DNA from: Pseudoxanthomonas sp. PXM01
GTDB taxonomy: Bacteria > Pseudomonadota > Gammaproteobacteria > Xanthomonadales > Xanthomonadaceae
Reading direction: 5' to 3'
Length of the DNA: 64,000 nucleotides
NCBI RefSeq assembly: GCF_014851815.1
Contig: NZ_JACVAJ010000001.1
Coordinates: forward strand, 620,001 to 684,000
Shown here: positions 1 through 64,000 of the stretch, in pieces
How positions within the stretch are numbered: position 1 is the stretch's first letter
How the letters are laid out: every line of letters begins with the position of its first letter
Translations under genes and position numbers: made by a program
Notes under the pieces: generated by a model
The model's database searches: none
Seen by the model: the letters and a program-made list of their open reading frames with translations, nothing else
What the model was told of the DNA's origin: nothing

Positions 1-262
1 GACGCGGCCTGCGCACGCCGGCCCCTCGACCACCACTCCGTCACTCTCGCAAGCAGCGGCACGCGCACCGGCCCTTTTCGCATGTTCGATCTCATGCCAT
101 CGGCCGCGTAACGGAAATCTTTAGCGATCTTTACGGCGGCTTCGCACGCTCGCGATGTTCATGAATCGTGGTGCCGCGAGGTCACGCGATGTTGATCCCC
201 GGTGCGCCACGGTGGAGCTCCGGAAGGCGGCTCGCCCTCCCCCCTGCCAAAGAGGAGTTCCC
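1..262. other. Unassigned left edge and leader of the first gene
   Basis: A short frame is open from base 1 to a TAA at 109-111, but it has no start inside the window and no recognisable motif. It could be the tail of an upstream gene or chance. The last bases before 263 hold the AGAGGAG ribosome-binding site of the next gene. I see nothing else supportable. Confidence 0.4.
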
Positions 263-718
263 ATGAATACGCAGAAGAAGATCCAGCACAGCCTCAACGA
301 TCTGATCGAGATCGCGCGCGACGGCCACAGCTTCTACACCGAGGCCGCGGGCAAGGTGAAGGATGCGGAACTCGCATCGCTGTTCACGCGCATCGCCGGC
401 GTCAAGCAGGACATCGTGGCGCGCCTGAGCGCCACCGTCGCGGCGACCGGCGGCACGCCCGCCGAGCACGGCACGATGGTCGGCAGCATGCAGCAGTTCT
501 ACGGCAAGGTCCGCGCGGCCCTGGGCGACACCACGTACGGCTACGTCGCCGAGCTCGAGGAATCCGAGGACCGCCTGCTCAAGGCCTTCAACGAAACCAT
601 CAGCGACGACGACACCCCGGCCGCCGCGCGTGCGGAAGCGCAGGCTCTGCTGCCCAGCGTGCGCGAATGCCACAACGTGATGCGCGATCGCAAGCAGGTA
701 TTGAAGCGCGCCAGCTGA
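263..718 (+). CDS. DUF2383 / PA2169-type four-helix-bundle protein
   Basis: A 151-residue soluble protein, predicted almost all alpha-helical. It resembles the PA2169/DUF2383 group, which has a ferritin-like four-helix-bundle fold and often occurs among stress genes. The start at 263 is chosen over upstream in-frame starts because AGAGGAG lies 6-12 bases before it and family similarity begins there (MNTQKKIQHSLNDLI). Helices carry acidic and aromatic positions (EIARDG, FYTEAAGK, ELEESEDR). I do not see the paired ExxH motifs of a di-iron centre, so metal binding is unproven. The gene faces the ligD unit and ends in a hairpin shared by both strands. The family call is fairly safe; the function is unknown. 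Confidence 0.75.
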   Translation: MNTQKKIQHSLNDLIEIARDGHSFYTEAAGKVKDAELASLFTRIAGVKQDIVARLSATVAATGGTPAEHGTMVGSMQQFYGKVRAALGDTTYGYVAELEESEDRLLKAFNETISDDDTPAAARAEAQALLPSVRECHNVMRDRKQVLKRAS

Positions 719-743
719 GCCAGTTGGCATGCGCTACAGAAAC

Positions 744-767
744 GAAGCCCCGCTCTGGCGGGGCTTC
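744..767. terminator. Bidirectional intrinsic terminator-like hairpin
   Basis: A perfect 10-bp stem (GAAGCCCCGC / GCGGGGCTTC) with a TCTG loop lies between the convergent DUF2383 gene and ligD. The following T-run is weak, but the position suits termination of both transcripts. Confidence 0.65.
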
Positions 768-812
768 TTGCTGGCGACGCATGGCCTGCCTGTTCGCGGC
801 AGCCAGGAAACC

Positions 813-3347
813 TCAGCGGGATTTCGCCCGTTTGCGCGCGCCCTGGGTCAGCCTCGCCGCGACCGCTGCGAGATCCTGCTTCCCGCGCATGTAGTCGCCC
901 CACGGATGTTCGCCGATGCGCGCCATGCGGCGCGGCGCGGAGGCCAGCGTGTAGGCATCGCCTCCCTTGATGCGTCCCAGCTCTTCCCAGCGCAGGGGCA
1001 TCGCCACCGGGGCACCGTCGCGTGCCCGCAGCGAGAACGAGGCCACGCTCGTCGCACCGCGTCCGTTGCGCAGGTAGTCGATGAAAATGCGACCCTTGCG
1101 GAACTTCTTCGTCGCGGTCGCGACATACGCCAACGGCTCGGCGGCCGCCATCGACTCGGCGAAGGCATGTGCGAAATCCTTCGCCTGCGTCCACGGACAT
1201 GCGGGCTTCAACGGCACCACCACGTGCAGGCCCTTGCCGCCGGACGTACGCACGTAAGACGTCAATCCCAGCCCGCGCAGGCGCTTGCGGACCAGCCGTG
1301 CCGCGTCCACCACGCGTGCCCATGCCACGTCCGGGCCGGGATCGAGGTCGAAGACGATGCGGTCAGCCCGGTCGGGCGTCTCCGCCCGGGCGCCCCACGG
1401 ATGGAACTCGAGCGCATTGAACTGCGCGAGTTCCAGCAGGCCGGTCTCATCGCGCACCACCAGATAGTCCGCGCGTGCGCCGCCCTCTTCCTCCAGCGGC
1501 ACCACGTCCATCTGCTCCATGCCCGGCGTATGGTGTTTCTGGAAGAAACACGGCCGCCCCGCGCCCTGTGGGCAGCGAACGATGGACAGGGGGCGGCCTT
1601 CGATCTCGGGCAGCAGCCAGCGCGCCATCGCGTGGTAATAGTCGAAGACCTGTTGCTTGGTGATGCCGCTGTCGGGGAAGACGACACGCTCGGGATGCGT
1701 CAGTTCCACGCCGTCGGGGGCCTTTGAAGCACGGCGTGAGTCAGGCATGGCGGATACGCTCCGTGGAGGCAATGGATCGCGCAGGTCGGCCGCGCGCTTG
1801 TCGCGACGGATCGTCTTCAGCGAAGGCTGCCGCAACAGGCCCTGGTTGCCCAGGCCATGGTGGAAGACCTCCGCCACCAGCGTGGGCGCAACCCATCGGG
1901 CACGGCGCAGTTCCGGATCGTCGATCTCCACGCGTGCGGTGGGGGTGCTGCGGGCACGCGGCGCCAACTGTGCCGCCAGCGTCCCCAGCAGCTCGCGGCT
2001 GAAACCGGTGCCCACGCGGCCCGCGTAACGCCAGCCACGTGCACCCTCTGGCGCCGCCAGCAACAGCGCACCCAGGCCGCTGCGGCTGCCCTTCGGCGCG
2101 GTGTAACCGACGACCGCGAATTCGTCGGAAGCGCGCTGTTTGATCTTACGCCAGGCATCGCCGCGACCGGCGTGATACGGCGCATCGGCACGCTTGCTGA
2201 TGATGCCCTCCAGTCCGCGCTCCAGTGCCAGCGCCAGCGCTTCGTCGCCGCGCCCGACGATATGCGAGCTGTACACCAGCCGGTCGGGCGGCGACTTCAG
2301 GATTTCGGCCAGCAGCGCCTTGCGCTGGTACTGCGGGCTGCGGGCCAGGTCCACGCCATCGACCTGCAGGATGTCGAACAGCACGTACGACAGCGCCGCC
2401 TGCTTCTCGCCGGACAGGGTGGCCTGCAGCAGGCCGAAGTCCTCCTGCCGTCCGCCCCCTGCCACCAGTTCGCCATCGAGCACCGCATCATCCAAGGCGA
2501 GCGCTTCGAGGGCCGCGACGATCTCGGGCGCCTTCGCGGTCCATTCGATCTCATTGCGCGACCACAGCCTGGCCCTGCCCTTCGCGATCTGGGCGATCAG
2601 TCGATACCCGTCCCACTTGGCCTCATGCAGCCATGTATCGCCCTGGGGAACGTGTTCCTGCAGTTTCGCGAGCTGCGGCGTGCGGAAGCCGGGACGGTGG
2701 CGGGTCGCGCGCGCGCCATCCAGCCGCGCCGCACGCCGCGCCCAACGCTCGGTCCCGGGCGAGGCGACGACGGCACGCTGGCGTACCTTGCGCAACGGTG
2801 GCGCGGACTTCCCGCCCACGGGCGTCACGTCCTGCAGCAGGTCGTCGGCCTCCTGCGTGCCGGCGAAATCGTCGCGCTCCTTGAACAGCAGCCACTGCGG
2901 TTGGCGCGCCTGCCTGTGCGTCCGGACCAGATGCCAGCCGCCCTTGAGCTTGTCGCCGAACATGCGGAAGCGCAGATGGCCCTTGGCGAGTTGCGCTTCG
3001 GCATCGCCGTCGGTCGTCCACAGGCCACGGTCGAAGGTAGCGACGTGGCCACCGCCGTACTGCCCCTTCGGAATGTCGCCCTCGAAGTCGGCATAGTCGA
3101 TCGGGTGGTCCTCGACCTCGGCAGCCAGCCGCTTCACGTCCGGGTCGAAACTGGGGCCCTTGGGCACGGCCCAGCTCTTCAGCGTGTCGCCGACCTGCAG
3201 GCGGAAATCGTAGTGGCGGTGGCTGGCGTGATGCAGCTGGACCACGAAGATGGGTCGTTTGCCGCGCACGCGGCGCCCATCCGACGCCGGTTCCGGCGTG
3301 CGGTCGAAACGACGCTTGCGGCGGTATTCCTGCAGGCTCATCGGCAT
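813..3347 (-). CDS. ligD: Multifunctional NHEJ DNA ligase LigD
   Basis: 844 residues in the Pseudomonas-type order phosphoesterase, ligase, polymerase. The phosphoesterase domain (about residues 10-170) has the histidine-rich HHASHRHYDFRL segment. The ATP-dependent ligase domain (about 220-520) has the adenylation motif EAKWDGYR with lysine 244. The polymerase/primase domain (about 545-830) begins near VELTHPERVVFP and holds the DLDPG motif. With Ku it processes, fills in and seals double-strand breaks. It is the last gene of a leftward unit with Ku and a GIY-YIG-like protein, 63 bases after the latter. A second ATG two codons in (3341) is an equally possible start. Length and domains look intact. 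Confidence 0.96.
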   Translation of the reverse strand: MPMSLQEYRRKRRFDRTPEPASDGRRVRGKRPIFVVQLHHASHRHYDFRLQVGDTLKSWAVPKGPSFDPDVKRLAAEVEDHPIDYADFEGDIPKGQYGGGHVATFDRGLWTTDGDAEAQLAKGHLRFRMFGDKLKGGWHLVRTHRQARQPQWLLFKERDDFAGTQEADDLLQDVTPVGGKSAPPLRKVRQRAVVASPGTERWARRAARLDGARATRHRPGFRTPQLAKLQEHVPQGDTWLHEAKWDGYRLIAQIAKGRARLWSRNEIEWTAKAPEIVAALEALALDDAVLDGELVAGGGRQEDFGLLQATLSGEKQAALSYVLFDILQVDGVDLARSPQYQRKALLAEILKSPPDRLVYSSHIVGRGDEALALALERGLEGIISKRADAPYHAGRGDAWRKIKQRASDEFAVVGYTAPKGSRSGLGALLLAAPEGARGWRYAGRVGTGFSRELLGTLAAQLAPRARSTPTARVEIDDPELRRARWVAPTLVAEVFHHGLGNQGLLRQPSLKTIRRDKRAADLRDPLPPRSVSAMPDSRRASKAPDGVELTHPERVVFPDSGITKQQVFDYYHAMARWLLPEIEGRPLSIVRCPQGAGRPCFFQKHHTPGMEQMDVVPLEEEGGARADYLVVRDETGLLELAQFNALEFHPWGARAETPDRADRIVFDLDPGPDVAWARVVDAARLVRKRLRGLGLTSYVRTSGGKGLHVVVPLKPACPWTQAKDFAHAFAESMAAAEPLAYVATATKKFRKGRIFIDYLRNGRGATSVASFSLRARDGAPVAMPLRWEELGRIKGGDAYTLASAPRRMARIGEHPWGDYMRGKQDLAAVAARLTQGARKRAKSR

Positions 3348-3410
3348 CCTCGACTACGCCTGTTATGCCGCGCGCGCCGTCAACGGCACGTGCAAGAACG
3401 GACACGTCCT

Positions 3411-4040
3411 TCAGCGCGGCGCCAGCGTATTGCGCATCAACCAGGCCTGCAGCGCCGGAGATACGGCATCGTCCAGCGGCACCCCGACCACCGCATAAGC
3501 GTCCAGTGCATCCCGCAAGGCGGCCAGCGGCAGCCACGCCGTGGCGGAGGGCCACGCCTCGGGCGTGCCATAGCGCGCGATCGCCGCCTGTTCACCGGCG
3601 TCCAGCCCGTCGCGCCCGGCCCGAAGGCGTTGCGCGACCCAATCGCGCAGCGGCGCGTGCACGACGAACCCTTGCAGGACCAGGTCATCGCGTACACCCT
3701 CCAGCACCGTCAGCGCGCCACGGAACCATTCGGTATGCCCGGCCGCCTTCGCCGGCACCTGCAACGGCGGCGGCGCGAGATGCTCGCGCAGCACGCGCTT
3801 CCAGCGGGTTTCCCAACTGCGCGCCTCGCGCACGCTGCCGGCCTCGGCCAGCCAACCGCGGTCGAGGTCGAAGAATTCGTACCAGCGCGGCGAGAACGCC
3901 CGCATGCGCGCCAGGGGATCGGTGGCGATGCCCAGCTTGGCGTGGTCTTCGTAGGCGCAGGGCAGCACGTACAGGCATGCGCGTCCGCTGGCCCCGGTGC
4001 CGACGCCGTCCACCGGCACGATGCGGCGCCCGCCCGCCAT
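3411..4040 (-). CDS. GIY-YIG-like protein between ku and ligD
   Basis: 209 residues of uncertain function. The N-terminal half reads like a degenerate GIY-YIG/T5orf172 domain: CLYVLP (residues 22-27) at the GIY position, KLGIA (35-39) at the YIG position, then ARMRAF with a conserved-type arginine and a glutamate in SWETRWK. The C-terminal half is helical and unrecognised. The start lies 3 bases after the ku stop, so the two are almost certainly co-transcribed, with ligD next. The location suggests an accessory role in end processing, but this is inference; catalytic competence is not established because the motif is degenerate. Confidence 0.6.
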   Translation of the reverse strand: MAGGRRIVPVDGVGTGASGRACLYVLPCAYEDHAKLGIATDPLARMRAFSPRWYEFFDLDRGWLAEAGSVREARSWETRWKRVLREHLAPPPLQVPAKAAGHTEWFRGALTVLEGVRDDLVLQGFVVHAPLRDWVAQRLRAGRDGLDAGEQAAIARYGTPEAWPSATAWLPLAALRDALDAYAVVGVPLDDAVSPALQAWLMRNTLAPR

Positions 4041-4043
4041 GGA

Positions 4044-4964
4044 TCAGCGCGAGGCCGCCTTGCGTGCGCGCTTGGCGGGCGCCTTCTTCGCGGTCTTGGC
4101 GGCCTTCTTTGCTGCCTTCCTGGCGGGCGCTTTCTTCGCCGCCGCCTTCTTGGCCGGCGTACGCTTCTTGCTGTCCAGGCTCTTCTGCAGCAGCGCCATG
4201 AAGTCCACCACGTTGGTGGCGGTGTCCTCGCGCTCGGCCGCCTCTTCGTCCACGATCTTCGTGGTGGCGCCCCGGGCCTTGATGCGCTTCTTGATGATCG
4301 CCTCCAGGCGCTTGCGGAACTCGTCCTGGTAATCGTCGGGCTTCCACGTCGCCGACATCGAGCCGATCAGCGTCTCGGCCATCTCGCGCTCCTTGGCGGT
4401 GATGCGGTAGTCGCTCGCCTTGCCGCCAGGCAGCTTGTACTCCTCCGGGTCCACCAGTTCCTGCGGATAGCGCAGCATCATCAGCACCAGCGCATCGCCC
4501 TCCGGCACCACCGCGCACAGGTACTCGCGCGTGCGGATCACCACCCGCGCCACGCCCACCTTGCCGGTGCGTTCCAGCGTGTCGCGCAACAGCACGTAGC
4601 CCTTCTCCGCCTTCTTGCCCGGCACCAGGATGTAAGGCTTCTCGAAGAAGCGCAGGCCGATCGCATCGCGGTCGACGAACGCCTCCACGTCCACCGATTC
4701 ATGAGTCTGCGGCGCGGCCGAGGCGATGTCCTCCTTCTCGACGACCACGTAGCTGCCCTTGTCGTACTCGAAGGCCTTGACGATGTCCTTCCATGGCACT
4801 TCCTCGCCGGTGTCGGCGTTGACGCGCTCGAAGCGGATGGGCTTCCTGTCGCGGGAGTCGAGCATGCGGAAGCTGATGTCCACCTTGCGCTCGCCGGACA
4901 TCAGCGAGACGGGGACGTTGAGGAGGCCGAACGACAGCGTGCCGGTCCAGATGGGGCGAGCCAT
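4044..4964 (-). CDS. ku: Bacterial Ku DNA end-binding protein
   Basis: 306 residues. Begins MARPIWTGTLSFGLLNVPV, the hallmark Ku start, followed by the Ku core ring (about residues 1-255), which forms the homodimer that threads onto DNA ends. The C-terminal tail (about 262-306) is a run of lysine-, alanine- and arginine-rich repeats (KKAAAKKAPARK type), the extended basic tail known from several bacterial Kus that helps DNA binding and LigD recruitment. It is transcribed with the GIY-YIG-like gene and ligD, giving a complete two-component NHEJ locus. The start is supported by the family's conserved N-terminus. Confidence 0.97.
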   Translation of the reverse strand: MARPIWTGTLSFGLLNVPVSLMSGERKVDISFRMLDSRDRKPIRFERVNADTGEEVPWKDIVKAFEYDKGSYVVVEKEDIASAAPQTHESVDVEAFVDRDAIGLRFFEKPYILVPGKKAEKGYVLLRDTLERTGKVGVARVVIRTREYLCAVVPEGDALVLMMLRYPQELVDPEEYKLPGGKASDYRITAKEREMAETLIGSMSATWKPDDYQDEFRKRLEAIIKKRIKARGATTKIVDEEAAEREDTATNVVDFMALLQKSLDSKKRTPAKKAAAKKAPARKAAKKAAKTAKKAPAKRARKAASR

Positions 4965-5045
4965 GGCGTGCCTGCGGGGACGGAGGGGCAGCCATCGTGT
5001 GCAGCCAGGACGGAAACGGATGTGAAGGCATCCGCAGCACGCGGA

Positions 5046-5312
5046 TCAGCGCAGCTGGCTGTCCTTGCTGCCGCGCCGGTTGTACAGGCCGGCGCCCTGC
5101 TCTTCCTGGTCGGCCGCTTCCTGGCAGTCCACGCACAGGCGCACGCCCGGCACGGCCTTCCGGCGCGCCACCGGAATCGGTTTATCGCATTCCTCGCAGT
5201 GCGTCAGGCTTGGCCCCTTGGGCAACGCGCGGCGTGCGCGCTCGATGCCGTCCTTGACGGTCGCATCGATCTGGTCCTGCACGGCGCCATCGCCGGCCCA
5301 TCCGGTTGCCAT
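5046..5312 (-). CDS. DksA/TraR-type C4 zinc-finger protein (YbiI-like)
   Basis: 88 residues. The C-terminal half carries a four-cysteine zinc site, CEEC and CVDC about 20 residues apart, followed by the helix QEAADQEE, as in the short YbiI/TraR branch of the DksA family. These proteins lack most of the long DksA coiled coil, so binding in the RNA polymerase secondary channel is only an inference. It is the first gene of the leftward cluster, 81 bases before ku, and might be co-transcribed with the NHEJ genes. Confidence 0.85.
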   Translation of the reverse strand: MATGWAGDGAVQDQIDATVKDGIERARRALPKGPSLTHCEECDKPIPVARRKAVPGVRLCVDCQEAADQEEQGAGLYNRRGSKDSQLR

Positions 5313-5388
5313 GGTGGTCTCCTCGCGGATCGCGGTTGCCGGGACAGCTTACGCCGCCGCCGGCAACGGGTTACTCACGAACAGGAAT

Positions 5389-5405
5389 GGGGCCGATGCG
5401 GCCCC
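5389..5405 (-). terminator. Hairpin after the M14-like peptidase gene
   Basis: A GC-only 7-bp stem (GGGGCCG / CGGCCCC) with a 3-base loop lies 4 bases past the stop of the leftward peptidase gene. No strong U-run follows, so it may be a processing hairpin or a weak terminator. Confidence 0.45.
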
Positions 5406-5408
5406 GCT

Positions 5409-6335
5409 TCAACCGTGCGCCAGCGCGTAGTCGATCGCCGCCACCACCGCCGCCACCTGTGCGTCGTTGCACTGCTGCGGGGTGGCCTTGGGACTGTCCG
5501 GGTAGACCTCGGTGATGGTGGTGTAGCGCGCCTCGGTGATGCCGGTGCACAGACCCAGCGACGTCACCGGGTACTCGATCACGCCTTCGGCGACGACCGG
5601 CGAACCGATGATCTCCCCCTGCGCATCGGCCGGCGCGATATGCGTCACCGCAGCGACGGCGGCGATCACCGCCCGCTGGAAATCCGGCTGCCGACGCTCG
5701 CTGTCGTCCACCAGGTAGAAGCCGTCCGGAATCTCGCCGGGCTCGTACGGCTTGCCGTCGCGCGCCGCCAGCGCGGGACGGAACTCGCTCTCGTCGCTGT
5801 CGGTGGTCTCGTGCAGGTCGATGTGCATCAGCACACGGTCCTTCAGCGGCGCGACCAGCGCGATCAACGCCGCGGATTCCTGTGCGGGGCTGTCGGCACG
5901 GAACGAGCGGTTCGGGTCCAGCGCATCGGCGTTCCAGCGGTGGATGCGTTCATAACCCCACGGGCTGACGCACGGCGCGACCAGCAGATTGGCCTTGCCC
6001 GCGTAGTCGCCGGCGCGTTGTTCGAGGAACTGCAGGGCGCCGTGCACGCCGCTGGTCTCGTAGCCGTGCACACCGCCGGTCACCAGCATCGTGGGCAGCG
6101 CCTCGTCCCAGCCGCGACTGCGCACGGCGAACAGCGGATAGGTCTCGCCGGGGCCGTAATCGAGGGTGCCGTATGGTTGTACGTCGAAACGCTCACGCAG
6201 CGCGTCGATCGCGACGACGACATCGTCCACGTACCGGCGGCGCACGCGCTGCTGCGCGCGCCACTGCGCCTTTTCCGCCGCGCTCCAGGGCTGGCCCGGG
6301 GTGCCGATGGGATGGAAGCGGTCGAACGTGGTCAT
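5409..6335 (-). CDS. M14-family metallocarboxypeptidase-like protein
   Basis: 308 residues, no signal peptide. The zinc-site pattern of M14 carboxypeptidases and aspartoacylases is visible: GGVHGYE supplies the HxxE pair, followed by LVAPCVSPWGYER and DPNR, and then HIDLHETTD with the third histidine. The start MTTFDRFHP is preferred; an upstream in-frame ATG at 6395 would add 20 unlikely residues. The substrate, a C-terminal amino acid or an N-acyl group, cannot be told from sequence. It is divergent from the methyltransferase gene at 6458. Confidence 0.78.
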   Translation of the reverse strand: MTTFDRFHPIGTPGQPWSAAEKAQWRAQQRVRRRYVDDVVVAIDALRERFDVQPYGTLDYGPGETYPLFAVRSRGWDEALPTMLVTGGVHGYETSGVHGALQFLEQRAGDYAGKANLLVAPCVSPWGYERIHRWNADALDPNRSFRADSPAQESAALIALVAPLKDRVLMHIDLHETTDSDESEFRPALAARDGKPYEPGEIPDGFYLVDDSERRQPDFQRAVIAAVAAVTHIAPADAQGEIIGSPVVAEGVIEYPVTSLGLCTGITEARYTTITEVYPDSPKATPQQCNDAQVAAVVAAIDYALAHG

Positions 6336-6457
6336 GGCAATCGCGGCAGCAGAACAAGGGGTCCGCACTATACCAGTGGGGTCCACAGCGCCCACTGGAC
6401 TGTCTTCTGCGCACCAACGCGGCGAAAATGCCGGGACATTCCCTGCACGAACGCCCG

Positions 6458-7300
6458 ATGCCCCGCTACACCGGTCCCCTGCTCACCCGCGATACCGCCA
6501 CTGCCCTGCTCGCCGCCCGCGAGCGCGGGGAGGAACGCTGGACGGGCTCGCTCGATCTCGGCCGTTCGCAGGGCGACGCACGCCTGGAAGCCGACCGCTG
6601 GGACTGGGGCGGCGTCGCCTATCCGTATCCCGGCAAGCTCAAGGACCGCACGCTGTACTGGTGGGACGGCGAGGACTTCGAACCGGTATCGCGCTACCAG
6701 GGTTCGCTGATCAAGCTGGTGCCGACCGAATGGGGCGTACCCACCTTCGAGATCGACGGCATCAAGATGCTGCCGACCTCGAAGGAATCCCCGCTCGACG
6801 ACGCGAAGCGCAAGGTCGCGCTGGTCGAGCCGCGCGGCAAGACCGTGCTGGATACCTGCGGCGGGCTGGGCTACTTCGCCGCCTGCTGTCTCGATGCCGG
6901 TGCCGCCCGCATCGTGTCGTTCGAGAAGAACGCCGACGTGCTGTGGCTACGCACGGTGAATCCCTGGTCGCCGGATCCGGACAGCGCCGACGCCGGCGGC
7001 CGGCTGCAGCTCATCCATGCCGACGTGTCGCAGGCGATCGCAGGGATACCGACGGCATCCGTCGACGCGCTGCTGCACGACCCGCCGCGCTTCGGCATCG
7101 CCGGCGAGCTGTACTCGCAGGCGTTCTACGACCAGCTCGCACGCGTCCTCCGCCGGGGCGGCACCCTGTTCCACTACACCGGCAGCCCCAACAAGCTGAC
7201 CACCGGACGCGACGTGCCCGGCGAGGTAGCCAAACGTCTGGAGAAGGCCGGTTTCAAGGCGCAACGGGCGCTGGATGGCGTGGTGGCCGTGCGCCGCTGA
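6458..7300 (+). CDS. Class I SAM-dependent methyltransferase
   Basis: 280 residues. A Rossmann-type SAM site is visible: VLDTCGGLGYFA (motif I) preceded by KTVL, the acidic strand end VSFEKN (motif II), and LLHDPPRFG as motif IV. The DPPR signature resembles N- or RNA-methyltransferases of the predicted archaeal/xanthomonad type. The N-terminal region before the SAM domain is a small substrate-side module with a WWDGEDFEP stretch. ATG 6458 (MPRYTGPLL) is preferred; ATG 6428 would add ten residues. Substrate unknown. Confidence 0.78.
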   Translation: MPRYTGPLLTRDTATALLAARERGEERWTGSLDLGRSQGDARLEADRWDWGGVAYPYPGKLKDRTLYWWDGEDFEPVSRYQGSLIKLVPTEWGVPTFEIDGIKMLPTSKESPLDDAKRKVALVEPRGKTVLDTCGGLGYFAACCLDAGAARIVSFEKNADVLWLRTVNPWSPDPDSADAGGRLQLIHADVSQAIAGIPTASVDALLHDPPRFGIAGELYSQAFYDQLARVLRRGGTLFHYTGSPNKLTTGRDVPGEVAKRLEKAGFKAQRALDGVVAVRR

Positions 7301-7382
7301 CCGCGTAGAGGCCGCCTTCACGCCACCTGAGCGCGGACGGGCGCACAACGTCGCCACCGACACCCTGGGAAGGAGGCGTTCC

Positions 7383-7988
7383 ATGCACCGCACGACCCTG
7401 TTGTCCGTTGTTGTTTCGGTAGGACTGCTGGCGGCCTCGGCCGCTTGCGCACAGGACAAGAAAGCCCCGGCGATGACGCCCGAGATGCAGGCGCAGATGG
7501 AGGCCTACCAGAAGGCCGGTACGCCCGGCATCGAACACGGCAAGCTGGCCGCGATGGCGGGCAACTACGATCTGACGGTGAAGAGCTGGTATGCACCCGG
7601 TGCGCCGCCGAGCAGCGATCCCGGCACGGCGACGCGTCGCATGATCCTGGGCAACCGCGTGCTGGTGGAGGAAGTGACCTCGTCGATGATGGGCCAGCCA
7701 TTCACCGGCCAGGGCCTGCACGGCTTCGACAACGTCACCGGCAAGTACTGGGCGACCTGGAACGACAGCATGAGCACCGGCGTCATGCTCAGCGAGGGCA
7801 CCTGCGACGCGCAGCTGGCCTGTACCTACACCGGCGCGCACCACGATCCGGTGACGAAGAAGCCGCAGACCAGCCGCATGACCAGCCGCTGGACCGACAA
7901 GAGCACCGAGGTGTTCGAGATGTACGGTCCCGGCCCGGACGGCAAGGAGGTCAAGATGATGGAGATCACCTACAAGAAGCGGCCATAG
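7383..7988 (+). CDS. Secreted DUF1579 family protein
   Basis: 201 residues with a Sec signal peptide (MHRTTLLSVVVSVGLLAASAACA, cut after the small residues). The mature part has the DUF1579 pattern of a lipocalin-like beta fold: MAGNYDL, the GNRVLVEE strand, GFDNVTGKYWATWND and the terminal EVKMMEITYKKRP. It is expected in the periplasm. The start is set by GGAAGGAGG about 6 bases upstream. The gene converges on the AraC regulator with only 8 bases between them. The molecular role of DUF1579 proteins is not established. Confidence 0.85.
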   Translation: MHRTTLLSVVVSVGLLAASAACAQDKKAPAMTPEMQAQMEAYQKAGTPGIEHGKLAAMAGNYDLTVKSWYAPGAPPSSDPGTATRRMILGNRVLVEEVTSSMMGQPFTGQGLHGFDNVTGKYWATWNDSMSTGVMLSEGTCDAQLACTYTGAHHDPVTKKPQTSRMTSRWTDKSTEVFEMYGPGPDGKEVKMMEITYKKRP

Positions 7989-7996
7989 ACCCGCCT

Positions 7997-8974
7997 CTAG
8001 GCGTGCGCGGCCTGTCCCGTATCGGCCAGGCTGCGTCGCCATGCCGCGGGCGGCTGGCCGTATTCGCGCCGGAACGCGCGACTGAACGAGGTGTCGTTCT
8101 GGTAGCCGACTTCTTCGGCCACACGCGACAGCGGGGCATTGCTGCGACGAAGCAGGTTGGCCGCCATCACCATCCGCCACTGCGTGAGGTACTGCATGGG
8201 CGAGGTGCCGACCAGCTGCTGGAAGCGTTCGGCGAGCACCGAGCGCGACGTACCTGCCGCGCGTGCGAGGTCCGCCAGCGTCCAGTCGTGCGCAGGACGC
8301 GCGTGCATCGCATTGAGTGCGCCACCGACGACGCGGTCGCCCAGTCCGGCCAGCCAGCCGGCATGGCCCTCGCTCTGCTGGACGTGCTGGCGCAGCATCT
8401 CGATGAACAGCAGTTCGGCCAGCTTCGCGAGCAGGCCGTTGCCGCCCGGCCGAGGCGACGTCGATTCGGCCAACGCATAGCGCACCGACGACTCCAGCCA
8501 AGGACCGGCATGCGTGTCGCGCAGGTTCACGCGCACGACCGGTGGCAAGCCATCCAGCAACAGGCGCGCGAGTCGCGTATCGCAGGCCAGGTAGCCGCAG
8601 ACGATGCGGGTCGGGGCGCCACCGCCGCCGTAGGCCAGCTTTCGTGGCCGGCTGGAGAACAGCTTCTTCAGGTTGGCGGCGGTGCGCGGCGGGGGCAGGC
8701 CCGGTGCGGACGCCATGCGGTGCGCGCAGCCGTTCGGAAACATCACCACATCGCCTGCGCGTACCGCGACCGGCGCGGCGCCTTCCATTTCGATCAGGCA
8801 TTCGCCTTCGGTGATCAGATGGAAGATCACGACCTGTTCGGCTGACGGATCCAGCCACGGCGCGGCCAGCGCCGCCTTCGGCGACTGGTAGCACCAGGGC
8901 GCGCTGAAGCGCGCGTTGACGAAGAACGCCCCGGACATCTGCACCACACGCAGGATCTCCGACAGCGCGTCCAT
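7997..8974 (-). CDS. AraC-family regulator with cupin sensor domain
   Basis: 325 residues. The N-terminal cupin (about residues 15-190) includes APWCYQSP, ECLIEMEG, RAGDVVMFPNGCAHRM. The C-terminal double helix-turn-helix runs over about 215-315 with WTLADLARAAGTSRSVLAERF and the second HTH containing VGYQNDTSFSRAFRREYG. The ATG lies one base after the osmC stop, so the two are translationally coupled. An earlier start at 9001 would overlap osmC and is not preferred. It probably controls the upstream osmC-like gene; the ligand is unknown. Confidence 0.9.
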   Translation of the reverse strand: MDALSEILRVVQMSGAFFVNARFSAPWCYQSPKAALAAPWLDPSAEQVVIFHLITEGECLIEMEGAAPVAVRAGDVVMFPNGCAHRMASAPGLPPPRTAANLKKLFSSRPRKLAYGGGGAPTRIVCGYLACDTRLARLLLDGLPPVVRVNLRDTHAGPWLESSVRYALAESTSPRPGGNGLLAKLAELLFIEMLRQHVQQSEGHAGWLAGLGDRVVGGALNAMHARPAHDWTLADLARAAGTSRSVLAERFQQLVGTSPMQYLTQWRMVMAANLLRRSNAPLSRVAEEVGYQNDTSFSRAFRREYGQPPAAWRRSLADTGQAAHA

Positions 8975-8975
8975 C

Positions 8976-9521
8976 TCAGGCCGTCCCTGCTTCGTCGACA
9001 CTGACGGCCACCGTCATCGTCGGCTGGCCGGCGATCGCACCCTGCATCGGCGAACGGCGCAGGGCTTCTTGCACCAGCGCATGCAGGCGACCGGACGGCA
9101 CGCCGGCCGCGGCCACGTTGACCTGCACCTGCACCGACACCGGCCCTGCCTGTACGGCGCCACCTTCGACATCGCGCATGCCCAGCAATCCGCGCGTGTC
9201 GGTGCGACTGCCGACCTCGACGTCGAGCCGATCGAGGACGATGTCCTGCTCGGCGGCCACCATCGCGATCGCGGTCGTTGCGCAGGCGGCGATGCCCGCG
9301 CGGAAATACCAACCCGGCGATGGGAGTTCGCCGCCGCCGCCGAGTTCGGCCGGCATGTCGGTACCGATCTGCAGGCCCGACGCGTGCGTAGCGGTGACGC
9401 ACATGCCGCCCTTCCAGCACGCGCGGGCGCTGACATCGTCGTGCAGGCCCTTGTCGGGTCGGCGGGTGAAGACGGCAACGGCGCGCTGCAGGGCCGCGTT
9501 GATGTCGTGGTGCGTGTTCAT
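8976..9521 (-). CDS. OsmC-family protein
   Basis: 181 residues. The OsmC/Ohr fold is indicated by the segment GWYFRAGIAACATTAIAMVA, which holds a reactive cysteine in the helix, and by the beta-rich N-terminus with WKGG and THASGLQIGTD. Only one of the two canonical peroxidatic cysteines is obvious (a second Cys lies in ACWKGGMC), so hydroperoxidase activity is possible but not proven. The start MNTHHDINAALQ is chosen because family similarity starts there. Forms a two-gene unit with the AraC regulator. Confidence 0.82.
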   Translation of the reverse strand: MNTHHDINAALQRAVAVFTRRPDKGLHDDVSARACWKGGMCVTATHASGLQIGTDMPAELGGGGELPSPGWYFRAGIAACATTAIAMVAAEQDIVLDRLDVEVGSRTDTRGLLGMRDVEGGAVQAGPVSVQVQVNVAAAGVPSGRLHALVQEALRRSPMQGAIAGQPTMTVAVSVDEAGTA

Positions 9522-9744
9522 GGCGGGAGGTTGATTCACGGTCTGCGGTACAGAGGCGGATTCTGCTCCCGATAACGCCACCCGCCGCCTGCCGAGGCCA
9601 GCCGTCGGACGCACGGCAAGGAATCCAGGCCGCCGGGAATGTCCGGAATCGGCCAAGGACGCGCGGCCAGTTCAGGCAGACGCGGCGTCAGGACGCCGCA
9701 GCGAGCGGACGGCAATCTGCGCCTCCCCAACCGGAGTGCCCCTG

Positions 9745-10578
9745 ATGAACGCTGTTCCCGCTTCCCTCCCCGCTTCCCCCGACCTGGCCTCGATCAAGCA
9801 GCGCCAGCAGGCCGCCTGGTCCAGCGGTAACTACGCCGTGGTCGGCACCACTTTGCAGATCGTCGGCGAGCAATTGGCCGAGGCTGTCGACCTGCGCTGG
9901 GACGAACGCGTCCTCGACGTCGCTGCCGGCAACGGCAACGCCACGCTGGCAGCCGCCCGCCGCGGCGGGCACGTGGTCTCCACCGACTACGTGCCCGCCC
10001 TGCTCGACCTGGGCCGTGCCCGCGCCGACGCGGAGCAGTTGCAGGTCGAGTTCCTGCCGGCGGATGCCGAAGCGCTGCCCTTCGCGGACGACCAGTTTGA
10101 CGTGGTGCTGTCCACGTTCGGCGTGATGTTCACCCCCGACCATGCGCAGGCCGCAAACGAACTGCTGCGCGTCTGCCGTCCCGGTGGCCGCATCGGCCTG
10201 GCCAACTGGACGCCGGACGGCTTCATCGGCCAGATGTTCAAGGTGCTCGGCCGTCACCTGCCGCCGCCGGCCGGCGTGCAGCCGCCTTCGCTGTGGGGCA
10301 CGCATGCGCACCTGCATGCGCTGTTCGGCGACCGCGTCAGCGCCATCTCGGCCACGCCACGCCTGTTCAACTTCCGCTACCGCTCGGCCGCGCATATGGT
10401 CGATGTGTTCCGCACCTGGTACGGCCCGGTGCAGAAAGCCTTCCTCGCGCTGCCGCCAGAGCGCGCTGCGGAACTGGAAAACGACCTGATCGCGCTGATG
10501 GAGCGCATGCGCACGGGAAGTGGCGATGGCCTGGTCGTGCCCAGCGAATACCTGGAAATCGTGGTCACGCGCCGGTGA
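9745..10578 (+). CDS. UbiE/COQ5-like SAM-dependent methyltransferase
   Basis: 277 residues. A Methyltransf_11 core is seen: VLDVAAGNGNATLAAARR (motif I), STDYVPALLDLGR, PADAEALPFADDQFDVVLS (motifs II-III) and RVCRPGGRIGLANWTP after it. ATG 9745 is preferred because CCGGAG lies about 9 bases upstream; a GTG at 9736 is an alternative. It is followed within 2 bases by another methyltransferase, so the two form a tandem operon. The substrate, a small molecule or quinone-like lipid, is not evident. Confidence 0.85.
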   Translation: MNAVPASLPASPDLASIKQRQQAAWSSGNYAVVGTTLQIVGEQLAEAVDLRWDERVLDVAAGNGNATLAAARRGGHVVSTDYVPALLDLGRARADAEQLQVEFLPADAEALPFADDQFDVVLSTFGVMFTPDHAQAANELLRVCRPGGRIGLANWTPDGFIGQMFKVLGRHLPPPAGVQPPSLWGTHAHLHALFGDRVSAISATPRLFNFRYRSAAHMVDVFRTWYGPVQKAFLALPPERAAELENDLIALMERMRTGSGDGLVVPSEYLEIVVTRR

Positions 10579-10580
10579 AC

Positions 10581-11405
10581 ATGCAGGCGAAACTGCAGCG
10601 GCGCATCCAGCGTTACGGCTGGGACCTGGCCGCGAGCCGCTATGAGGTGTTGTGGGAAGCCTCGCTTTCGGAGGCGCATCGCCGCCTGCTGGACCTTGCC
10701 GCGCCGGCGCGCGGCGAGGCCGTGCTCGACGTGGCGTGCGGCACCGGCGTGATCGCCCTGGCGGCCGCGCGCAAGGTCGGTCCCACCGGCCGCGTGCTCG
10801 GCACCGACATCTCCGAGCGCATGGTGGAACAGGCCACGCAACGTGCATGGGAGCAGGACGTGGCCAACGCCACGTTTGCCCGCATGGACGGCGAGCAACT
10901 CGACGCGCCAGCCGGCAGCTTCGATGTGGCGTATTGCGCGCTCGGACTGATGTACATGCCCGATCCCGGGCAGGCGATGCGCGAAATCCACCGGCTGCTG
11001 CGTCCCGGCGGCCGTGTGGCGATCGCCGTGTGGGGCCAGCGTGCCCGTTGCGGCTGGTCGTCGATCTTCCCGATCGTCGACGAGGAAGTCGCCAGCGAGG
11101 TCTGTCCGATGTTCTTCCAGCTCGGCCACGCCGGCATGCTGGATGACCTGTGCGCACGTACGGGTTTCGTCGACGTGCAGGAGCAGCGCGTCGACGCCGT
11201 GCTGAGCTACGCCAGCGGCGAGGAAGCCTGCGATGCCGCCTTCGTCGGTGGTCCCGTGGCGATGGCCTGGTCGCGCTTCGACGCGCCCACGCGCCGGCGC
11301 GTGCAGGCACGCTACCTGCGCGCGATCGCGCCCTGGCGCTGCGGCACGGGCTATCGCATGCCGGGGGAATTCGTGGTGGCCGTGGCGCGCAAGCCGCTGC
11401 GGTGA
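10581..11405 (+). CDS. Second UbiE-like methyltransferase in tandem
   Basis: 274 residues. SAM motifs: VLDVACGTGVIALAAARKVG, GTDISERMVEQA, ARMDGEQLDAPAGSFDVAYC, then HRLLRPGGRVAIAVWG. It is a distant paralogue of the preceding gene in layout but not a recent copy. A GTG at 10575 overlaps the upstream stop (GTGA), giving an alternative start two codons longer. Substrate unknown; tandem placement suggests successive or alternative methylation of related substrates, which is inference. Confidence 0.85.
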   Translation: MQAKLQRRIQRYGWDLAASRYEVLWEASLSEAHRRLLDLAAPARGEAVLDVACGTGVIALAAARKVGPTGRVLGTDISERMVEQATQRAWEQDVANATFARMDGEQLDAPAGSFDVAYCALGLMYMPDPGQAMREIHRLLRPGGRVAIAVWGQRARCGWSSIFPIVDEEVASEVCPMFFQLGHAGMLDDLCARTGFVDVQEQRVDAVLSYASGEEACDAAFVGGPVAMAWSRFDAPTRRRVQARYLRAIAPWRCGTGYRMPGEFVVAVARKPLR

Positions 11406-11421
11406 CGCCGGGCTTCCGGCA

Positions 11422-12618
11422 TCACGGCGGCGGCAGGATCTTCCAGAACATGCCGGTGCCCAGCTTCACCGACTGCAGCGGTTTGCGCTGCGCGGCGGGC
11501 TGGTTGGCGCGGAACATCTCGCGGATGTCGCCCATCACCTTGTCCGACTCCATGAAATAGGAATGGGCCAGCATGCTCTGGTCAACGCCGGATACGTCGA
11601 TGGTGTCGACGCCGCCGACCAGCACCACGCCCTCGCTGGTGTCGCCGGCCCGCGGCCCGCGGTTCACCTGCTTGGACGCCTTCAGCGCCATGTCTTCGGA
11701 CGAGGCGTACAGCGTCACCCGGCCACTGGCCGCACTCAGCGCCGGCGCCAGCTCGGTGCGGAATACCTTGGCGTCGATGTCAGGCGCCGCCAGGATGATG
11801 CCGCGGAAGCGCCCGCGCAGTTCGGGCCGCTTCGTCACCAGGTTGCGGATGGCCTGGGTGACGCCACGCGTGCCCATGCTGTGGCCGATGACGTACAGGT
11901 TCTGCGCGCCGGAGCGGTCCGCCATGTCGGCCAGGAACCCTTCGATCAGCGGCACCGAGCGCGCGATGCTCTGCTCGTCGGTGAAGTAGCCTGCCAGCGC
12001 CGCCTGCGACGGCCAGCTGTAGAACACCGGCGCACCATCGAAACGCAGGTCGTACGCCAGCTGCGCGGTGCGCCGCGCCGCGTCGCGGAAGCCGACGTTG
12101 TAGCCGTGCACGAACACGAAGGCATTGCTGCCGCGCGACTCGTCCACGCGTCCCCGCAGGCGGGCGAAGAACGGTGCCCGGTCCAGCCGCGCCACGTCCT
12201 GCAGGATGACGTGCTGCTTCGGATCTTCCTTGAACTCCAGCAGGTACCAGCGCGGGGATTCCAGTTCGCCCGCCACGTGCACCTTGGGAATGCTGATGCG
12301 CGCGGTGCCGTAGGTCAGCTCGCGCGCGACACCGGCGGTGAAGCGGTCGCCCGGCGCGGCGGTCGCGAAGGCGGTCGCAGGCATGCGGTTGGTGGCGTAG
12401 AACACATCGACGTTGACGAAGTCCGCCTTGGGCGGCGGCGTTACTCGCGGGGTCGGCGGCGGCGTACCGGTCGGCGGCGGCGGAGGTGGTGGTGGCGGCG
12501 GAGGGGGTGGCGGCAACGCCGGTACATCGTCCGGCGGAGGCGGCGGCATTTCCCTTACCTTCTTCGAACAGCCGGCCAGCAGCAACGCCACCATTACCAG
12601 GCAAAGAATCCGCCGCAT
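11422..12618 (-). CDS. Lipoprotein alpha/beta hydrolase (DUF900) with poly-proline stalk
   Basis: 398 residues. A lipoprotein signal (MRRILCLVMVALLLAGC) places it on a membrane facing the periplasm or cell surface. Residues about 25-62 form a proline stalk with an uninterrupted run of about 14 prolines. The DUF900 esterase/lipase-like domain follows: VDVFYATNRM, FVFVHGYNVGF (oxyanion strand), nucleophile elbow IGHSMGTRG, AAPDIDAK with the acid residue, and LAHSYF with a candidate histidine. The stalk is encoded by near-repetitive GGN triplets on the plus strand, so its length is prone to slippage. Substrate unknown. Confidence 0.85.
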   Translation of the reverse strand: MRRILCLVMVALLLAGCSKKVREMPPPPPDDVPALPPPPPPPPPPPPPPTGTPPPTPRVTPPPKADFVNVDVFYATNRMPATAFATAAPGDRFTAGVARELTYGTARISIPKVHVAGELESPRWYLLEFKEDPKQHVILQDVARLDRAPFFARLRGRVDESRGSNAFVFVHGYNVGFRDAARRTAQLAYDLRFDGAPVFYSWPSQAALAGYFTDEQSIARSVPLIEGFLADMADRSGAQNLYVIGHSMGTRGVTQAIRNLVTKRPELRGRFRGIILAAPDIDAKVFRTELAPALSAASGRVTLYASSEDMALKASKQVNRGPRAGDTSEGVVLVGGVDTIDVSGVDQSMLAHSYFMESDKVMGDIREMFRANQPAAQRKPLQSVKLGTGMFWKILPPP

Positions 12619-12891
12619 CGATCACCCCGTGGAAGACGCCATGGACGCCCTTTCCCCGGGACGCCCGACGCCCGCGATGGTAGCGCAGCGCCCGCACCGT
12701 CCACGAGCGTCGCCCACCGCGCCGAAAGGCCCCAGCAGCCGGCGTCACGCAGGGTCGGCAGCACCCGGACACACCCGGAAAGCCGCTCATGGGCGACGTG
12801 CCGCAGGACACCCGCGTGGAAGCCGGCTATCGTGTAGGCCTTGGCGCCCGGCCTTTTCCGGCGCCCACCCCTCATTACAGGACCCCCCAGC

Positions 12892-13053
12892 ATGGCCAAA
12901 CCCAATTATTCGTTCGAGAAGCGCCAGCGCGAGCTGGCCAAGAAGAAGAAGAAGGACGAGAAGGACGCCAGGAAGCGTGCCGAACGCGACGCCGGCCGCG
13001 CCGACGGTGCCCCCGAGGCACCGGAATCCGAGTCCGACACCGCACCGGAATGA
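12892..13053 (+). CDS. Small conserved basic hypothetical protein
   Basis: 53 residues: a strongly basic N-terminal half ([17 protein letters not shown]) and an acidic tail ([13 protein letters not shown]). No domain recognised. The stop overlaps the start of the UPF0178 gene (ATGA), so it is translated as part of that unit. The charge pattern suggests nucleic-acid or ribosome association, which is inference only. Confidence 0.6.
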
Positions 13054-13520
13054 CAGACGGTGGGGCCCCCGCCACCCAGGTCTGGGTGGATGCCGATGCC
13101 TGCCCCGCGCCGGTGAAGGACATCCTGTTCCGCGCCGCCGAGCGCGCCCGGGTGCAGGTCACGCTGGTCGCCAACCAGTGGCTGCGCACCCCTCCCTCAC
13201 GCTTCATCCGCGCCCTGCAGGTCCAGGGTGGCTACGACGTGGCCGACGACGCCATCGTCGAACGCGCGCAGGCCGGCGACCTGGTGGTCACCCAGGACAT
13301 CCCGCTGGCGGCGCGCGTGCTGGCCAAGGGCGCGCAGGCGATCAATCCGCGCGGCGACCGGTTCACCCCCGACAACATCGCCGAGCGCCTGTCGATGCGG
13401 AACTTCATGGACGAACTGCGCGGCGCAGGCGTGCAGACCGGCGGCCCGGCCGCGTTCAACGCGCGCGACCGCCAGGCCTTCGCCAACCAGCTCGACCGCT
13501 GGCTGGCCACGCACCCCTGA
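13050..13520 (+). CDS. YaiI/YqxD family (UPF0178) PIN-like protein
   Basis: 156 residues. Family signatures: [16 protein letters not shown] at the N-terminus, [24 protein letters not shown] and [12 protein letters not shown]. The acidic residues in VDADACP and VTQDIPLA match the PIN-like metal site assigned to this family, so RNase activity is plausible but unproven. The start overlaps the preceding stop by the ATGA tetranucleotide. Confidence 0.92.
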
Positions 13521-13527
13521 ATCCGTC

Positions 13528-13848
13528 GTGCCCGATTTCGAGATCCGCGCCCCGCTCCACCTGCTGCTGCACGTCATCGTGCCGCTCGTGGTGGCGCGGC
13601 TGTGCTGGCCGAAGGACTGGAAGCGGGCGGCGCTGTGGATGCTGGCGGCATGGGTGATCGATCTCGACCACCTGCTCGCCGATCCCATCTACGCGCCCGG
13701 ACGCTGCAGCATCGGTTTCCATCCATTGCACACGTGGCCGGCGGTCGTGGTCTACGCCGGACTCGCGCTGCCGAGGAAGACCCGCTGGTTCGGTATCGGC
13801 CTGCTGATCCACATCGCGCTGGACGGGATCGATTGCCTGCTGATGTAG
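13528..13848 (+). CDS. Small membrane protein (DUF6122-like)
   Basis: 106 residues from a GTG start 7 bases after the UPF0178 stop. Three hydrophobic segments (LHLLLHVIVPLVVARLC, ALWMLAAWVIDLDHLLA, WPAVVVYAGLAL plus a weaker C-terminal one) carry several histidines and aspartates near the membrane (DLDHLLAD, FHPLHTWP, LIHIALDGIDC). The His/Asp pattern recalls LexA-binding or YdjM-type metal-dependent hydrolase membrane proteins. Family assignment is moderate; no function claimed. Confidence 0.7.
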   Translation: MPDFEIRAPLHLLLHVIVPLVVARLCWPKDWKRAALWMLAAWVIDLDHLLADPIYAPGRCSIGFHPLHTWPAVVVYAGLALPRKTRWFGIGLLIHIALDGIDCLLM

Positions 13849-13928
13849 GGCGGTGCCGGCATGACCCAGGTCAAGGCATGGCAGCGACGGACGCCGCATC
13901 CTCTCCGCCGTCCTCCCCGGAGCACCGT

Positions 13929-14147
13929 ATGTCCACTCCAGTCCTCGACATCGAAGGCGCGCTGGTCGCGCGAGCCCTGTCGCTGGACGTGACCGACTTC
14001 CGTCGCCTGATGGACACCGGCAAGGTCACCGTGCTGTGCGAACGCGGCACCGGCGACGACAGCGGCTGCTACCGCGCGAGCTTCTACCATGCCGGCCAGC
14101 GGGCGCGCTTCGTACGCGGTCGCAGCGGCCAGTGGCGACCCGCCTGA
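13929..14147 (+). CDS. Small hypothetical protein
   Basis: 72 residues starting MSTPVLDIEGALVARAL, with CCGGAG about 8 bases upstream. Predicted short alpha/beta fold; ends in a basic RFVRGRSGQWRP segment. A single domain-like pattern (YRASFYHAGQRARFV) suggests a small beta structure. Not recognised with confidence. Confidence 0.55.
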   Translation: MSTPVLDIEGALVARALSLDVTDFRRLMDTGKVTVLCERGTGDDSGCYRASFYHAGQRARFVRGRSGQWRPA

Positions 14148-14411
14148 TCGCAGGTACTTCCCGCGCACCGATACGCGCTGCCTGACCGGGCCGTTCAGTT
14201 CGGGCCGCGTTCGTGCGCCCGATCACGTAGGATGGCCCCGCTTCACCGTCCTGCGTCCCGTCCGACCGCTCTCCTGTCGCCCGCTGCGCTGTTCTCCACG
14301 CGTCCCTCCCGGGGCGCCTCGCCAGGAGCGCTCCATGCCGGCTCGTCGGTCCCGCCCCTTCCACGACATTCCTGTGCCGCCATCCCGGCCGCTGTGCTGC
14401 GGAACGGTCGC

Positions 14412-14720
14412 GTGAACGCCGTCGCCGTCCCGCTGTGCGAACGCTGCGATGCCGTGTGCTGCCGGCTGACCGTGGTGCTGCAGCCCGAAGACCGCATTCC
14501 CTCGCACCTGACCACGCATACCGATGCCGGTCTGCACGTGATGGCCCGCGACGAGGAAGGCTGGTGCGTGGCCATCGACGCGGCACGCATGTGCTGCTCC
14601 ATCTACGAGACACGGCCGGAGACCTGCCGTCGCTTCGTCATGTCCGGTCCTTACTGCCGCGATGTGCGCGCCGATTACATCGACCGCACGTCGCGCGGCA
14701 TTCCGCTGACGCTGTACTGA
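14412..14720 (+). CDS. YkgJ-family cysteine-cluster protein
   Basis: 102 residues from a GTG start. Cysteines are arranged CERCDAVCC, then WCVA, MCCSIYETRPETCRRF and YCRD, the zinc/iron-chelating pattern of YkgJ/CxxCxxCC proteins. The open frame extends upstream to 14232, but that stretch lacks family similarity, so 14412 is preferred. Function of the family is unknown; metal binding is the usual inference. The gene converges on the next one. Confidence 0.82.
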   Translation: MNAVAVPLCERCDAVCCRLTVVLQPEDRIPSHLTTHTDAGLHVMARDEEGWCVAIDAARMCCSIYETRPETCRRFVMSGPYCRDVRADYIDRTSRGIPLTLY

Positions 14721-14737
14721 CACGACATCGCGTGGTA

Positions 14738-15100
14738 TCAGCCACCCGGCATCCTCACGAACAGCGGCACGGCACCCACGTCCTGGAAGCCGCGGGCGGC
14801 CAGCACACCGGCGAGGTGCTCGCTGGCGCCATGCAGGCAGATGACCGCGGACGGTTGCGCGATGGACAGCAACGGCGTGACCGCGGCGATGGCGGCTTCG
14901 TCGTGGTCGTCCCAGGCGAGGATCGCGAGATTGCCAAGGGGATGGGGTTCACCCGAGATCAGGCGGAACCAGTCCGCATCGGCCACCCCGCCCTGCGGTT
15001 GCATGGCCAGCCGCCACAGGTGGTCGAGGTGGCCGGCGACACGCGCGCCGATCGTGTCGGCGCAGGCCGCGATCGACACGACGGGAGGCGATGACGGCAT
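14738..15100 (-). CDS. Hypothetical protein, possibly a shortened GNAT relative
   Basis: 120 residues. Begins MPSSPPVVSIAACADTIGARVAGHLDHLW and ends FVRMPGG. The alternation of helices and hydrophobic strands (GNLAILAWDD, AVICLHGAS, VGAVPLFVRM) resembles the N-terminal half of some long GNAT acetyltransferases, but no acetyl-CoA motif is present. It may be a stand-alone domain or a truncated gene. Low confidence in any function. Confidence 0.5.
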   Translation of the reverse strand: MPSSPPVVSIAACADTIGARVAGHLDHLWRLAMQPQGGVADADWFRLISGEPHPLGNLAILAWDDHDEAAIAAVTPLLSIAQPSAVICLHGASEHLAGVLAARGFQDVGAVPLFVRMPGG

Positions 15101-15248
15101 GGCGGGATTCCCTGCATGCGAAGCGAACGCTCAGCGCACGACCGCACACCGTGGGTGCGGCCCGCCGTGATGCCGATCGCCTCGAGGACCCCCTGCATCC
15201 CGATAGTCACACTGCCCAGCCCGGGACACAAGCCGGGACCGACCGGCG

Positions 15249-16298
15249 TCAGCTGGCGAACACCGGCTCCAGCATCCGGAACGTGCCCGCATCCGCATCC
15301 ATCTCGACCTTGCCGCCGACCGGGACGATGAACTGCTGGCGGATGTGGCCGATCATCGCGCCGCGATAGACCGGCACCTTCAACGGCGTGAAGTAGTCGT
15401 CGAAGATCTGCGGCAGCGTCAGCGAGCCGTAGCCGCCGCCGGGATCGCAGTCGGTGCATTCGCCGAAGATGATGCCCTTCACCTTGTCCAGCGCGCCCAT
15501 CAGCCGCAGCGTGCTGAGCATGCGGTCGATGCGGTACGGCGCCTCGGATACGTCTTCGAGGAACAGGATCTTGCCGCTGAAGTCCGGCAGGTACGGCGAG
15601 CCGGCGAGCGCCGTGAGCACGGTCAGGTTGCCGCCCACCAGTTCGCCCTGCGCCTTGCCGCCGGTGATGGTGACGGTGCGGTTGCGTCGCTGCACGAGTT
15701 CGTCGCCCTTGTCGGCGCTGTTCGCGTACTGCATCCGTTCGCGCTGGAAGAATACGCGGCGGAACTGGTCGGCATTGAACGTATTCCAGCTGCCGATGCC
15801 GATGGGACCGTGGAAGCTGACCAGCCCGGCCTGGGACAGCAGCGCGTTGTGCAGCGCGGTGATGTCGGAGTAGCCGAGCAGGATCTTCGGGTTGCGACGG
15901 ATCGCCGCGTAGTCGAGCAGCGGAAGCAGGCGCGCGGCACCGGAACCGCCGCGAGCGCAGACGATCGCCTTCACCTCGCGGTCGGCGAACATCGCGTTGA
16001 GATCCCCGGCCCGTTGCGCGTCGGTGCCGGCAAGGTGTCCGTAGCGGGATGCCAGGTGCGGCGCCACCTTGACCTTCAGGCCCATCGCTTCCATCGCTTC
16101 CTGCGCGAGCTGCAGGTCGAACGGCTCGTCGGTGGCGCCCGACGGACTCACCAGCGCGACCGTGTCGCCGGGATTCAGCGCCGGCGGCAACAGGCGCGAT
16201 CGCGGGGTCGCCGCCGACGCCGTGGAGCCGAGCGCGAACGGTACGGTGGACGCAGCGGCCATCAGTGCCGCACTGCCAAGGAAATGTCGCCTGTTCAT
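15249..16298 (-). CDS. Tat-exported LD-carboxypeptidase (S66)
   Basis: 349 residues. A twin-arginine signal (MNRRHFLGSAALMAAAS) sends it folded to the periplasm. The S66 catalytic set is visible: nucleophile in LLGYSDITALHNAL, glutamate in LFLEDVSEAPYRIDRML and histidine in GAMIGHIRQQF. Family members trim the terminal D-alanine from tetrapeptides during murein recycling. An ATG at 16316 would add six residues; 16298 is preferred for its GAGGTGG ribosome-binding site. Active Tat targeting is unusual for MccF/LdcA-type enzymes, which are mostly cytoplasmic. Confidence 0.9.
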   Translation of the reverse strand: MNRRHFLGSAALMAAASTVPFALGSTASAATPRSRLLPPALNPGDTVALVSPSGATDEPFDLQLAQEAMEAMGLKVKVAPHLASRYGHLAGTDAQRAGDLNAMFADREVKAIVCARGGSGAARLLPLLDYAAIRRNPKILLGYSDITALHNALLSQAGLVSFHGPIGIGSWNTFNADQFRRVFFQRERMQYANSADKGDELVQRRNRTVTITGGKAQGELVGGNLTVLTALAGSPYLPDFSGKILFLEDVSEAPYRIDRMLSTLRLMGALDKVKGIIFGECTDCDPGGGYGSLTLPQIFDDYFTPLKVPVYRGAMIGHIRQQFIVPVGGKVEMDADAGTFRMLEPVFAS

Positions 16299-16443
16299 GC
16301 CACCTCGATTGGACATCGCATGGATCGGAGCTTCATCCTAACCGCTGCGGACCGGTGGACGCATGCACGGCCTGTGTCCTTCGGACGCCGGCTTTGTCGT
16401 GAACCTCTGATAATCATGCGATGACACGAAGGGAGGGAAGCCC

Positions 16444-17970
16444 ATGGCCAGGATCCAGCGGCCGTTCTATCCGATCATCTATGTGCGCGGCTATGCGATG
16501 ACCCGCGACGAGGTGATCCAGACCACCTCCACGCCCTACATGGGCTTCGAGGCCGGTTCGACCAAGATCCGCCAGGCGCAGGACGGGCGCATCGTGAAGT
16601 TCGTGTTCGAGTCGCCGCTGGTGCGGTTGATGAAGGATTACGACTACCGCGACACCTATGCCGCCGGTGCCGAGAACGCCGGCAAGCTGTCGCCGCGCAG
16701 CATCGTGATCCATCGTTACTACGACGCGGCCGATCCTGCGTTCGGCGACGGCAAGGCGCTGTCGATCCCCGAGGCCGCCAAGGCGCTGGCCGCGCGCATC
16801 GTCGACCTGCGCGAACGCATCTGCGGCAACAACGAGGCCGACCGCAAGGCGTTCCGCGTCTACCTCGTCGCGCACTCGATGGGCGGCCTGATCTGCCGCT
16901 GCCTGCTGCAGAACCCCGACGTCGCCACCGCCGAGGTGCGCGGACTGGTGGACAAGGTGTTCACCTACGCCACCCCGCACAACGGCATCGAGGTCGGCGG
17001 CATCAACGTGCCCAGCCTGCTGTCGATCAACGACATGAACAACTTCAACCGCGGGGTGATGGCCAAGTACCTCAAGGTGCCCAAGGACAAGGTCAACACG
17101 CTCGGCGATTCCGGCTTCCCGCCGGAGCGCTTCTTCAGCCTGGTCGGCACCAACAGCCGCGACTACGCCGTCGCCCACGGGCTGTCCGCGATGGCCGCCG
17201 GGCAGATGAGCGACGGTCTGGTGCGGATCGAGAACGCCTACGTCGCCAACAGTCCGCGCGCCTTCGTCAACCGCAGCCACAGCGGCTTCTTCGGCATCGT
17301 CAATTCCGAAGAGGGCTACCAGAACCTGTCGCGCTTCCTGTTCGGCGACCTCAGCGCCACCGCGCGGCTGGACATCACCGCGCTGCCGTTCCCGCCGGAG
17401 ATCGAACAGGCGCGCAAGCGCGGCAAGAAGATCGCCTCCTCGTACTACATCGAGACCACGGTGGCGCCGCGCGGCGCCTACACCTACGACCTGACCTCGC
17501 GCACCAAGGCGCACGAGAGCGCCGTGCGGCGCGAGTACGCGGAGCTGTTCGACCAGGACGGCAACCTGATCCGCAACGCCCGCGCACCCACGCTGTTCTC
17601 GGTCTACCTGGACAGTTCGAAGATCACCGCCGGCAGCGAAGTGTCGTTCTCGATCGACCTGGCCGTATCGACCGCCGGTTACGAAGTGGACGGTGCGCTG
17701 TTCCTCAAGCAGCACATCCCCGGCGAGTTCCTGTTCCGCGACACCCTGGTGCTGTTCGCCAAGCGCAACGACGACGGTACCTGGGCGCTGCGCTATGTCT
17801 GGGCCGACGAACACTGGGCGACAGGGCCCAAGAACGCGGCCGAAGTCGCCCGCATGGGCAAGAAGGCCGTCGGCGTGGCGCAGACCGCGCCTACGCTGTT
17901 CGCGGTCCCGGTGGCGTCGAGCAAAGGCTTCCAGGCCCAGCTGAGCATTGCGCTGTCGCCCTGGGTGTAG
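16444..17970 (+). CDS. PGAP1-like alpha/beta hydrolase
   Basis: 508 residues, no signal peptide. An N-terminal alpha/beta hydrolase domain (about 1-290) starts YPIIYVRGYAM and has the nucleophile elbow VAHSMGGLICR. A following region with YATPHNG is typical of lipase/PGAP1-like folds. The C-terminal third (about 330-508) is beta-rich with SEVSFSIDLAVS and FLKQHIPGEF, probably an immunoglobulin-like or accessory domain. A strong ribosome-binding site (GGGAGGGA) precedes the start. Substrate unknown; an intracellular esterase or lipase is likely. Confidence 0.82.
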   Translation: MARIQRPFYPIIYVRGYAMTRDEVIQTTSTPYMGFEAGSTKIRQAQDGRIVKFVFESPLVRLMKDYDYRDTYAAGAENAGKLSPRSIVIHRYYDAADPAFGDGKALSIPEAAKALAARIVDLRERICGNNEADRKAFRVYLVAHSMGGLICRCLLQNPDVATAEVRGLVDKVFTYATPHNGIEVGGINVPSLLSINDMNNFNRGVMAKYLKVPKDKVNTLGDSGFPPERFFSLVGTNSRDYAVAHGLSAMAAGQMSDGLVRIENAYVANSPRAFVNRSHSGFFGIVNSEEGYQNLSRFLFGDLSATARLDITALPFPPEIEQARKRGKKIASSYYIETTVAPRGAYTYDLTSRTKAHESAVRREYAELFDQDGNLIRNARAPTLFSVYLDSSKITAGSEVSFSIDLAVSTAGYEVDGALFLKQHIPGEFLFRDTLVLFAKRNDDGTWALRYVWADEHWATGPKNAAEVARMGKKAVGVAQTAPTLFAVPVASSKGFQAQLSIALSPWV

Positions 17971-18089
17971 GCGACGTCCCGTCCGCCCGGTGCCGCCGGC
18001 GGCCGGATCCGGCAGCCGTGTCGATTCCCTCCGTGCCCGTTCGTCGCAGGGTGGAGAGGCGGACCTGACGATCCGCCAGGAAGCACGAC

Positions 18090-18707
18090 ATGAGCAGACT
18101 CATCGCGGCCGTCATGGTCAGCCTCGACGGTGTCATGCAGGCCCCGGGCGGTCCGGACGAGGACACCAGCGGCGGCTTCGCCCACGGCGGCTGGGTGTGG
18201 CCGTACGCGGGTGAAGACGAGGCGATGGACGGCCTGTTCGCGCAGCCGTTCGCGCTGCTGCTGGGACGGCGCACCTACGACATCTTCGCCGGCTACTGGC
18301 CGCAGGTACCGAGCGACGCCCCGCATGGCGGCATCGCCGATGCCTTCAACGGCGCCACCAAGTACGTGGCCACCCACCATCCCGACACGCTCGCCTGGCG
18401 GCACAGCCATGCGCTCGGTGCGGACGTCGTTTCGGCGGTGCGCGCACTCAAGCATCGCGATGGGCCGGACCTGGTGACCCAGGGCAGCAGCGACGTGCTG
18501 CACCAGCTGCTGGCCAGCGATGTCGTCGACGAGCTGCGCCTGCTGACGTATCCGGTCCTGCTGGGGCGCGGCAAGCGCCTGTTCGACGACCGCACGCAGG
18601 CCGCGTCGTTCCGGCTGGCCGCCTCGCGTACCACGAAGACCGGCGTGATCGTCAGCCGCTATCTGCGCGACGGCGACGTGCGCACGGGTTCGTTCGTCGA
18701 CGACTGA
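18090..18707 (+). CDS. Dihydrofolate reductase-like / RibD C-terminal family protein
   Basis: 205 residues. Signature segments of the RibD_C family: SRLIAAVMVSLDGVMQAPGG, LLLGRRTYDIFAGYWP, KYVATHH, DLVTQGSSDVLHQLL and YPVLLGRGKRLF. The fold binds NADPH; natural substrates of this stand-alone subgroup are unknown. AGGAAG lies 7 bases upstream of the ATG. It is a single gene. Confidence 0.92.
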   Translation: MSRLIAAVMVSLDGVMQAPGGPDEDTSGGFAHGGWVWPYAGEDEAMDGLFAQPFALLLGRRTYDIFAGYWPQVPSDAPHGGIADAFNGATKYVATHHPDTLAWRHSHALGADVVSAVRALKHRDGPDLVTQGSSDVLHQLLASDVVDELRLLTYPVLLGRGKRLFDDRTQAASFRLAASRTTKTGVIVSRYLRDGDVRTGSFVDD

Positions 18708-18790
18708 TCGACGCAGCTTTCACCCGACGTTCCCATCGGGGCGGGATGATCGCCCCACCTTCTGTCCCTCATCCGATCCCGGAGACCACC

Positions 18791-19270
18791 ATGACCCCGA
18801 AGAACACGATCTGCCTCTGGTACAACAACGACGCCGAGGAAGCGGCGAACTTCTACGCGAAGACCTTCGCCGACAGCGAGGTGAAGGCCGTACACCGCGC
18901 GCCGGGCGACTACCCGTCCGGCAAGGAAGGCGACGTGCTGACGGTGGAGTTCACCGTCTTCGGCATTCCGTGCATTGGCCTGAACGGCGGCGGTGCGTTC
19001 ACGCACAGCGAGGCGTTCTCGTTCCAGATCGCCACCGACGACCAGGAAGAAACCGACCGCCTGTGGAACGCCATCGTCGGCAACGGCGGCCGCGAGAGCG
19101 CCTGCGGCTGGTGCAAGGACAAGTGGGGCCTGAACTGGCAGATCACCCCGCGCGTGCTGACCGACGCCATGGCGAACCCGGATCGCGCCGTCGCCAAGCG
19201 CGCGTTCGCCGCCATGATGACGATGCAGAAGATCGACGTCGCGAAGATCGAAGCCGCCGTGCGCGGCTGA
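18791..19270 (+). CDS. PhnB-like VOC family protein
   Basis: 159 residues. The 3-demethylubiquinone-9 3-methyltransferase-like/PhnB pattern is clear: ICLWYNNDAEEAANFYAKTF at the N-terminus, VEFTVFGIPCIGLNGG, and the terminal GWCKDKWGLNWQITPR. This is a vicinal-oxygen-chelate fold without obvious metal triad. Despite the old family name it is not a methyltransferase. ATG 18791 follows GGAGACC. Function unknown. Confidence 0.9.
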   Translation: MTPKNTICLWYNNDAEEAANFYAKTFADSEVKAVHRAPGDYPSGKEGDVLTVEFTVFGIPCIGLNGGGAFTHSEAFSFQIATDDQEETDRLWNAIVGNGGRESACGWCKDKWGLNWQITPRVLTDAMANPDRAVAKRAFAAMMTMQKIDVAKIEAAVRG

Positions 19271-19279
19271 CAGGCACGG

Positions 19280-20410
19280 TCAGCGCTGCACCGACGGCAG
19301 CGCGGCTTCCGTTCCGGCGTCGGCGCCCGCCTGCGCCCGGCAGGCCGCGCGGTACGCGCTGGGCGTGCAGTCCATCGCCGCCTTGAACGCGCGGTTGAAC
19401 GGACCCAGCGACGCGAAGCCCGCATCGCCGCTGATGTCGAGGATGCTGTCGGCCGCCTCCGGCTCCGCCAGCCGGCGGCAGGCGTAGGCGATGCGGTACC
19501 GGTTGACCAGCTGGTTGAAGTTCTTCTCGCCCAGCGCCTGCGTGATGAGCCGGCTCAATCGATGCTCCGGCACGCGCAACCGCCCGGCCAGGTCCAGCAC
19601 CTTGAGTTCCGGTTCGCGGTAGACCTGCAGCACCTCCAGCTGGTGCTGCAGGGCGGCCGCCAGTCGCGCGTCCTCCGCCGTCAATGGACCCTGCGTGCGC
19701 GGTGCCGGCGCCGCGTCCTCCTGCGCTCCCGACGCTGCCGGCGGCGGGATCCGTGTCGCCAACGGAGCACGCCGGCGGTAGTGCAGCGCGACGTGGGTGA
19801 ACAGTACGATCGCCAGGACGCACAGCGCGATCGCACCGGATCGCATAGCCGCGACGGCGGGCCACGCCTTGCCCAGCGCGCCGATCAGCGTCGCCGACAG
19901 CACGCAGCCGGCGAATACCGCCATGAACCCCAGACGCAGCCGGCGCTCGGCACGCGGCAACCGCGGCGACCAGCCGCGCAAGGCTTCCACGAAGGTCAGC
20001 ACCAGCAGGCTGGAACTGGCCAGCGTCAGCAGACTGTCCAGCGCCGAGGCCCATGGCGACATCTCACCCTGTTCGCCAAGGCTGGCGACGCGATACCCCG
20101 CGATCAGCAGGGCGACACCGGCGGCTACGCCCACCTGCACACGGCCCACGCCACCCTCGCCGCGGAACAGCGCCCGCGACACCAGCCAGAATCCGTTGCA
20201 GGTCGCGCTGCCGCCGATGGCGACCGCCCACAGCATCCAGGTGGGTGCGCCGTGCATCCAGGGCGACATCAGCGACAGCGCCATCGAGCCGCTGACGACC
20301 GCGAACAGCACCTCGGCGTCGCGCCGGGAGCGCTGCGCCAGCAGGACCAGCAAGGACATCGTCGCCACTGCGACCGCGACTCCCGTCGCCACTGCCTGCC
20401 ACCGGTGCAT
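19280..20410 (-). CDS. Membrane-anchored AraC-family regulator
   Basis: 376 residues. The N-terminal half has about seven hydrophobic segments (from VATGVAVAVATMSLLVLLA to ALCVLAIVLFTHVAL). After a charged, proline-rich linker (about 220-265) comes an AraC DNA-binding domain with LDLAGRLRVPEHRLSRLI and GDAGFASLGPFNRAFK. This membrane-sensor plus AraC layout lets a signal at the membrane act directly on transcription. Start 20410 is chosen for GGGAGG 8 bases upstream; the frame is open to 20473. Target unknown; the divergent DUF2306 gene is the obvious candidate. Confidence 0.88.
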   Translation of the reverse strand: MHRWQAVATGVAVAVATMSLLVLLAQRSRRDAEVLFAVVSGSMALSLMSPWMHGAPTWMLWAVAIGGSATCNGFWLVSRALFRGEGGVGRVQVGVAAGVALLIAGYRVASLGEQGEMSPWASALDSLLTLASSSLLVLTFVEALRGWSPRLPRAERRLRLGFMAVFAGCVLSATLIGALGKAWPAVAAMRSGAIALCVLAIVLFTHVALHYRRRAPLATRIPPPAASGAQEDAAPAPRTQGPLTAEDARLAAALQHQLEVLQVYREPELKVLDLAGRLRVPEHRLSRLITQALGEKNFNQLVNRYRIAYACRRLAEPEAADSILDISGDAGFASLGPFNRAFKAAMDCTPSAYRAACRAQAGADAGTEAALPSVQR

Positions 20411-20601
20411 CGCGTCGCCCTCCCGTGTTCCTGCGACAGCGTCGACGACCGGCCTGTCATCGGCAAGCGCCATCGGTCATGCCCTACCCGGGCGTGAACG
20501 ACGATTTTCCATCGCCGATCCGGCTGGCCGAATCGCAAATCGGCGGGACGCGCGTTCTGGCGGTCGCCATGGTGCGGGCTTTCCCTCCCAGGAGACATCA
20601 C

Positions 20602-21405
20602 GTGAATGCTTCGCTTCGCCTGCCCTCGCCGCCGCGCCTGCTGTCTGCAGGTGCCACGTTCTGGTTCGTCACCGCCACGCTCGGACAACTGGCGTTCGTC
20701 GTCTTCATCGCCGCGTTCTTCGGCGGTGCGCTGGCCACGGGCGACCTCGCCGGACTCAACGCGAAGCCGCACGTCACCGGCTACGTGCCTGGCGATATCG
20801 TCGGCAACACCCAGTTCCTCGGCCATGCGGTGCTGGCCGGGTTGGTGACCTTTGCCGGCCTCTGGCAACTGGTGCCCGCGCTGCGCCGTCGCTGGCCCGC
20901 CGTGCACCGCTGGAACGGGCGTCTCTTCCTTGGCGTCGCGCTGGTGGTGACGCTCACCGGGTTCTGGCTGGTCTGGGTGCGCGGTTCACGCCTGGGCACC
21001 GGGAGCGACCTGTCGATCAGCCTCAACGGCCTGCTGATCCTCTGCTTCGCCGTGCTGGCCTGGCGCAGCGCCCTGCGCCGCGATGTCGCCACCCACCGCC
21101 GCCACGCCCTGCGCGCCTGGCTGCTGGTCAATGGCGTGTGGTTCCTGCGCATCGGCATCATGCTGGCCGGGCTGGTACTGACCCCGCTGGGGATCAAGAT
21201 CGACTACCAGGGCGCGACCTTCATCCTGGTCAGCGTCGGCAGCTGGGTGGTGCCGCTCGCCGTGCTGGAACTGTATTTCCGTGCCGAGCGCTCACCCCAT
21301 GCGTGGGTGAAGACCGCCATGGGCACCGCGCTGGGCCTGCTCGCCTTCGCCACCCTGGCTGGCAGCCTGGCCGCCGCGGCATTCATGTGGTGGCCGGTGC
21401 TGTAA
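20602..21405 (+). CDS. DUF2306 family membrane protein
   Basis: 267 residues from a GTG start with AGGAG 8 bases upstream. About seven transmembrane helices, starting with FWFVTATLGQLAFVVFIAAFF. Conserved-type histidines in FLGHAVLAG, AVHRWNGRLF and THRRHALRAW suggest a heme- or redox-linked membrane protein, in keeping with DUF2306, whose role is unproven. Divergent from the membrane AraC regulator. Confidence 0.82.
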   Translation: MNASLRLPSPPRLLSAGATFWFVTATLGQLAFVVFIAAFFGGALATGDLAGLNAKPHVTGYVPGDIVGNTQFLGHAVLAGLVTFAGLWQLVPALRRRWPAVHRWNGRLFLGVALVVTLTGFWLVWVRGSRLGTGSDLSISLNGLLILCFAVLAWRSALRRDVATHRRHALRAWLLVNGVWFLRIGIMLAGLVLTPLGIKIDYQGATFILVSVGSWVVPLAVLELYFRAERSPHAWVKTAMGTALGLLAFATLAGSLAAAAFMWWPVL

Positions 21406-21562
21406 CGGGGGCAAGCTCAGCGGGGTGGCTTTGCCGCCGCAGGATCGCTGTCGGCACGTTGGGCGCGTTGTCAGCCCTCAATCCTCGGCGAACGCCGCCG
21501 TTATCGAGGTTACTGATAGCATGGCGCGCCACCGGTGGGGGGACCGATGCCCGGAATTCCGC

Positions 21563-24460
21563 ATGTTCCTTGATGTGCGGCGCGCCAGCGCCCTGCTCGT
21601 CGCCGCGCTGTGCGCGCTCCTGCTGTTTCCCGTCCAGGCGCTGGAAGCGCGGCGGGCGATCGGCCAGTTCACCCATGTCTGGTACGAGAACGAGCTGCCG
21701 CAGGGCACGGTGCTGTCCATCGCGCAGCAGGCCGATGGCGCGATCTGGCTGGCCACCTACGGCGGGCTGGCACGACACAGCGGCGACGGCTTCGAGACCA
21801 TCGACCCGCGCGTCGCGCCGGCGCTGAAGAGCTCGGCCATCACCGCCGTCAGCGCGGACCGCAAGGGCGGCCTGTGGGTCGGCACCCTCAACGGCGGCCT
21901 GTACCGCCGGCAGGGCCGCACGCTGGAGCCGGTACCGATGCCCGACGGCATCGACAGCGTGTTCGGCATCGTCGACGACACGGAGGGCGGCCTGTGGCTG
22001 ACCACCAACGCCGGCGTGGCGCGGATGGCGAATGGAGCCCCGCGACTGCTGGGCGATGCCGACGGCTTCCCGCCGCGTGGCTTCTACCGGGCCATCGTCG
22101 CCGATCGCGCGGGCGGCATCTGGATCGCGGCGGACGGCGTCGGCGTCGTCCACTGGCACGACGGCCACGCGCGGCTCTACGACGAACGCGACGGTCTGCC
22201 CAGCAACGCGGTGTACAGCCTCACCGTCGATGCGTCCGGCGCGGCCTGGGTCGGCACGCAGGCAGGACCCGCGTTCTTCCGCGATGGTCGTTTCCACCGC
22301 GATCCGCGCGCCGCGGCGATCGACGGGAAGCGCATCTACAGCCTGTACGGCGACCGCGACGGCAACGTCTGGTTCGCACCGCTGGACGTGGGCCTGTGCC
22401 GCCTGACCACCGACACCTTCAGCTGCGACAACACCCTCGCCGGCCTGCAGGGCGAGACGGTGCGGTCGATGTTCGAAGACCGCGAAGGCAACCTGTGGAT
22501 CGGCACCACCTCCAGCGGCCTGCACCGGCTCAGCCCGTCCAAGCTGGTCACGGTGACCGGGCAGATGGTCTCCAACGCGGTGCGCGCGGTGCACCAGGTG
22601 CCCGGTGGGCCGCTCTGGGTCGGCACCGACGGCGCCGGCTTGTCCCGTTACCAGGGGTCGGCCCTGCAGCCGGCGACCGACTACAACCGCCAGCTGCCCA
22701 GCCAGCTGGTGCGCGCCATCCTCTCCGACGCGCAGGGCCAGCTGTGGGTGGCCGGCACCGAAGGCGTCACCCGCTTCGACGCGCGCGGCCACGCCCGCAA
22801 TTTCGGCCTGGCCGACGGCCTGCCGGGCACCATCGTGTTCGCCTTCGCCCCCGCTCGCCAGGGCGGCATGTGGACCGGCACGCTGCAGGGCGTGGCGCGC
22901 ATCGACGGCAGCAAGGTCGACGTGGTGGAAGGCACCCGCGGCGACGACACCCGTGCCCTGTACGAAGATCCCGATGGCCGGCTGTGGATCGGCCTGCGCA
23001 GCGGCCTGCGTTGCCTGACCCGCGGCACCGTGGACACCTGCGGGACCGATGGCCTGCCCGGCACCAGCGTGTTCGCCTTCCGCCAGGCCGCCGACGGCAG
23101 CGTGTGGCTGGGCACCAGCGTGGGCATCATGCGCATCCGCGACGGCAAGGTCACCCGCTACCTGGAGCGCGCCGGCTTCCATGGCGATGCGGTGTTCGCC
23201 CTGCTCGACGACGGAAGCGGCAACCTCTGGTTCAGTTCGAACCGCGGCATCGGCCGGTTGGCCAAGGCCGGTTTCGCCGCGCTCGACCGTGGCGAGGTGC
23301 AGCAGCTCGCCCCGCACTGGTACGGCATCAGCGACGGCATGCTCAATGCGCAGGGCAACGGCGCGTCACAGACACCGGCGGACCGCAGCGAGGACGGCCG
23401 GCTCTGGTTCGGCACCGCCAAGGGCGTGGTGATCGTCGATCCGGACCGCATGCAGGGCAATCCGCAACCGCCACCGGTCTCGATCGAGCGCCTGCTGGTG
23501 GATGGCGTGGACCTGGATCCGCAACGCGCCGGCCGGCTCGGTCCAGGCGTGGAACGGCTGGAACTGCACTTCGCCGCGATGAGCTACGTGGCGCCCTCGG
23601 CCGTGCGCTACCGCTACCGGCTGGAAGGCTTCGACCGCGCCTGGAGCGAACCCGGCGCCGGCCGCGCCGCCTACTACACCAACCTGCCGCCCGGCGATTA
23701 CGTGTTCCGGGTGATGGCCAGCAACAACGACGGCGTGTGGAACGAGGCCGGTGCGCAGTTGCGCTTCACCCTGCTGCCGCAGTGGCACCAGACCTGGTGG
23801 CTGCGCACGCTGGTGGCGCTGCTCGCTCTGGGCCTGCTCGGCGCACTCGTGCGGCGGCGCCTGCGCTCGGCGCGCGAGCGCGAACGTGCGCTGACCCACG
23901 AAGTGGCGGTGCGCACCGACGCCCTGCGCGAAGCCAATGCCCGGCTCGAACTGCTGGCCGCCAGCGATGCGCTCACCGGCATCGCCAACCGCCGCGAGTT
24001 CACCCGCCGCCTGCAGCTGGCCTGGGACGACCATGCCGAACGCGATGCGCCGCTGGCCGTGCTGCTGATCGACGTGGACGAGTTCAAGGCCTACAACGAC
24101 AGCTACGGCCACCTCGGCGGCGATACCGCCTTGGCCACCCTCGCCACGCATCTGGCCGACAGCCTGCGCAGTGGCGACGACCTAGCCGCACGCTACGGCG
24201 GCGAAGAGTTCGCCGTGCTGCTGCCGGATTGCGACGCGGACTGTGCGCTCGCACTCGCGCGCCAGCTGGTGGCCGACGTGCAAGGCCTCGCCCTGCCCCA
24301 CCGCGCCTCCAGCGTCGCCGATGTCGTCACCATCAGCATCGGCGCCGCCAGCCAGCGTCCGGCGCAGGGCGGCACACCGGATGCACTGCTGCACGTCGCC
24401 GATGCCGCGCTGTACTGCGCGAAGGCAGACGGCAGGAACCGGGCGTTGCCGGCGAAGTGA
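21563..24460 (+). CDS. Propeller-sensor diguanylate cyclase
   Basis: 965 residues. A signal peptide (ending about FPVQALEA) is followed by two seven-bladed two-component-regulator propellers (about 25-640, blades marked by G-LWVGT/WIGT repeats), a Y_Y_Y domain (about 650-740, with YRYRLEGFDRAW), one transmembrane helix (about 750-775), a short coiled coil and a GGDEF domain. The active site reads GGEEF, so cyclic di-GMP synthesis is expected. The inhibitory RxxD motif is shifted (RSGDD rather than RxxD five residues ahead), so product inhibition may be absent. The periplasmic ligand is unknown. ATG 21563 gives a proper signal peptide; 21521 is an alternative. Confidence 0.92.
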   Translation: MFLDVRRASALLVAALCALLLFPVQALEARRAIGQFTHVWYENELPQGTVLSIAQQADGAIWLATYGGLARHSGDGFETIDPRVAPALKSSAITAVSADRKGGLWVGTLNGGLYRRQGRTLEPVPMPDGIDSVFGIVDDTEGGLWLTTNAGVARMANGAPRLLGDADGFPPRGFYRAIVADRAGGIWIAADGVGVVHWHDGHARLYDERDGLPSNAVYSLTVDASGAAWVGTQAGPAFFRDGRFHRDPRAAAIDGKRIYSLYGDRDGNVWFAPLDVGLCRLTTDTFSCDNTLAGLQGETVRSMFEDREGNLWIGTTSSGLHRLSPSKLVTVTGQMVSNAVRAVHQVPGGPLWVGTDGAGLSRYQGSALQPATDYNRQLPSQLVRAILSDAQGQLWVAGTEGVTRFDARGHARNFGLADGLPGTIVFAFAPARQGGMWTGTLQGVARIDGSKVDVVEGTRGDDTRALYEDPDGRLWIGLRSGLRCLTRGTVDTCGTDGLPGTSVFAFRQAADGSVWLGTSVGIMRIRDGKVTRYLERAGFHGDAVFALLDDGSGNLWFSSNRGIGRLAKAGFAALDRGEVQQLAPHWYGISDGMLNAQGNGASQTPADRSEDGRLWFGTAKGVVIVDPDRMQGNPQPPPVSIERLLVDGVDLDPQRAGRLGPGVERLELHFAAMSYVAPSAVRYRYRLEGFDRAWSEPGAGRAAYYTNLPPGDYVFRVMASNNDGVWNEAGAQLRFTLLPQWHQTWWLRTLVALLALGLLGALVRRRLRSARERERALTHEVAVRTDALREANARLELLAASDALTGIANRREFTRRLQLAWDDHAERDAPLAVLLIDVDEFKAYNDSYGHLGGDTALATLATHLADSLRSGDDLAARYGGEEFAVLLPDCDADCALALARQLVADVQGLALPHRASSVADVVTISIGAASQRPAQGGTPDALLHVADAALYCAKADGRNRALPAK

Positions 24461-24479
24461 TCGGCTCACGCGGATCGCC

Positions 24480-24546
24480 GTAGGGCGGGCCTTGGCCCGC
24501 CATCACGCATCACACACCAAATGCGGTGGGCCAAAGCCCACCCTAC
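24480..24546. repeat. REP doublet (BIME)
   Basis: Two GTAG-type REP palindromes face each other: GTAGGGCGGGCCTTGGCCCG at 24480 and its inverted relative GGTGGGCCAAAGCCCACC at 24525. They sit between convergent genes and end within 9 bases of the next stop codon. Confidence 0.9.
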
Positions 24547-24554
24547 GGCAGGCG

Positions 24555-25082
24555 TCAGAGTCCGAGGTGTGCGACCAACGCGTTCCGCACGCGCTCGGCA
24601 TAGGCCTCGGAGCCGAAGCGCCCCGCATCGAACACGCCGCCCGCACCCGCGATCGCGGCCAGTCCGGAGACCGTCGGTTTCGGCACGATCACCACCTGCC
24701 ACGGTGCGTCGTCGTGGTCGGCGTCCTCGCTCCGGCGTACTTCAACGGTGGCCACGTTGGCGGTGGTCAGGCGGGTCGTGGTGTGGCGGCCCCATTCGCG
24801 CCGCTGCACGCGGATCTCGTCGCGTGGATACGTCCACACATCCCCCCAGCCCGACAGGCCGGCGCGCATGAACTGCACGCCGACATAGCCCGCGCCGCCG
24901 ATGATGATGGCGAAGAACGGCGTCAGCAGGTTGAGCGGCCACAGCGCACGCCCGAGTTCCCACAACGGCATCGCGACGGCGAACGCACCGGCGACGACAC
25001 AGCCCACGCGGATCGGCCACGGGAACTCGCGCCGCACCAGCGGCAGGTCGGCTTCGAAGACATCGGCATCGTCGGCGGGCAT
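24555..25082 (-). CDS. Hypothetical two-helix membrane protein
   Basis: 175 residues. Two hydrophobic segments (GCVVAGAFAVAMPLW and PLNLLTPFFAIIIGGAGYVG) sit near the N-terminus. The rest is a soluble beta-rich domain (DEIRVQRREWGRHTTTRLT, PWQVVIVPKP) resembling a PH-like or DUF2244-type module. Start 25082 (MPADDADVFEADL) is preferred to 25166, which would add a basic, unconserved-looking leader. Function unknown. Confidence 0.6.
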   Translation of the reverse strand: MPADDADVFEADLPLVRREFPWPIRVGCVVAGAFAVAMPLWELGRALWPLNLLTPFFAIIIGGAGYVGVQFMRAGLSGWGDVWTYPRDEIRVQRREWGRHTTTRLTTANVATVEVRRSEDADHDDAPWQVVIVPKPTVSGLAAIAGAGGVFDAGRFGSEAYAERVRNALVAHLGL

Positions 25083-25159
25083 GCCGCATCGTAGCCGGAA
25101 CCGGCGCACGCAGGCCGCGTAACGATTTCGCAACGTTCGCGCCCATGACCTCTGCGCCA

Positions 25160-25186
25160 TGGACACCGCGTATCGCTCTGTATACT
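25160..25186 (+). promoter_or_regulatory. Candidate sigma-70 promoter of the SPFH operon
   Basis: TGGACA at 25160 and TATACT at 25181 with a 15-base spacer, about 50 bases before the SPFH start. The spacer is short, so this is only a candidate; the -10 element stands out in the GC-rich background. Confidence 0.35.
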
Positions 25187-25238
25187 CGGACCGGCATGGC
25201 GGGTGCCCCTTCCCGCCTTCGAATCACGGAGCGATGTC

Positions 25239-26387
25239 ATGGGTCTTGTACAGGCGGTGGTGGGTGCGGTCGGTGGCGTGCTGGGCGACCAGTGGAAGGA
25301 TTTCTACACGGTGCCGGCAGGCCTGCCGTCGACGGCGGCGCTGTTTGCCGCGGTGCCCCAGGGCACCAACGCCGGGCGCGGGTCCAACACCAGCGGTTCG
25401 TCCAACATCATCACCAACGGCTCGAAGATCGTCGTGCCCGAAGGCTACGGCCTGCTGCTGATGCAGGACGGCGCCATCACCGCGTTCGTCGCCGAGCCGG
25501 GCGGCTACGAGTGGCGCTCGGACGACATCAACTCCAAGTCGATCTTCGCCGGCGACGGCATCGTGTCGACCTTCATCACCCAGAGCTGGGAGCGCTTCAA
25601 GTTCGGCGGCCAGCCGGGCTCGCAGCAGGCGGCGTTCTTCGTCTCGCTGAAGGAACTGCCGGACAACCGCTTCGGCACGCAGTCCGAGATCTACTGGGAC
25701 GACGGTTTCCTCAACACCCAGGTCGGGGCGGTCACGCGCGGCTCGTACACGCTGAAGATCGTCGACCCCATCCTGTTCGTGAAGAACTTCGTGCCGGCGG
25801 CTTACCTGCAGTCGGGCAAGGTGTTCGACTTCACCGACCTCGACAATGCCGCCGCCACCCAGCTGTTCAACGAAGTGGTCGGCTCGCTGGCGCCCGCCTT
25901 CAGCCTGTACACGAACGATCCGTCCAAGGGCAACCGCATCACCAAGCTGCAGCAGGATTCGCTGGGCTTCGCGCAGAGCCTGTCGGCCGCCGTCGAACAG
26001 GGCTACCAGTGGAGTTCCGACCGCGGCCTGGCCATCGTCAAGACCGCCATCGTCTCCATCGAGTACGACGCCAACACGCGTGAACTGCTGAAGACCGTGC
26101 AGCGCGCCGATGCGCTGTCCGGCGCGCGCGGCAATTCCAACCTGCAGGCCAGCGTCGCCCAGGGCATCCAGTCCGCCGGCGAGAACGGCGGCGCGGCGGG
26201 CCTGATGGGCGTGGGCATGGCCACCGGCATGATGGGCCTGGGCAACCTGCAGCAGCCGGCTGCGCCCGCAGCACCGGCCGCCGAGGATCCGGTCGCGAAG
26301 CTGAAGAAGGCCAAGGAAATGCTCGACCTGGGCCTGATCACGCAGTCCGACTACGACGCGCTGAAGGCGAAGGCCCTGGGCCTGTAA
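25239..26387 (+). CDS. SPFH-domain, virion-core-protein-like (YdjI type)
   Basis: 382 residues. The N-terminus (MGLVQAVVGAVGGVLGDQWKDFY) and the following strand-rich SPFH domain (about 40-290, with IVVPEGYGLLLMQDG and GGYEWRSDD) match the prokaryotic 'virion core protein'/YdjI branch of SPFH proteins. A glycine/alanine linker (about 295-345) leads to a C-terminal SHOCT-like motif (KLKKAKEMLDLGLITQSDYDALK). Starts after GGAG at 25228. It is the first gene of an operon with a zinc-ribbon protein and a small membrane protein, recalling the ydjG/ydjI part of the Bacillus pspA-ydjGHI unit, so a membrane-stress role is inferred. Confidence 0.85.
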   Translation: MGLVQAVVGAVGGVLGDQWKDFYTVPAGLPSTAALFAAVPQGTNAGRGSNTSGSSNIITNGSKIVVPEGYGLLLMQDGAITAFVAEPGGYEWRSDDINSKSIFAGDGIVSTFITQSWERFKFGGQPGSQQAAFFVSLKELPDNRFGTQSEIYWDDGFLNTQVGAVTRGSYTLKIVDPILFVKNFVPAAYLQSGKVFDFTDLDNAAATQLFNEVVGSLAPAFSLYTNDPSKGNRITKLQQDSLGFAQSLSAAVEQGYQWSSDRGLAIVKTAIVSIEYDANTRELLKTVQRADALSGARGNSNLQASVAQGIQSAGENGGAAGLMGVGMATGMMGLGNLQQPAAPAAPAAEDPVAKLKKAKEMLDLGLITQSDYDALKAKALGL

Positions 26388-26399
26388 GCGGACGCACGC

Positions 26400-27725
26400 A
26401 TGTCCACCCCGCACCGTCCGGCGCCTCCGCCGCTGCCGCCGGTGCCTCCTGCGCTGGGCCCCGGCTCGCCGCAGGAGGTGCCACCGTTGCCCGGGAGTTT
26501 CCCGGTCGATCCCGCCACCCTGCCCGATGCGATCCGTGAAGAACTCGAGGCGCCCGATCCGGTCGCCATCGATACCGCCGCGGCCGAGCTGAAGGACGGG
26601 CAGAACCGCTGCCCGAAGTGCGGCGCCACCGACATCCGCCACAAGCTGGGCAGCGACGTGCTGGTCTGCCTGTACTGCCGCAACGAGTGGGTCGGCGAGC
26701 GCGTCGAGGAAGCGTTCGGCTTCGGCGAAGGCATCGCCGAGCTGCGCGGCACCGTCATCGCCTCCGGCGCGCGCGACATCCAGGCCGACGCCGCCGTCCT
26801 GATGACCTTCAAGTGCACCGGCTGCGGCGCCGAGGTCACGGTGAACACGCAGAGCGCCATGACCGCGCGCTGCCACTGGTGCCGCCACGTGTTCGGCGTC
26901 AACGAGCAGATTCCCAACGGCGCCGTGCCCGACGCGGTGCTGCCGTTCCACATCAGGAAGGACGACGCGGTCGCGCGCATCCGCCAGTTCGTCGACAAGC
27001 GCAAGCTGTTCGCGCTGAAGGCGTTCAAGGAGCAGTTCTCGCCGGAGAACGTCGTCGGCGTGTACCTGCCTTACATGATCGTCGACGGCAACGCGAGCGC
27101 GGCGGTGGCCGGCAAGGGCGAGATCCAGACGCGCAAGTACACGCGCGGCACCGACAAGAACAAGAAGACCTACTACGACGCCGACATCTACCGGGTGGAA
27201 CGCGCGGTCGACTTCACCGTCGACGACCTGCCGCTGGAATCCTCGCGCGAGCGCGGCAACCTCGACACCAAGGTCAACACGCAGAACATCATCAACACCA
27301 TCCTGCCGTTCGACACCAAGAACGCGGTGAAGTGGAACGCCTCCTACCTGTCCGGCTTCACCTCTGAGAAGCGCGACACCGACGTGGAGCAGCTGCGTCC
27401 GCGGCTGGAGGACCAGCTGCTGTCGATCGCGCGCGCGCAGGTGGAAAGCTCGGTCGGCCGTTACGACCGCGGCGTGCGCTGGGAACAGGAACAGCTCGAC
27501 GTGCATGGCACGCGCTGGGTGTCGATGTACCTGCCGGTATGGCTGTACTCGTACCACCAGCCCGGCAGCAACGGCGGCATGCTGCACTACATCGCGGTCA
27601 ACGGCCGCACCGGCGAAACGATGGGCAGCGTGCCCGTGCAGCAGTGGAAGCTGCTGCTGACCGCGCTGACCGTGGGCACCTTCCTGGAGGGCATCGCCCT
27701 CTGGATCATCTGGGCCGGATCATGA
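26400..27725 (+). CDS. TFIIB-type zinc-ribbon membrane protein (YdjG-like)
   Basis: 441 residues. A proline-rich N-terminus (about 1-60) is followed by two zinc ribbons: CPKC...CLYC (about 76-99) and CTGC...CHWC (about 140-162). A beta-rich middle (about 180-410) includes LPFDTKNAVKWNASYLSGF. A single C-terminal transmembrane segment (LLLTALTVGTFLEGIALWIIW) anchors it. The start is 12 bases after the SPFH stop. The pairing with an SPFH protein matches known membrane-stress loci; its specific job is inference. Confidence 0.82.
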   Translation: MSTPHRPAPPPLPPVPPALGPGSPQEVPPLPGSFPVDPATLPDAIREELEAPDPVAIDTAAAELKDGQNRCPKCGATDIRHKLGSDVLVCLYCRNEWVGERVEEAFGFGEGIAELRGTVIASGARDIQADAAVLMTFKCTGCGAEVTVNTQSAMTARCHWCRHVFGVNEQIPNGAVPDAVLPFHIRKDDAVARIRQFVDKRKLFALKAFKEQFSPENVVGVYLPYMIVDGNASAAVAGKGEIQTRKYTRGTDKNKKTYYDADIYRVERAVDFTVDDLPLESSRERGNLDTKVNTQNIINTILPFDTKNAVKWNASYLSGFTSEKRDTDVEQLRPRLEDQLLSIARAQVESSVGRYDRGVRWEQEQLDVHGTRWVSMYLPVWLYSYHQPGSNGGMLHYIAVNGRTGETMGSVPVQQWKLLLTALTVGTFLEGIALWIIWAGS

Positions 27726-27735
27726 GCAACGACAC

Positions 27736-27996
27736 ATGAGCGACGACAACGGCCTATGGCTGCTGGCCCTCGGCCCCACCGGCGCCGCGGCGCTGTACTG
27801 GGCGATCTACCGGTACTACCGCAACACCGACAAGTCGCATGCCTTCGAGCATGAGACCGACATCGAGGCCAAGCCGGTGACCGGCGACGACCGCAAGGTC
27901 GACACCGTCATCGGCACCCAGCGCACCCGTATCGACGGCGACAACGTGCGTGCGTACCGCCAGCGCGTGCAACGGGTGAAGCGCGACCCCTCGTAG
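27736..27996 (+). CDS. Small membrane protein, third gene of the SPFH operon
   Basis: 86 residues. One N-terminal hydrophobic segment (GLWLLALGPTGAAALYWAIY) is followed by a charged soluble tail. Lies 10 bases after the zinc-ribbon gene. Its TAG stop is part of the GTAG foot of a REP element that begins at 27993, so the C-terminus (RVKRDPS) may have been set by REP insertion. No known domain. Confidence 0.7.
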   Translation: MSDDNGLWLLALGPTGAAALYWAIYRYYRNTDKSHAFEHETDIEAKPVTGDDRKVDTVIGTQRTRIDGDNVRAYRQRVQRVKRDPS

Positions 27997-28172
27997 GGCG
28001 GGCCTCGGCCCGCCGTCGTACGCCATCACCGCGCTTCCCGCATGCGTGAGCATCCGCACACCGGTAGCCCGGGATCCGAACGCCGCCTTTGCGCGATCAC
28101 GCATCACGTGGCGGTGGGCCAAGGCCCACCCTACGCATTGCCAGCATCCCGTAGGGCGGGCCTTGGCCCGCC
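27993..28172. repeat. REP cluster left of the RAYT gene
   Basis: Three REP palindromes: 27993-28014 and 28151-28172 (GTAGGGCGGGC type) and the inverted 28113-28134 (GGTGGGCCAAGGCCCACC). The last lies 12 bases from the RAYT stop. The first supplies the stop codon of the preceding gene. Confidence 0.92.
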
Positions 28173-28183
28173 GTCGTGCGCCA

Positions 28184-28723
28184 TCACGCTCCCGTCCGCT
28201 CCCCTGCGCCTGTGATAGCCGACGGATCGGCCGCCCAATCTTCCGCATACACGCCACGCGCCACCCAGCGCCCGAACGACGAGTGCGGCCAATCGACAGC
28301 GCGTGCAGCATGACCGTGCTTCACCGGATTGATATGCACGTAATCGACGTGGCGACGCAGATCGTCCTCGTCGCGGATCAGGTGTTCCCAGTACCGGCGC
28401 TGCCAAACACCCTGCTCTCGGCGCGCGATGCGCCTCGATGGCCGGGCGTCCTGCATTGGCAATCGCACGCTGAAAAACCCCTTGATCTGCGCCCACCGCC
28501 GTGCGTTGTCGGCATCGCCCTGCGGTAGCCGCCACACGCAATGCAGGTGGTCAGGCAACACCGCAATGGCGACAAGGTGGAAAGGTCGCGCCGCCTTGGT
28601 GATCCGGAAAGCCTCACGCAGCGACTCGATGTGTTCCACCAACAGGCCGCGATGACGTTCACGCAGATTCACGGTGAAGAAGTACGTGCCACCCGGCACA
28701 AGCACGCGACGATAGTTCGGCAT
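28184..28723 (-). CDS. rayT: REP-associated tyrosine transposase (RAYT)
   Basis: 179 residues, a Y1_Tnp / IS200-like HUH nuclease. Starts MPNYRRVLVPGGTYFFTVNL. The HUH motif appears as DHLHCVW, and the catalytic tyrosine is in DYVHINPVKHG. REP clusters flank both sides (27993-28172 and 28817-28917), the signature genomic setting of RAYTs, which cut and rejoin the REP hairpins next to GTAG. It is likely responsible for the REP elements throughout this window. All catalytic positions look intact. Confidence 0.95.
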   Translation of the reverse strand: MPNYRRVLVPGGTYFFTVNLRERHRGLLVEHIESLREAFRITKAARPFHLVAIAVLPDHLHCVWRLPQGDADNARRWAQIKGFFSVRLPMQDARPSRRIARREQGVWQRRYWEHLIRDEDDLRRHVDYVHINPVKHGHAARAVDWPHSSFGRWVARGVYAEDWAADPSAITGAGERTGA

Positions 28724-28816
28724 GCAGGAAGATTGCCGAGACCGTCCTCGACATGATGTAGGCGCATGCCGCCGGCGCGTATCGGTAAGTACCGGGACTC
28801 GGGCGATTCGCGGTGC

Positions 28817-28917
28817 GGTGGGCCAAGGCCCACCCTACGATGCGCTGCCTCGCATTCCGTAGGGCGGGCCTTGGCCCGCCATCGCACGGCCGGACGGCGG
28901 GCCAAGGCCCGCCCTAC
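28817..28917. repeat. REP cluster right of the RAYT gene
   Basis: Three REPs at 28817-28838 (inverted), 28859-28880 (direct) and 28896-28917 (inverted), spaced 15-20 bases apart. The region 28724-29038 between the RAYT and RIO genes holds these REPs and the RIO leader, nothing else recognised. Confidence 0.92.
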
Positions 28918-29038
28918 GCCACCGCCCGTGCAACGTAACGCATGTACGGGACGCCGGTACCTGCACGCCGCGCCCGGTTCGGGCACACTGCGCGCCCGTC
29001 GCGTGCTCCGGCCGCGAGCCCGTTCACACAAGGATGCC

Positions 29039-29893
29039 GTGAAGACCCCTGCCAGCCTGCTGATGCTGATCGACGAAGGCGTCATCGACGAGGTGCTGCG
29101 ACCGCTCAAGAGCGGCAAGGAGGCCTCGGTCTACGTGGTGCGCGCGGGCGACGACGTCCGCTGCGCGAAGGTCTACAAGGACATGGCGCAGCGCAGCTTC
29201 CAGAAGCGCGCGCAGTACCAGGAAGGCCGCAAGTCGCGCGGCAGCCGCGAGGCGCGTGCGGTCGCCAGCGGCAGCCGCTATGGCCGCAAGCAGCAGGAAG
29301 CCGAATGGAAGAACGCCGAGGTCGACGCGCTGTACCAGCTGCGTGAGGCCGGCGTGCGCGTGCCAGAGCCGTACGGCTTCTTCCACGGCGTGCTGGTGAT
29401 GGAACTGGTCACCGACGCCGAAGGCTTTTCGGCCCCGCGTCTGGGCGAAGTGGAACTGACGCCCGAACAGGCCCGCGAGTACCACGCCGTGCTGGTGCGG
29501 CAGGTCGTGCGGATGCTCTGCTGCGGCCTGATTCACGGCGACCTGTCGGCCTACAACGTGCTGGTCGGCCCCGACGGCCCGGTGGTGATCGACTTCCCGC
29601 AGGTGGTCAGCGCCGCGGGCAACAACGCCGCGCGCACCATGCTGCTGCGCGACGTCAACAACCTCACCGCCACGCTGGGCCGCTGGGCGCCGGAGCTGCT
29701 CGATACCTGGTACGGCGAAGAGATGTGGGTGCTGTTCGAAGCTGGCACGCTGCTGCCCGACACGCCACTGACCGGCCAGTTCACCCCGGACGAGCGCAGC
29801 GTCGACCTCGACGGCGTGCGCGATGCGATCAACGACGCCCGCGAGCTCGCGCTGATCCGCCAGCAGGGGCGCGACGCACAGGACGAGGATTGA
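29039..29893 (+). CDS. RIO-family serine kinase (PA4780-like)
   Basis: 284 residues from a GTG start with AGGA nearby. Nucleotide loop LKSGKEASVYVVRAG, lysine in RCAKVYKDM, catalytic loop LIHGDLSAYNVLV and metal-binding IDFPQVV are all present, so activity is expected. A basic stretch (FQKRAQYQEGRKSRGSREARA) lies between the P-loop and helix C, as in the bacterial RIO1-like group. Targets are unknown. Flanked by REP pairs on both sides. Confidence 0.9.
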   Translation: MKTPASLLMLIDEGVIDEVLRPLKSGKEASVYVVRAGDDVRCAKVYKDMAQRSFQKRAQYQEGRKSRGSREARAVASGSRYGRKQQEAEWKNAEVDALYQLREAGVRVPEPYGFFHGVLVMELVTDAEGFSAPRLGEVELTPEQAREYHAVLVRQVVRMLCCGLIHGDLSAYNVLVGPDGPVVIDFPQVVSAAGNNAARTMLLRDVNNLTATLGRWAPELLDTWYGEEMWVLFEAGTLLPDTPLTGQFTPDERSVDLDGVRDAINDARELALIRQQGRDAQDED

Positions 29894-29906
29894 GTGCGCG
29901 GATGCC

Positions 29907-30012
29907 GTAGGGCGGGCTCAAGCCCGCCATCGCGGACCTTCCGCCATCGCGATATCTCGTTGAGGAGCACCGCATCGGGTGCATCCACGCGGCGGGCTTG
30001 AGCCCGCCCTGC
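29907..30012. repeat. REP doublet
   Basis: Direct REP 29907-29928 and inverted REP 29991-30012 (GGCGGGCTTGAGCCCGCC) with about 60 bases between, 14 bases after the RIO kinase stop. Confidence 0.9.
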
Positions 30013-30132
30013 ACAGGCTGCATGGCCCGGCCATTCGCCAACCGGCCGTGGAAGCGATAGTGTGCCGGTGCACCGCCTTTCTCGCCGTCGCGTCGCGACG
30101 GTGCCCTGCCCACACGACGACGGGCCACGCTC

Positions 30133-30654
30133 ATGAACGCACGCACGCTTCGCCGCTCCCCGCCGCTGCTGGTCACCTTCGGACTTCTCGCGTGCGTGTC
30201 GATGCAGGCGCACGCGCAAGACGCGCCACCACCGCAAGCGCGCGAGAAGTTCGGCGATCCGGCGCAGTACGAAGTGCGCAATCTGCCCGCGACCACCGAC
30301 GATCTGAAGACACTCGAGCGCGCGGCCGCGTTGCTGCAGGACGAGTCCGCCTGGAACCGCAGCGACGACCGCCAGTGCGCCGACGATGAAGCGGCGAACA
30401 AGCGCAGCCTGTTCTGCGCCCTGCAGCGCGCCTCCGCCGATGTGTACGGCTCGCATGATCCCCGCCGGGTCGCCGATCACCGCCGGGTGGCCTTGCAGGA
30501 AGTGCGGTTCGCGGTGGAGGAAGCCACGCGCGGCCGCGAACTCTCGCACCGGCTGATGGAGTTCAACAACCTGCCCGAGACCACGTTGGCCGACATCCAG
30601 CGTGTGATCGCGCAGGCAACGGAACGCGTGCGGGCGCGCTTGCCGCCAGAATGA
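30133..30654 (+). CDS. Exported hypothetical protein
   Basis: 173 residues with a Sec signal (PPLLVTFGLLACVSMQAHAQ, probable cleavage after AHA). The mature part is helical and highly charged, with two cysteines (RQCADDE, LFCALQR) that could pair in the periplasm. No domain recognised. Flanked by REP doublets on both sides, so it is probably a single-gene transcript. Confidence 0.65.
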   Translation: MNARTLRRSPPLLVTFGLLACVSMQAHAQDAPPPQAREKFGDPAQYEVRNLPATTDDLKTLERAAALLQDESAWNRSDDRQCADDEAANKRSLFCALQRASADVYGSHDPRRVADHRRVALQEVRFAVEEATRGRELSHRLMEFNNLPETTLADIQRVIAQATERVRARLPPE

Positions 30655-30670
30655 TGCGGAAACCGCACCC

Positions 30671-30776
30671 GTAGGGCGGGCTCAAGCCCGCCATGTGGAT
30701 GTATCCGCCATCGTGTTGCCGGGCGGAGTATCGCGATGCCGGACGGTCTGCGACGGCGGGCTTGAGCCCGCCCTAC
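30671..30776. repeat. REP doublet overlapping a stop codon
   Basis: Direct REP 30671-30692 and inverted REP 30755-30776. The CTAC foot of the second contains the stop (TAG on the minus strand, 30773-30775) of the NTF2-like gene. Confidence 0.9.
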
Positions 30777-31260
30777 TCCGCCGAATAGATCGTCGCCTGC
30801 CGCAGCGCCAGCTTCCATTCGCCGCTGGCGTCGGTCCAGATTTCGGTGGTGCGGCGCTTGACCTGCTTGCCGGCGAACTTCGCCTTGCCGACCGCGTCAG
30901 GTGCTCCTCGCCCATCAGCACCACGTCGTGCGCGCCGCGGGTGGCGGCGTACTCGATCACGCGGTCCAGCGTGGTGTAGTCGATCAGGCCGGTGGCGAAG
31001 TTGGCCACGGCGTCGGGCTTGCGCGCGATGCGGTTGAACGGGTTGTTGACCACCGCGTCGTCGGTGAAGGTGTCGGCGAACACCTTCGCGTCGTGCGTCA
31101 CGATCGCCTGGTCGAAACGCATCGCCGCGGCGATGGCGGCGGCGATGCGCGGTTGTTTCGCGGCGTCCTCGACGGTGGGATTGGCGGCTTTCCAGCCGGC
31201 ATGGGCAGGTGCGGCGACCAGCACGCACAGCAGGACGGACAGCGTGGGGGCGAGGCGCAT
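30773..31260 (-). pseudogene. NTF2/SnoaL-like exported protein, frameshifted
   Basis: The first part encodes a signal peptide (MRLAPTLSVLLCVLVAAPAHA) and an NTF2-like domain (AMRFDQAIVTHDAKVFADTF, NPFNRIARK) down to about EEHL near 30900. The rest of the family fold continues only in another frame (AVGKAKFAGKQVKRR, TEIWTDASGEWKLALRQATIYS). One missing base near 30896-30905 on the minus strand explains the switch; total length is one base short of a whole number of codons. It is either a recent inactivating deletion or a sequencing error. The intact protein would be about 162 residues and periplasmic. Confidence 0.75.
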
Positions 31261-31347
31261 GGCATGACTCCGGGGGACGGTGCAGGGACACCTTTTCCCG
31301 ATCCAACGCACCCGCGTCGAACCAGAGGTCAGACCGACAAGCGGCGG

Positions 31348-31376
31348 TTGACATAGTTAGACGATTAGCTAACTAT
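31348..31376 (+). promoter_or_regulatory. Promoter with overlapping repressor operator of the sdpR-like gene
   Basis: A perfect -35 hexamer TTGACA (31348-31353) is followed 17 bases later by AACTAT (31371-31376). An exact 8-bp inverted repeat, ATAGTTAG (31353-31360) and CTAACTAT (31369-31376), overlaps both, ending 6 bases before the ATG. This is the geometry expected for autorepression by the ArsR-type protein encoded next. Confidence 0.75.
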
Positions 31377-31382
31377 CACATC

Positions 31383-31679
31383 ATGAGCCAGGTCTTCCGC
31401 GCCCTTTCCGATCCCACCCGCCGCCAGGTGCTGCAGCTGCTGCGCAAGGGGCCGCTGAGTGCGGGCGAGCTGAGCGACCAGTTCGATGTCTCCAAGCCGA
31501 CGATGTCGGCGCACTTCGCGGTGCTGAAGGAGGCCGACCTGGTGCATGCGGATAAGGTCGGCAAGTCCGTGATCTACCACCTGAAGCTGTCGGTGCTGGA
31601 AGACGCCCTGCTCGGCTTCGTCCATTCGTTCGGTGCGGGCAGTCCCGCGCCCAAGTCCAAGAAGGAGTCTGCGCGATGA
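31383..31679 (+). CDS. ArsR-family autorepressor, SdpR-like
   Basis: 98 residues. Winged helix-turn-helix: VFRALSDPTRRQVLQLLRKG, the recognition helix VSKPTMSAHFAVLKEADLV, then the wing and YHLKLSVLEDALL. No metal-binding cysteines (ELCVCDL type) are present, which fits the SdpR autorepressor branch rather than metal sensors. Overlaps the following membrane-protein gene by ATGA. The palindrome over its promoter supports autoregulation. Confidence 0.9.
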   Translation: MSQVFRALSDPTRRQVLQLLRKGPLSAGELSDQFDVSKPTMSAHFAVLKEADLVHADKVGKSVIYHLKLSVLEDALLGFVHSFGAGSPAPKSKKESAR

Positions 31680-32056
31680 ACAGAGAAGTGATCACCAGCC
31701 TGGCGTGGGGCATCGGCATCGTGGTGCTGGCGCTGTGCGCCACGTTCGCACGCTCGCGGGGCTATATCGAGGGCGAGATGGTCGACCGCATCGTCATGGG
31801 CGCGGTCGGCCTGATGGTGGCGTGGTTCGGCAACCAGATGCCGAAGCGGTTCGTGCCCAGCGCCCGCGCGCGGCAGGCGCAGCGCGTTGCCGGCTGGTCG
31901 ATGGCGCTCAGCGGGCTGGTCTATGCGGGCTTCTGGATCGCCGCACCTAAGGACATCGCCGTGATCGGCGGTTCGGCGGCGGTGCTGGCCGGCATCGCGA
32001 TCACCGCCGCCTACTGTCTGTCGCTGCGGAACAAGGCGCCCACCTCGCACGCCTGA
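31676..32056 (+). CDS. SdpI-like small membrane protein
   Basis: 126 residues with four hydrophobic helices. The segment FGNQMPKRFVPSARA corresponds to the GN-LPK motif of SdpI-type proteins. In Bacillus, SdpI is an immunity protein and signal receptor that sequesters SdpR. Here the overlapping repressor and membrane gene suggest a similar two-part switch, but no SDP-type toxin gene is seen nearby, so the trigger is unknown. Confidence 0.7.
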   Translation: MNREVITSLAWGIGIVVLALCATFARSRGYIEGEMVDRIVMGAVGLMVAWFGNQMPKRFVPSARARQAQRVAGWSMALSGLVYAGFWIAAPKDIAVIGGSAAVLAGIAITAAYCLSLRNKAPTSHA

Positions 32057-32164
32057 GCGACACCGCCGCGTGCCGCTGCTCCCTTCTCCCCGTGCCACGG
32101 GGAGAAGGTGCCGAAGGCGGATGAGGGGCGCTTTACCGTCCGCACACGCGATACGCCAGATTCC

Positions 32165-32296
32165 GTAAGGCGGGCTCAAGCCCGCCATCGCGACGTTTCC
32201 GACCTCGCGATATCGCATCGGGGAACGACACGGCGATGTTTCGCCGGGCAACACCGCAACGGATGCATCAACACGGCGGGCCAAGGCCCGCCCTAC
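32165..32296. repeat. REP doublet
   Basis: Direct REP at 32165-32186 with a variant foot (GTAAGGCGGGC) and an inverted REP at 32275-32296, 15 bases from the following stop codon. They fill most of the 255-base gap between the SdpI-like and lipoprotein genes. Confidence 0.88.
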
Positions 32297-32311
32297 GCAG
32301 CTGGAGTTACG

Positions 32312-32812
32312 TCACGGCTCGCCCGACAGGCAGGCCTGCATCCACGGTTCCGCCTGCAAGGCAGCGCGCGCGTCGTCGGCCAGCGGAACGGACTGGTAGT
32401 CGGCGAAGCAGGAACCGTCCGCGCGCGTCGAGTCGGAGAGCACGCCGTCGCAGAGCCGCAGCGGTTTGTCGATGCGCTGCCAGCCGTCCTCGCATTCGGT
32501 ATTGGACTCGACGCTCTTACGACCGCACACGTGCGTGCGCCGCGCCTCCGTGGACGAGTCCGCGCGCGCGACGATCCTGCCTCTGTACTCTTTTCCGGTG
32601 GCGAAATGGAACCAGGTACCGCAGACACGGTCGCCCCGTTGCAGCAGCACGTAGCGGCTGCACTGATCCGGCGGGGTCTCGCCGTGGCAGGCCGCCCATT
32701 CGCCGTCGAATGCACCGTTCGATGCGGATGACGCCGCATCGCTGCCCGTTCTCGCGCCCAATCCCGTGCAGGCCACCAGGCCCAGCACCATCACCACCGT
32801 CCACTTGCGCAT
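32312..32812 (-). CDS. Hypothetical lipoprotein
   Basis: 166 residues with a lipoprotein signal (MRKWTVVMVLGLVAC, lipobox LVAC). The mature region has eight further cysteines (AACHGE, DQCSRY, RVCGTW, HVCGRK, TECEDG, LCDG, SCFADY, ACLSG), suggesting disulphides in the periplasm. GGAGGGAG precedes the ATG. No domain recognised; flanked by REP doublets. Confidence 0.7.
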   Translation of the reverse strand: MRKWTVVMVLGLVACTGLGARTGSDAASSASNGAFDGEWAACHGETPPDQCSRYVLLQRGDRVCGTWFHFATGKEYRGRIVARADSSTEARRTHVCGRKSVESNTECEDGWQRIDKPLRLCDGVLSDSTRADGSCFADYQSVPLADDARAALQAEPWMQACLSGEP

Positions 32813-32856
32813 ACAGACTCCCTCCTGATCAGCGTTGTCCCATGGTACTTCGCCTC

Positions 32857-32962
32857 GCAGGGCGGGCCTTGGCCCGCCGTCACGGTCTTTCCGACATGGC
32901 GATATCCCGTCGAGGAATATCGCGGCGGAGGCATCAACACGGTGGGCCGAGGCCCACCCTAC
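32857..32962. repeat. REP doublet abutting the amidohydrolase stop
   Basis: A degenerate direct REP (32857-32878) and an inverted GGTGGGCCGAGGCCCACC REP (32941-32962). The second ends one base before the stop codon of the amidohydrolase gene. Confidence 0.88.
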
Positions 32963-32963
32963 G

Positions 32964-33803
32964 TCACCGCCCGAACAACGTCATCGCATTCCCGCTGCGG
33001 ATCTTCGCCTTCTCTTCATCGCTCAGGTCGAGGCGGTCGAGGGCCTTGGCGGTGACGTCGAGGCCGATCTGCGGGTAGTCGGAGCCGAGCAGGACGTGGT
33101 CGAGGCCGACGTTGCGCAGGGTCCAGAGGAATTCTTCTTCGACGGGGGAATCGGCCACGACCAGCACGGTGGCGGAGATGTCGAAGTAGAGGTTCTCGAA
33201 GCCGAAGCCGTCGGCGGTGCGTGCGAGGGCGAGGATGTTCCAGAAGCGGAAGTTGAGGCCGCCGATGTGGGCGAGGATGAACTTCGTCTTCGGTACGCGC
33301 ACCACCAGGTTGAACAGCTTTTCGCTGTCGCCGGGCAGGATGTTGGCGTTGTCCATCAGCACGGTGACGCCAAGGTCGCCGGCGCGGCGTGCGAGGGTTT
33401 CGACGCGGGGATCGGACACATCGAAGCCCTGGGTGTGGGCGTGGATCTTCAGCACCTTCACGCCGGCGGCGGCGACGCGGGCAAGTTCGGCCAGGGCGGC
33501 GTCGCCGTCGTACGGGTGGACGGTGGCGATGGGCAGGACGTCGGGGTGTTTGGTCGCCAGGGCGATGACGCGGTCGTTGCCGGCGCGGATCTTGTCCAGG
33601 TCGCCCTGCCGGGCCTGGTGGGGGCCGCCGAACCACATCACGCCGATGCCGGACAGTTGCAGGCCGGCGGCGCGGACGTCGTCGCGGTACTGCTGCAGGG
33701 AGGTTTCGCCGTCGCGCAGGTGGACGTGGACGTCGAAGACGGGGTTCGCGGCCAGGGCATGGCCGGTGAACAGGCAGAGGGTCAGGGCCAGCAGGCGCCG
33801 CAT
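32964..33803 (-). CDS. Exported amidohydrolase-family (TIM-barrel) metal hydrolase
   Basis: 279 residues with a signal peptide (MRRLLALTLCLFTGHALA). The Amidohydro_2 pattern: FDVHVHLRDGE (HxH at strand 1), VLKIHAHTQGF, FILAHIGGLNF and LLGSDYPQIG with the strand-8 aspartate. A periplasmic location is unusual for this superfamily. Start 33803 is preferred over 33833. Substrate unknown; decarboxylase or lactonase-like members share these motifs. Confidence 0.82.
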   Translation of the reverse strand: MRRLLALTLCLFTGHALAANPVFDVHVHLRDGETSLQQYRDDVRAAGLQLSGIGVMWFGGPHQARQGDLDKIRAGNDRVIALATKHPDVLPIATVHPYDGDAALAELARVAAAGVKVLKIHAHTQGFDVSDPRVETLARRAGDLGVTVLMDNANILPGDSEKLFNLVVRVPKTKFILAHIGGLNFRFWNILALARTADGFGFENLYFDISATVLVVADSPVEEEFLWTLRNVGLDHVLLGSDYPQIGLDVTAKALDRLDLSDEEKAKIRSGNAMTLFGR

Positions 33804-33927
33804 CGGTCGTCTCACAGGTCTCGGGAGGGGCACAGGGTGCCACGGGGGAATGTGAGGGACCCGTTCGGGGGTCGGATGGCCCCGGGGGCGGCGTCACCGT
33901 CCGCCATGGGGTCCGGTGTCCGCCGGG

Positions 33928-34158
33928 TGTTTTCGATGCAACGTTGCATGTTTTCGATGGAACGTCGGGTCTTTGTGTTAGCTGAGCCGATGTTTTCGAT
34001 GGAACGTTCCATCGTTTCGATCCAGCGTTGCATCGTTTTGATGGAACGGTGGATGTTTTCGATGGAGCGTCGAGTCTTTCTGTTAGATGAGCCGATGTTT
34101 TCGATGCAACGTCGGATCGCTTTGATGGAACGGCGGATGTTTTCGATGGAATGTCGGG
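33928..34158. repeat. Eleven-unit tandem array of exact 21-bp period
   Basis: Eleven consecutive 21-base units without indels. Nine are type A (consensus TGTTTTCGATGGAACGTCGG plus one base) and units 3 and 8 are type B (TCTTTGTGTTAGCTGAGCCG plus one base), spaced five units apart. Two units form perfect palindromes: ATGCAACGTTGCAT (33936-33949) and CGATGGAACGTTCCATCG (33997-34014). Because 21 is seven codons, one minus-strand frame spells a coiled-coil-like heptad (I/M-x-R-S/C/W-I-E/K-N/T), but it has no ATG or GTG before 34033, so coding is uncertain. Confidence 0.9.
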
Positions 34159-34240
34159 TCGCGGGGATGGGCTAGGCGCCGGCCCACCGGCAACCCTGCG
34201 GCTTTGTGTGAGATGCGCCGAGGGGGTTCGGCCAGCTTCC

Positions 34241-34262
34241 GTAGGGCGGGCTCGAGCCCGCC
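34241..34262 (+). repeat. Single REP element
   Basis: GTAGGGCGGGCTCGAGCCCG and its closing CC form one REP palindrome just left of the RAYT remnant. Confidence 0.85.
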
Positions 34263-34279
34263 ATCCCGCACACCGCTCC

Positions 34280-34360
34280 CCCACCCAGGTGGCGCTCCAG
34301 CAGGTTGACGGTGAAGAAGTCGGCGCCGCCCGGCACCCATCCGCGCCGGTAGTTCGGCAT
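34280..34360 (-). pseudogene. RAYT N-terminal remnant
   Basis: About 27 codons reading MPNYRRGWVPGGADFFTVNL then LERH match the first residues of the intact RAYT at 28184-28723 (MPNYRRVLVPGGTYFFTVNL, RERH). The similarity then stops and REP sequence follows; the HUH and tyrosine motifs are missing. A decayed second RAYT copy flanked by REPs. Confidence 0.8.
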
Positions 34361-34448
34361 GCCGGCAGCGTGCGTGGGAGCGCACATCATCACCGCCGCC
34401 GCAGACCGCACGCTCGTGTGGGCGTCCGGTCGACGCAAGCCACACGGT

Positions 34449-34570
34449 GGTGGGCCAGGGCCCACCTTACGCAGATGTTCTCGCTTCCTCCGAACCCCAC
34501 CTCGGTCAACGTGGGCGGGCGTAGGGCGGGCAAAGCCCGCCTTACGAGTTGAAGCCCGCCTTACGGGCTA
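34449..34570. repeat. Degenerate REP cluster at the left edge of the AT-rich module
   Basis: Variants of the REP: 34449-34470 (GGTGGGCCAGGGCCCACC), 34521-34545 (GTAGGGCGGGCAAAGCCCGC) and a half-element near 34551-34570. They end about 8 bases before the first gene of the AT-rich pair and mark its boundary. Confidence 0.8.
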
Positions 34571-34577
34571 CCCTCAA

Positions 34578-35027
34578 TCATTTAGGCCCATCAAATTTAA
34601 GAACTTTCTCGAGATCAAACTCGTCGTTCTTCGCCACAACATGAATTGGCACCTTGTGCTTAGCTACAAACTTCTTTGTAAGCCGCTGCAAGCCAGTATC
34701 AAACCTCGGGTATCGCGCACAAACGACTAATCCCGCGAAAGGTCGCAACTCTTTAAGTTTCTCACATCCTTTTACATGCTCAAGCGTCGCATCGATCTGA
34801 TCAACGGCATGCTCAACGTCAGTTCCCTTCAACTCCACGACCACACTGCCGACGCCCGGACAGGACACCATAAAATCCGCGGCAGTCTTATTTTTTATCA
34901 GACATCCATCAACGCGAACCCGATGATAGGCAGCTTTCTTAAGGTTCTTAAAAACAGCGCTCCGTGCGCCCTCAGCGACTTTTACATTCGAATCCTTTGT
35001 GACGTTGCGACAGTCTGCGCAAGTCAT
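34578..35027 (-). CDS. Small PD-(D/E)xK nuclease-like protein paired with ATPase
   Basis: 149 residues. The core reads like a PD-(D/E)xK fold: aspartate 51 in TAADFMV, a beta turn, then VVVELKG giving E65 and K67 (ExK), and a following helix with DQ (residues 76-77). An N-terminal CxxC (CADC, residues 3-6) is also present. The start overlaps the ATPase stop by ATGA, so the two are translationally coupled. Base composition and codons are AT-rich compared with all neighbours, indicating horizontal acquisition. The fold call is motif-based and moderate; the known family is not recognised. I infer that it is the nuclease effector of a two-gene defence module. Confidence 0.7.
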   Translation of the reverse strand: MTCADCRNVTKDSNVKVAEGARSAVFKNLKKAAYHRVRVDGCLIKNKTAADFMVSCPGVGSVVVELKGTDVEHAVDQIDATLEHVKGCEKLKELRPFAGLVVCARYPRFDTGLQRLTKKFVAKHKVPIHVVAKNDEFDLEKVLKFDGPK

Positions 35028-36295
35028 GAGGAATATTCCACGGAAAGTATTTTCGAAAACTCCTGAGCGATATCACCTGAAACATCATCAAGATAAGAAG
35101 CCTCGATCAACCCATCCTCAACATCCTGAATATTTATTACAACACCATTATTAATCGCGTAGGCGTTTACCCTGCTTCCATCTATCCAGTTAACTTCCGA
35201 AACTATTTTATCTACTGCAAGAAACTTCTTTGAACGTTTAGACCCAGCAACCTGCTTAGCCTTTATTAGATTGTTTATTTTGGCCAAAACGTAGGGGCTG
35301 TGCGTAGTAATAAATAGCTTTGACCTACCTTTTGACATAGATAGAAAAGACCCAAACACCTCAACCAATGAGCTTTGCGCAGATGGAAACAAGTGAGCTT
35401 CCGGCTCCTCAATAAAGACCAACTGCTGAAAGCGACGCGTGACATGGATACCCGCCCTACTCTTGATCGCAAGAACTAACGGCATTAGCTCCTGCTGGCC
35501 AGATGACAGTGCCGACAGAGGTATTCTCCTTCCATCCGAGGCCTGCAAATACTCGGCAGAACGATCTGCAACAAGTTTTCCGCACATTAGGTCATTTAGC
35601 TTGTTCAACCATTTTGTGTCGACGCCATCAGACCCATAATTAAGCGGCCCACGCTCTTTGAGAGCCGTATAAAGCCTACCAAACCTTACGGTCAGCGGAT
35701 CCAATACGCGACCATGCTCAAACGCAGCAATACTTTTGCCAATACTGGTGAAGAAGGATCGACCCGCCGGCACAAAGGTTTGCAGCTCAGGGAAATCGCG
35801 CCCCAAATTCTCGCGAAGATTACCGGTAACCTCCTCTCTTACTTTCCAGAAAGCCTCAAGCGCCTGACCCTCGATCTCGGGCGAATTTGCCCTAATAGAT
35901 TCGGTAAGCAATAGTGCTTTCCTGAACTGATCTTCGAAGTAAGAAGAAAACCAAATCCTTATGTTTTCTCCCAACTTCTTTCTGTATTCAATTCTCGTAA
36001 TTCTTACCTGATATGCTCCAGCCTCGAACTCAATACAGAATTTCTTACCCCCCCATGCTGACACGGGAAACCATTCCTTGAACCTCTCTTTTACTAGCTC
36101 CTTGAAGGAATCCAACCCTTTGCTATCTTCAATCGCGTAGAACTGCTCGGCTAGCAGGCTATTAAAGAAGTAGGTGAGCTTGGATATGACGCTCTTGCCG
36201 CTGGCTGACGGACCAATAAGAACGGTCAGGTCCGACAACTCTACTTCCGCCTTCTTAATACATGAAAATTCAGAAACAGTTAGGCGAGTCGTCAT
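35024..36295 (-). CDS. ABC/OLD-type AAA ATPase of candidate defence pair
   Basis: 423 residues. Walker A GPSASGKS (28-35), an ABC signature-like LSSGQQE (263-269), Walker B LVFIEEPEAHLF (292-303) and an H-loop TTHSPYVL (330-337) place it with the AAA_15/AAA_21 ATPases of OLD, Gabija, Septu and PARIS type. The middle (about 50-250) is a helical insertion. After residue 340 there is only about 80 residues, and no TOPRIM acidic motifs are evident, so unlike OLD or GajA it seems to lack its own nuclease and probably relies on the overlapping partner. AT-rich, atypical codons. Walker residues are intact. Confidence 0.88.
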   Translation of the reverse strand: MTTRLTVSEFSCIKKAEVELSDLTVLIGPSASGKSVISKLTYFFNSLLAEQFYAIEDSKGLDSFKELVKERFKEWFPVSAWGGKKFCIEFEAGAYQVRITRIEYRKKLGENIRIWFSSYFEDQFRKALLLTESIRANSPEIEGQALEAFWKVREEVTGNLRENLGRDFPELQTFVPAGRSFFTSIGKSIAAFEHGRVLDPLTVRFGRLYTALKERGPLNYGSDGVDTKWLNKLNDLMCGKLVADRSAEYLQASDGRRIPLSALSSGQQELMPLVLAIKSRAGIHVTRRFQQLVFIEEPEAHLFPSAQSSLVEVFGSFLSMSKGRSKLFITTHSPYVLAKINNLIKAKQVAGSKRSKKFLAVDKIVSEVNWIDGSRVNAYAINNGVVINIQDVEDGLIEASYLDDVSGDIAQEFSKILSVEYSS

Positions 36296-36609
36296 CTAAA
36301 GCTCTCTTTGTATTGTTTTCATTGAAATATTATTAATCTCTATAAGAAATAATTTCCGCAGCCTAATTCAAGCGCAAAGGAACGAATTTCTTAGTTTGAC
36401 GCGAAAATTCTAACAAACCATGTCAGGCGTCGGAACTACGTTTCCTGGTGACCGACCTTTGCCACTGTCTGCCACAATGTCTTGCCCCCAATAGCTCCGA
36501 CTGCGCTCCGACAATAGCCTTTAAGTGGCTCACCGGGTAATGTCACGCCTTGCCCGGCACCTCGCACCATGAAGTCCCCCTTCCCCTTCCACCCCCGCCG
36601 CCCCCCCGC
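36296..36609. other. AT-rich leader of the ATPase pair and right boundary of the module
   Basis: 36296-36420 is strongly AT-rich and should hold the leftward promoter of the ATPase gene; no hexamer pair is convincing. From about 36425 composition returns to GC-rich. The part 36425-36540 has no gene I can support. The end carries a pyrimidine-rich leader for the next gene. Confidence 0.6.
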
Positions 36610-37485
36610 ATGACCGATGCGCCAAGCCGCACGCGCGCGGCGTCGTTGAGTCCGCTGGACAGGGAAGACCGCCACATCAAACGGAACGAGCGCAGCATCG
36701 GCTCCCTCGTGAGCCTGCTGGTGCACCTGCTGTTCGTGGCCGCCCTGCTGTACTCCTCCAAGATGGAGCTGTCCCAGCCCGAGAGCAGCAGCGCCGGCGG
36801 CGCCCGGGTCAAAGTCGACTTCCTGGGCGAACCCACCGACGACGAACAGCGCGTGCCCGTGCCCCCGACCGGCACCCGCAATCCCAGCGAACGCCCCAAA
36901 CCCCTCAAGCCGCTGGTCACCACCCCCGTCAAATCGCCCGTCGACGCCACCCGCGTGACCGAGGCCGAGAACCCCGTCGCCCCCGACGAATCCCAACCCC
37001 AGCCCCCGTCCAGCCAACAGGCCGTCGCCCCGCCCCGCCCGCAACCCCCATCCAGCCCGCCCGCCTGGCGCCGCTCCGCCCGCTGGGGCCAGCCCCCCGG
37101 CATGCTCGCCCAGGACACCGCCCCCGAAAACCTCGGTCCCACCGTCGGCGCCGGCCAACGCCAGGGCAACCAGCAAGGCAACGCCGCCACCCCCAGCATG
37201 GAAGTGGACGGCCACCAGATCTATTACGACCTGCGCAACGAACGCAAGATCGCCGAATGGCAACTGCAGGGCATGAAGGAAATCTCCTTCCCCCTGCCCG
37301 GCCGCGCCGACCTGATGGTCTGCGCCCTGGAGATCGTCGCCACCCGCGGCTCCGGCGGCTGCCGCCTGGTGCAACCCGGCGACCCCGACCTGGCGACCAT
37401 CGGCGACGCCCGCGACGTGGTGGACGTGATGCGCATCTATCGCCGCGGCGAACTGATCTGGCGCGGACCGGGCGCGTACCGCTGA
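36610..37485 (+). CDS. TonB-like inner-membrane protein with proline-rich stalk
   Basis: 291 residues. A basic N-terminus is followed by one transmembrane helix (SLVSLLVHLLFVAALLYSS, about 33-51), a long Pro/Gln/Ser-rich periplasmic stalk (about 75-185) and a folded C-terminal domain (about 200-291) with MEVDGHQIYYDLRNERKIAEW and two cysteines (MVCALE, GGCRLV). The layout is that of TonB or energy-transducer proteins, but the C-terminal sequence is not a recognised TonB fold. No ExbBD genes are adjacent. The role is unknown. Confidence 0.7.
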   Translation: MTDAPSRTRAASLSPLDREDRHIKRNERSIGSLVSLLVHLLFVAALLYSSKMELSQPESSSAGGARVKVDFLGEPTDDEQRVPVPPTGTRNPSERPKPLKPLVTTPVKSPVDATRVTEAENPVAPDESQPQPPSSQQAVAPPRPQPPSSPPAWRRSARWGQPPGMLAQDTAPENLGPTVGAGQRQGNQQGNAATPSMEVDGHQIYYDLRNERKIAEWQLQGMKEISFPLPGRADLMVCALEIVATRGSGGCRLVQPGDPDLATIGDARDVVDVMRIYRRGELIWRGPGAYR

Positions 37486-37504
37486 CGCGCCGCTCCACGT
37501 TGCC

Positions 37505-37610
37505 GTAGGGCGGGCTCAAGCCCGCCGTCGCGGACCGTCCGACACCGTGGCACTTCGCCGGGGAACGCCGCAACGGATACATCAACATGGCGGGCTTGAG
37601 CCCGCCCTAC
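37505..37610. repeat. REP doublet
   Basis: Direct REP 37505-37526 and inverted REP 37589-37610, between the TonB-like gene and the convergent serine hydrolase gene; the second ends 18 bases before the latter's stop. Confidence 0.9.
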
Positions 37611-37628
37611 GGAACTGCCGCACTTGGA

Positions 37629-38717
37629 TCAGCGCGAGGCCTGTGCGCGCAGCATGTCGACGAAGGTGGCGTCCGCGCCGATCGCGTCCAGCACCGGCAG
37701 CACCGCGCGGTAGCCGTCCCGGCTGTTGGTCAGGATCACCGTGCCGCTGCGGGTCGACGGCGTCCAGTAAGCAAGGGCGAACGTGTCCTCGTCCATCCCG
37801 GTATGCAGGTAGTACAGCGTGCCGCCGAAGTCGAACAGCTCCCAGCCCAGCGTGAACCCCGCGCGGTCGGGACAGACCTGCGCGGGAATGCCGGCGCAGG
37901 TTTCGTCGCGGCGATCGGCCTGCACGCGATGCCGTTCCGCCAACAGCGACGGGCTGACGCCCTCGCCCTTCATCACCGACACCACGAACCCTGCGTAGTC
38001 GGCGGCGGTGGTCAGCAGGTCATCGGCGGCCGACGGGCGCCCGCGGAAAACCGGCGGATGCCATTGGCCTTCGCGCCGGCTGCTGGCGATATCGACGGCG
38101 CCCGCACCGGTGGCGGTGAAGGCGATGGCGCGCAGGCCCAACGGTTCGAACACGAGCCGTTGCGCCTGCTGATCGAGCCGGTCGCCCGTCAACGCCTGCA
38201 CATAGCGCGCAACGTACTCGTAGCCCTCGCCCGAATAGCCCGGTGCGCCGCCGGGATCGGCGGTGAAGGCCAGCCCGGACGGACCGCGCCAGTTCGGGAA
38301 TCCGGTCTGGTGCGCCAGCGCGAAACGCGGCGTCAGCAGGCCGTGCCGCGGATCGTGGGCGATGTCCGGATCGACCCAGGCATCGGCGATGCGGTCGTCG
38401 AGCGAGAACCGCCCTTCGGAGGCGAGCCGCAGGACCACCTCGGCGGCGACGGGCTTGGTCAACGACGCGACGTTGTAACGGGTGGCGCGGGTCGCCGCCT
38501 GGCCCGCCGCGCGTTCGCCCGCCACGCCCACCGCGACGATCCTGCCGTCCTCGATGCGGGCCACCGACACGCTGGGCACGCCCGTGTCCTTCACGATCGT
38601 GGCCAGCGTGGCGTCGAGATCGGCATCGCGGGACGGGGTGACGGGCGCTGCACTGGCGCAGGCCGCACAGGTGACGGCCGCCAGCACGGTGGCGCAACGC
38701 AGGAAGGAGAGCGACAT
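37629..38717 (-). CDS. Exported serine beta-lactamase-like hydrolase
   Basis: 362 residues with a signal peptide (MSLSFLRCATVLAAVTCAAC...). Class C beta-lactamase/DD-peptidase motifs: SxxK in NVASLTKPVA, a YSG at the YxN position (PGYSGEGYEY) and HTG in YLHTGMDED. A deviant Tyr-Ser-Gly element suggests an esterase or D-aminopeptidase-like activity rather than drug hydrolysis. The frame runs on upstream to 39020 through REP sequence; 38717 is chosen because the signal peptide starts there. Confidence 0.87.
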   Translation of the reverse strand: MSLSFLRCATVLAAVTCAACASAAPVTPSRDADLDATLATIVKDTGVPSVSVARIEDGRIVAVGVAGERAAGQAATRATRYNVASLTKPVAAEVVLRLASEGRFSLDDRIADAWVDPDIAHDPRHGLLTPRFALAHQTGFPNWRGPSGLAFTADPGGAPGYSGEGYEYVARYVQALTGDRLDQQAQRLVFEPLGLRAIAFTATGAGAVDIASSRREGQWHPPVFRGRPSAADDLLTTAADYAGFVVSVMKGEGVSPSLLAERHRVQADRRDETCAGIPAQVCPDRAGFTLGWELFDFGGTLYYLHTGMDEDTFALAYWTPSTRSGTVILTNSRDGYRAVLPVLDAIGADATFVDMLRAQASR

Positions 38718-38884
38718 GGAGAGCCTCGGACAGTCGGCGTGGGGGAATCGCGACGCGCGGGGCGCGTGCTGCGGCGTAACGTACCGACGCGCGCCCGACA
38801 CCGACAGGCCGGCGCGCCGAACCGGCGCCATCGCCGACAAAGCCCCGGAATGACGGCGCGAATCGCAGGCCTCGCGGGGCGGAC

Positions 38885-39042
38885 GTAGGGCGGACGTAGG
38901 GCGGACGTAGGGCGGACGTAGGGCGGGCGTAGGGCGGGCGTAGGGCGGGCTCAAGCCCGCCGTCGCGGACCGTCCAACACCGGGGCACTCCGCCGGAGAA
39001 CACCACGGATGCATCCACATGACGGGCTTGAGCCCGCCCTAC
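38885..39042. repeat. REP doublet with six-fold tandem expansion of one arm
   Basis: Six 11-base units (three GTAGGGCGGAC, three GTAGGGCGGGC, 38885-38950) precede the second arm TCAAGCCCGCC; the partner inverted REP is at 39021-39042. This occupies most of the gap 38718-39046 and ends 4 bases from the next stop codon. Confidence 0.92.
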
Positions 39043-39046
39043 GGAA

Positions 39047-39595
39047 CTAGATTTCGACGATGGGCCCCGACGCGGGCTCCATGGCCTGCCATCTCACCTC
39101 GGCACGGACGAACAGCCCCGCCCGCTGCCGCATCCCGGTTGCCGCCCAGAGCCCCGCGCTCTGCTCAAGCGACACCTCCAACAATCGCCAGCGCAGCGTC
39201 AACGATCCCGGGGCCAGCGCCGCCCAGCGTTCCGGCTGCGACAGCCCCTCGCCCAGCGTCGCGTGCGTGTGTATCGGAGGGTCGTTGAGCCATTGCAGTG
39301 CCGCGTCCAGCAGGGCCAATTCGGCCAGCGCTTCGCCCCCGAGCCCGGCGATCAGGTAATCCAGTTCCAGGTCCAGCGCAGGGAGGAATCGGGCGCCTCC
39401 TGCAAGCGGCACCGGCGCGCGATGGCGTAGTGCCGTCGATGTCGCAAGGCGCAGCGGATGTACGAACAGTCCCGGCATCGCGGGCGCGTCCGACGACGGC
39501 GCCCCCACGATGACCGTGACGCCCGCGGGCAACACCGACTGCAGCTGGCCACGCAACACATCCGTGACCAGCGCGATGGGTTCCGGTGACGACAT
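39047..39595 (-). CDS. DUF4255-like protein (contractile-injection-system type), orphan
   Basis: 182 residues. The N-terminus (IALVTDVLRGQLQSVLPAGVTVIVG) and the pattern LFVHPLRLATSTALRHR followed by LDLELDYLIAG resemble the DUF4255/Pvc16 N-terminal domain found in extracellular contractile injection systems and some tailed phages. No sheath, tube or baseplate gene is in the window, so it is an orphan or a relic. GAAGGAG precedes the start. Confidence 0.5.
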   Translation of the reverse strand: MSSPEPIALVTDVLRGQLQSVLPAGVTVIVGAPSSDAPAMPGLFVHPLRLATSTALRHRAPVPLAGGARFLPALDLELDYLIAGLGGEALAELALLDAALQWLNDPPIHTHATLGEGLSQPERWAALAPGSLTLRWRLLEVSLEQSAGLWAATGMRQRAGLFVRAEVRWQAMEPASGPIVEI

Positions 39596-39672
39596 GGCGA
39601 TGCTCCTTCGCGCGGCACGGTGTGTGCCTCGATACTCGCCCGCCCGCCAGCAGGGGTCAAACACGCAAAGAA

Positions 39673-39694
39673 AACGCCCGCAATGGCGGGCGTT
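39673..39694 (-). terminator. Intrinsic terminator of the mutase gene
   Basis: On the minus strand a 9-bp stem (AACGCCCGC / GCGGGCGTT) is followed by TTTTCTTT, about 25 bases after the mutase stop: a typical Rho-independent terminator. Confidence 0.85.
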
Positions 39695-39718
39695 CTCGTC
39701 GACGCATGACGGACGGAC

Positions 39719-42700
39719 TTACATGTTCCGCCGGTACTCGCCGCCCACGTCGTACAGCGCGTGGCTGATCTGCCCCAGGCTGTGCGTCTTCACCGCTTCG
39801 ATGAGCGCGGCGAACACGTTGCGGCGCTCGCGCGCCGTGCGCTGCAGGTAGGCCAGGCCGTGGCCGTCGTGCACTTCCGGCTCGGCGTGTTCTTCCAGCG
39901 CCGAGGCGTGGCTGTGGTCGGTCTCGCCTTCCGGCGCCAGCGCATTGCGCGAGGCCTGCCACGCACGGACGTTGGCGATCTGCTGGCCCTTCTCTTCCTC
40001 GGTCGAGCGGATCAGTTCGATCTCCGTGGCGATCTCGCCGCCGTGCTCGCGCGGCAGGAAGGTGTTGACGCCCACCAGCGGCAGGCTGCCGTCGTGCTTC
40101 TTGTGCTCGTAGTACAGCGACTCTTCCTGGATCTTGCCGCGCTGGTACATGGTGTCCATCGCGCCCAGCACGCCACCGCGCTCGCTGATCGCCTCGAACT
40201 CCTTGTAGACCGCCTCTTCCACGATGTCGGTGAGCTGGTCGACCACGAAGCTGCCCTGCCACGGGTTTTCGTTGAAGTTCAGCCCCAACTCCTTGTTGAT
40301 GATCATCTGGATGGCGACCGCGCGGCGCACGCTCTCTTCCGTCGGCGTGGTGATCGCCTCATCGTAGGCATTGGTGTGCAGGCTGTTGCAGTTGTCGAAC
40401 AGCGCGTACAGCGCCTGCAGCGTGGTGCGGATGTCGTTGAACTGGATCTCCTGCGCGTGCAGCGAGCGACCCGAGGTCTGGATGTGGTACTTCATCATCT
40501 GGCTGCGCTCGTTGGCGCCGTAGCGCTCGCGCATGGCGCGCGCCCAGATGCGGCGGGCGACGCGACCGATGACGGTGTACTCCGGGTCCATGCCGTTGCT
40601 GAAGAAGAACGACAGGTTGGGCGCGAAGTCGTCGATCTTCATGCCACGCGCCAGGTAGTACTCGACGATGGTGAAGCCGTTGCTCAGCGTGAAAGCCAGC
40701 TGGCTGATCGGGTTCGCCCCGGCCTCGGCGATGTGGTACCCGCTGATGCTCACCGAGTAGAAGTTGCGCACCGCGTGGTCGACGAAGTACTGCTGGATGT
40801 CGCCCATCATGCGCAGGGCGAACTCGGTGCTGAAGATGCAGGTGTTCTGCGCCTGGTCTTCCTTCAGGATGTCGGCCTGCACCGTGCCGCGCACGGTAGC
40901 CAGCGTCTCGGCCTTGATGCGGGCGTAGGTCTCCTCGTCCAGCAGCTGGTCGCCGGTGATGCCGAGCAGGCCCAGGCCCAGGCCGTCGTTGGTCGGCGGC
41001 AGTTCGCCGTGGTACTGCGGCCGCTGCACGCCTTTCGAGAGCTGACCGGCGAAGAACGCGTCGATCTTCGCCTGCGCCTCGGTCCAGCGCGCGTCGTCGG
41101 CCTTCAGGTACTTCTCCACCTGCTGGTCGATCGCGGTGTTCATGAACATCGCCAGGATCATCGGCGCCGGACCGTTGATGGTCATCGACACCGAGGTGGT
41201 GGGCGCGCACAGGTCGAAGCCGGAGTACAGCTTCTTCATGTCGTCCAGCGTGGGGATGTTGACGCCGGAGTTGCCGATCTTGCCGTAGATGTCCGGGCGC
41301 GGCGCCGGGTCTTCGCCGTACAGCGTGACGCTGTCGAAGGCGGTGGACAGGCGCGCGGCCGGCTGGCCGACCGACAGGTAATGGAAGCGGCGGTTGGTGC
41401 GCTCCGGCGTGCCTTCGCCGGCGAACATGCGGATGGGATCCTCGCCGGTGCGGCGGTACGGATACACGCCGCCGGTGTACGGATAGCTGCCCGGCAGGTT
41501 TTCCTTCTGCAGGAACGTCAGCAACTCGCCCCAGCCCTGGTACGGCGGCGGCGCGATCTTCGGGATCTGCTGGTGGCTGAGCGATTCGCGGTAGTTCTCG
41601 ATGCGGATGGTCTTGCCGCGCACCTGGTACTCGTTGACCGGATCGGTCACCGCCTTGTGCCGCGCCGGCCATTCGCGCAGCAGCTTCAGCGCCTCGGACG
41701 ACAGCGACTGGATGGCGTCGTTGTAGCGCTGGCGTAGGGTCAGCAATGAACGGTCGACCTGTAGGGCGGGCCTTGGCCCGCCGTCGTGGACCTCGCCCGC
41801 ATCCGGATGGCGGGCCAAGGCCCGCCCTACGAGATCGTCCGTAACGTACAGCTCCAACGCCTTCGGCAGCGCCGCATCATCTAGGTCCTTCAACGCATTC
41901 CAGTAATGCTGGGCGCGGCTGGCGGTCTCGGCTTCGGTCTCGATGCGGCGGTTGATGCCGCGGCCCTGCTCGGCGATCTCGGCCAGGTAGCGCACGCGGC
42001 TGCCGGGGATCAGCACGGTGGCGCGCGGCTCCTTCAGCTCGGTGTCGAGCGCGGGCGTCCACTTCTCCGCCGGCAGCTGCAGCTTCTCGCGCAGCAGGCG
42101 GCACAGGTTGGCGAACATCCAGCTGACGCCGGGGTCGTTGAACTGGCTGGCGATGGTGGGATAGACCGGCACCTCGGCATCGGGCGTCTGGAACGCCACG
42201 CGGTTGCGCTTCCACTGCTTGCGCACGTCGCGCAGCGCGTCCTCGGCACCGCGCTTGTCGTACTTGTTCAGCACGATCAGCTCGGCGAAGTCGATCATGT
42301 CGATCTTCTCCAGCTGGCTGGCCGCGCCGTAGTCGCTGGTCATCACGTACATCGGGAAGTCGACCAGGTCGACGATCTCCGAATCGCTCTGGCCGATGCC
42401 GGCGGTCTCGACGATCACCAGGTCGAAGCCGAGCGACTTCAAAAACGCGATGCAGTCCTTCAGCACGGCATTGGTCGCCACGTGCTGGCGGCGGGTGGCC
42501 ATCGAACGCATGTAGATCCGCTCGCTGCGCAGCGCGTTCATGCGGATGCGGTCGCCGAGCAGCGCGCCACCGGTGCGGCGGCGGGTGGGATCGACCGAGA
42601 CCACCGCGATGTGCATCTGCGGGAAGCAGGACAGGAAGCGGTTCATCAGTTCGTCGGTGACCGACGACTTGCCGGCGCCGCCGGTGCCGGTGATGCCGAC

Positions 42701-43339
42701 CACCGGCGTGGGCCGCGCGGGGAACGGCGCGTGCGGGCCCTTGGCCCACTGCGCGCGCAGCTTCTCCAGTTCGGCGTCGGTGTAGCGGCCATCCTCGATG
42801 GCGCTGAGCACGCGGCCGATGCCGGCTTCGTCGGTGAGCCTGGGTGCGTTCGGTGCGGCGTCGCGGTCTTCGGCGGCCTGCACGCGGCCTTCCTCGGCGC
42901 GCTTGACCACGTCCTGGATCATTTCCACCAGGCCCATCTTCATACCGTCGTTCGGGTGGTAGATGCGCTCCACGCCGTAGGCCTGCAGCTCGGCGATCTC
43001 TTCCGGCGTGATGGTGCCGCCGCCGCCGCCGAACACGCGGACGTGGCCGGCGCCGCGCTCCTTCAGCATGTCGACCATGTACTTGAAGTACTCGACATGG
43101 CCGCCCTGGTAGCTGGACAGCGCGATGCCGTCGGCGTCTTCCTGCAGCGCGGCGCGGACGACGTCCTCGACGCTGCGGTTGTGGCCCAGGTGGATGACTT
43201 CGGCGCCTTCGCCCTGGATCAGGCGACGCATGATGTTGATGGCCGCGTCGTGCCCGTCGAACAGGCTGGCGGCGGTGACGAAGCGCAACGGCGTGGCGTC
43301 GGGCTGTGCGGCGGGAAACTGGCTGGCGGGTGTGCTCAC
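39719..43339 (-). CDS. icmF: Fused isobutyryl-CoA mutase IcmF
   Basis: 1206 residues in IcmF order. B12-binding domain (about 10-150, with [10 protein letters not shown] and [11 protein letters not shown]). G-protein chaperone domain (about 200-410, P-loop GTGGAGKSS, the switch region [16 protein letters not shown]). Linker, then the mutase barrel (about 540-1110, with [19 protein letters not shown] and [13 protein letters not shown]). It interconverts isobutyryl-CoA and n-butyryl-CoA with adenosylcobalamin, linking valine degradation to butyryl-CoA. A REP doublet (41761-41830) lies inside the linker and is translated in frame as about residues 503-526. GTG 43339 is preferred for a GAGGG site upstream; GTG 43351 is possible. 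Confidence 0.9.
41761..41830. repeat. REP doublet inside the icmF coding sequence
   Basis: Direct REP 41761-41782 and inverted REP 41809-41830 with a 26-base spacer. The icmF frame runs through both, encoding [19 protein letters not shown] and PRPAL, a stretch unlike the rest of the linker. Both GTAG/CTAC feet are intact. Confidence 0.95.
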
Positions 43340-43460
43340 GCGTGCCCTCACTCACGTGCTGATAGACCGCCGATTGTAGCCGTTCGCGTGTGGACACCTC
43401 ACCAAAGGCATACCAGTGAACACGAGCCGCACACCCTACGGGGGCGTGCGGTCGCGTGCG

Positions 43461-44339
43461 TCAGCACAGGCCGAACGGCAGCTCGCGGGTGGAGACGACG
43501 CGCTGGCCGACGGCTTCGCCGCGCAGGAAACGCAGCGACGCGTCGAGGGTTTCCGGTGCGATGGTCACGCGGTGATGGCCCAGCCCGGTGGTGCTGACCA
43601 GCGTGGCCTGCGGCCAGTAGCGCGCGTATCGTTCGCCTTCGCACCACGGCACATCGGTGTCCTCGAGGTCGTGCACGATCAGGCCCGGCCGCGCGATCTG
43701 CGGCGCGGTCGCCTGCGCATGCAGGTCGCGGATGTCGTGCGCGGTGAGTTCCTGGTACTCGTCGAACAGGCGACGGCTGAGGAACTGCGCCAGCCCGACC
43801 ATGCCGCCGAAACGGCGCGCGGCGTCGAAGGGGTCGGCCGCGGGCGCGAGCAGGATCACGCGTTCGGCCTGCAGGCCGCGCGCCATCGCGATCGCCGCCG
43901 CCGCACCGCCCAGCGAATGGCCGACGATGGCCGCGAGCGGGCCGATGCTGTCGGCGACCCGGCGTGCGGCCTCGGCGAACATCGGCAGCGTCGTGCGGCG
44001 GCCGCTGCTGCGGCCGTGCGCAGGCTGGTCGAACGTCACCACCGCATAGCCGGCACGGCGCAGCGGTTCGACCCATGGCAGGAAGCGCAGGCCGAAGCTG
44101 GACCAGCCGTGCACCAGCAGCACGGTCGGCTGATGCTGCGGATCGCCCCAGGTATAGGTGGCCAGGCGTTCGCGGCCGAAGGCGAGTTCGCCGAGGCGGG
44201 CACCGCCGGTTTCCGCCTGGCGCGCCCGGGTACGGGCTCCGGGCATCGGCGTGCAGAACAGGTGGAAGGCGCGCGCCAGCGTGCTGCGCGGCGCGAGCCA
44301 GCTGCCGACCGCGAAGCGCGCGCTCAGCAGGGACAGCAT
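43461..44339 (-). CDS. Alpha/beta hydrolase under TetR control
   Basis: 292 residues. VLLVHGWSSFG (oxyanion), nucleophile elbow IVGHSLGGAAAA, the acid in HDLEDTDVPW and the histidine in GLGHHRVTIAP give a complete triad. Start 44339 (MLSLLSARFAVGSW) is chosen. The 17 codons upstream of it use AT-rich triplets unusual here and contain an operator matching that of the neighbouring TetR gene, with the same spacing to the start. ATG 44390, with GAGG upstream, is the alternative. Substrate unknown. Confidence 0.82.
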   Translation of the reverse strand: MLSLLSARFAVGSWLAPRSTLARAFHLFCTPMPGARTRARQAETGGARLGELAFGRERLATYTWGDPQHQPTVLLVHGWSSFGLRFLPWVEPLRRAGYAVVTFDQPAHGRSSGRRTTLPMFAEAARRVADSIGPLAAIVGHSLGGAAAAIAMARGLQAERVILLAPAADPFDAARRFGGMVGLAQFLSRRLFDEYQELTAHDIRDLHAQATAPQIARPGLIVHDLEDTDVPWCEGERYARYWPQATLVSTTGLGHHRVTIAPETLDASLRFLRGEAVGQRVVSTRELPFGLC

Positions 44340-44346
44340 CCATGAT

Positions 44347-44366
44347 TTACGAACGGTCGTGCTATT
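44347..44366 (-). promoter_or_regulatory. Second TetR operator, upstream of the hydrolase
   Basis: On the minus strand AATAGCACGACCGTTCGTAA shares AATAGnACGACCGT with the operator at 45040-45059. It ends 7 bases before the preferred hydrolase start; the other operator ends 9 bases before the TetR start. Confidence 0.6.
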
Positions 44367-44409
44367 CCGGGAGACAGAGACAGCGGCCATGGTGGAGACC
44401 TCGGGGGAA

Positions 44410-45030
44410 TCAGACGGGGGTGGAAACAGCGGGAGCGCCGTAGGACGCCAGCAGGCGGTCCAGCGAACGGCGGGCAAGCAACGGCGCCTGCTCGGCGTCG
44501 TAGAGGCGGGCGTCGTGCAGGCCCTGGGCGATGGCGAACAGTTCGAACGCCAGCAGGACGGCATCGGTATCGCGCGACAGTTCGCCGGTCTCCACACACA
44601 TGCCGATCGCCTTCATCAGCTGCACGCGCAGCTGGCGCAACCAGTCGACGATGCGGTCGTGCAGCAGGCCCGGGCGGGCGTCGTACTCGTGGGCGGCGGC
44701 GAGGATGACGCAACCATCGGGGTTGTCGCAGACCCAGCCGAACCAGTTTTCCATGATGGCCCGCAGCCGCGGCAGACCACGGGGGAGGCCGACCGCCGGG
44801 ACGATCACGGCGCGCGCGTAGCGCTCGGCCGTCCACTCCAGCACGGTCAGCTGCAGGTCCTCGCGCGAGCCGAAGTGCGCGAACACGCCGCTCTTCGACA
44901 TGCCCGCCGCCGTGGCCAGCTCGCCGATCGACAGCCCTTCCAGGCCATGCTTGGCGGCGATGTCGTAGGCCCGCGCGACGATCATCTCGCGGGTGGCATT
45001 GCCTTTGTGGGTGGCGGCTTGCGGGCTCAT
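44410..45030 (-). CDS. TetR/AcrR-family repressor
   Basis: 206 residues. N-terminal HTH: TREMIVARAYDIAAKHGLEG, then LSIGELATAAGMSKSGVFAHFGSREDL, with the conserved turn. The C-terminal ligand domain (about 70-206) contains WFGWVCDNPDGCVILAAAHEYD, similar to the group annotated as TetR_C of YcdC/fatty-acid-type regulators, though the ligand is not known. It sits upstream of the hydrolase on the same strand and divergent from leucine dehydrogenase. A palindrome lies just before its start, consistent with autoregulation. Confidence 0.9.
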   Translation of the reverse strand: MSPQAATHKGNATREMIVARAYDIAAKHGLEGLSIGELATAAGMSKSGVFAHFGSREDLQLTVLEWTAERYARAVIVPAVGLPRGLPRLRAIMENWFGWVCDNPDGCVILAAAHEYDARPGLLHDRIVDWLRQLRVQLMKAIGMCVETGELSRDTDAVLLAFELFAIAQGLHDARLYDAEQAPLLARRSLDRLLASYGAPAVSTPV

Positions 45031-45039
45031 GTAGATACA

Positions 45040-45059
45040 AATAGCACGGTCGTTCTATT
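45040..45059. promoter_or_regulatory. TetR operator upstream of its own gene
   Basis: AATAGCACGGTCGTTCTATT is a 20-bp palindrome (AATAGnACGnnCGTnCTATT) in the divergent gap, 9 bases before the TetR start and about 190 bases from the leucine dehydrogenase start. Confidence 0.75.
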
Positions 45060-45250
45060 CCAGCAATAGGCCGGAGGTCATCCGCTGCCCGCCCCCGCCT
45101 GTCATCTCGCCGGAGACCGATTGGATTAGACTGGCGCCCTGCGACGACCACGGCACGATCCGGAAACGTCGCTTTTTTCTTTTCTGACAACCCGTTAGCC
45201 GCCCAGAAGGCAAGCCCGCGCCGGCCCCACCCGCGCACCGGAGCCCACCC

Positions 45251-46351
45251 ATGATCTTCGAAACCCTCGACACCTCCGGCCACGAACAGGTCGTTTTCTG
45301 CCACAACCCGGACGCCGGGCTGAAGGCCATCATCGCCATCCACAGCACCGTGCTGGGCCCGGCGCTGGGCGGCGTGCGCATGCGGCCCTACGCCGACAGC
45401 GCGCTGGCGCTGAACGACGCGCTGCGCCTGAGCCGCACGATGACCTACAAGAACGCCCTGGCCGGCCTGAACGTCGGCGGCGGCAAGGCAGTGATCATCG
45501 GCGACAGCAGCGTGGACAAGACCGAGGTGCTGTTCCGCAGCTTCGGCCGCTACGTCGACTCGCTGGGCGGCCGCTACATCACCGCCGAGGACGTCGGCAC
45601 CGACGTCAACGACATGGAAAACGTCTACCGCGAGACCGAGTACGTGGTCGGCGTGCACCAGGTGCACGGCGGTTCCGGCGACCCCGCCCCGTTCACCGCC
45701 TACGGCGCGCTGCAGGGCCTGATGGCCACGCTGAACCGGAAGTTCGGCAACGAGGAGATCGGCAAGTACAGCATCGCCGTGCAGGGGCTGGGCCACATCG
45801 GCATGGAGTACGTGAAGCTGCTGAAGGAACGCGGCGCCAAGCTGTTCGTCACCGACCTCAACCCGGCGCTGGTCGAGCACGCGGTGGAGGAGTACGGCGC
45901 CGAGGCGGTCAAGCCGGACGAGATCTACGACCTGCCGGTCGACGTGTTCAGCCCGTGCGCGCTGGAGTACGCGATCAACGAACAGACCCTGCCGCGCCTG
46001 AAGGCCAAGGTCATCTGCGGCACCGCCAACAACCAGATGTCGCACGTCACCGGCGTGGAAGCGGCCAAGCGCGGCATCCTGTACGCACCGGATTACGCGG
46101 TGAACGCGGGCGGCGTGATGAACGTGTCGCTGGAGATCGACGGCTACAATCGCGAACGCGCCATGCGCATGATGCGGACCATCTACCACACCGTCGGCAG
46201 GATCTTCGATCTGGCGGAGAAGGAAAACATCGCGCCGCAGTACGCCGCCGACCGCATCGCCGAGGCGCGCATGACCGCGATCGGCAAGCTCAAGCTGCCG
46301 CTGGGCCGCACCGCCCCTCGCTTCATGGGGCACCTGCGCGGCGAGCACTGA
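45251..46351 (+). CDS. ldh: Leucine dehydrogenase
   Basis: 366 residues of the Glu/Leu/Phe/Val dehydrogenase family. Catalytic lysines are K67 (MTYKNAL) and K79 (GGGKAV), matching the LeuDH positions. The NAD-binding loop is [12 protein letters not shown], followed by [11 protein letters not shown] with the acidic residue typical of NAD preference. It deaminates leucine, valine and isoleucine to their 2-oxo acids. It precedes isovaleryl-CoA dehydrogenase by 56 bases on the same strand, forming a leucine-catabolic unit. Confidence 0.93.
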
Positions 46352-46407
46352 CGCAGGACGTTCCACACACAACCTGGAAGTTGGGCCGCAATAGGAGGGA
46401 GGACCGA

Positions 46408-47580
46408 ATGCGACCGGATACCGTCAGCGGGTTTCCGCTGGGCGAAGAATTGGACGCGCTGCGCGAGGCCGTGCAGCGGTTCGCGCAGACCGAGATCGCG
46501 CCGCGTGCGGCACAGATCGACCACGACAACGCGTTCCCGCAGGACCTGTGGCCCAAGCTGGGCGAACTGGGCCTGCTGGGCATCACCATCGACCCCGAGT
46601 TCGGCGGCAGCGGCATGGGCTACCTGGCCCACCTGGTCGCGATGGAGGAGATCTCGCGGGCGTCGGGTTCGGTCGGCCTGAGCTACGGCGCGCATTCCAA
46701 CCTGTGCGTCTCCAATCTCTACCTCAACGGCAACGCCGCGCAGCGCGCCAAGTACCTTCCCAAGCTGTGCAGCGGCGAATGGAAGGGCGCGCTGGCGATG
46801 AGCGAGCCGGGTGCCGGTTCGGACGTGGTCGGCTCGATGAGCTGCCGCGCCGAACTCAAGGACGGCGTGTGGGTCGCCAATGGCAACAAGATGTGGATCA
46901 CCAACGGCCCGGAAGCGGACGTGCTGCTGGTCTACATGCGCACCGCCGGCAAGGACGCGGGCAGCAAGTGCATGACCGCCTTCATCGTCGAGCGCGGCAT
47001 GAAGGGCTTCTCCACCGCGCAGAAGCTGGACAAGCTGGGCATGCGCGGCAGCAACACCTGCGAACTGGTGTTCGAGAACTGCGAGATTCCTGCCGAAAAC
47101 GTGCTGGGTGAGGTCAACCAGGGCGTGCGCGTGCTGATGAGCGGCCTGAACACCGAGCGGCTGGTGCTGAGCGGCGGTCCGATCGGCCTGATGCAGGCGG
47201 CGCTCGACATCACCCTGCCGTACGTGCGCGAGCGCAAGCAGTTCGATGCGGCCATCGGCACGTTCGGGCTGATGCAGGGCAAGCTGGCCGACATGTACAC
47301 CGCACTGCAGTCCAGCCGCGCCTTCGCCTACCAGGTGGCCCGCGGTTTCGACGAAGGCCAGGGCTCGCGCGCCGCGGCGGCAGGCTGCCTGCTGCATGCG
47401 TCGGAAGCCGCGGTGCAGGTCACGCTGGAGGCGATCCAGTCGCTGGGCGGCAACGGCTACATCAACGAGTATCCGGCCGGTCGCCTGCTGCGCGATGCCA
47501 AGCTGTACGCCATCGGTGCCGGCACGAATGAAATCCGCCGCATGCTGATCGGCCGCGAGTTGTTCGACGGGCGGGGCTGA
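46408..47580 (+). CDS. liuA: Isovaleryl-CoA dehydrogenase
   Basis: 390 residues. Acyl-CoA dehydrogenase signatures [11 protein letters not shown] and [22 protein letters not shown] are present. The catalytic base is E250 in [14 protein letters not shown], the position specific to isovaleryl-CoA dehydrogenases (Glu254 in the human enzyme). It oxidises isovaleryl-CoA to 3-methylcrotonyl-CoA with FAD, passing electrons to ETF. A very strong ribosome-binding site (AGGAGGGAGG) lies 5 bases from the start. The next leucine-pathway genes are 6 kb away, an unusual split of the liu cluster. Confidence 0.95.
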
Positions 47581-47596
47581 TCCGCGCCGCAATTCC

Positions 47597-47624
47597 GAAG
47601 CGGTGGACCTGAGTCCACCGCTTC
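47597..47624 (+). terminator. Hairpin terminator after isovaleryl-CoA dehydrogenase
   Basis: Perfect 12-bp stem GAAGCGGTGGAC / GTCCACCGCTTC with a CTGA loop, 17 bases past the stop. The U-run is short, so Rho-independent strength is moderate. Confidence 0.7.
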
Positions 47625-47639
47625 GTTGATCCGTCGGGC

Positions 47640-47661
47640 GGCGGGCTTGAGCCCGCCCTAC
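47640..47661 (-). repeat. Single inverted REP element
   Basis: GGCGGGCTTGAGCCCGCC with its CTAC foot, ending 22 bases before the stop of the autotransporter gene. Confidence 0.9.
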
Positions 47662-47682
47662 GCCTGCTTCTTCGGCACCGCG

Positions 47683-50571
47683 TCAGAACCCCACGCGCAA
47701 CCGCGACGACCACTGCCGGTCGCTGCGCTCCGTGCTGCCATCGCGCAGGTCGTAACCGAACGACAGCATCGCCTTCCGCCAAGGCGACAATGCCACCGCC
47801 ACGCCCATGTGCGTGCTGGTGCGCTCCTGCCTGGCCAGCGGCGCCCAGCTGTCAACGCCGACGAAGCTGGCGTCCACGTTGAGGCCGCGTCCGTCCAGCG
47901 TGCGCTGCCACTCGGCGTACGCCTGCAGCGACACGGCGCCCAGCGCCGGGGTTTCCCAGCCGCGGTACGCACGTGCGCCAGCCAACGCCTGCAGGCGGTC
48001 GGTGCGGCTGTCGCGCGTCGTCAGGCCGAAGCCCTCCGCGCCCAGCTCGATGAAGCCATCGCGCTGCAGGCGGGTGAACTCCATGCCGGCATACGGCGAC
48101 AGCCACGCCCGGGCAGTGCCGATACGGTGGCCCGCCTCCACGCTCGCCGTGAAGTAGCGGCCGGCATAACCGCTGGCCACGCCCTGCATCTTGTCGCCGA
48201 CCAGCAGGCCGCGATCGATCTGCCGGTCGAACCGGCCTGCGCCGAGCAGGCCGACCACATGCGTGCCGTTCCAGTCGCTGCCGGCATAGGCGAGCGCCTG
48301 GGTCTGGCGATCGCGGCCGCGATCCCGGCCCGCCTGCGCGCCACCGCTAGCGCGTGCCTCGCCGAACGCCATGCCGGCGAAACCCTGCCGACCCAGCTGC
48401 CCGTCACTGCCCAGCAGCCAGCCATCGGCCTGGTAACGCGCCACGCCCAGCGCACCCTGCCCCGGTGCGCCCAGCGACTGGTACCAGTCCTGGCCAGGGA
48501 CCACGCCCGATGCGCGCGCTTCCGCACGCGCGCCCAACGCGCGGCGACCGGCGCCGATCACGTCATAGGTCATCGCATCGGCCACCGCATGCAGATCGCC
48601 GGACAGGCTGCGCAGCGAGGCGTCGGCGTGCGCGATGCTGCCGGTCTGCTGGAAAACCCCGGCACTGTCGATGAAGCCCTGATCGATGCCGGCTGCCGCT
48701 TGCCCGGCGAGTTGTCCGTCGATGGCCGACATGGCCATCTCCATCCGCACGGCCGCGGCCTGCGCCGACTTCGGCAGGGACATCCCCGCGATGGCGCGCG
48801 ATACGTCGATGCGCGTGATGTCCAGGTAGACGTTGTTCGCGTCGTAGGCCAGCGCCGCCTCGAGGAATACGCTGGGCGCGGCCTTCAGACTGCTGAAACG
48901 GCCGATGATCTGCGACGAATTCAGCAACACCTCGCGCGCCGACGTGGTGTAGCCGCTCTTCACCCCCAGCACGCTGATCTGGCCATCGAGCCTCGCCTCG
49001 ATCGACGCGCTGAACGGGTTGCCCAGCCACACGCCCAGGTTGCCGTTCGGCCCTTGGGAGAACCGGTACGCGCCGACCGTATTGTTCGCCCCCGCCAGAT
49101 AGGTGCCGTTGTTGTTGACCGACGACGCATAGCCACCCGACCAGACCGTGGCGCCGGGACTGACATGGATGTTGGAAAAGCCATTGCCATTGACCAGGTA
49201 CAGGCTGCCGGCTTCCACCCGCGTGTCGCCGGTATAGAACGCACGATCGGCCAGGATCAGCGTGCCGGTGCCTTGCTTGATCAGTCCTCCCGGGCCGGAA
49301 ATCGCGTTGCGCCAGACCGATGTGCCGATGAAGGACACGGTGACGTCGCCCCAGGCGAACTGCGCCGGCCCGTTCGCCGCGCGCCCTACATCCAGCAGTC
49401 CCCAGCCGAACTCGGCATCCACGCCGGTCGCCCCGAGGTCCCGCGCGGTACCCAGCAATGTCTGTCGCACCAGGTCGTTGTTGAAGTACGGGAACGCCGA
49501 CCACACCACCGCCGCCGCACCCGACACCTGAGGTGCCGCATACGACGTGCCGCCGCCCAGGTAGAGGCTGTAGCTGGTGTCGCCCGTGCGCGCCGCGGGG
49601 TCGATGAAGACCACGTTGCCCGGCGCGGCCAGACAGTAGTTCATCGCGATGCCGCAGGCCTGCGAGTAGTCGGTCAGGCGGGTGGGATTGTCCGGATCCA
49701 GGGCGGCAACGGTCAGCCAGCCGCGCTCCAGGTCGGCTGCCGCGGCGGAAAGACTGGGCAGCGCGGCGTTGTCGGACGGATTGCCGCGCAGCGCGGGAAT
49801 GTCACCGGCATTGCCGTTGGCGAACACGATCAGCCCGCCGCGCCCGATGACGAAGTCGCGGTAGGCCGACGCCAGCTCCGTCGTCAGCGCCGCGTCGTTC
49901 CAGTACAGCCCACCCCAGGAATTGTTGATGATCCGCGCACCCGCGCCTGCCAACTGGGTGTTGATGTCGCGGAAGAAGTCGCCATACCCCTGCCCGGCGC
50001 GGATCTCGTTGCCCTCGCCGGTGCCGTCGTCGTCCGGACGGGTGTCGTTGATGATGCGCGAAGAAACGATGTTCGCGCCGGGCGCCACACCACCACCCCA
50101 GTTGCCGGTGCCGCGCCCGGCAGCGATCTGCGCCACGACGGTGCCGTGTCCCACCACGTCGTCGACGCTGGTGTTGTTGGTCGCGGGATTGACGTTGACG
50201 AAGTTGGCATTGACCCGTCCGCTCAAGGCGGGATGGTTGCGGTTGACGCCGGTGTCGACGAAACCGATGGTGACGCCCTGCCCGGTCAGTCCCGCGCCCA
50301 GCGAGCCTGCCGCTCCGATCAGATCGAGATGCTGGCTGTACTGCGGCAGGGCCGCCGGCGGAGACTGCGTCGGCACCGCGGGCGGATTCACCTGGGTCAA
50401 CGAGCCATCGATGGCCACGTTCGGCGTGAAGCCCACGCCTGTCGGCGGCGGCGGATCCGGCCGTACCGTCGAGCCTCCCCCACCGCCCCCGCATGCGGCC
50501 AGCGCCAGTGCGAGCATCCCCATGCCTGCCGCGCGCGCGCGGACAGACGAGCCGTCATGCGATCCCTTCAT
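47683..50571 (-). CDS. Lipobox-bearing subtilisin autotransporter
   Basis: 962 residues. A signal with lipobox LAAC (Cys27) and a GGGGGG linker suggest membrane attachment, as in NalP. The S8 protease domain (about 80-400) has D106 (FVDTGVN), H142 (GHGTVVAQ) and S343 (GGTSYAAPQ). A passenger-associated beta region (about 400-620, GTGTLILADRAFYTGDTRVEAG) and an autotransporter barrel (about 690-962, ending in SRLRVGF with terminal Phe) follow. Expected surface or secreted endopeptidase; C-terminal phenylalanine fits Bam recognition. All parts appear complete. Confidence 0.93.
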   Translation of the reverse strand: MKGSHDGSSVRARAAGMGMLALALAACGGGGGGSTVRPDPPPPTGVGFTPNVAIDGSLTQVNPPAVPTQSPPAALPQYSQHLDLIGAAGSLGAGLTGQGVTIGFVDTGVNRNHPALSGRVNANFVNVNPATNNTSVDDVVGHGTVVAQIAAGRGTGNWGGGVAPGANIVSSRIINDTRPDDDGTGEGNEIRAGQGYGDFFRDINTQLAGAGARIINNSWGGLYWNDAALTTELASAYRDFVIGRGGLIVFANGNAGDIPALRGNPSDNAALPSLSAAAADLERGWLTVAALDPDNPTRLTDYSQACGIAMNYCLAAPGNVVFIDPAARTGDTSYSLYLGGGTSYAAPQVSGAAAVVWSAFPYFNNDLVRQTLLGTARDLGATGVDAEFGWGLLDVGRAANGPAQFAWGDVTVSFIGTSVWRNAISGPGGLIKQGTGTLILADRAFYTGDTRVEAGSLYLVNGNGFSNIHVSPGATVWSGGYASSVNNNGTYLAGANNTVGAYRFSQGPNGNLGVWLGNPFSASIEARLDGQISVLGVKSGYTTSAREVLLNSSQIIGRFSSLKAAPSVFLEAALAYDANNVYLDITRIDVSRAIAGMSLPKSAQAAAVRMEMAMSAIDGQLAGQAAAGIDQGFIDSAGVFQQTGSIAHADASLRSLSGDLHAVADAMTYDVIGAGRRALGARAEARASGVVPGQDWYQSLGAPGQGALGVARYQADGWLLGSDGQLGRQGFAGMAFGEARASGGAQAGRDRGRDRQTQALAYAGSDWNGTHVVGLLGAGRFDRQIDRGLLVGDKMQGVASGYAGRYFTASVEAGHRIGTARAWLSPYAGMEFTRLQRDGFIELGAEGFGLTTRDSRTDRLQALAGARAYRGWETPALGAVSLQAYAEWQRTLDGRGLNVDASFVGVDSWAPLARQERTSTHMGVAVALSPWRKAMLSFGYDLRDGSTERSDRQWSSRLRVGF

Positions 50572-50634
50572 CCCCGTTCTCCCTGATGGTGGCGGTGCAC
50601 CCCTGCATCGCCCGAGCCGACTTTACCCGGTGAC

Positions 50635-51408
50635 CTACTCCAATGCAGCCCAGCCGGACGCGTCCAGCGTCTCCCGGTAGCCGTGCCAACTGGCGTACGC
50701 CAGCCAGGGCATGAGGAGGCCCAGGCCCAACAGCGCCGTGGCGAAGCCGATCACCGTCAGCGTCACCAGCACCAGGCCCCAGAGGACCATCACGCGCTTG
50801 TTGCGCATCACGGCATGCACACTCGAGACGGCGGCCGTAACCATGTCCACGTCGCGGTCGGCGATCATCGGCAGCGAGAAGGCGGTGACGGCGAAGGTCA
50901 GCGCAGCGAACACCGCGCCTACCGCCGAGCCCAGCGCCAGGAACTCCCAGAACGCCGTCGGATCGCTGCCGTCGAACGGAAAGAACGCGCTGACCATCAT
51001 GCCGGCGCGCGACCAGAGCAGGATGATCACGCCCTGCCCCAGCGCGTACACCCCCGCCTGGCCCAGTACGCGCTTCGACAGCACGAACGAGTCGCGCAAC
51101 CGCGGTGTGCGCCCCTGTTCCAGCGCCCGGCTTACGCAATACAGGCCCACGCAGAGCAGCGGCGCCACGAACACGAAGCCCGACAGCAGTGTCGCCAGCA
51201 ACGCGAACCGCCCAAGCAGGTAGGCCAGCCAGGAGATCCCCAGGCTGACCAGCACGATCACCATGCCGAACAGCAGGGTCAGTCCGGGTGCGCGGCGCAC
51301 ATCGCGCCATCCGGCCCGCAACCAGCGCCACGGTGCGCCGGCGTCGAGGTCCGCGCACGGCACGACGAAGGGCCGTGCGGCCGGTTCTGTCGATGATCCT
51401 TCCGTCAT
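50635..51408 (-). CDS. DUF2189 family membrane protein
   Basis: 257 residues with about six transmembrane helices. Family segments: WRWLRAGWRDVRRAPGLTLLFG and FAVTAFSLPMIADRDVDM with the DRDVD motif, and the terminal LMPWLAYASWHGYRETLD. GGGGAGGAC precedes ATG 51408. The role of the family is unknown, though some members cluster with cytochrome oxidase genes; none is seen here. Confidence 0.9.
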   Translation of the reverse strand: MTEGSSTEPAARPFVVPCADLDAGAPWRWLRAGWRDVRRAPGLTLLFGMVIVLVSLGISWLAYLLGRFALLATLLSGFVFVAPLLCVGLYCVSRALEQGRTPRLRDSFVLSKRVLGQAGVYALGQGVIILLWSRAGMMVSAFFPFDGSDPTAFWEFLALGSAVGAVFAALTFAVTAFSLPMIADRDVDMVTAAVSSVHAVMRNKRVMVLWGLVLVTLTVIGFATALLGLGLLMPWLAYASWHGYRETLDASGWAALE

Positions 51409-51536
51409 GCGTCCTCCCCTGGCCGCCAGCATACGCCCGGTGCGGCAGGGCGCGGGGGCCTGTACCAACGGCCGATTTGCCCGCTGTCGGGGCGGGACGG
51501 GATAATCGGGATCTCACTCCACGCGGGAAGTCCCCC

Positions 51537-52712
51537 ATGTCCGACATCGTCATCGCCGCCGCCAAGCGCACCGCCATCGGCTCGTTCCTTGGCCAGTTCA
51601 CCGGCGTCCCCACCCCGACGCTGGGCGCCGCCGCCATCGCGGCCGCGCTGGAACAGTCCGGCATTCCGGCCGCCGATGTGTCCGAGGTCATCATGGGCTG
51701 CGTGCTGCCGGCCAACCTCGGGCAGGCGCCTGCCCGCCAGGCTTCCCGCGCCGCCGGCATCCCGGACGCGGCCGGTGCCACCACCATCAATAAAGTCTGC
51801 GGTTCGGGCATGAAAGCGATCATGCTCGGCCACGACCTGATCAAGGCCGGGTCGGCCAGCATCGTCGTCGCGGGCGGCATGGAGTCCATGAGCAATGCCC
51901 CGCACATGATTCCCAACTCGCGCACCGGCAACCGGTACGGCAACTTCCAGGCGGTCGACCACATGGCGTGGGACGGCCTTACCAGCCCCTACGACGGCCA
52001 GCCGATGGGCGTGTTCGCCGAGGCCACCGTCGCCAAATTCGGCTTCACCCGCGAGGAGCAGGACGCCTACGCGATCGAGTCGGTCACCCGTGCGCAGGCC
52101 GCGCAGGCCTCGGGTGCGTTCAACGACGAAATCGTTCCGGTCAAGGTCGCCACGCGCAAGGGTGAGGTCGAGGTGACCACCGACGAGCAGCCGGGCAAGT
52201 CCGACATCGCCAAGATCCCGACCCTCAAGCCCGCCTTCAAGAAGGACGGCAGCGTCACCGCGGCCAGTTCGTCCAGCATCTCCGACGGTGCCGCCGCTAC
52301 CGTGCTGCTGAGCGCAGAAGAAGCCGCCAAGCGCGGCCTGCAGCCGCTGGCGAAGATCGTGGGTCATGCCACCTATTCGCAGGCGCCGGAATGGTTCACC
52401 ACCGCCCCGGTCGCCGCCATCGACAAGCTGCTCAAGCAGGTCGGCTGGACCGTGGACCAGGTGGATCTGTTCGAGGTCAACGAGGCGTTCGCTGTCGTGG
52501 CGATGGCGCCGATCAAGGAACTGGGCATCCCGCACGCCAAGGTCAACGTCAACGGCGGTGCCTGCGCGCTGGGCCACCCGATCGGCGCATCCGGCGCCCG
52601 CCTGGTCGTCACCCTGATCAACGCCCTGCGCGTGCGGGGCGGCAAGCGCGGCGTCGCGACCCTGTGCATCGGCGGTGGCGAAGCGACCGCGATCGCGGTC
52701 GAAATCGTCTGA
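51537..52712 (+). CDS. Acetyl-CoA C-acetyltransferase (thiolase)
   Basis: 391 residues of the thiolase II type. Acyl-enzyme cysteine 88 is in NKVCGSGMKA; the motif NGGACALGHPIGASGAR holds the catalytic histidine, and CIGGGEA the second cysteine. It makes or cleaves acetoacetyl-CoA, which connects to the last step of leucine degradation and to PHB or fatty-acid metabolism. Preceded by GGGAAG. It is a single gene facing the DUF2189 gene divergently. Confidence 0.95.
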   Translation: MSDIVIAAAKRTAIGSFLGQFTGVPTPTLGAAAIAAALEQSGIPAADVSEVIMGCVLPANLGQAPARQASRAAGIPDAAGATTINKVCGSGMKAIMLGHDLIKAGSASIVVAGGMESMSNAPHMIPNSRTGNRYGNFQAVDHMAWDGLTSPYDGQPMGVFAEATVAKFGFTREEQDAYAIESVTRAQAAQASGAFNDEIVPVKVATRKGEVEVTTDEQPGKSDIAKIPTLKPAFKKDGSVTAASSSSISDGAAATVLLSAEEAAKRGLQPLAKIVGHATYSQAPEWFTTAPVAAIDKLLKQVGWTVDQVDLFEVNEAFAVVAMAPIKELGIPHAKVNVNGGACALGHPIGASGARLVVTLINALRVRGGKRGVATLCIGGGEATAIAVEIV

Positions 52713-52840
52713 CGGTTTTTGCGCAGTTTCGTGGGCGGCGACGGACGTTTCCGTTCCGCCCATTCAATTTAACAACGGATTGACAAAGATAACCGGCCAG
52801 CCGCTTGACACGGGTAACGGGCTTGTCATCATGTTGCAGG

Positions 52841-52854
52841 CGCGCAATTGCGCG
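52841..52854. promoter_or_regulatory. 14-bp perfect palindrome in the lipoprotein leader
   Basis: CGCGCAATTGCGCG lies 31 bases upstream of the first Ala-rich lipoprotein gene. TTGACA hexamers at 52780 and 52805 lie before it, without a convincing -10. A regulator site or RNA hairpin is possible. Confidence 0.35.
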
Positions 52855-52884
52855 TTGCCTAACTAACGACGAGGAAATGCAACG

Positions 52885-53229
52885 ATGACCATGAACAAGG
52901 CTCTGATCGCGCTGGCTCTGGGTTTCGCCCTGGCTGCGTGCTCGAACCAGGAACAGGCTGCCGACGCCGCTGCTGACGCCGCTGCGACCGCGACCGAAGC
53001 CCAGGCTGCCGCTGACGCCGCCGCTGCCGCTGGCGAAGTGACCGCCGACGCCGCCCAGCAGTCGGCTGACGCCGCTGTGACCGCCGCCGACGCCGCCGCC
53101 ACCGCCGCGACCGACGCTGCTGCCGCCACCACGACGGAAGCTGCTGACGCTGCTGCCGACGCCGCTGCCCAGGCTGCCGACACCGCCGAAGCCGCGACCG
53201 ACGCTGCCAAGGAAGCCACCAAGCAGTAA
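52885..53229 (+). CDS. Ala-rich small lipoprotein, copy 1
   Basis: 114 residues. Lipoprotein signal with lipobox LAAC (about residue 19). The mature part is almost entirely A, D, T and E with repeated DAA and TAADAA units, so a long helix is expected. ATG 52885 (or 52891) follows GAGGAAA. Same length and layout as the gene at 53397, with which it is probably paralogous. A strong terminator follows, so it is a separate, likely well-expressed transcript. Possibly an Lpp-like spacer or coiled coil between membrane and murein; inference. Confidence 0.8.
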   Translation: MTMNKALIALALGFALAACSNQEQAADAAADAAATATEAQAAADAAAAAGEVTADAAQQSADAAVTAADAAATAATDAAAATTTEAADAAADAAAQAADTAEAATDAAKEATKQ

Positions 53230-53267
53230 TCTGCTGGTAGTTGCCTGATTTAGCGTTAGACTGAAAG

Positions 53268-53289
53268 AGCCGCCAGTTCGCTGGCGGCT
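53268..53289 (+). terminator. Strong intrinsic terminator after copy 1
   Basis: 9-bp stem AGCCGCCAG / CTGGCGGCT with a TTCG tetraloop, followed by a run of T (CTTTTTC). Confidence 0.92.
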
Positions 53290-53396
53290 TTTTCTGTATC
53301 CGGGCATGGCGTCCCGGTTCGCCCCTCGGTTCGAGGACGAACGGATAGCGCCACCCGGCGCCACCTTCTTCCACACATACCGATTTGGGGATCCGC

Positions 53397-53741
53397 ATGA
53401 AGATCAAGACCACCGTCCTGCTGGCCGCCGCCGTCCTGGCCCTGAGCGCCTGCACGAAGAGCGAAACCGCCGACCAGGCCGCCGCCGACGCCGCTGCCGC
53501 CGCCGATCAGGCCGGCGCCGCTGCCGCCGACGCCGCGACCGCCGCCGGCGACGCCGTCGAAGCCGCTGCCGACGCCACCGCCGCTGCCGCCTCCGACGCT
53601 GCCGCCACCACCGAAGCCGCCGCGACCGACGCTGCCGCTGCCGCTGCCTCGGCCACCGCCGACGCCGCCCAGGCGACCGCCGACAAGGCTGCCGAAGTGG
53701 CAGACAGCGCCGAAGCCAAGGCTGAAGAAGCCAAGAAGTAA
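53397..53741 (+). CDS. Ala-rich small lipoprotein, copy 2
   Basis: 114 residues. Signal [19 protein letters not shown] with lipobox LSAC. The mature helix is A/D/E/T-rich with DAAA and TEAAATDA units and ends in a lysine/glutamate tail (EAKAEEAKK). Identical length to copy 1 and similar composition, but the sequences have diverged and the C-termini differ (copy 1 ends KEATKQ). Followed by its own terminator. Function unknown; surface-located helical lipoproteins of this type are common in the family. Confidence 0.8.
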
Positions 53742-53765
53742 TCGACTCGCGTCATCGCGAATCGG

Positions 53766-53791
53766 ACAAGGCCCGCGCAAGCGGGCCTTGT
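53766..53791 (+). terminator. Intrinsic terminator after copy 2
   Basis: 11-bp stem ACAAGGCCCGC / GCGGGCCTTGT with GCAA loop, then CGTTTCC. U-run short but stem strong. Confidence 0.8.
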
Positions 53792-53935
53792 CGTTTCCGG
53801 CGGACAGCCCCGCGCGACCGGACCATCGATACATCACGTCGAGAGGGAAAGCCGCCCGCTTTTTTTTTGCAGTGCGGTTTGGCGCATGAGGGGGCTTCGT
53901 GGTCTGATGCCGCCTTTCCTGCACCTGCGTGCCGC

Positions 53936-55543
53936 ATGCCTGCCATCACCTCGCAACTCGATCCACGCTCGCCCGACTTCATCGCCAACGCCGCCTACCA
54001 TCGCGTGCTGGTGCAGGAACTCGACCGTCGGCTGGCACGCGCCGCCGACGGCGGCGGCGAGAAGGCGCGCAACAAGCACACCGAGCGCGGCAAGCTGCTG
54101 GCGCGCGATCGCATCACCGCCCTTCTGGACCCCGGTTCACCGTTCCTGGAGATCGCGCCCCTCGCCGCCGAGGACATGTACGACGGGGCCGCGCCGGCGG
54201 CCGGCATGGTCTGCGGCATCGGCCGGGTATTGGGCAATGAAGTCGTCATCGTCGCCAATGACGCGACGGTCAAGGGCGGCACCTACTTCCCGATGACGGT
54301 GAAGAAGCACCTGCGCGCGCAGGAGATCGCACGCGAGAACCGGCTCCCCTGCATCTACCTGGTCGACTCCGGCGGCGCCTTCCTGCCGCTGCAGGACGAG
54401 GTGTTCCCCGACAAGGAGCACTTCGGCCGCATCTTCTACAACCAAGCCAGGCTCTCCGCCGAGAACATTCCCCAGGTCGCCGTGGTCATGGGCAGCTGCA
54501 CCGCCGGTGGCGCCTACGTGCCGGCGATGTGCGACGAGAGCGTGATCGTCAAGGAACAGGGCACCATCTTCCTCGGCGGCCCGCCGCTGGTGAAGGCCGC
54601 GACGGGCGAAGTGGTGGATGCCGAAGCCCTCGGCGGTGCCGACGTCCACACCAGCGTCTCTGGCGTGGCCGACCATTTCGCCGAAGACGACCGCCATGCG
54701 CTGGAGATCGCGCGCGGCATCGTCGGGCACCTCAACCGCAGGAAGACGCTGCCGGTCGCCGTGCGGGAGGCGCGCGAGCCGCTTTACGCCGCCGATGAGC
54801 TCTATGGCATCGTGCCGAAGGACACCCGCCGCCCGTTCGACATCCGCGAGGTCATCGCACGCATCACCGACGGCAGCGAACTGGACGAGTTCAAGGCGCG
54901 CTACGGCAAGACGCTGGTCACCGGCTTCGCCCATCTGCACGGCTATCCGGTCGGCATCGTCGCCAACAACGGCATCCTGTTCGGCGAGAGCGCACTGAAG
55001 GGCGCGCACTTCATCGAACTCTGCAACCAGCGCGGTATTCCGCTGGTGTTCCTGCAGAACATCACCGGCTTCATGGTCGGCCGCAAGTACGAGAACGCCG
55101 GCATCGCGAAGGATGGCGCGAAGATGGTCACCGCCGTCGCGTGCTCGTCCGTGCCGAAGTTCACCGTCGTGATCGGCGGCAGCTTCGGCGCCGGCAACTA
55201 CGCCATGTGCGGCCGCGCGTACGGTGCGCGCTTCCTCTGGATGTGGCCGAACGCGCGCATCAGCGTGATGGGCGGCGAACAGGCCGCCAGCGTACTGGCG
55301 ACGGTGAAGCGCGACGGCATCGAGGCCGCCGGCAAGGCATGGAGCGCGGACGAAGAGGATGCTTTCAAGGCGCCCATCCGCGACCAATACGAATCGCAAG
55401 GCAGCCCGTGGTACGCCACCGCGCGCCTGTGGGACGACGGCATTATCGACCCCGCCGACACCCGCCGCGTGCTCGGTCTCGGCATTTCCGCCTCGCTCAA
55501 CGCGCCGATCGAGCCGGCGAAGTTCGGCGTGTTCCGGATGTAA
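53936..55543 (+). CDS. liuB: Methylcrotonyl-CoA carboxylase beta subunit
   Basis: 535 residues, the usual length of MCC-beta/carboxyltransferase. Carboxyltransferase motifs include [43 protein letters not shown] and [16 protein letters not shown]. The enzyme carboxylates 3-methylcrotonyl-CoA with the biotin-bearing alpha subunit, which is not in this window. It overlaps nothing upstream but is 4 bases from the SDR gene. Start 53936 fits the N-terminal [15 protein letters not shown]; an upstream extension is unconserved-looking. Confidence 0.92.
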
Positions 55544-55546
55544 CCG

Positions 55547-56296
55547 GTGGCGTCGCAGGTCGTCCTCGTCACCGGCGGCAGCCGCGGCATCGGCGCGGCG
55601 ACGGCGCTGCTCGCGGCCCGGCACGGGTATGCCGTCGGCGTGAACTACCGGCGCGATGAGGCCGCGGCGGCCTCGGTTGTGGCGCAGATCGCGGCAGCCG
55701 GCGGCCGCGCTGTCGCGCTGCAGGCGGACGTATCGGACGAAGCGGACGTGGTGGCGATGTTCCAGCGGCTGGATGAAGCGCTGGGACCCGTGACCGCACT
55801 GGTCAACAATGCCGGCATCCTCGAGACGCAGATGCGCGTGGAGGCGATGGACGCCGCGCGTATCGGCCGCATCCTCGCCACCAACGTCACCGGCACCCTG
55901 CTCTGCTGCCGCGAAGCACTGCGCCGCATGTCCACGCGCCATGGTGGCCACGGGGGCGCGATCGTCAACGTGTCGTCGGTCGCAGCGAAGACCGGGTCGC
56001 CGGGCGAGTACGTCGACTATGCGGCGTCCAAGGGTGCGATGGACGCGCTGACAGTCGGCCTGGCGCAGGAAGTCGCGCAGGAAGGCATCCGCGTCAACGC
56101 GGTCCGGCCAGGCTTCATCTACACCGGCATGCATGCCGACGGCGGCGAGCCGGACCGGGTGGAACGGGTCAAGGCGTTCGTGCCGATGCGGCGTGGCGGC
56201 CAGCCGGGCGAGGTGGCGCAGGCGATCCTGTGGCTGCTGTCGCCGCAGGCGTCGTACACCACCGGCACCTTCGTCGATGTCGCCGGCGGTCGTTGA
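55547..56296 (+). CDS. SDR-family oxidoreductase
   Basis: 249 residues from GTG, 3 bases after the MCC-beta stop. Classical SDR motifs: TGGSRGIG (NAD(P) binding), NNAG, and the catalytic S...YxxxK in NVSSV and YAASKGAMD. RRDE after strand 2 suggests NADP preference. It may act on a 3-hydroxyacyl or keto substrate of the same pathway, but this cannot be seen from sequence. Coupled translation with liuB likely. Confidence 0.9.
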   Translation: MASQVVLVTGGSRGIGAATALLAARHGYAVGVNYRRDEAAAASVVAQIAAAGGRAVALQADVSDEADVVAMFQRLDEALGPVTALVNNAGILETQMRVEAMDAARIGRILATNVTGTLLCCREALRRMSTRHGGHGGAIVNVSSVAAKTGSPGEYVDYAASKGAMDALTVGLAQEVAQEGIRVNAVRPGFIYTGMHADGGEPDRVERVKAFVPMRRGGQPGEVAQAILWLLSPQASYTTGTFVDVAGGR

Positions 56297-56463
56297 GCAC
56301 CTGCCCACTTCAGGCATGTGAGCGGGGCGTCGACAACGCCATCTGGGACATGAACCGGTGCGCCACAGCGGCATCGCCATCACCGTTTGGCAGGCGTGAT
56401 CACAGCGTGACGTTCCTTCAATTGGCGATAGTCCAGGGCCCTGCCACCCGGAGCATCCCCTGC

Positions 56464-57000
56464 ATGTCCATCTGGAAAGACCAAGCGCCCGCGAAAAAGG
56501 ACGCCCCCCTGCCCCCCGAGGCGCCTGCGGCGCCGTTGCGTGACGCCCCGGCGGCCGCCGACTTCTCGCCGGCCGTCACCGCGCCGCCGGGCACGCGTCC
56601 GGTCGAACGCACCGCACCGCAGGAGGCACTGAAGGAATCGCTGATCGCCGCCGACCTCACCATCGAGGGCAAAATCGAGGGCACGGGCCACATCCGCATC
56701 GCCGGCAGGTTCAAGGGCGACGTCAACGTGCAGGGCGACCTGACCATCGAAACCGGTGCCAAGCTCAATGGCGGCGTGCGGGCGAAGAAGGTGACCATCG
56801 CCGGCGAACTGGAAGGCAATATCGAATCCGCGTCGCGGGTGGAGCTGCTGTCGTCGGGCGTACTGGTCGGTGACGTGAAGGCAGGCGCCCTCACCGTGGC
56901 CGCCGGTTCGCGCATGCGCGGCAACGCCGAGTTCGGCTGGGACGACACGCCTGCCAAGGGCGGCAAGTCGAACGGCACGGAGCCCGGCGCCGCCGCATGA
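56464..57000 (+). CDS. Bactofilin (polymer-forming cytoskeletal protein)
   Basis: 178 residues. A proline/alanine-rich, disordered N-terminus (about 1-62) precedes a right-handed beta-helix domain (about 65-160) with the bactofilin repeat pattern LTIEGKIEGTGHIRIAG and GDVNVQGDLTIETGAKLNGG. The C-terminal tail is glycine/serine-rich. It polymerises without nucleotides and shapes or positions wall enzymes. Overlaps the zinc-ribbon gene by ATGA, so the two are coupled. No membrane-anchoring helix is seen. Confidence 0.92.
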   Translation: MSIWKDQAPAKKDAPLPPEAPAAPLRDAPAAADFSPAVTAPPGTRPVERTAPQEALKESLIAADLTIEGKIEGTGHIRIAGRFKGDVNVQGDLTIETGAKLNGGVRAKKVTIAGELEGNIESASRVELLSSGVLVGDVKAGALTVAAGSRMRGNAEFGWDDTPAKGGKSNGTEPGAAA

Positions 57001-57365
57001 GCCAACCCCGCCCGGGCAGTGCCGGCGCCACCCGCACCTGTCCGCACTGCAAGGCGACCATCCTCGAAAGCGCGGCCGTCTGTCCGGGCTGCCGCCACCA
57101 CCTGCGCTTCGAACCGGGCGCAGGTGCCAACGCCGCTCCGGCACTCACCCCGCTGCGGATCGAAGGCACGCTGCAGCCGCCGGCCGAGGGTGCCGCCTGG
57201 GAATACAGCGTGGTGCTGTCCATCCGCAACGAGCGTGGCGACGAAGTCACCCGCCAGGTCGTCGGTGTCGGCGCCATGCAGCCGCACGAACAACGCAGCT
57301 TCGTGCTGTCAGTGGAACTGAACCCCGCGACCGGCAAGGCGGCCGGGCGGCGCACGCGACACTGA
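56997..57365 (+). CDS. Zinc-ribbon protein coupled to bactofilin
   Basis: 122 residues. A zinc ribbon (CPHC ... CPGC, about residues 15-33) is followed by a beta-sandwich-like domain with WEYSVVLSIRNERGDEVTRQVV and the terminal basic GRRTRH. Start ATGA overlaps the bactofilin stop, so the proteins are probably made together and may interact. No named function. Confidence 0.75.
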   Translation: MSQPRPGSAGATRTCPHCKATILESAAVCPGCRHHLRFEPGAGANAAPALTPLRIEGTLQPPAEGAAWEYSVVLSIRNERGDEVTRQVVGVGAMQPHEQRSFVLSVELNPATGKAAGRRTRH

Positions 57366-57431
57366 CGCCCTCCCCGCCGGCGGAGCGCCCGGCTACACTC
57401 GACGCCGACATGGACGCCAGCGGGGGACTGG

Positions 57432-59123
57432 ATGATCGTCGGCATCGATTTGGGGACCACGCACTCGCTGATCGGGTATTACGGACCGGAGGGTCCTGTC
57501 CTGATCCCGAACGCGCTGGGCGAGCTGCTCACACCTTCCGTGGTCAGCGTGGATGCCGAAGAAGCCCTGATCGTAGGGCGACCGGCGGTCGACCGCCTCA
57601 TCACCCATCCGCAGCGCAGCGTCGCCAGCTTCAAGCGCTGGATGGGCACCAACCGCATCACCCGCCTCGGCAAGCACGCCCTGCGTCCGGAGGAACTGTC
57701 AGCGATCGTGCTGCGCTCGTTGCTGGCGGATGCCGAGAGCCACCTGGGCACGCCGGTCACCGAAGCCGTGATCAGCGTTCCCGCGTACTTCGGCGACGCC
57801 CAGCGCAAGGCGACGCGGATCGCCGGTGAGCTTGCCGGTATCAAGGTCGAGCGGCTGATCAACGAACCCACCGCCGCCGCCATGGCCTATGGACTGCAGC
57901 AGCGCGACGGTGGCCGCTTCCTGGTGTTCGACCTGGGCGGCGGCACGTTCGACGTTTCCATCCTGGAGATGTTCGACGGGGTGATGGAAGTGCACGCCAG
58001 TGCGGGCGACAACTTCCTCGGCGGCGAGGATTTCCTGTCCGTCATGCGCGACGCCTGCCTGCGCGACACCGGGTTCGACCCGCAGAAGCTGACCGCCGCC
58101 GAGGACGCACACCTGCGCCGGCGCCTGGAGCTGGCCAAGCGTGAGCTCTCCAACACCACCAGCCAGGCTCTGACCGTGGACTTCACCCTGGGCGGAGAAC
58201 CGCGCCAGTGGCAAGTCGACGAAGCCGCCTTCGCCCGCCTGTGCGAGCCCCTGGTGCAGCGCATGCGCGCGCCGCTGGAGCGCGCCATGCGCGACGCCCG
58301 GCTTGCCCCGGGGCAACTGGACGGCCTCGTGCTCGTCGGCGGCGCCTCGCGCATGCCGCTGACCGCCAGGCTCGTCTCGCGCATGTTCGGCCGGCTGCCG
58401 TTGCGCCATATCAACCCCGACGAAGCCATCGCGCGCGGGGCCGCCGTGGCAGCCGGCATGAAGGCGCGCGACGAGAAGCTCGAGGAAGTCATCCTGACCG
58501 ATGTCTGCCCGCACTCGCTCGGCGTCGACACCGGCCGCGATGATGGCCACGGCCAGGTCACCACCGGTCTGTTCTCGCCGATCATCCACCGCAACGCCAC
58601 GGTGCCGGTCAGTCGCGTCGAGCGCTACCAGCCGATGCGCGACCTGCAGACCCAGGTGGAATTCAACATCTACCAGGGCGAAAGCCCGCGCGTGGAGAAC
58701 AACGTCAAGCTCGGCACGATCACCGTGAAGGTGCCGGCGAAAGCCGCCCACGACAACCCGGTCGATATCCGTTTCACCTACGACGTCAACGGCCTGCTGC
58801 AGGTGGAAGCCACCGTGCTGGCCACCGGCGAGACGCACGAGGTAGTCCTGGAGCAGAACCCCGGCGTGCTGTCGGCGGCCGAGATCCGCGAGCGCCTCGC
58901 CACCCTGTCCGAGCTGAAGGTGCACCCGCGCGACCAGCAGGAAAACCTCGCGGTGATCGCGCGTGCGGAGCGGCTGTACGAGGAACTGCTGTGGGCGCGC
59001 CACGACCTGCAGGATGCGCTGGTCCGCTTCCGCGCCGTCCTGGATGGCCAGGATCCGATGCAGATCCGCGAGCATCGTGCCGATTTCGCGCGGATGCTGG
59101 AGCACATCGAGGCGCAGGCGTGA
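57432..59123 (+). CDS. hscC: HscC-type Hsp70 chaperone
   Basis: 563 residues, close to E. coli HscC. The nucleotide-binding domain (about 1-375) has [12 protein letters not shown], the phosphate loops [15 protein letters not shown] and [12 protein letters not shown]; the substrate domain (about 380-490) is short, and the C-terminal lid is reduced, as in HscC. It lacks the DnaK EEVD tail. The downstream J-protein gene overlaps its stop (GTGA), as in HscC/DjlC pairs, supporting a dedicated chaperone couple. Substrates unknown. Confidence 0.92.
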
Positions 59124-60484
59124 GCGAATGGCCGTACGACCTGCTCGAGATCGATGACGACGCGGACGAACGCACCATCAAGCGCGCCTACGCACGGCTG
59201 CTGAAGGTCACGCGGCCGGACGAGGACCCTGCTGGGTTCCAGCGACTCAATGAAGCGTATCAGGCAGCGTTGTCGTACCAGCGCCACCACGAGCACGACC
59301 CTTCGGAGGACGATGCACGGCCCGACATGACCCCGCGCATATCGACGCACGTGGCCTCCCCTGCCTCTTCCGCCGTCGCGCCCAGCGCCGATCCCGTCGC
59401 ACCGCCCCTCGACGAAGCCAGGCTACGCGACGAGTTGCTGGCACGCGCGGTGCACGAACTGCCCTCGGTGCTGCGACAGCACCTCACCCACCATCCGGAC
59501 CTCTATGCGCTGGAGGTCAAGCGGCGGGTCGGTGCGGAGGTGTTCGATCAGATCGCCTACGAAGACGCGAGCGTCTCTCCCGGCAACCTGATCGTACTGG
59601 GCGAGTTCTTCGACTTCACCCCGCCGGCGTGGATCGAGCGGCGGACCCGGGTGTTGCGCGCGGTGGAGACCGAGAACACCGACGCGTTCGACGAGGACCG
59701 TCCGCTCACCATCCGCCAGTTGAAGCGTCCCTTCCGATGGCCGCTCGCACTGCTGCTGGCCTGCGTGCCCGGTTTCTCGATCCGCGCGGCCCGCCTGTCG
59801 CAGCGACTGGTGGCGGACTACGGCGACCATGTGCCCGGACTGGATGCTCGCCAGCAGACCTTCTTCAGCCAGCTGGCGGATCCTTTCTACATCGGCATCT
59901 GGCGCTGGGCCTCGGTGGTGCTCTCTGCGACGACCGCCACGCTGGTGATCGGCGCCCTGTGCCGCCTGACCGACGTTGCACCCGACCGTACAGCACGGGT
60001 GACCGGATTTACTTTCACTGCGGTGACCGGGCTGCTGTGCATCTGGTACGTGATGCTTGCGCTCACAGCGCTGCGTGAACGACCGGCCACGTCACGCAAC
60101 CTTTGGCTGGCGTTGATGCCAGTCTGGCTCGCCTTGGCAGGCCTGCTGGTGGCCTTTTCGCTTCCCCAAGTGCCGGCGCTGGCCTTCGCGCTGGTGTTGC
60201 CGGCGGCCCTGCTGCATTTCCGGCAGTTCTTCGATGCGTTGCGCTTCGGTGTCGGTACGAGCTGGCTGATGCAGGCGCTGCCGACACCCCAGGCGCTTTC
60301 GCCCTGGCTCGCCGCGCTGGCAGGGGCTGCGATCGGGGTGACGCTCTGCGACTGGATCTACGCCCGTCGCCATCAGGTCGGGCTTGCGGCCGCCGTCGGC
60401 AATCGCTGGACGACGATCACCTCGTTCGTCGTGTTCGTCTCGACGGGCTTGTTCGGCGTGAGCCAGTGGCTACTGCGATCCTAG
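59120..60484 (+). CDS. Membrane J-domain protein partner of HscC (DjlC-like)
   Basis: 454 residues from GTG overlapping the hscC stop. An N-terminal J domain (about 4-60: [19 protein letters not shown]) has R32-P33-D34 where HPD is expected, a deviation known to occur in this J-protein subgroup. After a disordered linker and a helical region, about five transmembrane helices (about 210-450) follow. Loss of the HPD histidine normally blocks DnaK stimulation; whether HscC tolerates RPD is unknown. Convergent with the feo operon. Confidence 0.85.
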
Positions 60485-60721
60485 TCAGCCGCAGCCGTCG
60501 CATCCGCCGCAGGCTTTACCGCCTGTCGTGAGACCGGGGGGCGCGATCCAGCGCCCCAGCACGCGAACCCAGCCCGCGCGATCCTCGCGCAACAGCGGCA
60601 GCGCAAGCGCGACCCGCGCCTTCCGCAGCGGACCGGGGAACTGCTTCTTCAGCACGACCCATGCACTGACCACCACCGCGACCGCGATGATGGCGTACTG
60701 CAGGGCGAGCGAGACGTCCAT
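60485..60721 (-). CDS. FeoB-associated Cys-rich small membrane protein (FeoC-like)
   Basis: 78 residues. One transmembrane helix (ALQYAIIAVAVVVSAWVVL), a basic juxtamembrane segment and a C-terminal cysteine cluster (CGGCDGCG). Starts 3 bases after the feoB stop, so it is the third gene of the feo operon. Similar Cys-rich FeoB-associated proteins are thought to bind iron or a cluster; no winged-helix FeoC domain is present. Confidence 0.85.
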   Translation of the reverse strand: MDVSLALQYAIIAVAVVVSAWVVLKKQFPGPLRKARVALALPLLREDRAGWVRVLGRWIAPPGLTTGGKACGGCDGCG

Positions 60722-60724
60722 GGC

Positions 60725-62587
60725 TCAGCCCGCGCCCAGCGCCTTGGCGACCTGGTAGGTCACCAGCGAGGCGAGGTAGGCCAGTGCGAACAGGTAGAAC
60801 GTCGCGAAGCCCATCTGCTTCCACGATCCCGTTTCGCGCTTGATGGTGGCGAGCGTCGAGATGCACATCGGCGCATAGATGAACCACACCAGCAGCGACA
60901 GTGCGGTGGCCAGCGACCAGCCGTCGCTGATGACCGGCGTCAGCGCCTGGATGGCGGCATCGTCGTCCGCGGCGGAAAGCGAGTAGATCGTCGCCAGTGA
61001 GGACACCGCGACCTCGCGCGCGCCCATGCCCGGGATCAGCGCGATACAGATCTGCCAGTTGAAGCCCAGCGGCGCGAAGAACACCGCCATGGCGTGGCCG
61101 ATGCGTCCGGCAAAACTGTAGTCGATGGCCGGTCCTACGGCATCAGCAGGCGCCGCCGGGAACGTCAGCAAGACCCACAGCAGGATCGTCAGCGCCAGGA
61201 TGATGCCGCCGACGCGCTTGAGGAAGATCATGGCGCGCTCGTACAGCCCGATCAGCAGATCGCGCGGGTGCGGGATGCGATAGGACGGCAACTCCAGCAG
61301 CAGCGCATGCTCGCTCTTGTCGCGCCGCCACTTCTTCATCACCCAGGAGACCACCAGCGCACTGAAGATGCCCGCGGCGTACAGCCCGAACATCACCAGG
61401 CCCTGCTGATTGAAGATGCCCACCTTCTCGGCTGGGATGAACGCGGCAATCAGCAGCGTATAGACCGGCAGGCGCGCGGAGCACGTCATCAGTGGCGCGA
61501 CCAGGATCGTGGCGATGCGGTCGCGCGGGTCCTGGATGCTGCGCGTCGCCATGATGCCGGGCACAGCGCAGGCGAAGCTCGACAGCAAGGGAATGAACGA
61601 GCGGCCCGACAGCCCCGCCCCACGCATCAGGCGATCCAGCAGGAAGGCGGCGCGCGGCAGGTATCCGCTCTCTTCCAGCGCCAGGATGAAGGCAAACAGG
61701 ATCAGGATCTGCGGCAGGAACACGACCACCCCGCCCAAGCCCGCGATGATGCCATCCACCATCAGGCTGTTGAGCGGCCCTTCCGGCATCAGCCCTCCCA
61801 CGACCTCGCCCAGCCACGCGGTGCCCGCTTCGATGGCATCCGCGAACGGCGTCGCCCACGCGAACACGGCCTGGAAGATCAGGAACATCACGACGATCAG
61901 GACGGCGAAGCCGAACACGGGCTGCAGCAGCCAGCGGTCCAGCGCATCATCGATCTTCGCCGTGCGTTCCGGCATGGTGACCGCGAGGGACAACAGGCGA
62001 CGTGTTTCCGCATGCAGGTCGGCACCGTCGCCCAGACGCGTACGCGGCTCGTGCGGCTGTGCCGCCATGCGATCGATCTGCTCGACCAGCGCGCGCGCAC
62101 CGCCATGCCGGACTGCGACGGTCTCGACCACCGGCACACCGAGTTCGCGCTCCAGCGCGGCGAGATCGATGGCGATGCCGCGACGCTGCGCGGCATCCAT
62201 CATGTTGACCGCCAGGATCATCGGCTTGCCGAGTTCGCGCACTTCCAGCGCGAACCGCAGGTGCAGGCGCAGGTTGGTGGCGTCCACCACGCAGACCAGC
62301 ACGTCGGGCGCCGCCTCGCCGGGATAGAAGCCGCGGCAGACGTCACGGGTGACGGCTTCGTCCAGACTTGCGGCGTGCAGGCTGTACGCCCCTGGCAGGT
62401 CCAGCACGGCGTAGCTGCGACCGGAGTCGCTCGAATGCAGTCGCCCTTCCTTGCGCTCGACGGTGACGCCGGCGTAGTTGGCGACCTTCTGCCGGCTGCC
62501 GGTCAGCTGGTTGAACAACGCGGTCTTGCCGCAGTTGGGATTGCCGACCAGCGCCAGCCGCAGCGTCGATGCGTCGGAAGCGCTCAT
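60725..62587 (-). CDS. feoB: Ferrous iron transporter FeoB
   Basis: 620 residues. Cytosolic G domain: G1 GNPNCGKT (15-22), G3 DLPG, G4 NMMD. Then the GDI helical region and two Gate domains with about eight to ten membrane helices, including a conserved-type LPQILILFAFILALEESGYLPR and MTCSARLPVYTLL with a metal-path cysteine. Overlaps feoA by ATGA. Imports Fe2+ across the inner membrane. Length is at the short end for FeoB but all motifs are intact. Expected to be iron- and Fur-regulated through the leader before feoA. Confidence 0.96.
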   Translation of the reverse strand: MSASDASTLRLALVGNPNCGKTALFNQLTGSRQKVANYAGVTVERKEGRLHSSDSGRSYAVLDLPGAYSLHAASLDEAVTRDVCRGFYPGEAAPDVLVCVVDATNLRLHLRFALEVRELGKPMILAVNMMDAAQRRGIAIDLAALERELGVPVVETVAVRHGGARALVEQIDRMAAQPHEPRTRLGDGADLHAETRRLLSLAVTMPERTAKIDDALDRWLLQPVFGFAVLIVVMFLIFQAVFAWATPFADAIEAGTAWLGEVVGGLMPEGPLNSLMVDGIIAGLGGVVVFLPQILILFAFILALEESGYLPRAAFLLDRLMRGAGLSGRSFIPLLSSFACAVPGIMATRSIQDPRDRIATILVAPLMTCSARLPVYTLLIAAFIPAEKVGIFNQQGLVMFGLYAAGIFSALVVSWVMKKWRRDKSEHALLLELPSYRIPHPRDLLIGLYERAMIFLKRVGGIILALTILLWVLLTFPAAPADAVGPAIDYSFAGRIGHAMAVFFAPLGFNWQICIALIPGMGAREVAVSSLATIYSLSAADDDAAIQALTPVISDGWSLATALSLLVWFIYAPMCISTLATIKRETGSWKQMGFATFYLFALAYLASLVTYQVAKALGAG

Positions 62588-62829
62588 GCCGCCGCTCCGG
62601 TGCGCAATCGCACGCGGGCTGCTTCCGAGCGGCGCAGCGCGAAGCGGGTGAAACCAACCTGCACCAGCAGCGGTTCGGCGCCCAGCGGACCCTTCGCCAC
62701 GATTTCGACGTCCTCGCCGTTGACGAAGCCCAGTTCGCGCAGGCGACGGGCGATGTTGTCCTGCGGACCATGGTCCTCGACGGATTCGACGATGGCGGGC
62801 GTACGCCGGGGAAGGTCGGTCAGGATCAC
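62584..62829 (-). CDS. feoA: Ferrous iron transport protein FeoA
   Basis: 81 residues, an SH3-like FeoA domain with RRLRELGFVNGEDVEIVAKGPL. The start is GTG with GAGG 8 bases upstream. Its stop overlaps the feoB start. The SH3 domain modulates FeoB GTPase activity. A Fur-box-like sequence lies 12 bases before the start. Confidence 0.94.
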   Translation of the reverse strand: MILTDLPRRTPAIVESVEDHGPQDNIARRLRELGFVNGEDVEIVAKGPLGAEPLLVQVGFTRFALRRSEAARVRLRTGAAA

Positions 62830-62841
62830 GCAGCAGCCTCA

Positions 62842-62860
62842 AATGCGAACTGTTCTCATT
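62842..62860. promoter_or_regulatory. Fur-box-like operator of feoABC
   Basis: On the minus strand AATGAGAA-CAG-TTCGCATT, a 19-bp imperfect palindrome with one mismatch between its arms, matches the core of known Fur boxes (AATGAgAA n3 TTCtCATT). It lies between the promoter region and the feoA start, as expected for iron-responsive repression. Confidence 0.75.
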
Positions 62861-62937
62861 GTAGCATCGCCGCACTGCACGACGGCCGCAACGGACTGTG
62901 CCGCTATCATTCGGCGACTTTGCAGGGAATGGCACGC

Positions 62938-63741
62938 ATGGCGGCATCACCGCAGGAACACCCCCTCGTACTGACCCGCGCCGGCGCCGTGGCGCGCATC
63001 CGGCTGGAGCGCCCCGCCCTGCACAACGCCTTCGATGCAGCCCTGATCGCGGCGCTGACGGAGACGCTGGTCCAGGCGGGTGCCGACCCCGCTGTCCGGG
63101 CCGTGGTACTGGAGGGCAGCGGCGCCTCGTTCTCCGCCGGTGCCGATCTGAACTGGATGCGCGGCATGGCGGCGGCCAGCGAAGGCGCGAACCGCGAGGA
63201 CGCCCTCGCCCTCGCCCGCCTGATGCGCACGCTGGACGAACTGCCGAAGCCCACGATCGCCCGGGTCCATGGCGCGGCATTCGGCGGCGGCGTCGGCCTG
63301 GTCGCGTGCTGCGACATCGCCATCGGCGTCCCGGAGGCGAAGTTCGGCCTGACCGAAAGCAAGCTGGGCCTGCTGCCCGCGGTGATCTCGCCGTACGTCA
63401 TCGCCGCCATCGGGCCACGCGAGGCGCGCCGCTGGTTCGCCACTGCGGAAATCTTCGACGCCGCCACCGCGCTTCGGATCGGGCTGTTGCACGACGTGGT
63501 CGCCACCGACGCACTGGACGCCGCCATCGAACGCCAGCTTGCGCTGCTGTTGAAGGCGGGCCCGCATGCCGCTGCGGGTGCGAAGCGTCTCGTCGCCCGC
63601 GTGGCGGATTGCTCCGACCGCGACCGGCTCGACACTGACAACGCCGACCTCATCGCCGGACTTCGCGTGTCGGCGGAGGGCCAGGAGGGGTTGTCTGCCT
63701 TCCTCGACAAGCGCGCGCCGGCGTGGACCCTCAGGGAGTGA
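62938..63741 (+). CDS. liuC: Enoyl-CoA hydratase/isomerase family (probable methylglutaconyl-CoA hydratase)
   Basis: 267 residues of the crotonase superfamily. Oxyanion-forming GSGASFSAGADLNWM (ADLNWM) and VHGAAFGGGVGLVACCD, with FGLTESKLGLLPA holding the catalytic-type glutamate of hydratases. The ADLNWM signature is typical of methylglutaconyl-CoA hydratases in liu clusters, so a role in leucine catabolism is favoured. ATG 62938 follows AGGGAA; ATG 62929 is an alternative. The next gene starts 4 bases after the stop. Confidence 0.85.
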   Translation: MAASPQEHPLVLTRAGAVARIRLERPALHNAFDAALIAALTETLVQAGADPAVRAVVLEGSGASFSAGADLNWMRGMAAASEGANREDALALARLMRTLDELPKPTIARVHGAAFGGGVGLVACCDIAIGVPEAKFGLTESKLGLLPAVISPYVIAAIGPREARRWFATAEIFDAATALRIGLLHDVVATDALDAAIERQLALLLKAGPHAAAGAKRLVARVADCSDRDRLDTDNADLIAGLRVSAEGQEGLSAFLDKRAPAWTLRE

Positions 63742-63745
63742 CCGC

Positions 63746-64000
63746 ATGATCGATCACCTGGGCATCGAAGTCGCCGACTACGCACGCAGCCGTGCCTTCT
63801 ACCAGGATGTGCTGGCCACGCTCGGCCATGGCGTCGTGATGGAGGTGACGCGCGAGATGACGGGCGGTTACGAAGGCTGCGGCTTCGGTCCGCCGGGCCG
63901 CCCGCATTTCTGGGTCGGCAAGGACAGCGGCGAGCCTGGCCGGGGCGCCCACATCGCGTTCACCGCACAGAACCGTGCACAGGTGGACGCCTTCCACGCT
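63746..64000 (+). CDS. VOC/glyoxalase-like protein, cut by the window end
   Basis: Only the first 85 residues are present. IDHLGIEVADYARSRAFYQDVL with the N-terminal metal-position histidine and PHFWVGKDSGEPGRGAHIAF are typical of glyoxalase/bleomycin-resistance VOC proteins. It starts 4 bases after the hydratase stop and is probably co-transcribed. A C-terminal half is expected beyond the window. Confidence 0.85.
   Translation, partial: MIDHLGIEVADYARSRAFYQDVLATLGHGVVMEVTREMTGGYEGCGFGPPGRPHFWVGKDSGEPGRGAHIAFTAQNRAQVDAFHA

Follow-up and report, generated by a model that had tools for sequence, protein, structure and literature searches.

Background

The closest described systems combine an ATPase of the OLD, Septu and AriA clade with a nuclease. 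In Septu and in retrons Ec78/Ec83, the OLD-like ABC ATPase PtuA works with the separate protein PtuB, an HNH nuclease, and in PARIS the ATPase AriA works with AriB, a TOPRIM (DUF4435) nuclease. The OLD proteins and GajA of Gabija carry a C-terminal TOPRIM within the ATPase chain itself. A further two-protein combination, the candidate PDC-M29, is listed in PADLOC-DB 2.0.0 (2023), where its two models span 410 and 164 positions and no function is stated. The PDC sets reportedly stem from Payne et al. 2024. PDC stands for phage defence candidate (PMC11514479). Term searches of a literature collection found no mention of PDC-M29, and those that joined ATPase with nuclease-fold terms found no paper.

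Here we describe a gene pair of Pseudoxanthomonas sp. PXM01 (genome size 4.18 Mb) that both PDC-M29 models match. It lies within a stretch of 64,000 nucleotides, the whole of which is called the window below. An earlier note had proposed the pair as an undescribed defence system.

The gene pair

Both genes were found on the minus strand. The gene for protein A, a 423-residue ABC-type ATPase of the OLD/Septu/AriA clade resembling PDC-M29A, extends over 35024..36295, and that for protein B, a small PD-(D/E)xK-like protein of 149 residues resembling PDC-M29B, over 34578..35027. The start codon of B lies inside the stop codon of A (ATGA, gap of -4 nt), which is the overlap that the earlier note had read. 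A possible ribosome-binding sequence, AGAGAG, stands ahead of the ATPase start. The composition of the pair, which had also drawn attention, was as described: the GC content was 0.456 for the ATPase gene and 0.48 for the small gene, compared with 0.68 for the window. When the 64 kb were scanned in 1-kb windows at a step of 250, six of the 253 fell below 0.52 GC, and all six covered the pair. The cassette has an AT-rich leader (36296..36511, no strand assigned). Scans for promoters and terminators found sites no more often than in shuffled sequences, Rfam gave no match between 30000 and 40000, and no tRNA was found across the window.

Properties of the two proteins

The ATPase motifs of protein A were intact, with Walker A (GPSASGKS) at residues 28-35 followed by LSSGQQE, IEEPEAHLF and TTHS(PY). 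In Pfam it matched AAA_15 (6.7e-25) and AAA_21 (1.5e-21), and in PADLOC it matched both AriA (1.8e-27) and PDC-M29A (2e-23), AriA scoring better. The A5 profile retrieved PDB chains of OLD, of retron and Septu PtuA and of AriA. The predicted model of A (pLDDT 86.9) gave 162 PDB matches at E <= 0.001 in a fold search; the best 50 of these 162 were PtuA, AriA, Rad50 and GajA chains, with PtuA, AriA and Rad50 at the head. Eighty-eight residues follow TTHSPY at the C-terminus, and 84-93 residues do so in the 18 of 19 tabulated loci that have the exact motif. In the model this part was predicted to form the elements H334-350, H356-364, E376-382, E385-388 and H408-422, which do not read like a TOPRIM domain, and A gave no match to the TOPRIM families of Pfam. 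The earlier assignment of A to an ABC/OLD type, with a short tail and without a TOPRIM, was upheld.

Protein B carries D51, E65-L-K67 and Q77. In an alignment of 17 homologues with identities down to 20%, D40, D51, V64-E65-L66-K67-G68 and P107 were invariant; E19 and Q77 were nearly so, Q77 being present in 90% or more. The invariance of D51, E65 and K67 in 17/17 is what an active site would be expected to show, and supports the PD-(D/E)xK-like arrangement that had been suggested from the single sequence. Database matches to B were few. No significant match was obtained in Pfam, NCBIfam or PDB sequences, and the sole PADLOC match was a weak one to PDC-M29B (2.9e-5). Weak family matches were seen for the relatives of B, namely HSDR_N in 3/13 (best 0.034) and an MmcB-like family in 1/13 (0.0044).

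The AlphaFold model of B was of high confidence (pLDDT 88). Its PDB fold matches, all weak (E >= 0.079), were led by Mus81-Eme1, Hef and Can2, and lower down stood Nt.BspD6I (TM 0.42, rmsd 3.5), XPF, Card1 and SfsA; the query-normalised TM was 0.15-0.45 among the matches listed. We take Mus81-Eme1, Hef/XPF, Can2, Card1, Nt.BspD6I and SfsA to share a PD-(D/E)xK-type fold, and by our reading proteins of this or the ERCC4 fold make up 24 of the 50 best PDB matches, including the first five, at the same weak E values. Since Foldseek returned nothing at E <= 0.001 (best 0.079 in the PDB and 0.0025 in BFVD), the nuclease fold is regarded as probable rather than proven, and from its conserved residues and predicted model B is probably a PD-(D/E)xK nuclease.

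Relationship to described systems

Both PDC-M29 models matched the pair and its relatives. PDC-M29A detected 13/13 relatives of A (best 3.2e-50) at E <= 0.01, and PDC-M29B detected 6/13 relatives of B (best 6.7e-10) at the same threshold and missed the other seven. The pair is therefore a divergent member of this catalogued candidate, which is itself a prediction, and the likeness is weak on the side of B. The description of the pair as an undescribed system did not hold, because PDC-M29 was already in the catalogue. What the present analysis adds to that entry is the putative PD-(D/E)xK assignment of B and the chromosomal hotspot.

Membership in one of the named systems was considered and rejected on the tests of the partner or of the TOPRIM. 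The pair resembles Septu and the retron PtuAB in having an OLD-like ABC ATPase with a separate putative nuclease, and PtuA topped the structural matches, at 12-16% identity to A in the structure alignments listed. However, PtuB is an HNH nuclease, a term that PDB titles of the matches also carry, whereas B has an ExK motif and matched no HNH family in Pfam, PADLOC or NCBIfam. With PARIS the likeness is that AriA was the best-scoring PADLOC model for A; B matched neither DUF4435 nor AriB in Pfam and PADLOC. OLD class 1/2 and GajA share the ATPase clade with A but differ in their TOPRIM, for which A gave no match; A has only the short stretch beyond TTHSPY. Plain membership in Septu, PARIS or Gabija was thus rejected.

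Linkage and distribution of the pair

A scan with the B alignment gave 11 loci in genome contigs and one in viral contigs, and further pair loci came from searches of whole genomes, phages and plasmids. In all 19 tabulated loci, a gene of the A type was located directly upstream of B on the same strand, at a spacing of -17 to +1 nt as counted from start codons some of which were picked by us; a twentieth locus, L093, had the identical layout. The distances between A proteins and between B proteins over the 19 loci were correlated (Mantel r 0.897, 0/2000 permutations as high). The constant gene order and this correlation confirmed that the arrangement of A and B exceeds chance and that the two genes are inherited together.

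The pair was rare, being found in 5/395 genomes of the family and 3/398 of the phylum, the source genome counted in both. In two of the carriers of the same family, the proteins were the same as in records of Chiayiivirga flava and [Pseudomonas] boreopolis. Among the hosts that carry names are Lysobacterales, Alphaproteobacteria, Acidobacteria and Bacteroides, and in 18/19 loci the GC content of the pair was lower than that of the rest of the locus, the exception being a Bacteroides finegoldii plasmid.

Copies were also found on mobile DNA. On one viral contig (L028), which may be phage or prophage, the pair lies on the opposite strand between the neck/tail-completion and minor head genes, and its surroundings include genes for the portal, head protease, major head protein and endolysin; we presume this gene content to be Mu-like. 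Two Bacteroidota plasmids carry the pair as well. That of B. finegoldii has a run of glycosyltransferase genes broken by it, and in the Muribaculaceae plasmid a DNA invertase-type gene stands directly behind it. With the ATPase as the query, 11 loci were obtained in viral contigs, ten with short matched stretches and one (L005) matched over residues 4-344 at 26%. B alone had no match in viral contigs or plasmids, and in the phage collection it found one record, an unverified faecal scaffold in which the pair is present. The phage or prophage copy, the plasmid copies and the foreign composition support a horizontal acquisition of the pair.

The insertion site and its boundaries

In the window the pair lies between two landmarks. 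On the right is a conserved gene (36550..37485, plus strand) which we take to be TonB-like and which had no Pfam match at 0.01; on the left is a gene (32964..33833, minus strand) which, by our reading, is amidohydrolase-like. The TonB-like gene was matched in 37/38 genus members and the amidohydrolase-like gene in 16/38, the source genome counted. We examined 33 of the 37 members with a TonB-like match, leaving out G657 and fragmented G230, G640 and G665. The 32 congener loci were split into 14 at 62-90% and 18 at 37-52% according to how identical their longest TonB-like match was, so that the close group comprises 15 genomes with the source genome. The amidohydrolase-like gene was present in 12 of the 14 other close congeners.

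The earlier note had described both edges of the cassette as marked by REP debris or by loss of the compositional bias. This was true of the left edge as regards REP palindromes; the right edge was compositional only, with no such palindrome from the pair rightward up to 37505. The palindrome GTAGGGCGGGC(N)GCCCGCC has 17 sites in the window, from 24480 to 47661, and none in 100 shuffles. At the left edge, GTAGGGCGGGC..GCCCGCC is found at 34241..34262 (plus strand), and the 3' end of the small gene is 36 bp away from another REP-like palindrome at 34521..34541 (plus strand). Between the amidohydrolase-like gene and the pair there are also a diverged tandem array with a period of 21/42/105 bp (33924..34162, no strand assigned) and what is probably left of a transposase gene of the REP-associated (Y1_Tnp) type (34172..34465, minus strand). 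The right edge was placed at the start of the TonB-like gene, because homology to the window resumed between 36512 and 36592 in 14/14 close congeners, no more than about 40 bp from 36550, where the TonB-like gene has its first possible start codon.

DNA homologous to the transposase remnant (34293-34473) was found no farther than about 0.8 kb from the cassette in 8/14 congeners. The Y1_Tnp model, run on nine genomes, matched at the hotspot in one of them (G669, a homologous copy, above the Pfam cut-off); it matched neither the remnant in the window nor the comparable ORFs of G645 and G666. No integrase was recognised by eye among the ORFs adjoining the cassettes. Tandem arrays with a period of 21 or a multiple of it were present in 10/14 close congener hotspots (11/15 with the window) and in 0/18 other congeners, as counted in fetched stretches of unequal length. 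The unit sequences differed between the hotspot loci (L058, L059, L061, L062, L065-L069, L071 and the window).

Cassettes of the close congeners

The site directly upstream of the TonB-like gene corresponds to 33834-36550 of the window and to L058-L071 of the congeners. In 14 of the 15 close genomes it was occupied by an AT-rich cassette, mostly of one to two genes, and over the 1 kb that precedes the TonB-like start the GC content was 0.44-0.56; in the 18 other congeners the same 1 kb had 0.59-0.74. The remaining close genome, G117, has an empty site, with 193 bp between the landmark matches; the blocks that are homologous to the window stand 115 bp apart.

Ten of the 14 cassettes matched defence or immunity families in PADLOC or Pfam, two of them being the pair of the window and the copy in G658. 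PADLOC was run on 11 of the 14 (on the larger protein only for G242 and G666), with seven matched and four not, and the cassettes of G669, G659 and G668 were compared with Pfam only. The G658 cassette holds a diverged second copy of the pair (A 29% and B 33% identity, PDC-M29B 3.8e-7). The other cassettes matched in PADLOC hold a KAP NTPase/PDC-S49 in G663, GmrSD_N/NsnA in G645, a HEC-01A ATPase in G206, a ThsA-like SIR2_2 protein in G638 and AAA_13 of the RloC/PrrC-like PDC-S06 in G661. Pfam alone, with no PADLOC match, recognised Mrr_cat and NCH1 together with a below-cut-off NACHT match in G662, and SIR2_2 with nSTAND5 in G660; G668 has CBASS-type SMODS genes and SLATT_6 (Pfam). The other four gave no recognised defence family; they encode HNH_2 (G659) and DUF5677 (G669) proteins, both by Pfam, an AAA protein with a protein of 253 aa (G242), and proteins of 235 aa and 751 aa (G666). 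By position, and not by homology, these four occupied sites present themselves as candidates for new systems.

The pair sits in an apparently unreported defence hotspot. No report of a hotspot in the present lineage was found among the literature matches listed, and a term search of a paper on Stenotrophomonas maltophilia defence islands found no TonB, amidohydrolase or PDC-M in the text. The core defence hotspots of Pseudomonas aeruginosa (PMC10250203) likewise hold varying immune cargo at a chromosomal position that is conserved; they belong to another genus, and the likeness concerns position and cargo.

Interpretation

We put at roughly two in three the probability that these two genes form a mobile system of the PDC-M29 type which acts against phages or plasmids, was acquired at the hotspot and has its nuclease B gated by A. 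Protein A would be an ABC ATPase that forms a dimer or oligomer like PtuA and AriA, and in its ATP-bound state it may sense infection or abnormal DNA. Protein B would be a small PD-(D/E)xK nuclease kept in a complex with A until the ATPase, acting as PtuA does with PtuB or AriA with AriB, frees or positions it. DNA would then be cut, through either abortive infection or direct degradation. As an AT-rich cassette, the pair would have been gained at a hotspot that is specific to the lineage and that immune-type genes mostly occupy. Of the contextual evidence, the enrichment of such genes at this hotspot speaks most strongly for the pair as a defence system; together with the phage or prophage copy and the plasmid copies it supports a defence context. 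That two congeners hold diverged copies of the pair at one and the same site suggests that the cassette has been repeatedly selected. Counting against the proposal are the weak fold statistics of B, the relatives missed by PDC-M29B and the unclassified cassettes.

A different role for a gated nuclease would be that of a toxin-antitoxin or addiction module, with the ATPase restraining a small nuclease toxin, the pair stabilising mobile DNA and defence being a by-product. Two overlapping genes with the larger partner ahead of the small effector, carriage on plasmids and on the phage contig, and PDB entries that name AriA of PARIS an 'antitoxin' would all suit such a module, whereas residence of the pair in a chromosomal hotspot among immune-type genes speaks against it. 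It overlaps mechanistically with abortive defence and is hard to tell apart from it by sequence; we regard it as improbable. B could also be a partner in a structural or regulatory role whose PD-(D/E)xK-like fold is inactive, as its fold matches are weak and some are to members such as FAAP24, which we take to be a non-nuclease protein. The invariance of D51, E65 and K67 down to 20% identity argues against this, and it seems no likelier than an addiction module.

That the pair acts like Rad50/SbcCD in DNA-end processing or repair, with no defence role, we find slightly less credible still. The model of A does match Rad50 structures, but the pair is sparsely distributed, has a foreign composition, is carried by phage and plasmids and shares its site with other immune cassettes. 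A housekeeping role was rejected on these same grounds of distribution, composition and context.

Returning to an ATPase-gated defence nuclease, we consider it reasonably probable that the pair belongs to a distinct immune class, an ATPase with a stand-alone PD-(D/E)xK protein, and sits at a previously unreported docking site with a REP transposase, often decayed, on one side and a TonB-like gene on the other. One lineage of the Lysobacteraceae would there exchange compact, AT-rich immune cassettes that comprise one to a few genes and bring no integrase with them, perhaps through recombination in the conserved flanks and REP-type DNA. An uncharacterised PADLOC candidate would in this way gain a testable mechanism, that of an ATPase-gated PD-(D/E)xK nuclease with named catalytic residues.

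Additional observations

Hotspot cassettes without a recognised defence family, which are candidate new immune systems, were located at 6390-8649 of L066 and at 3132-6091 of L068. In G174 (L072), a CBASS-type DncV-like cyclase gene and a patatin gene (1566-3946) are found 2.7 kb upstream of a more distant TonB-like gene. The unit of the tandem array in the window recurs once elsewhere in the source genome (C4:896680-896861), and 6.5 copies of the 11-bp unit GGGCGGACGTA, 98% matching, are present at 38877-38948. In [Pseudomonas] boreopolis and Stenotrophomonas ginsengisoli (L018/L019) a pyruvate dehydrogenase E1 gene, presumably aceE-like, precedes the pair at a distance of 74-78 bp, and this spot is possibly a second insertion site. 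Two further pairs (L020, L022) lie near genes that we take to be ffh-like, and another two (L029, L030) stand beside a gene that is presumably elongation-factor-G-like.
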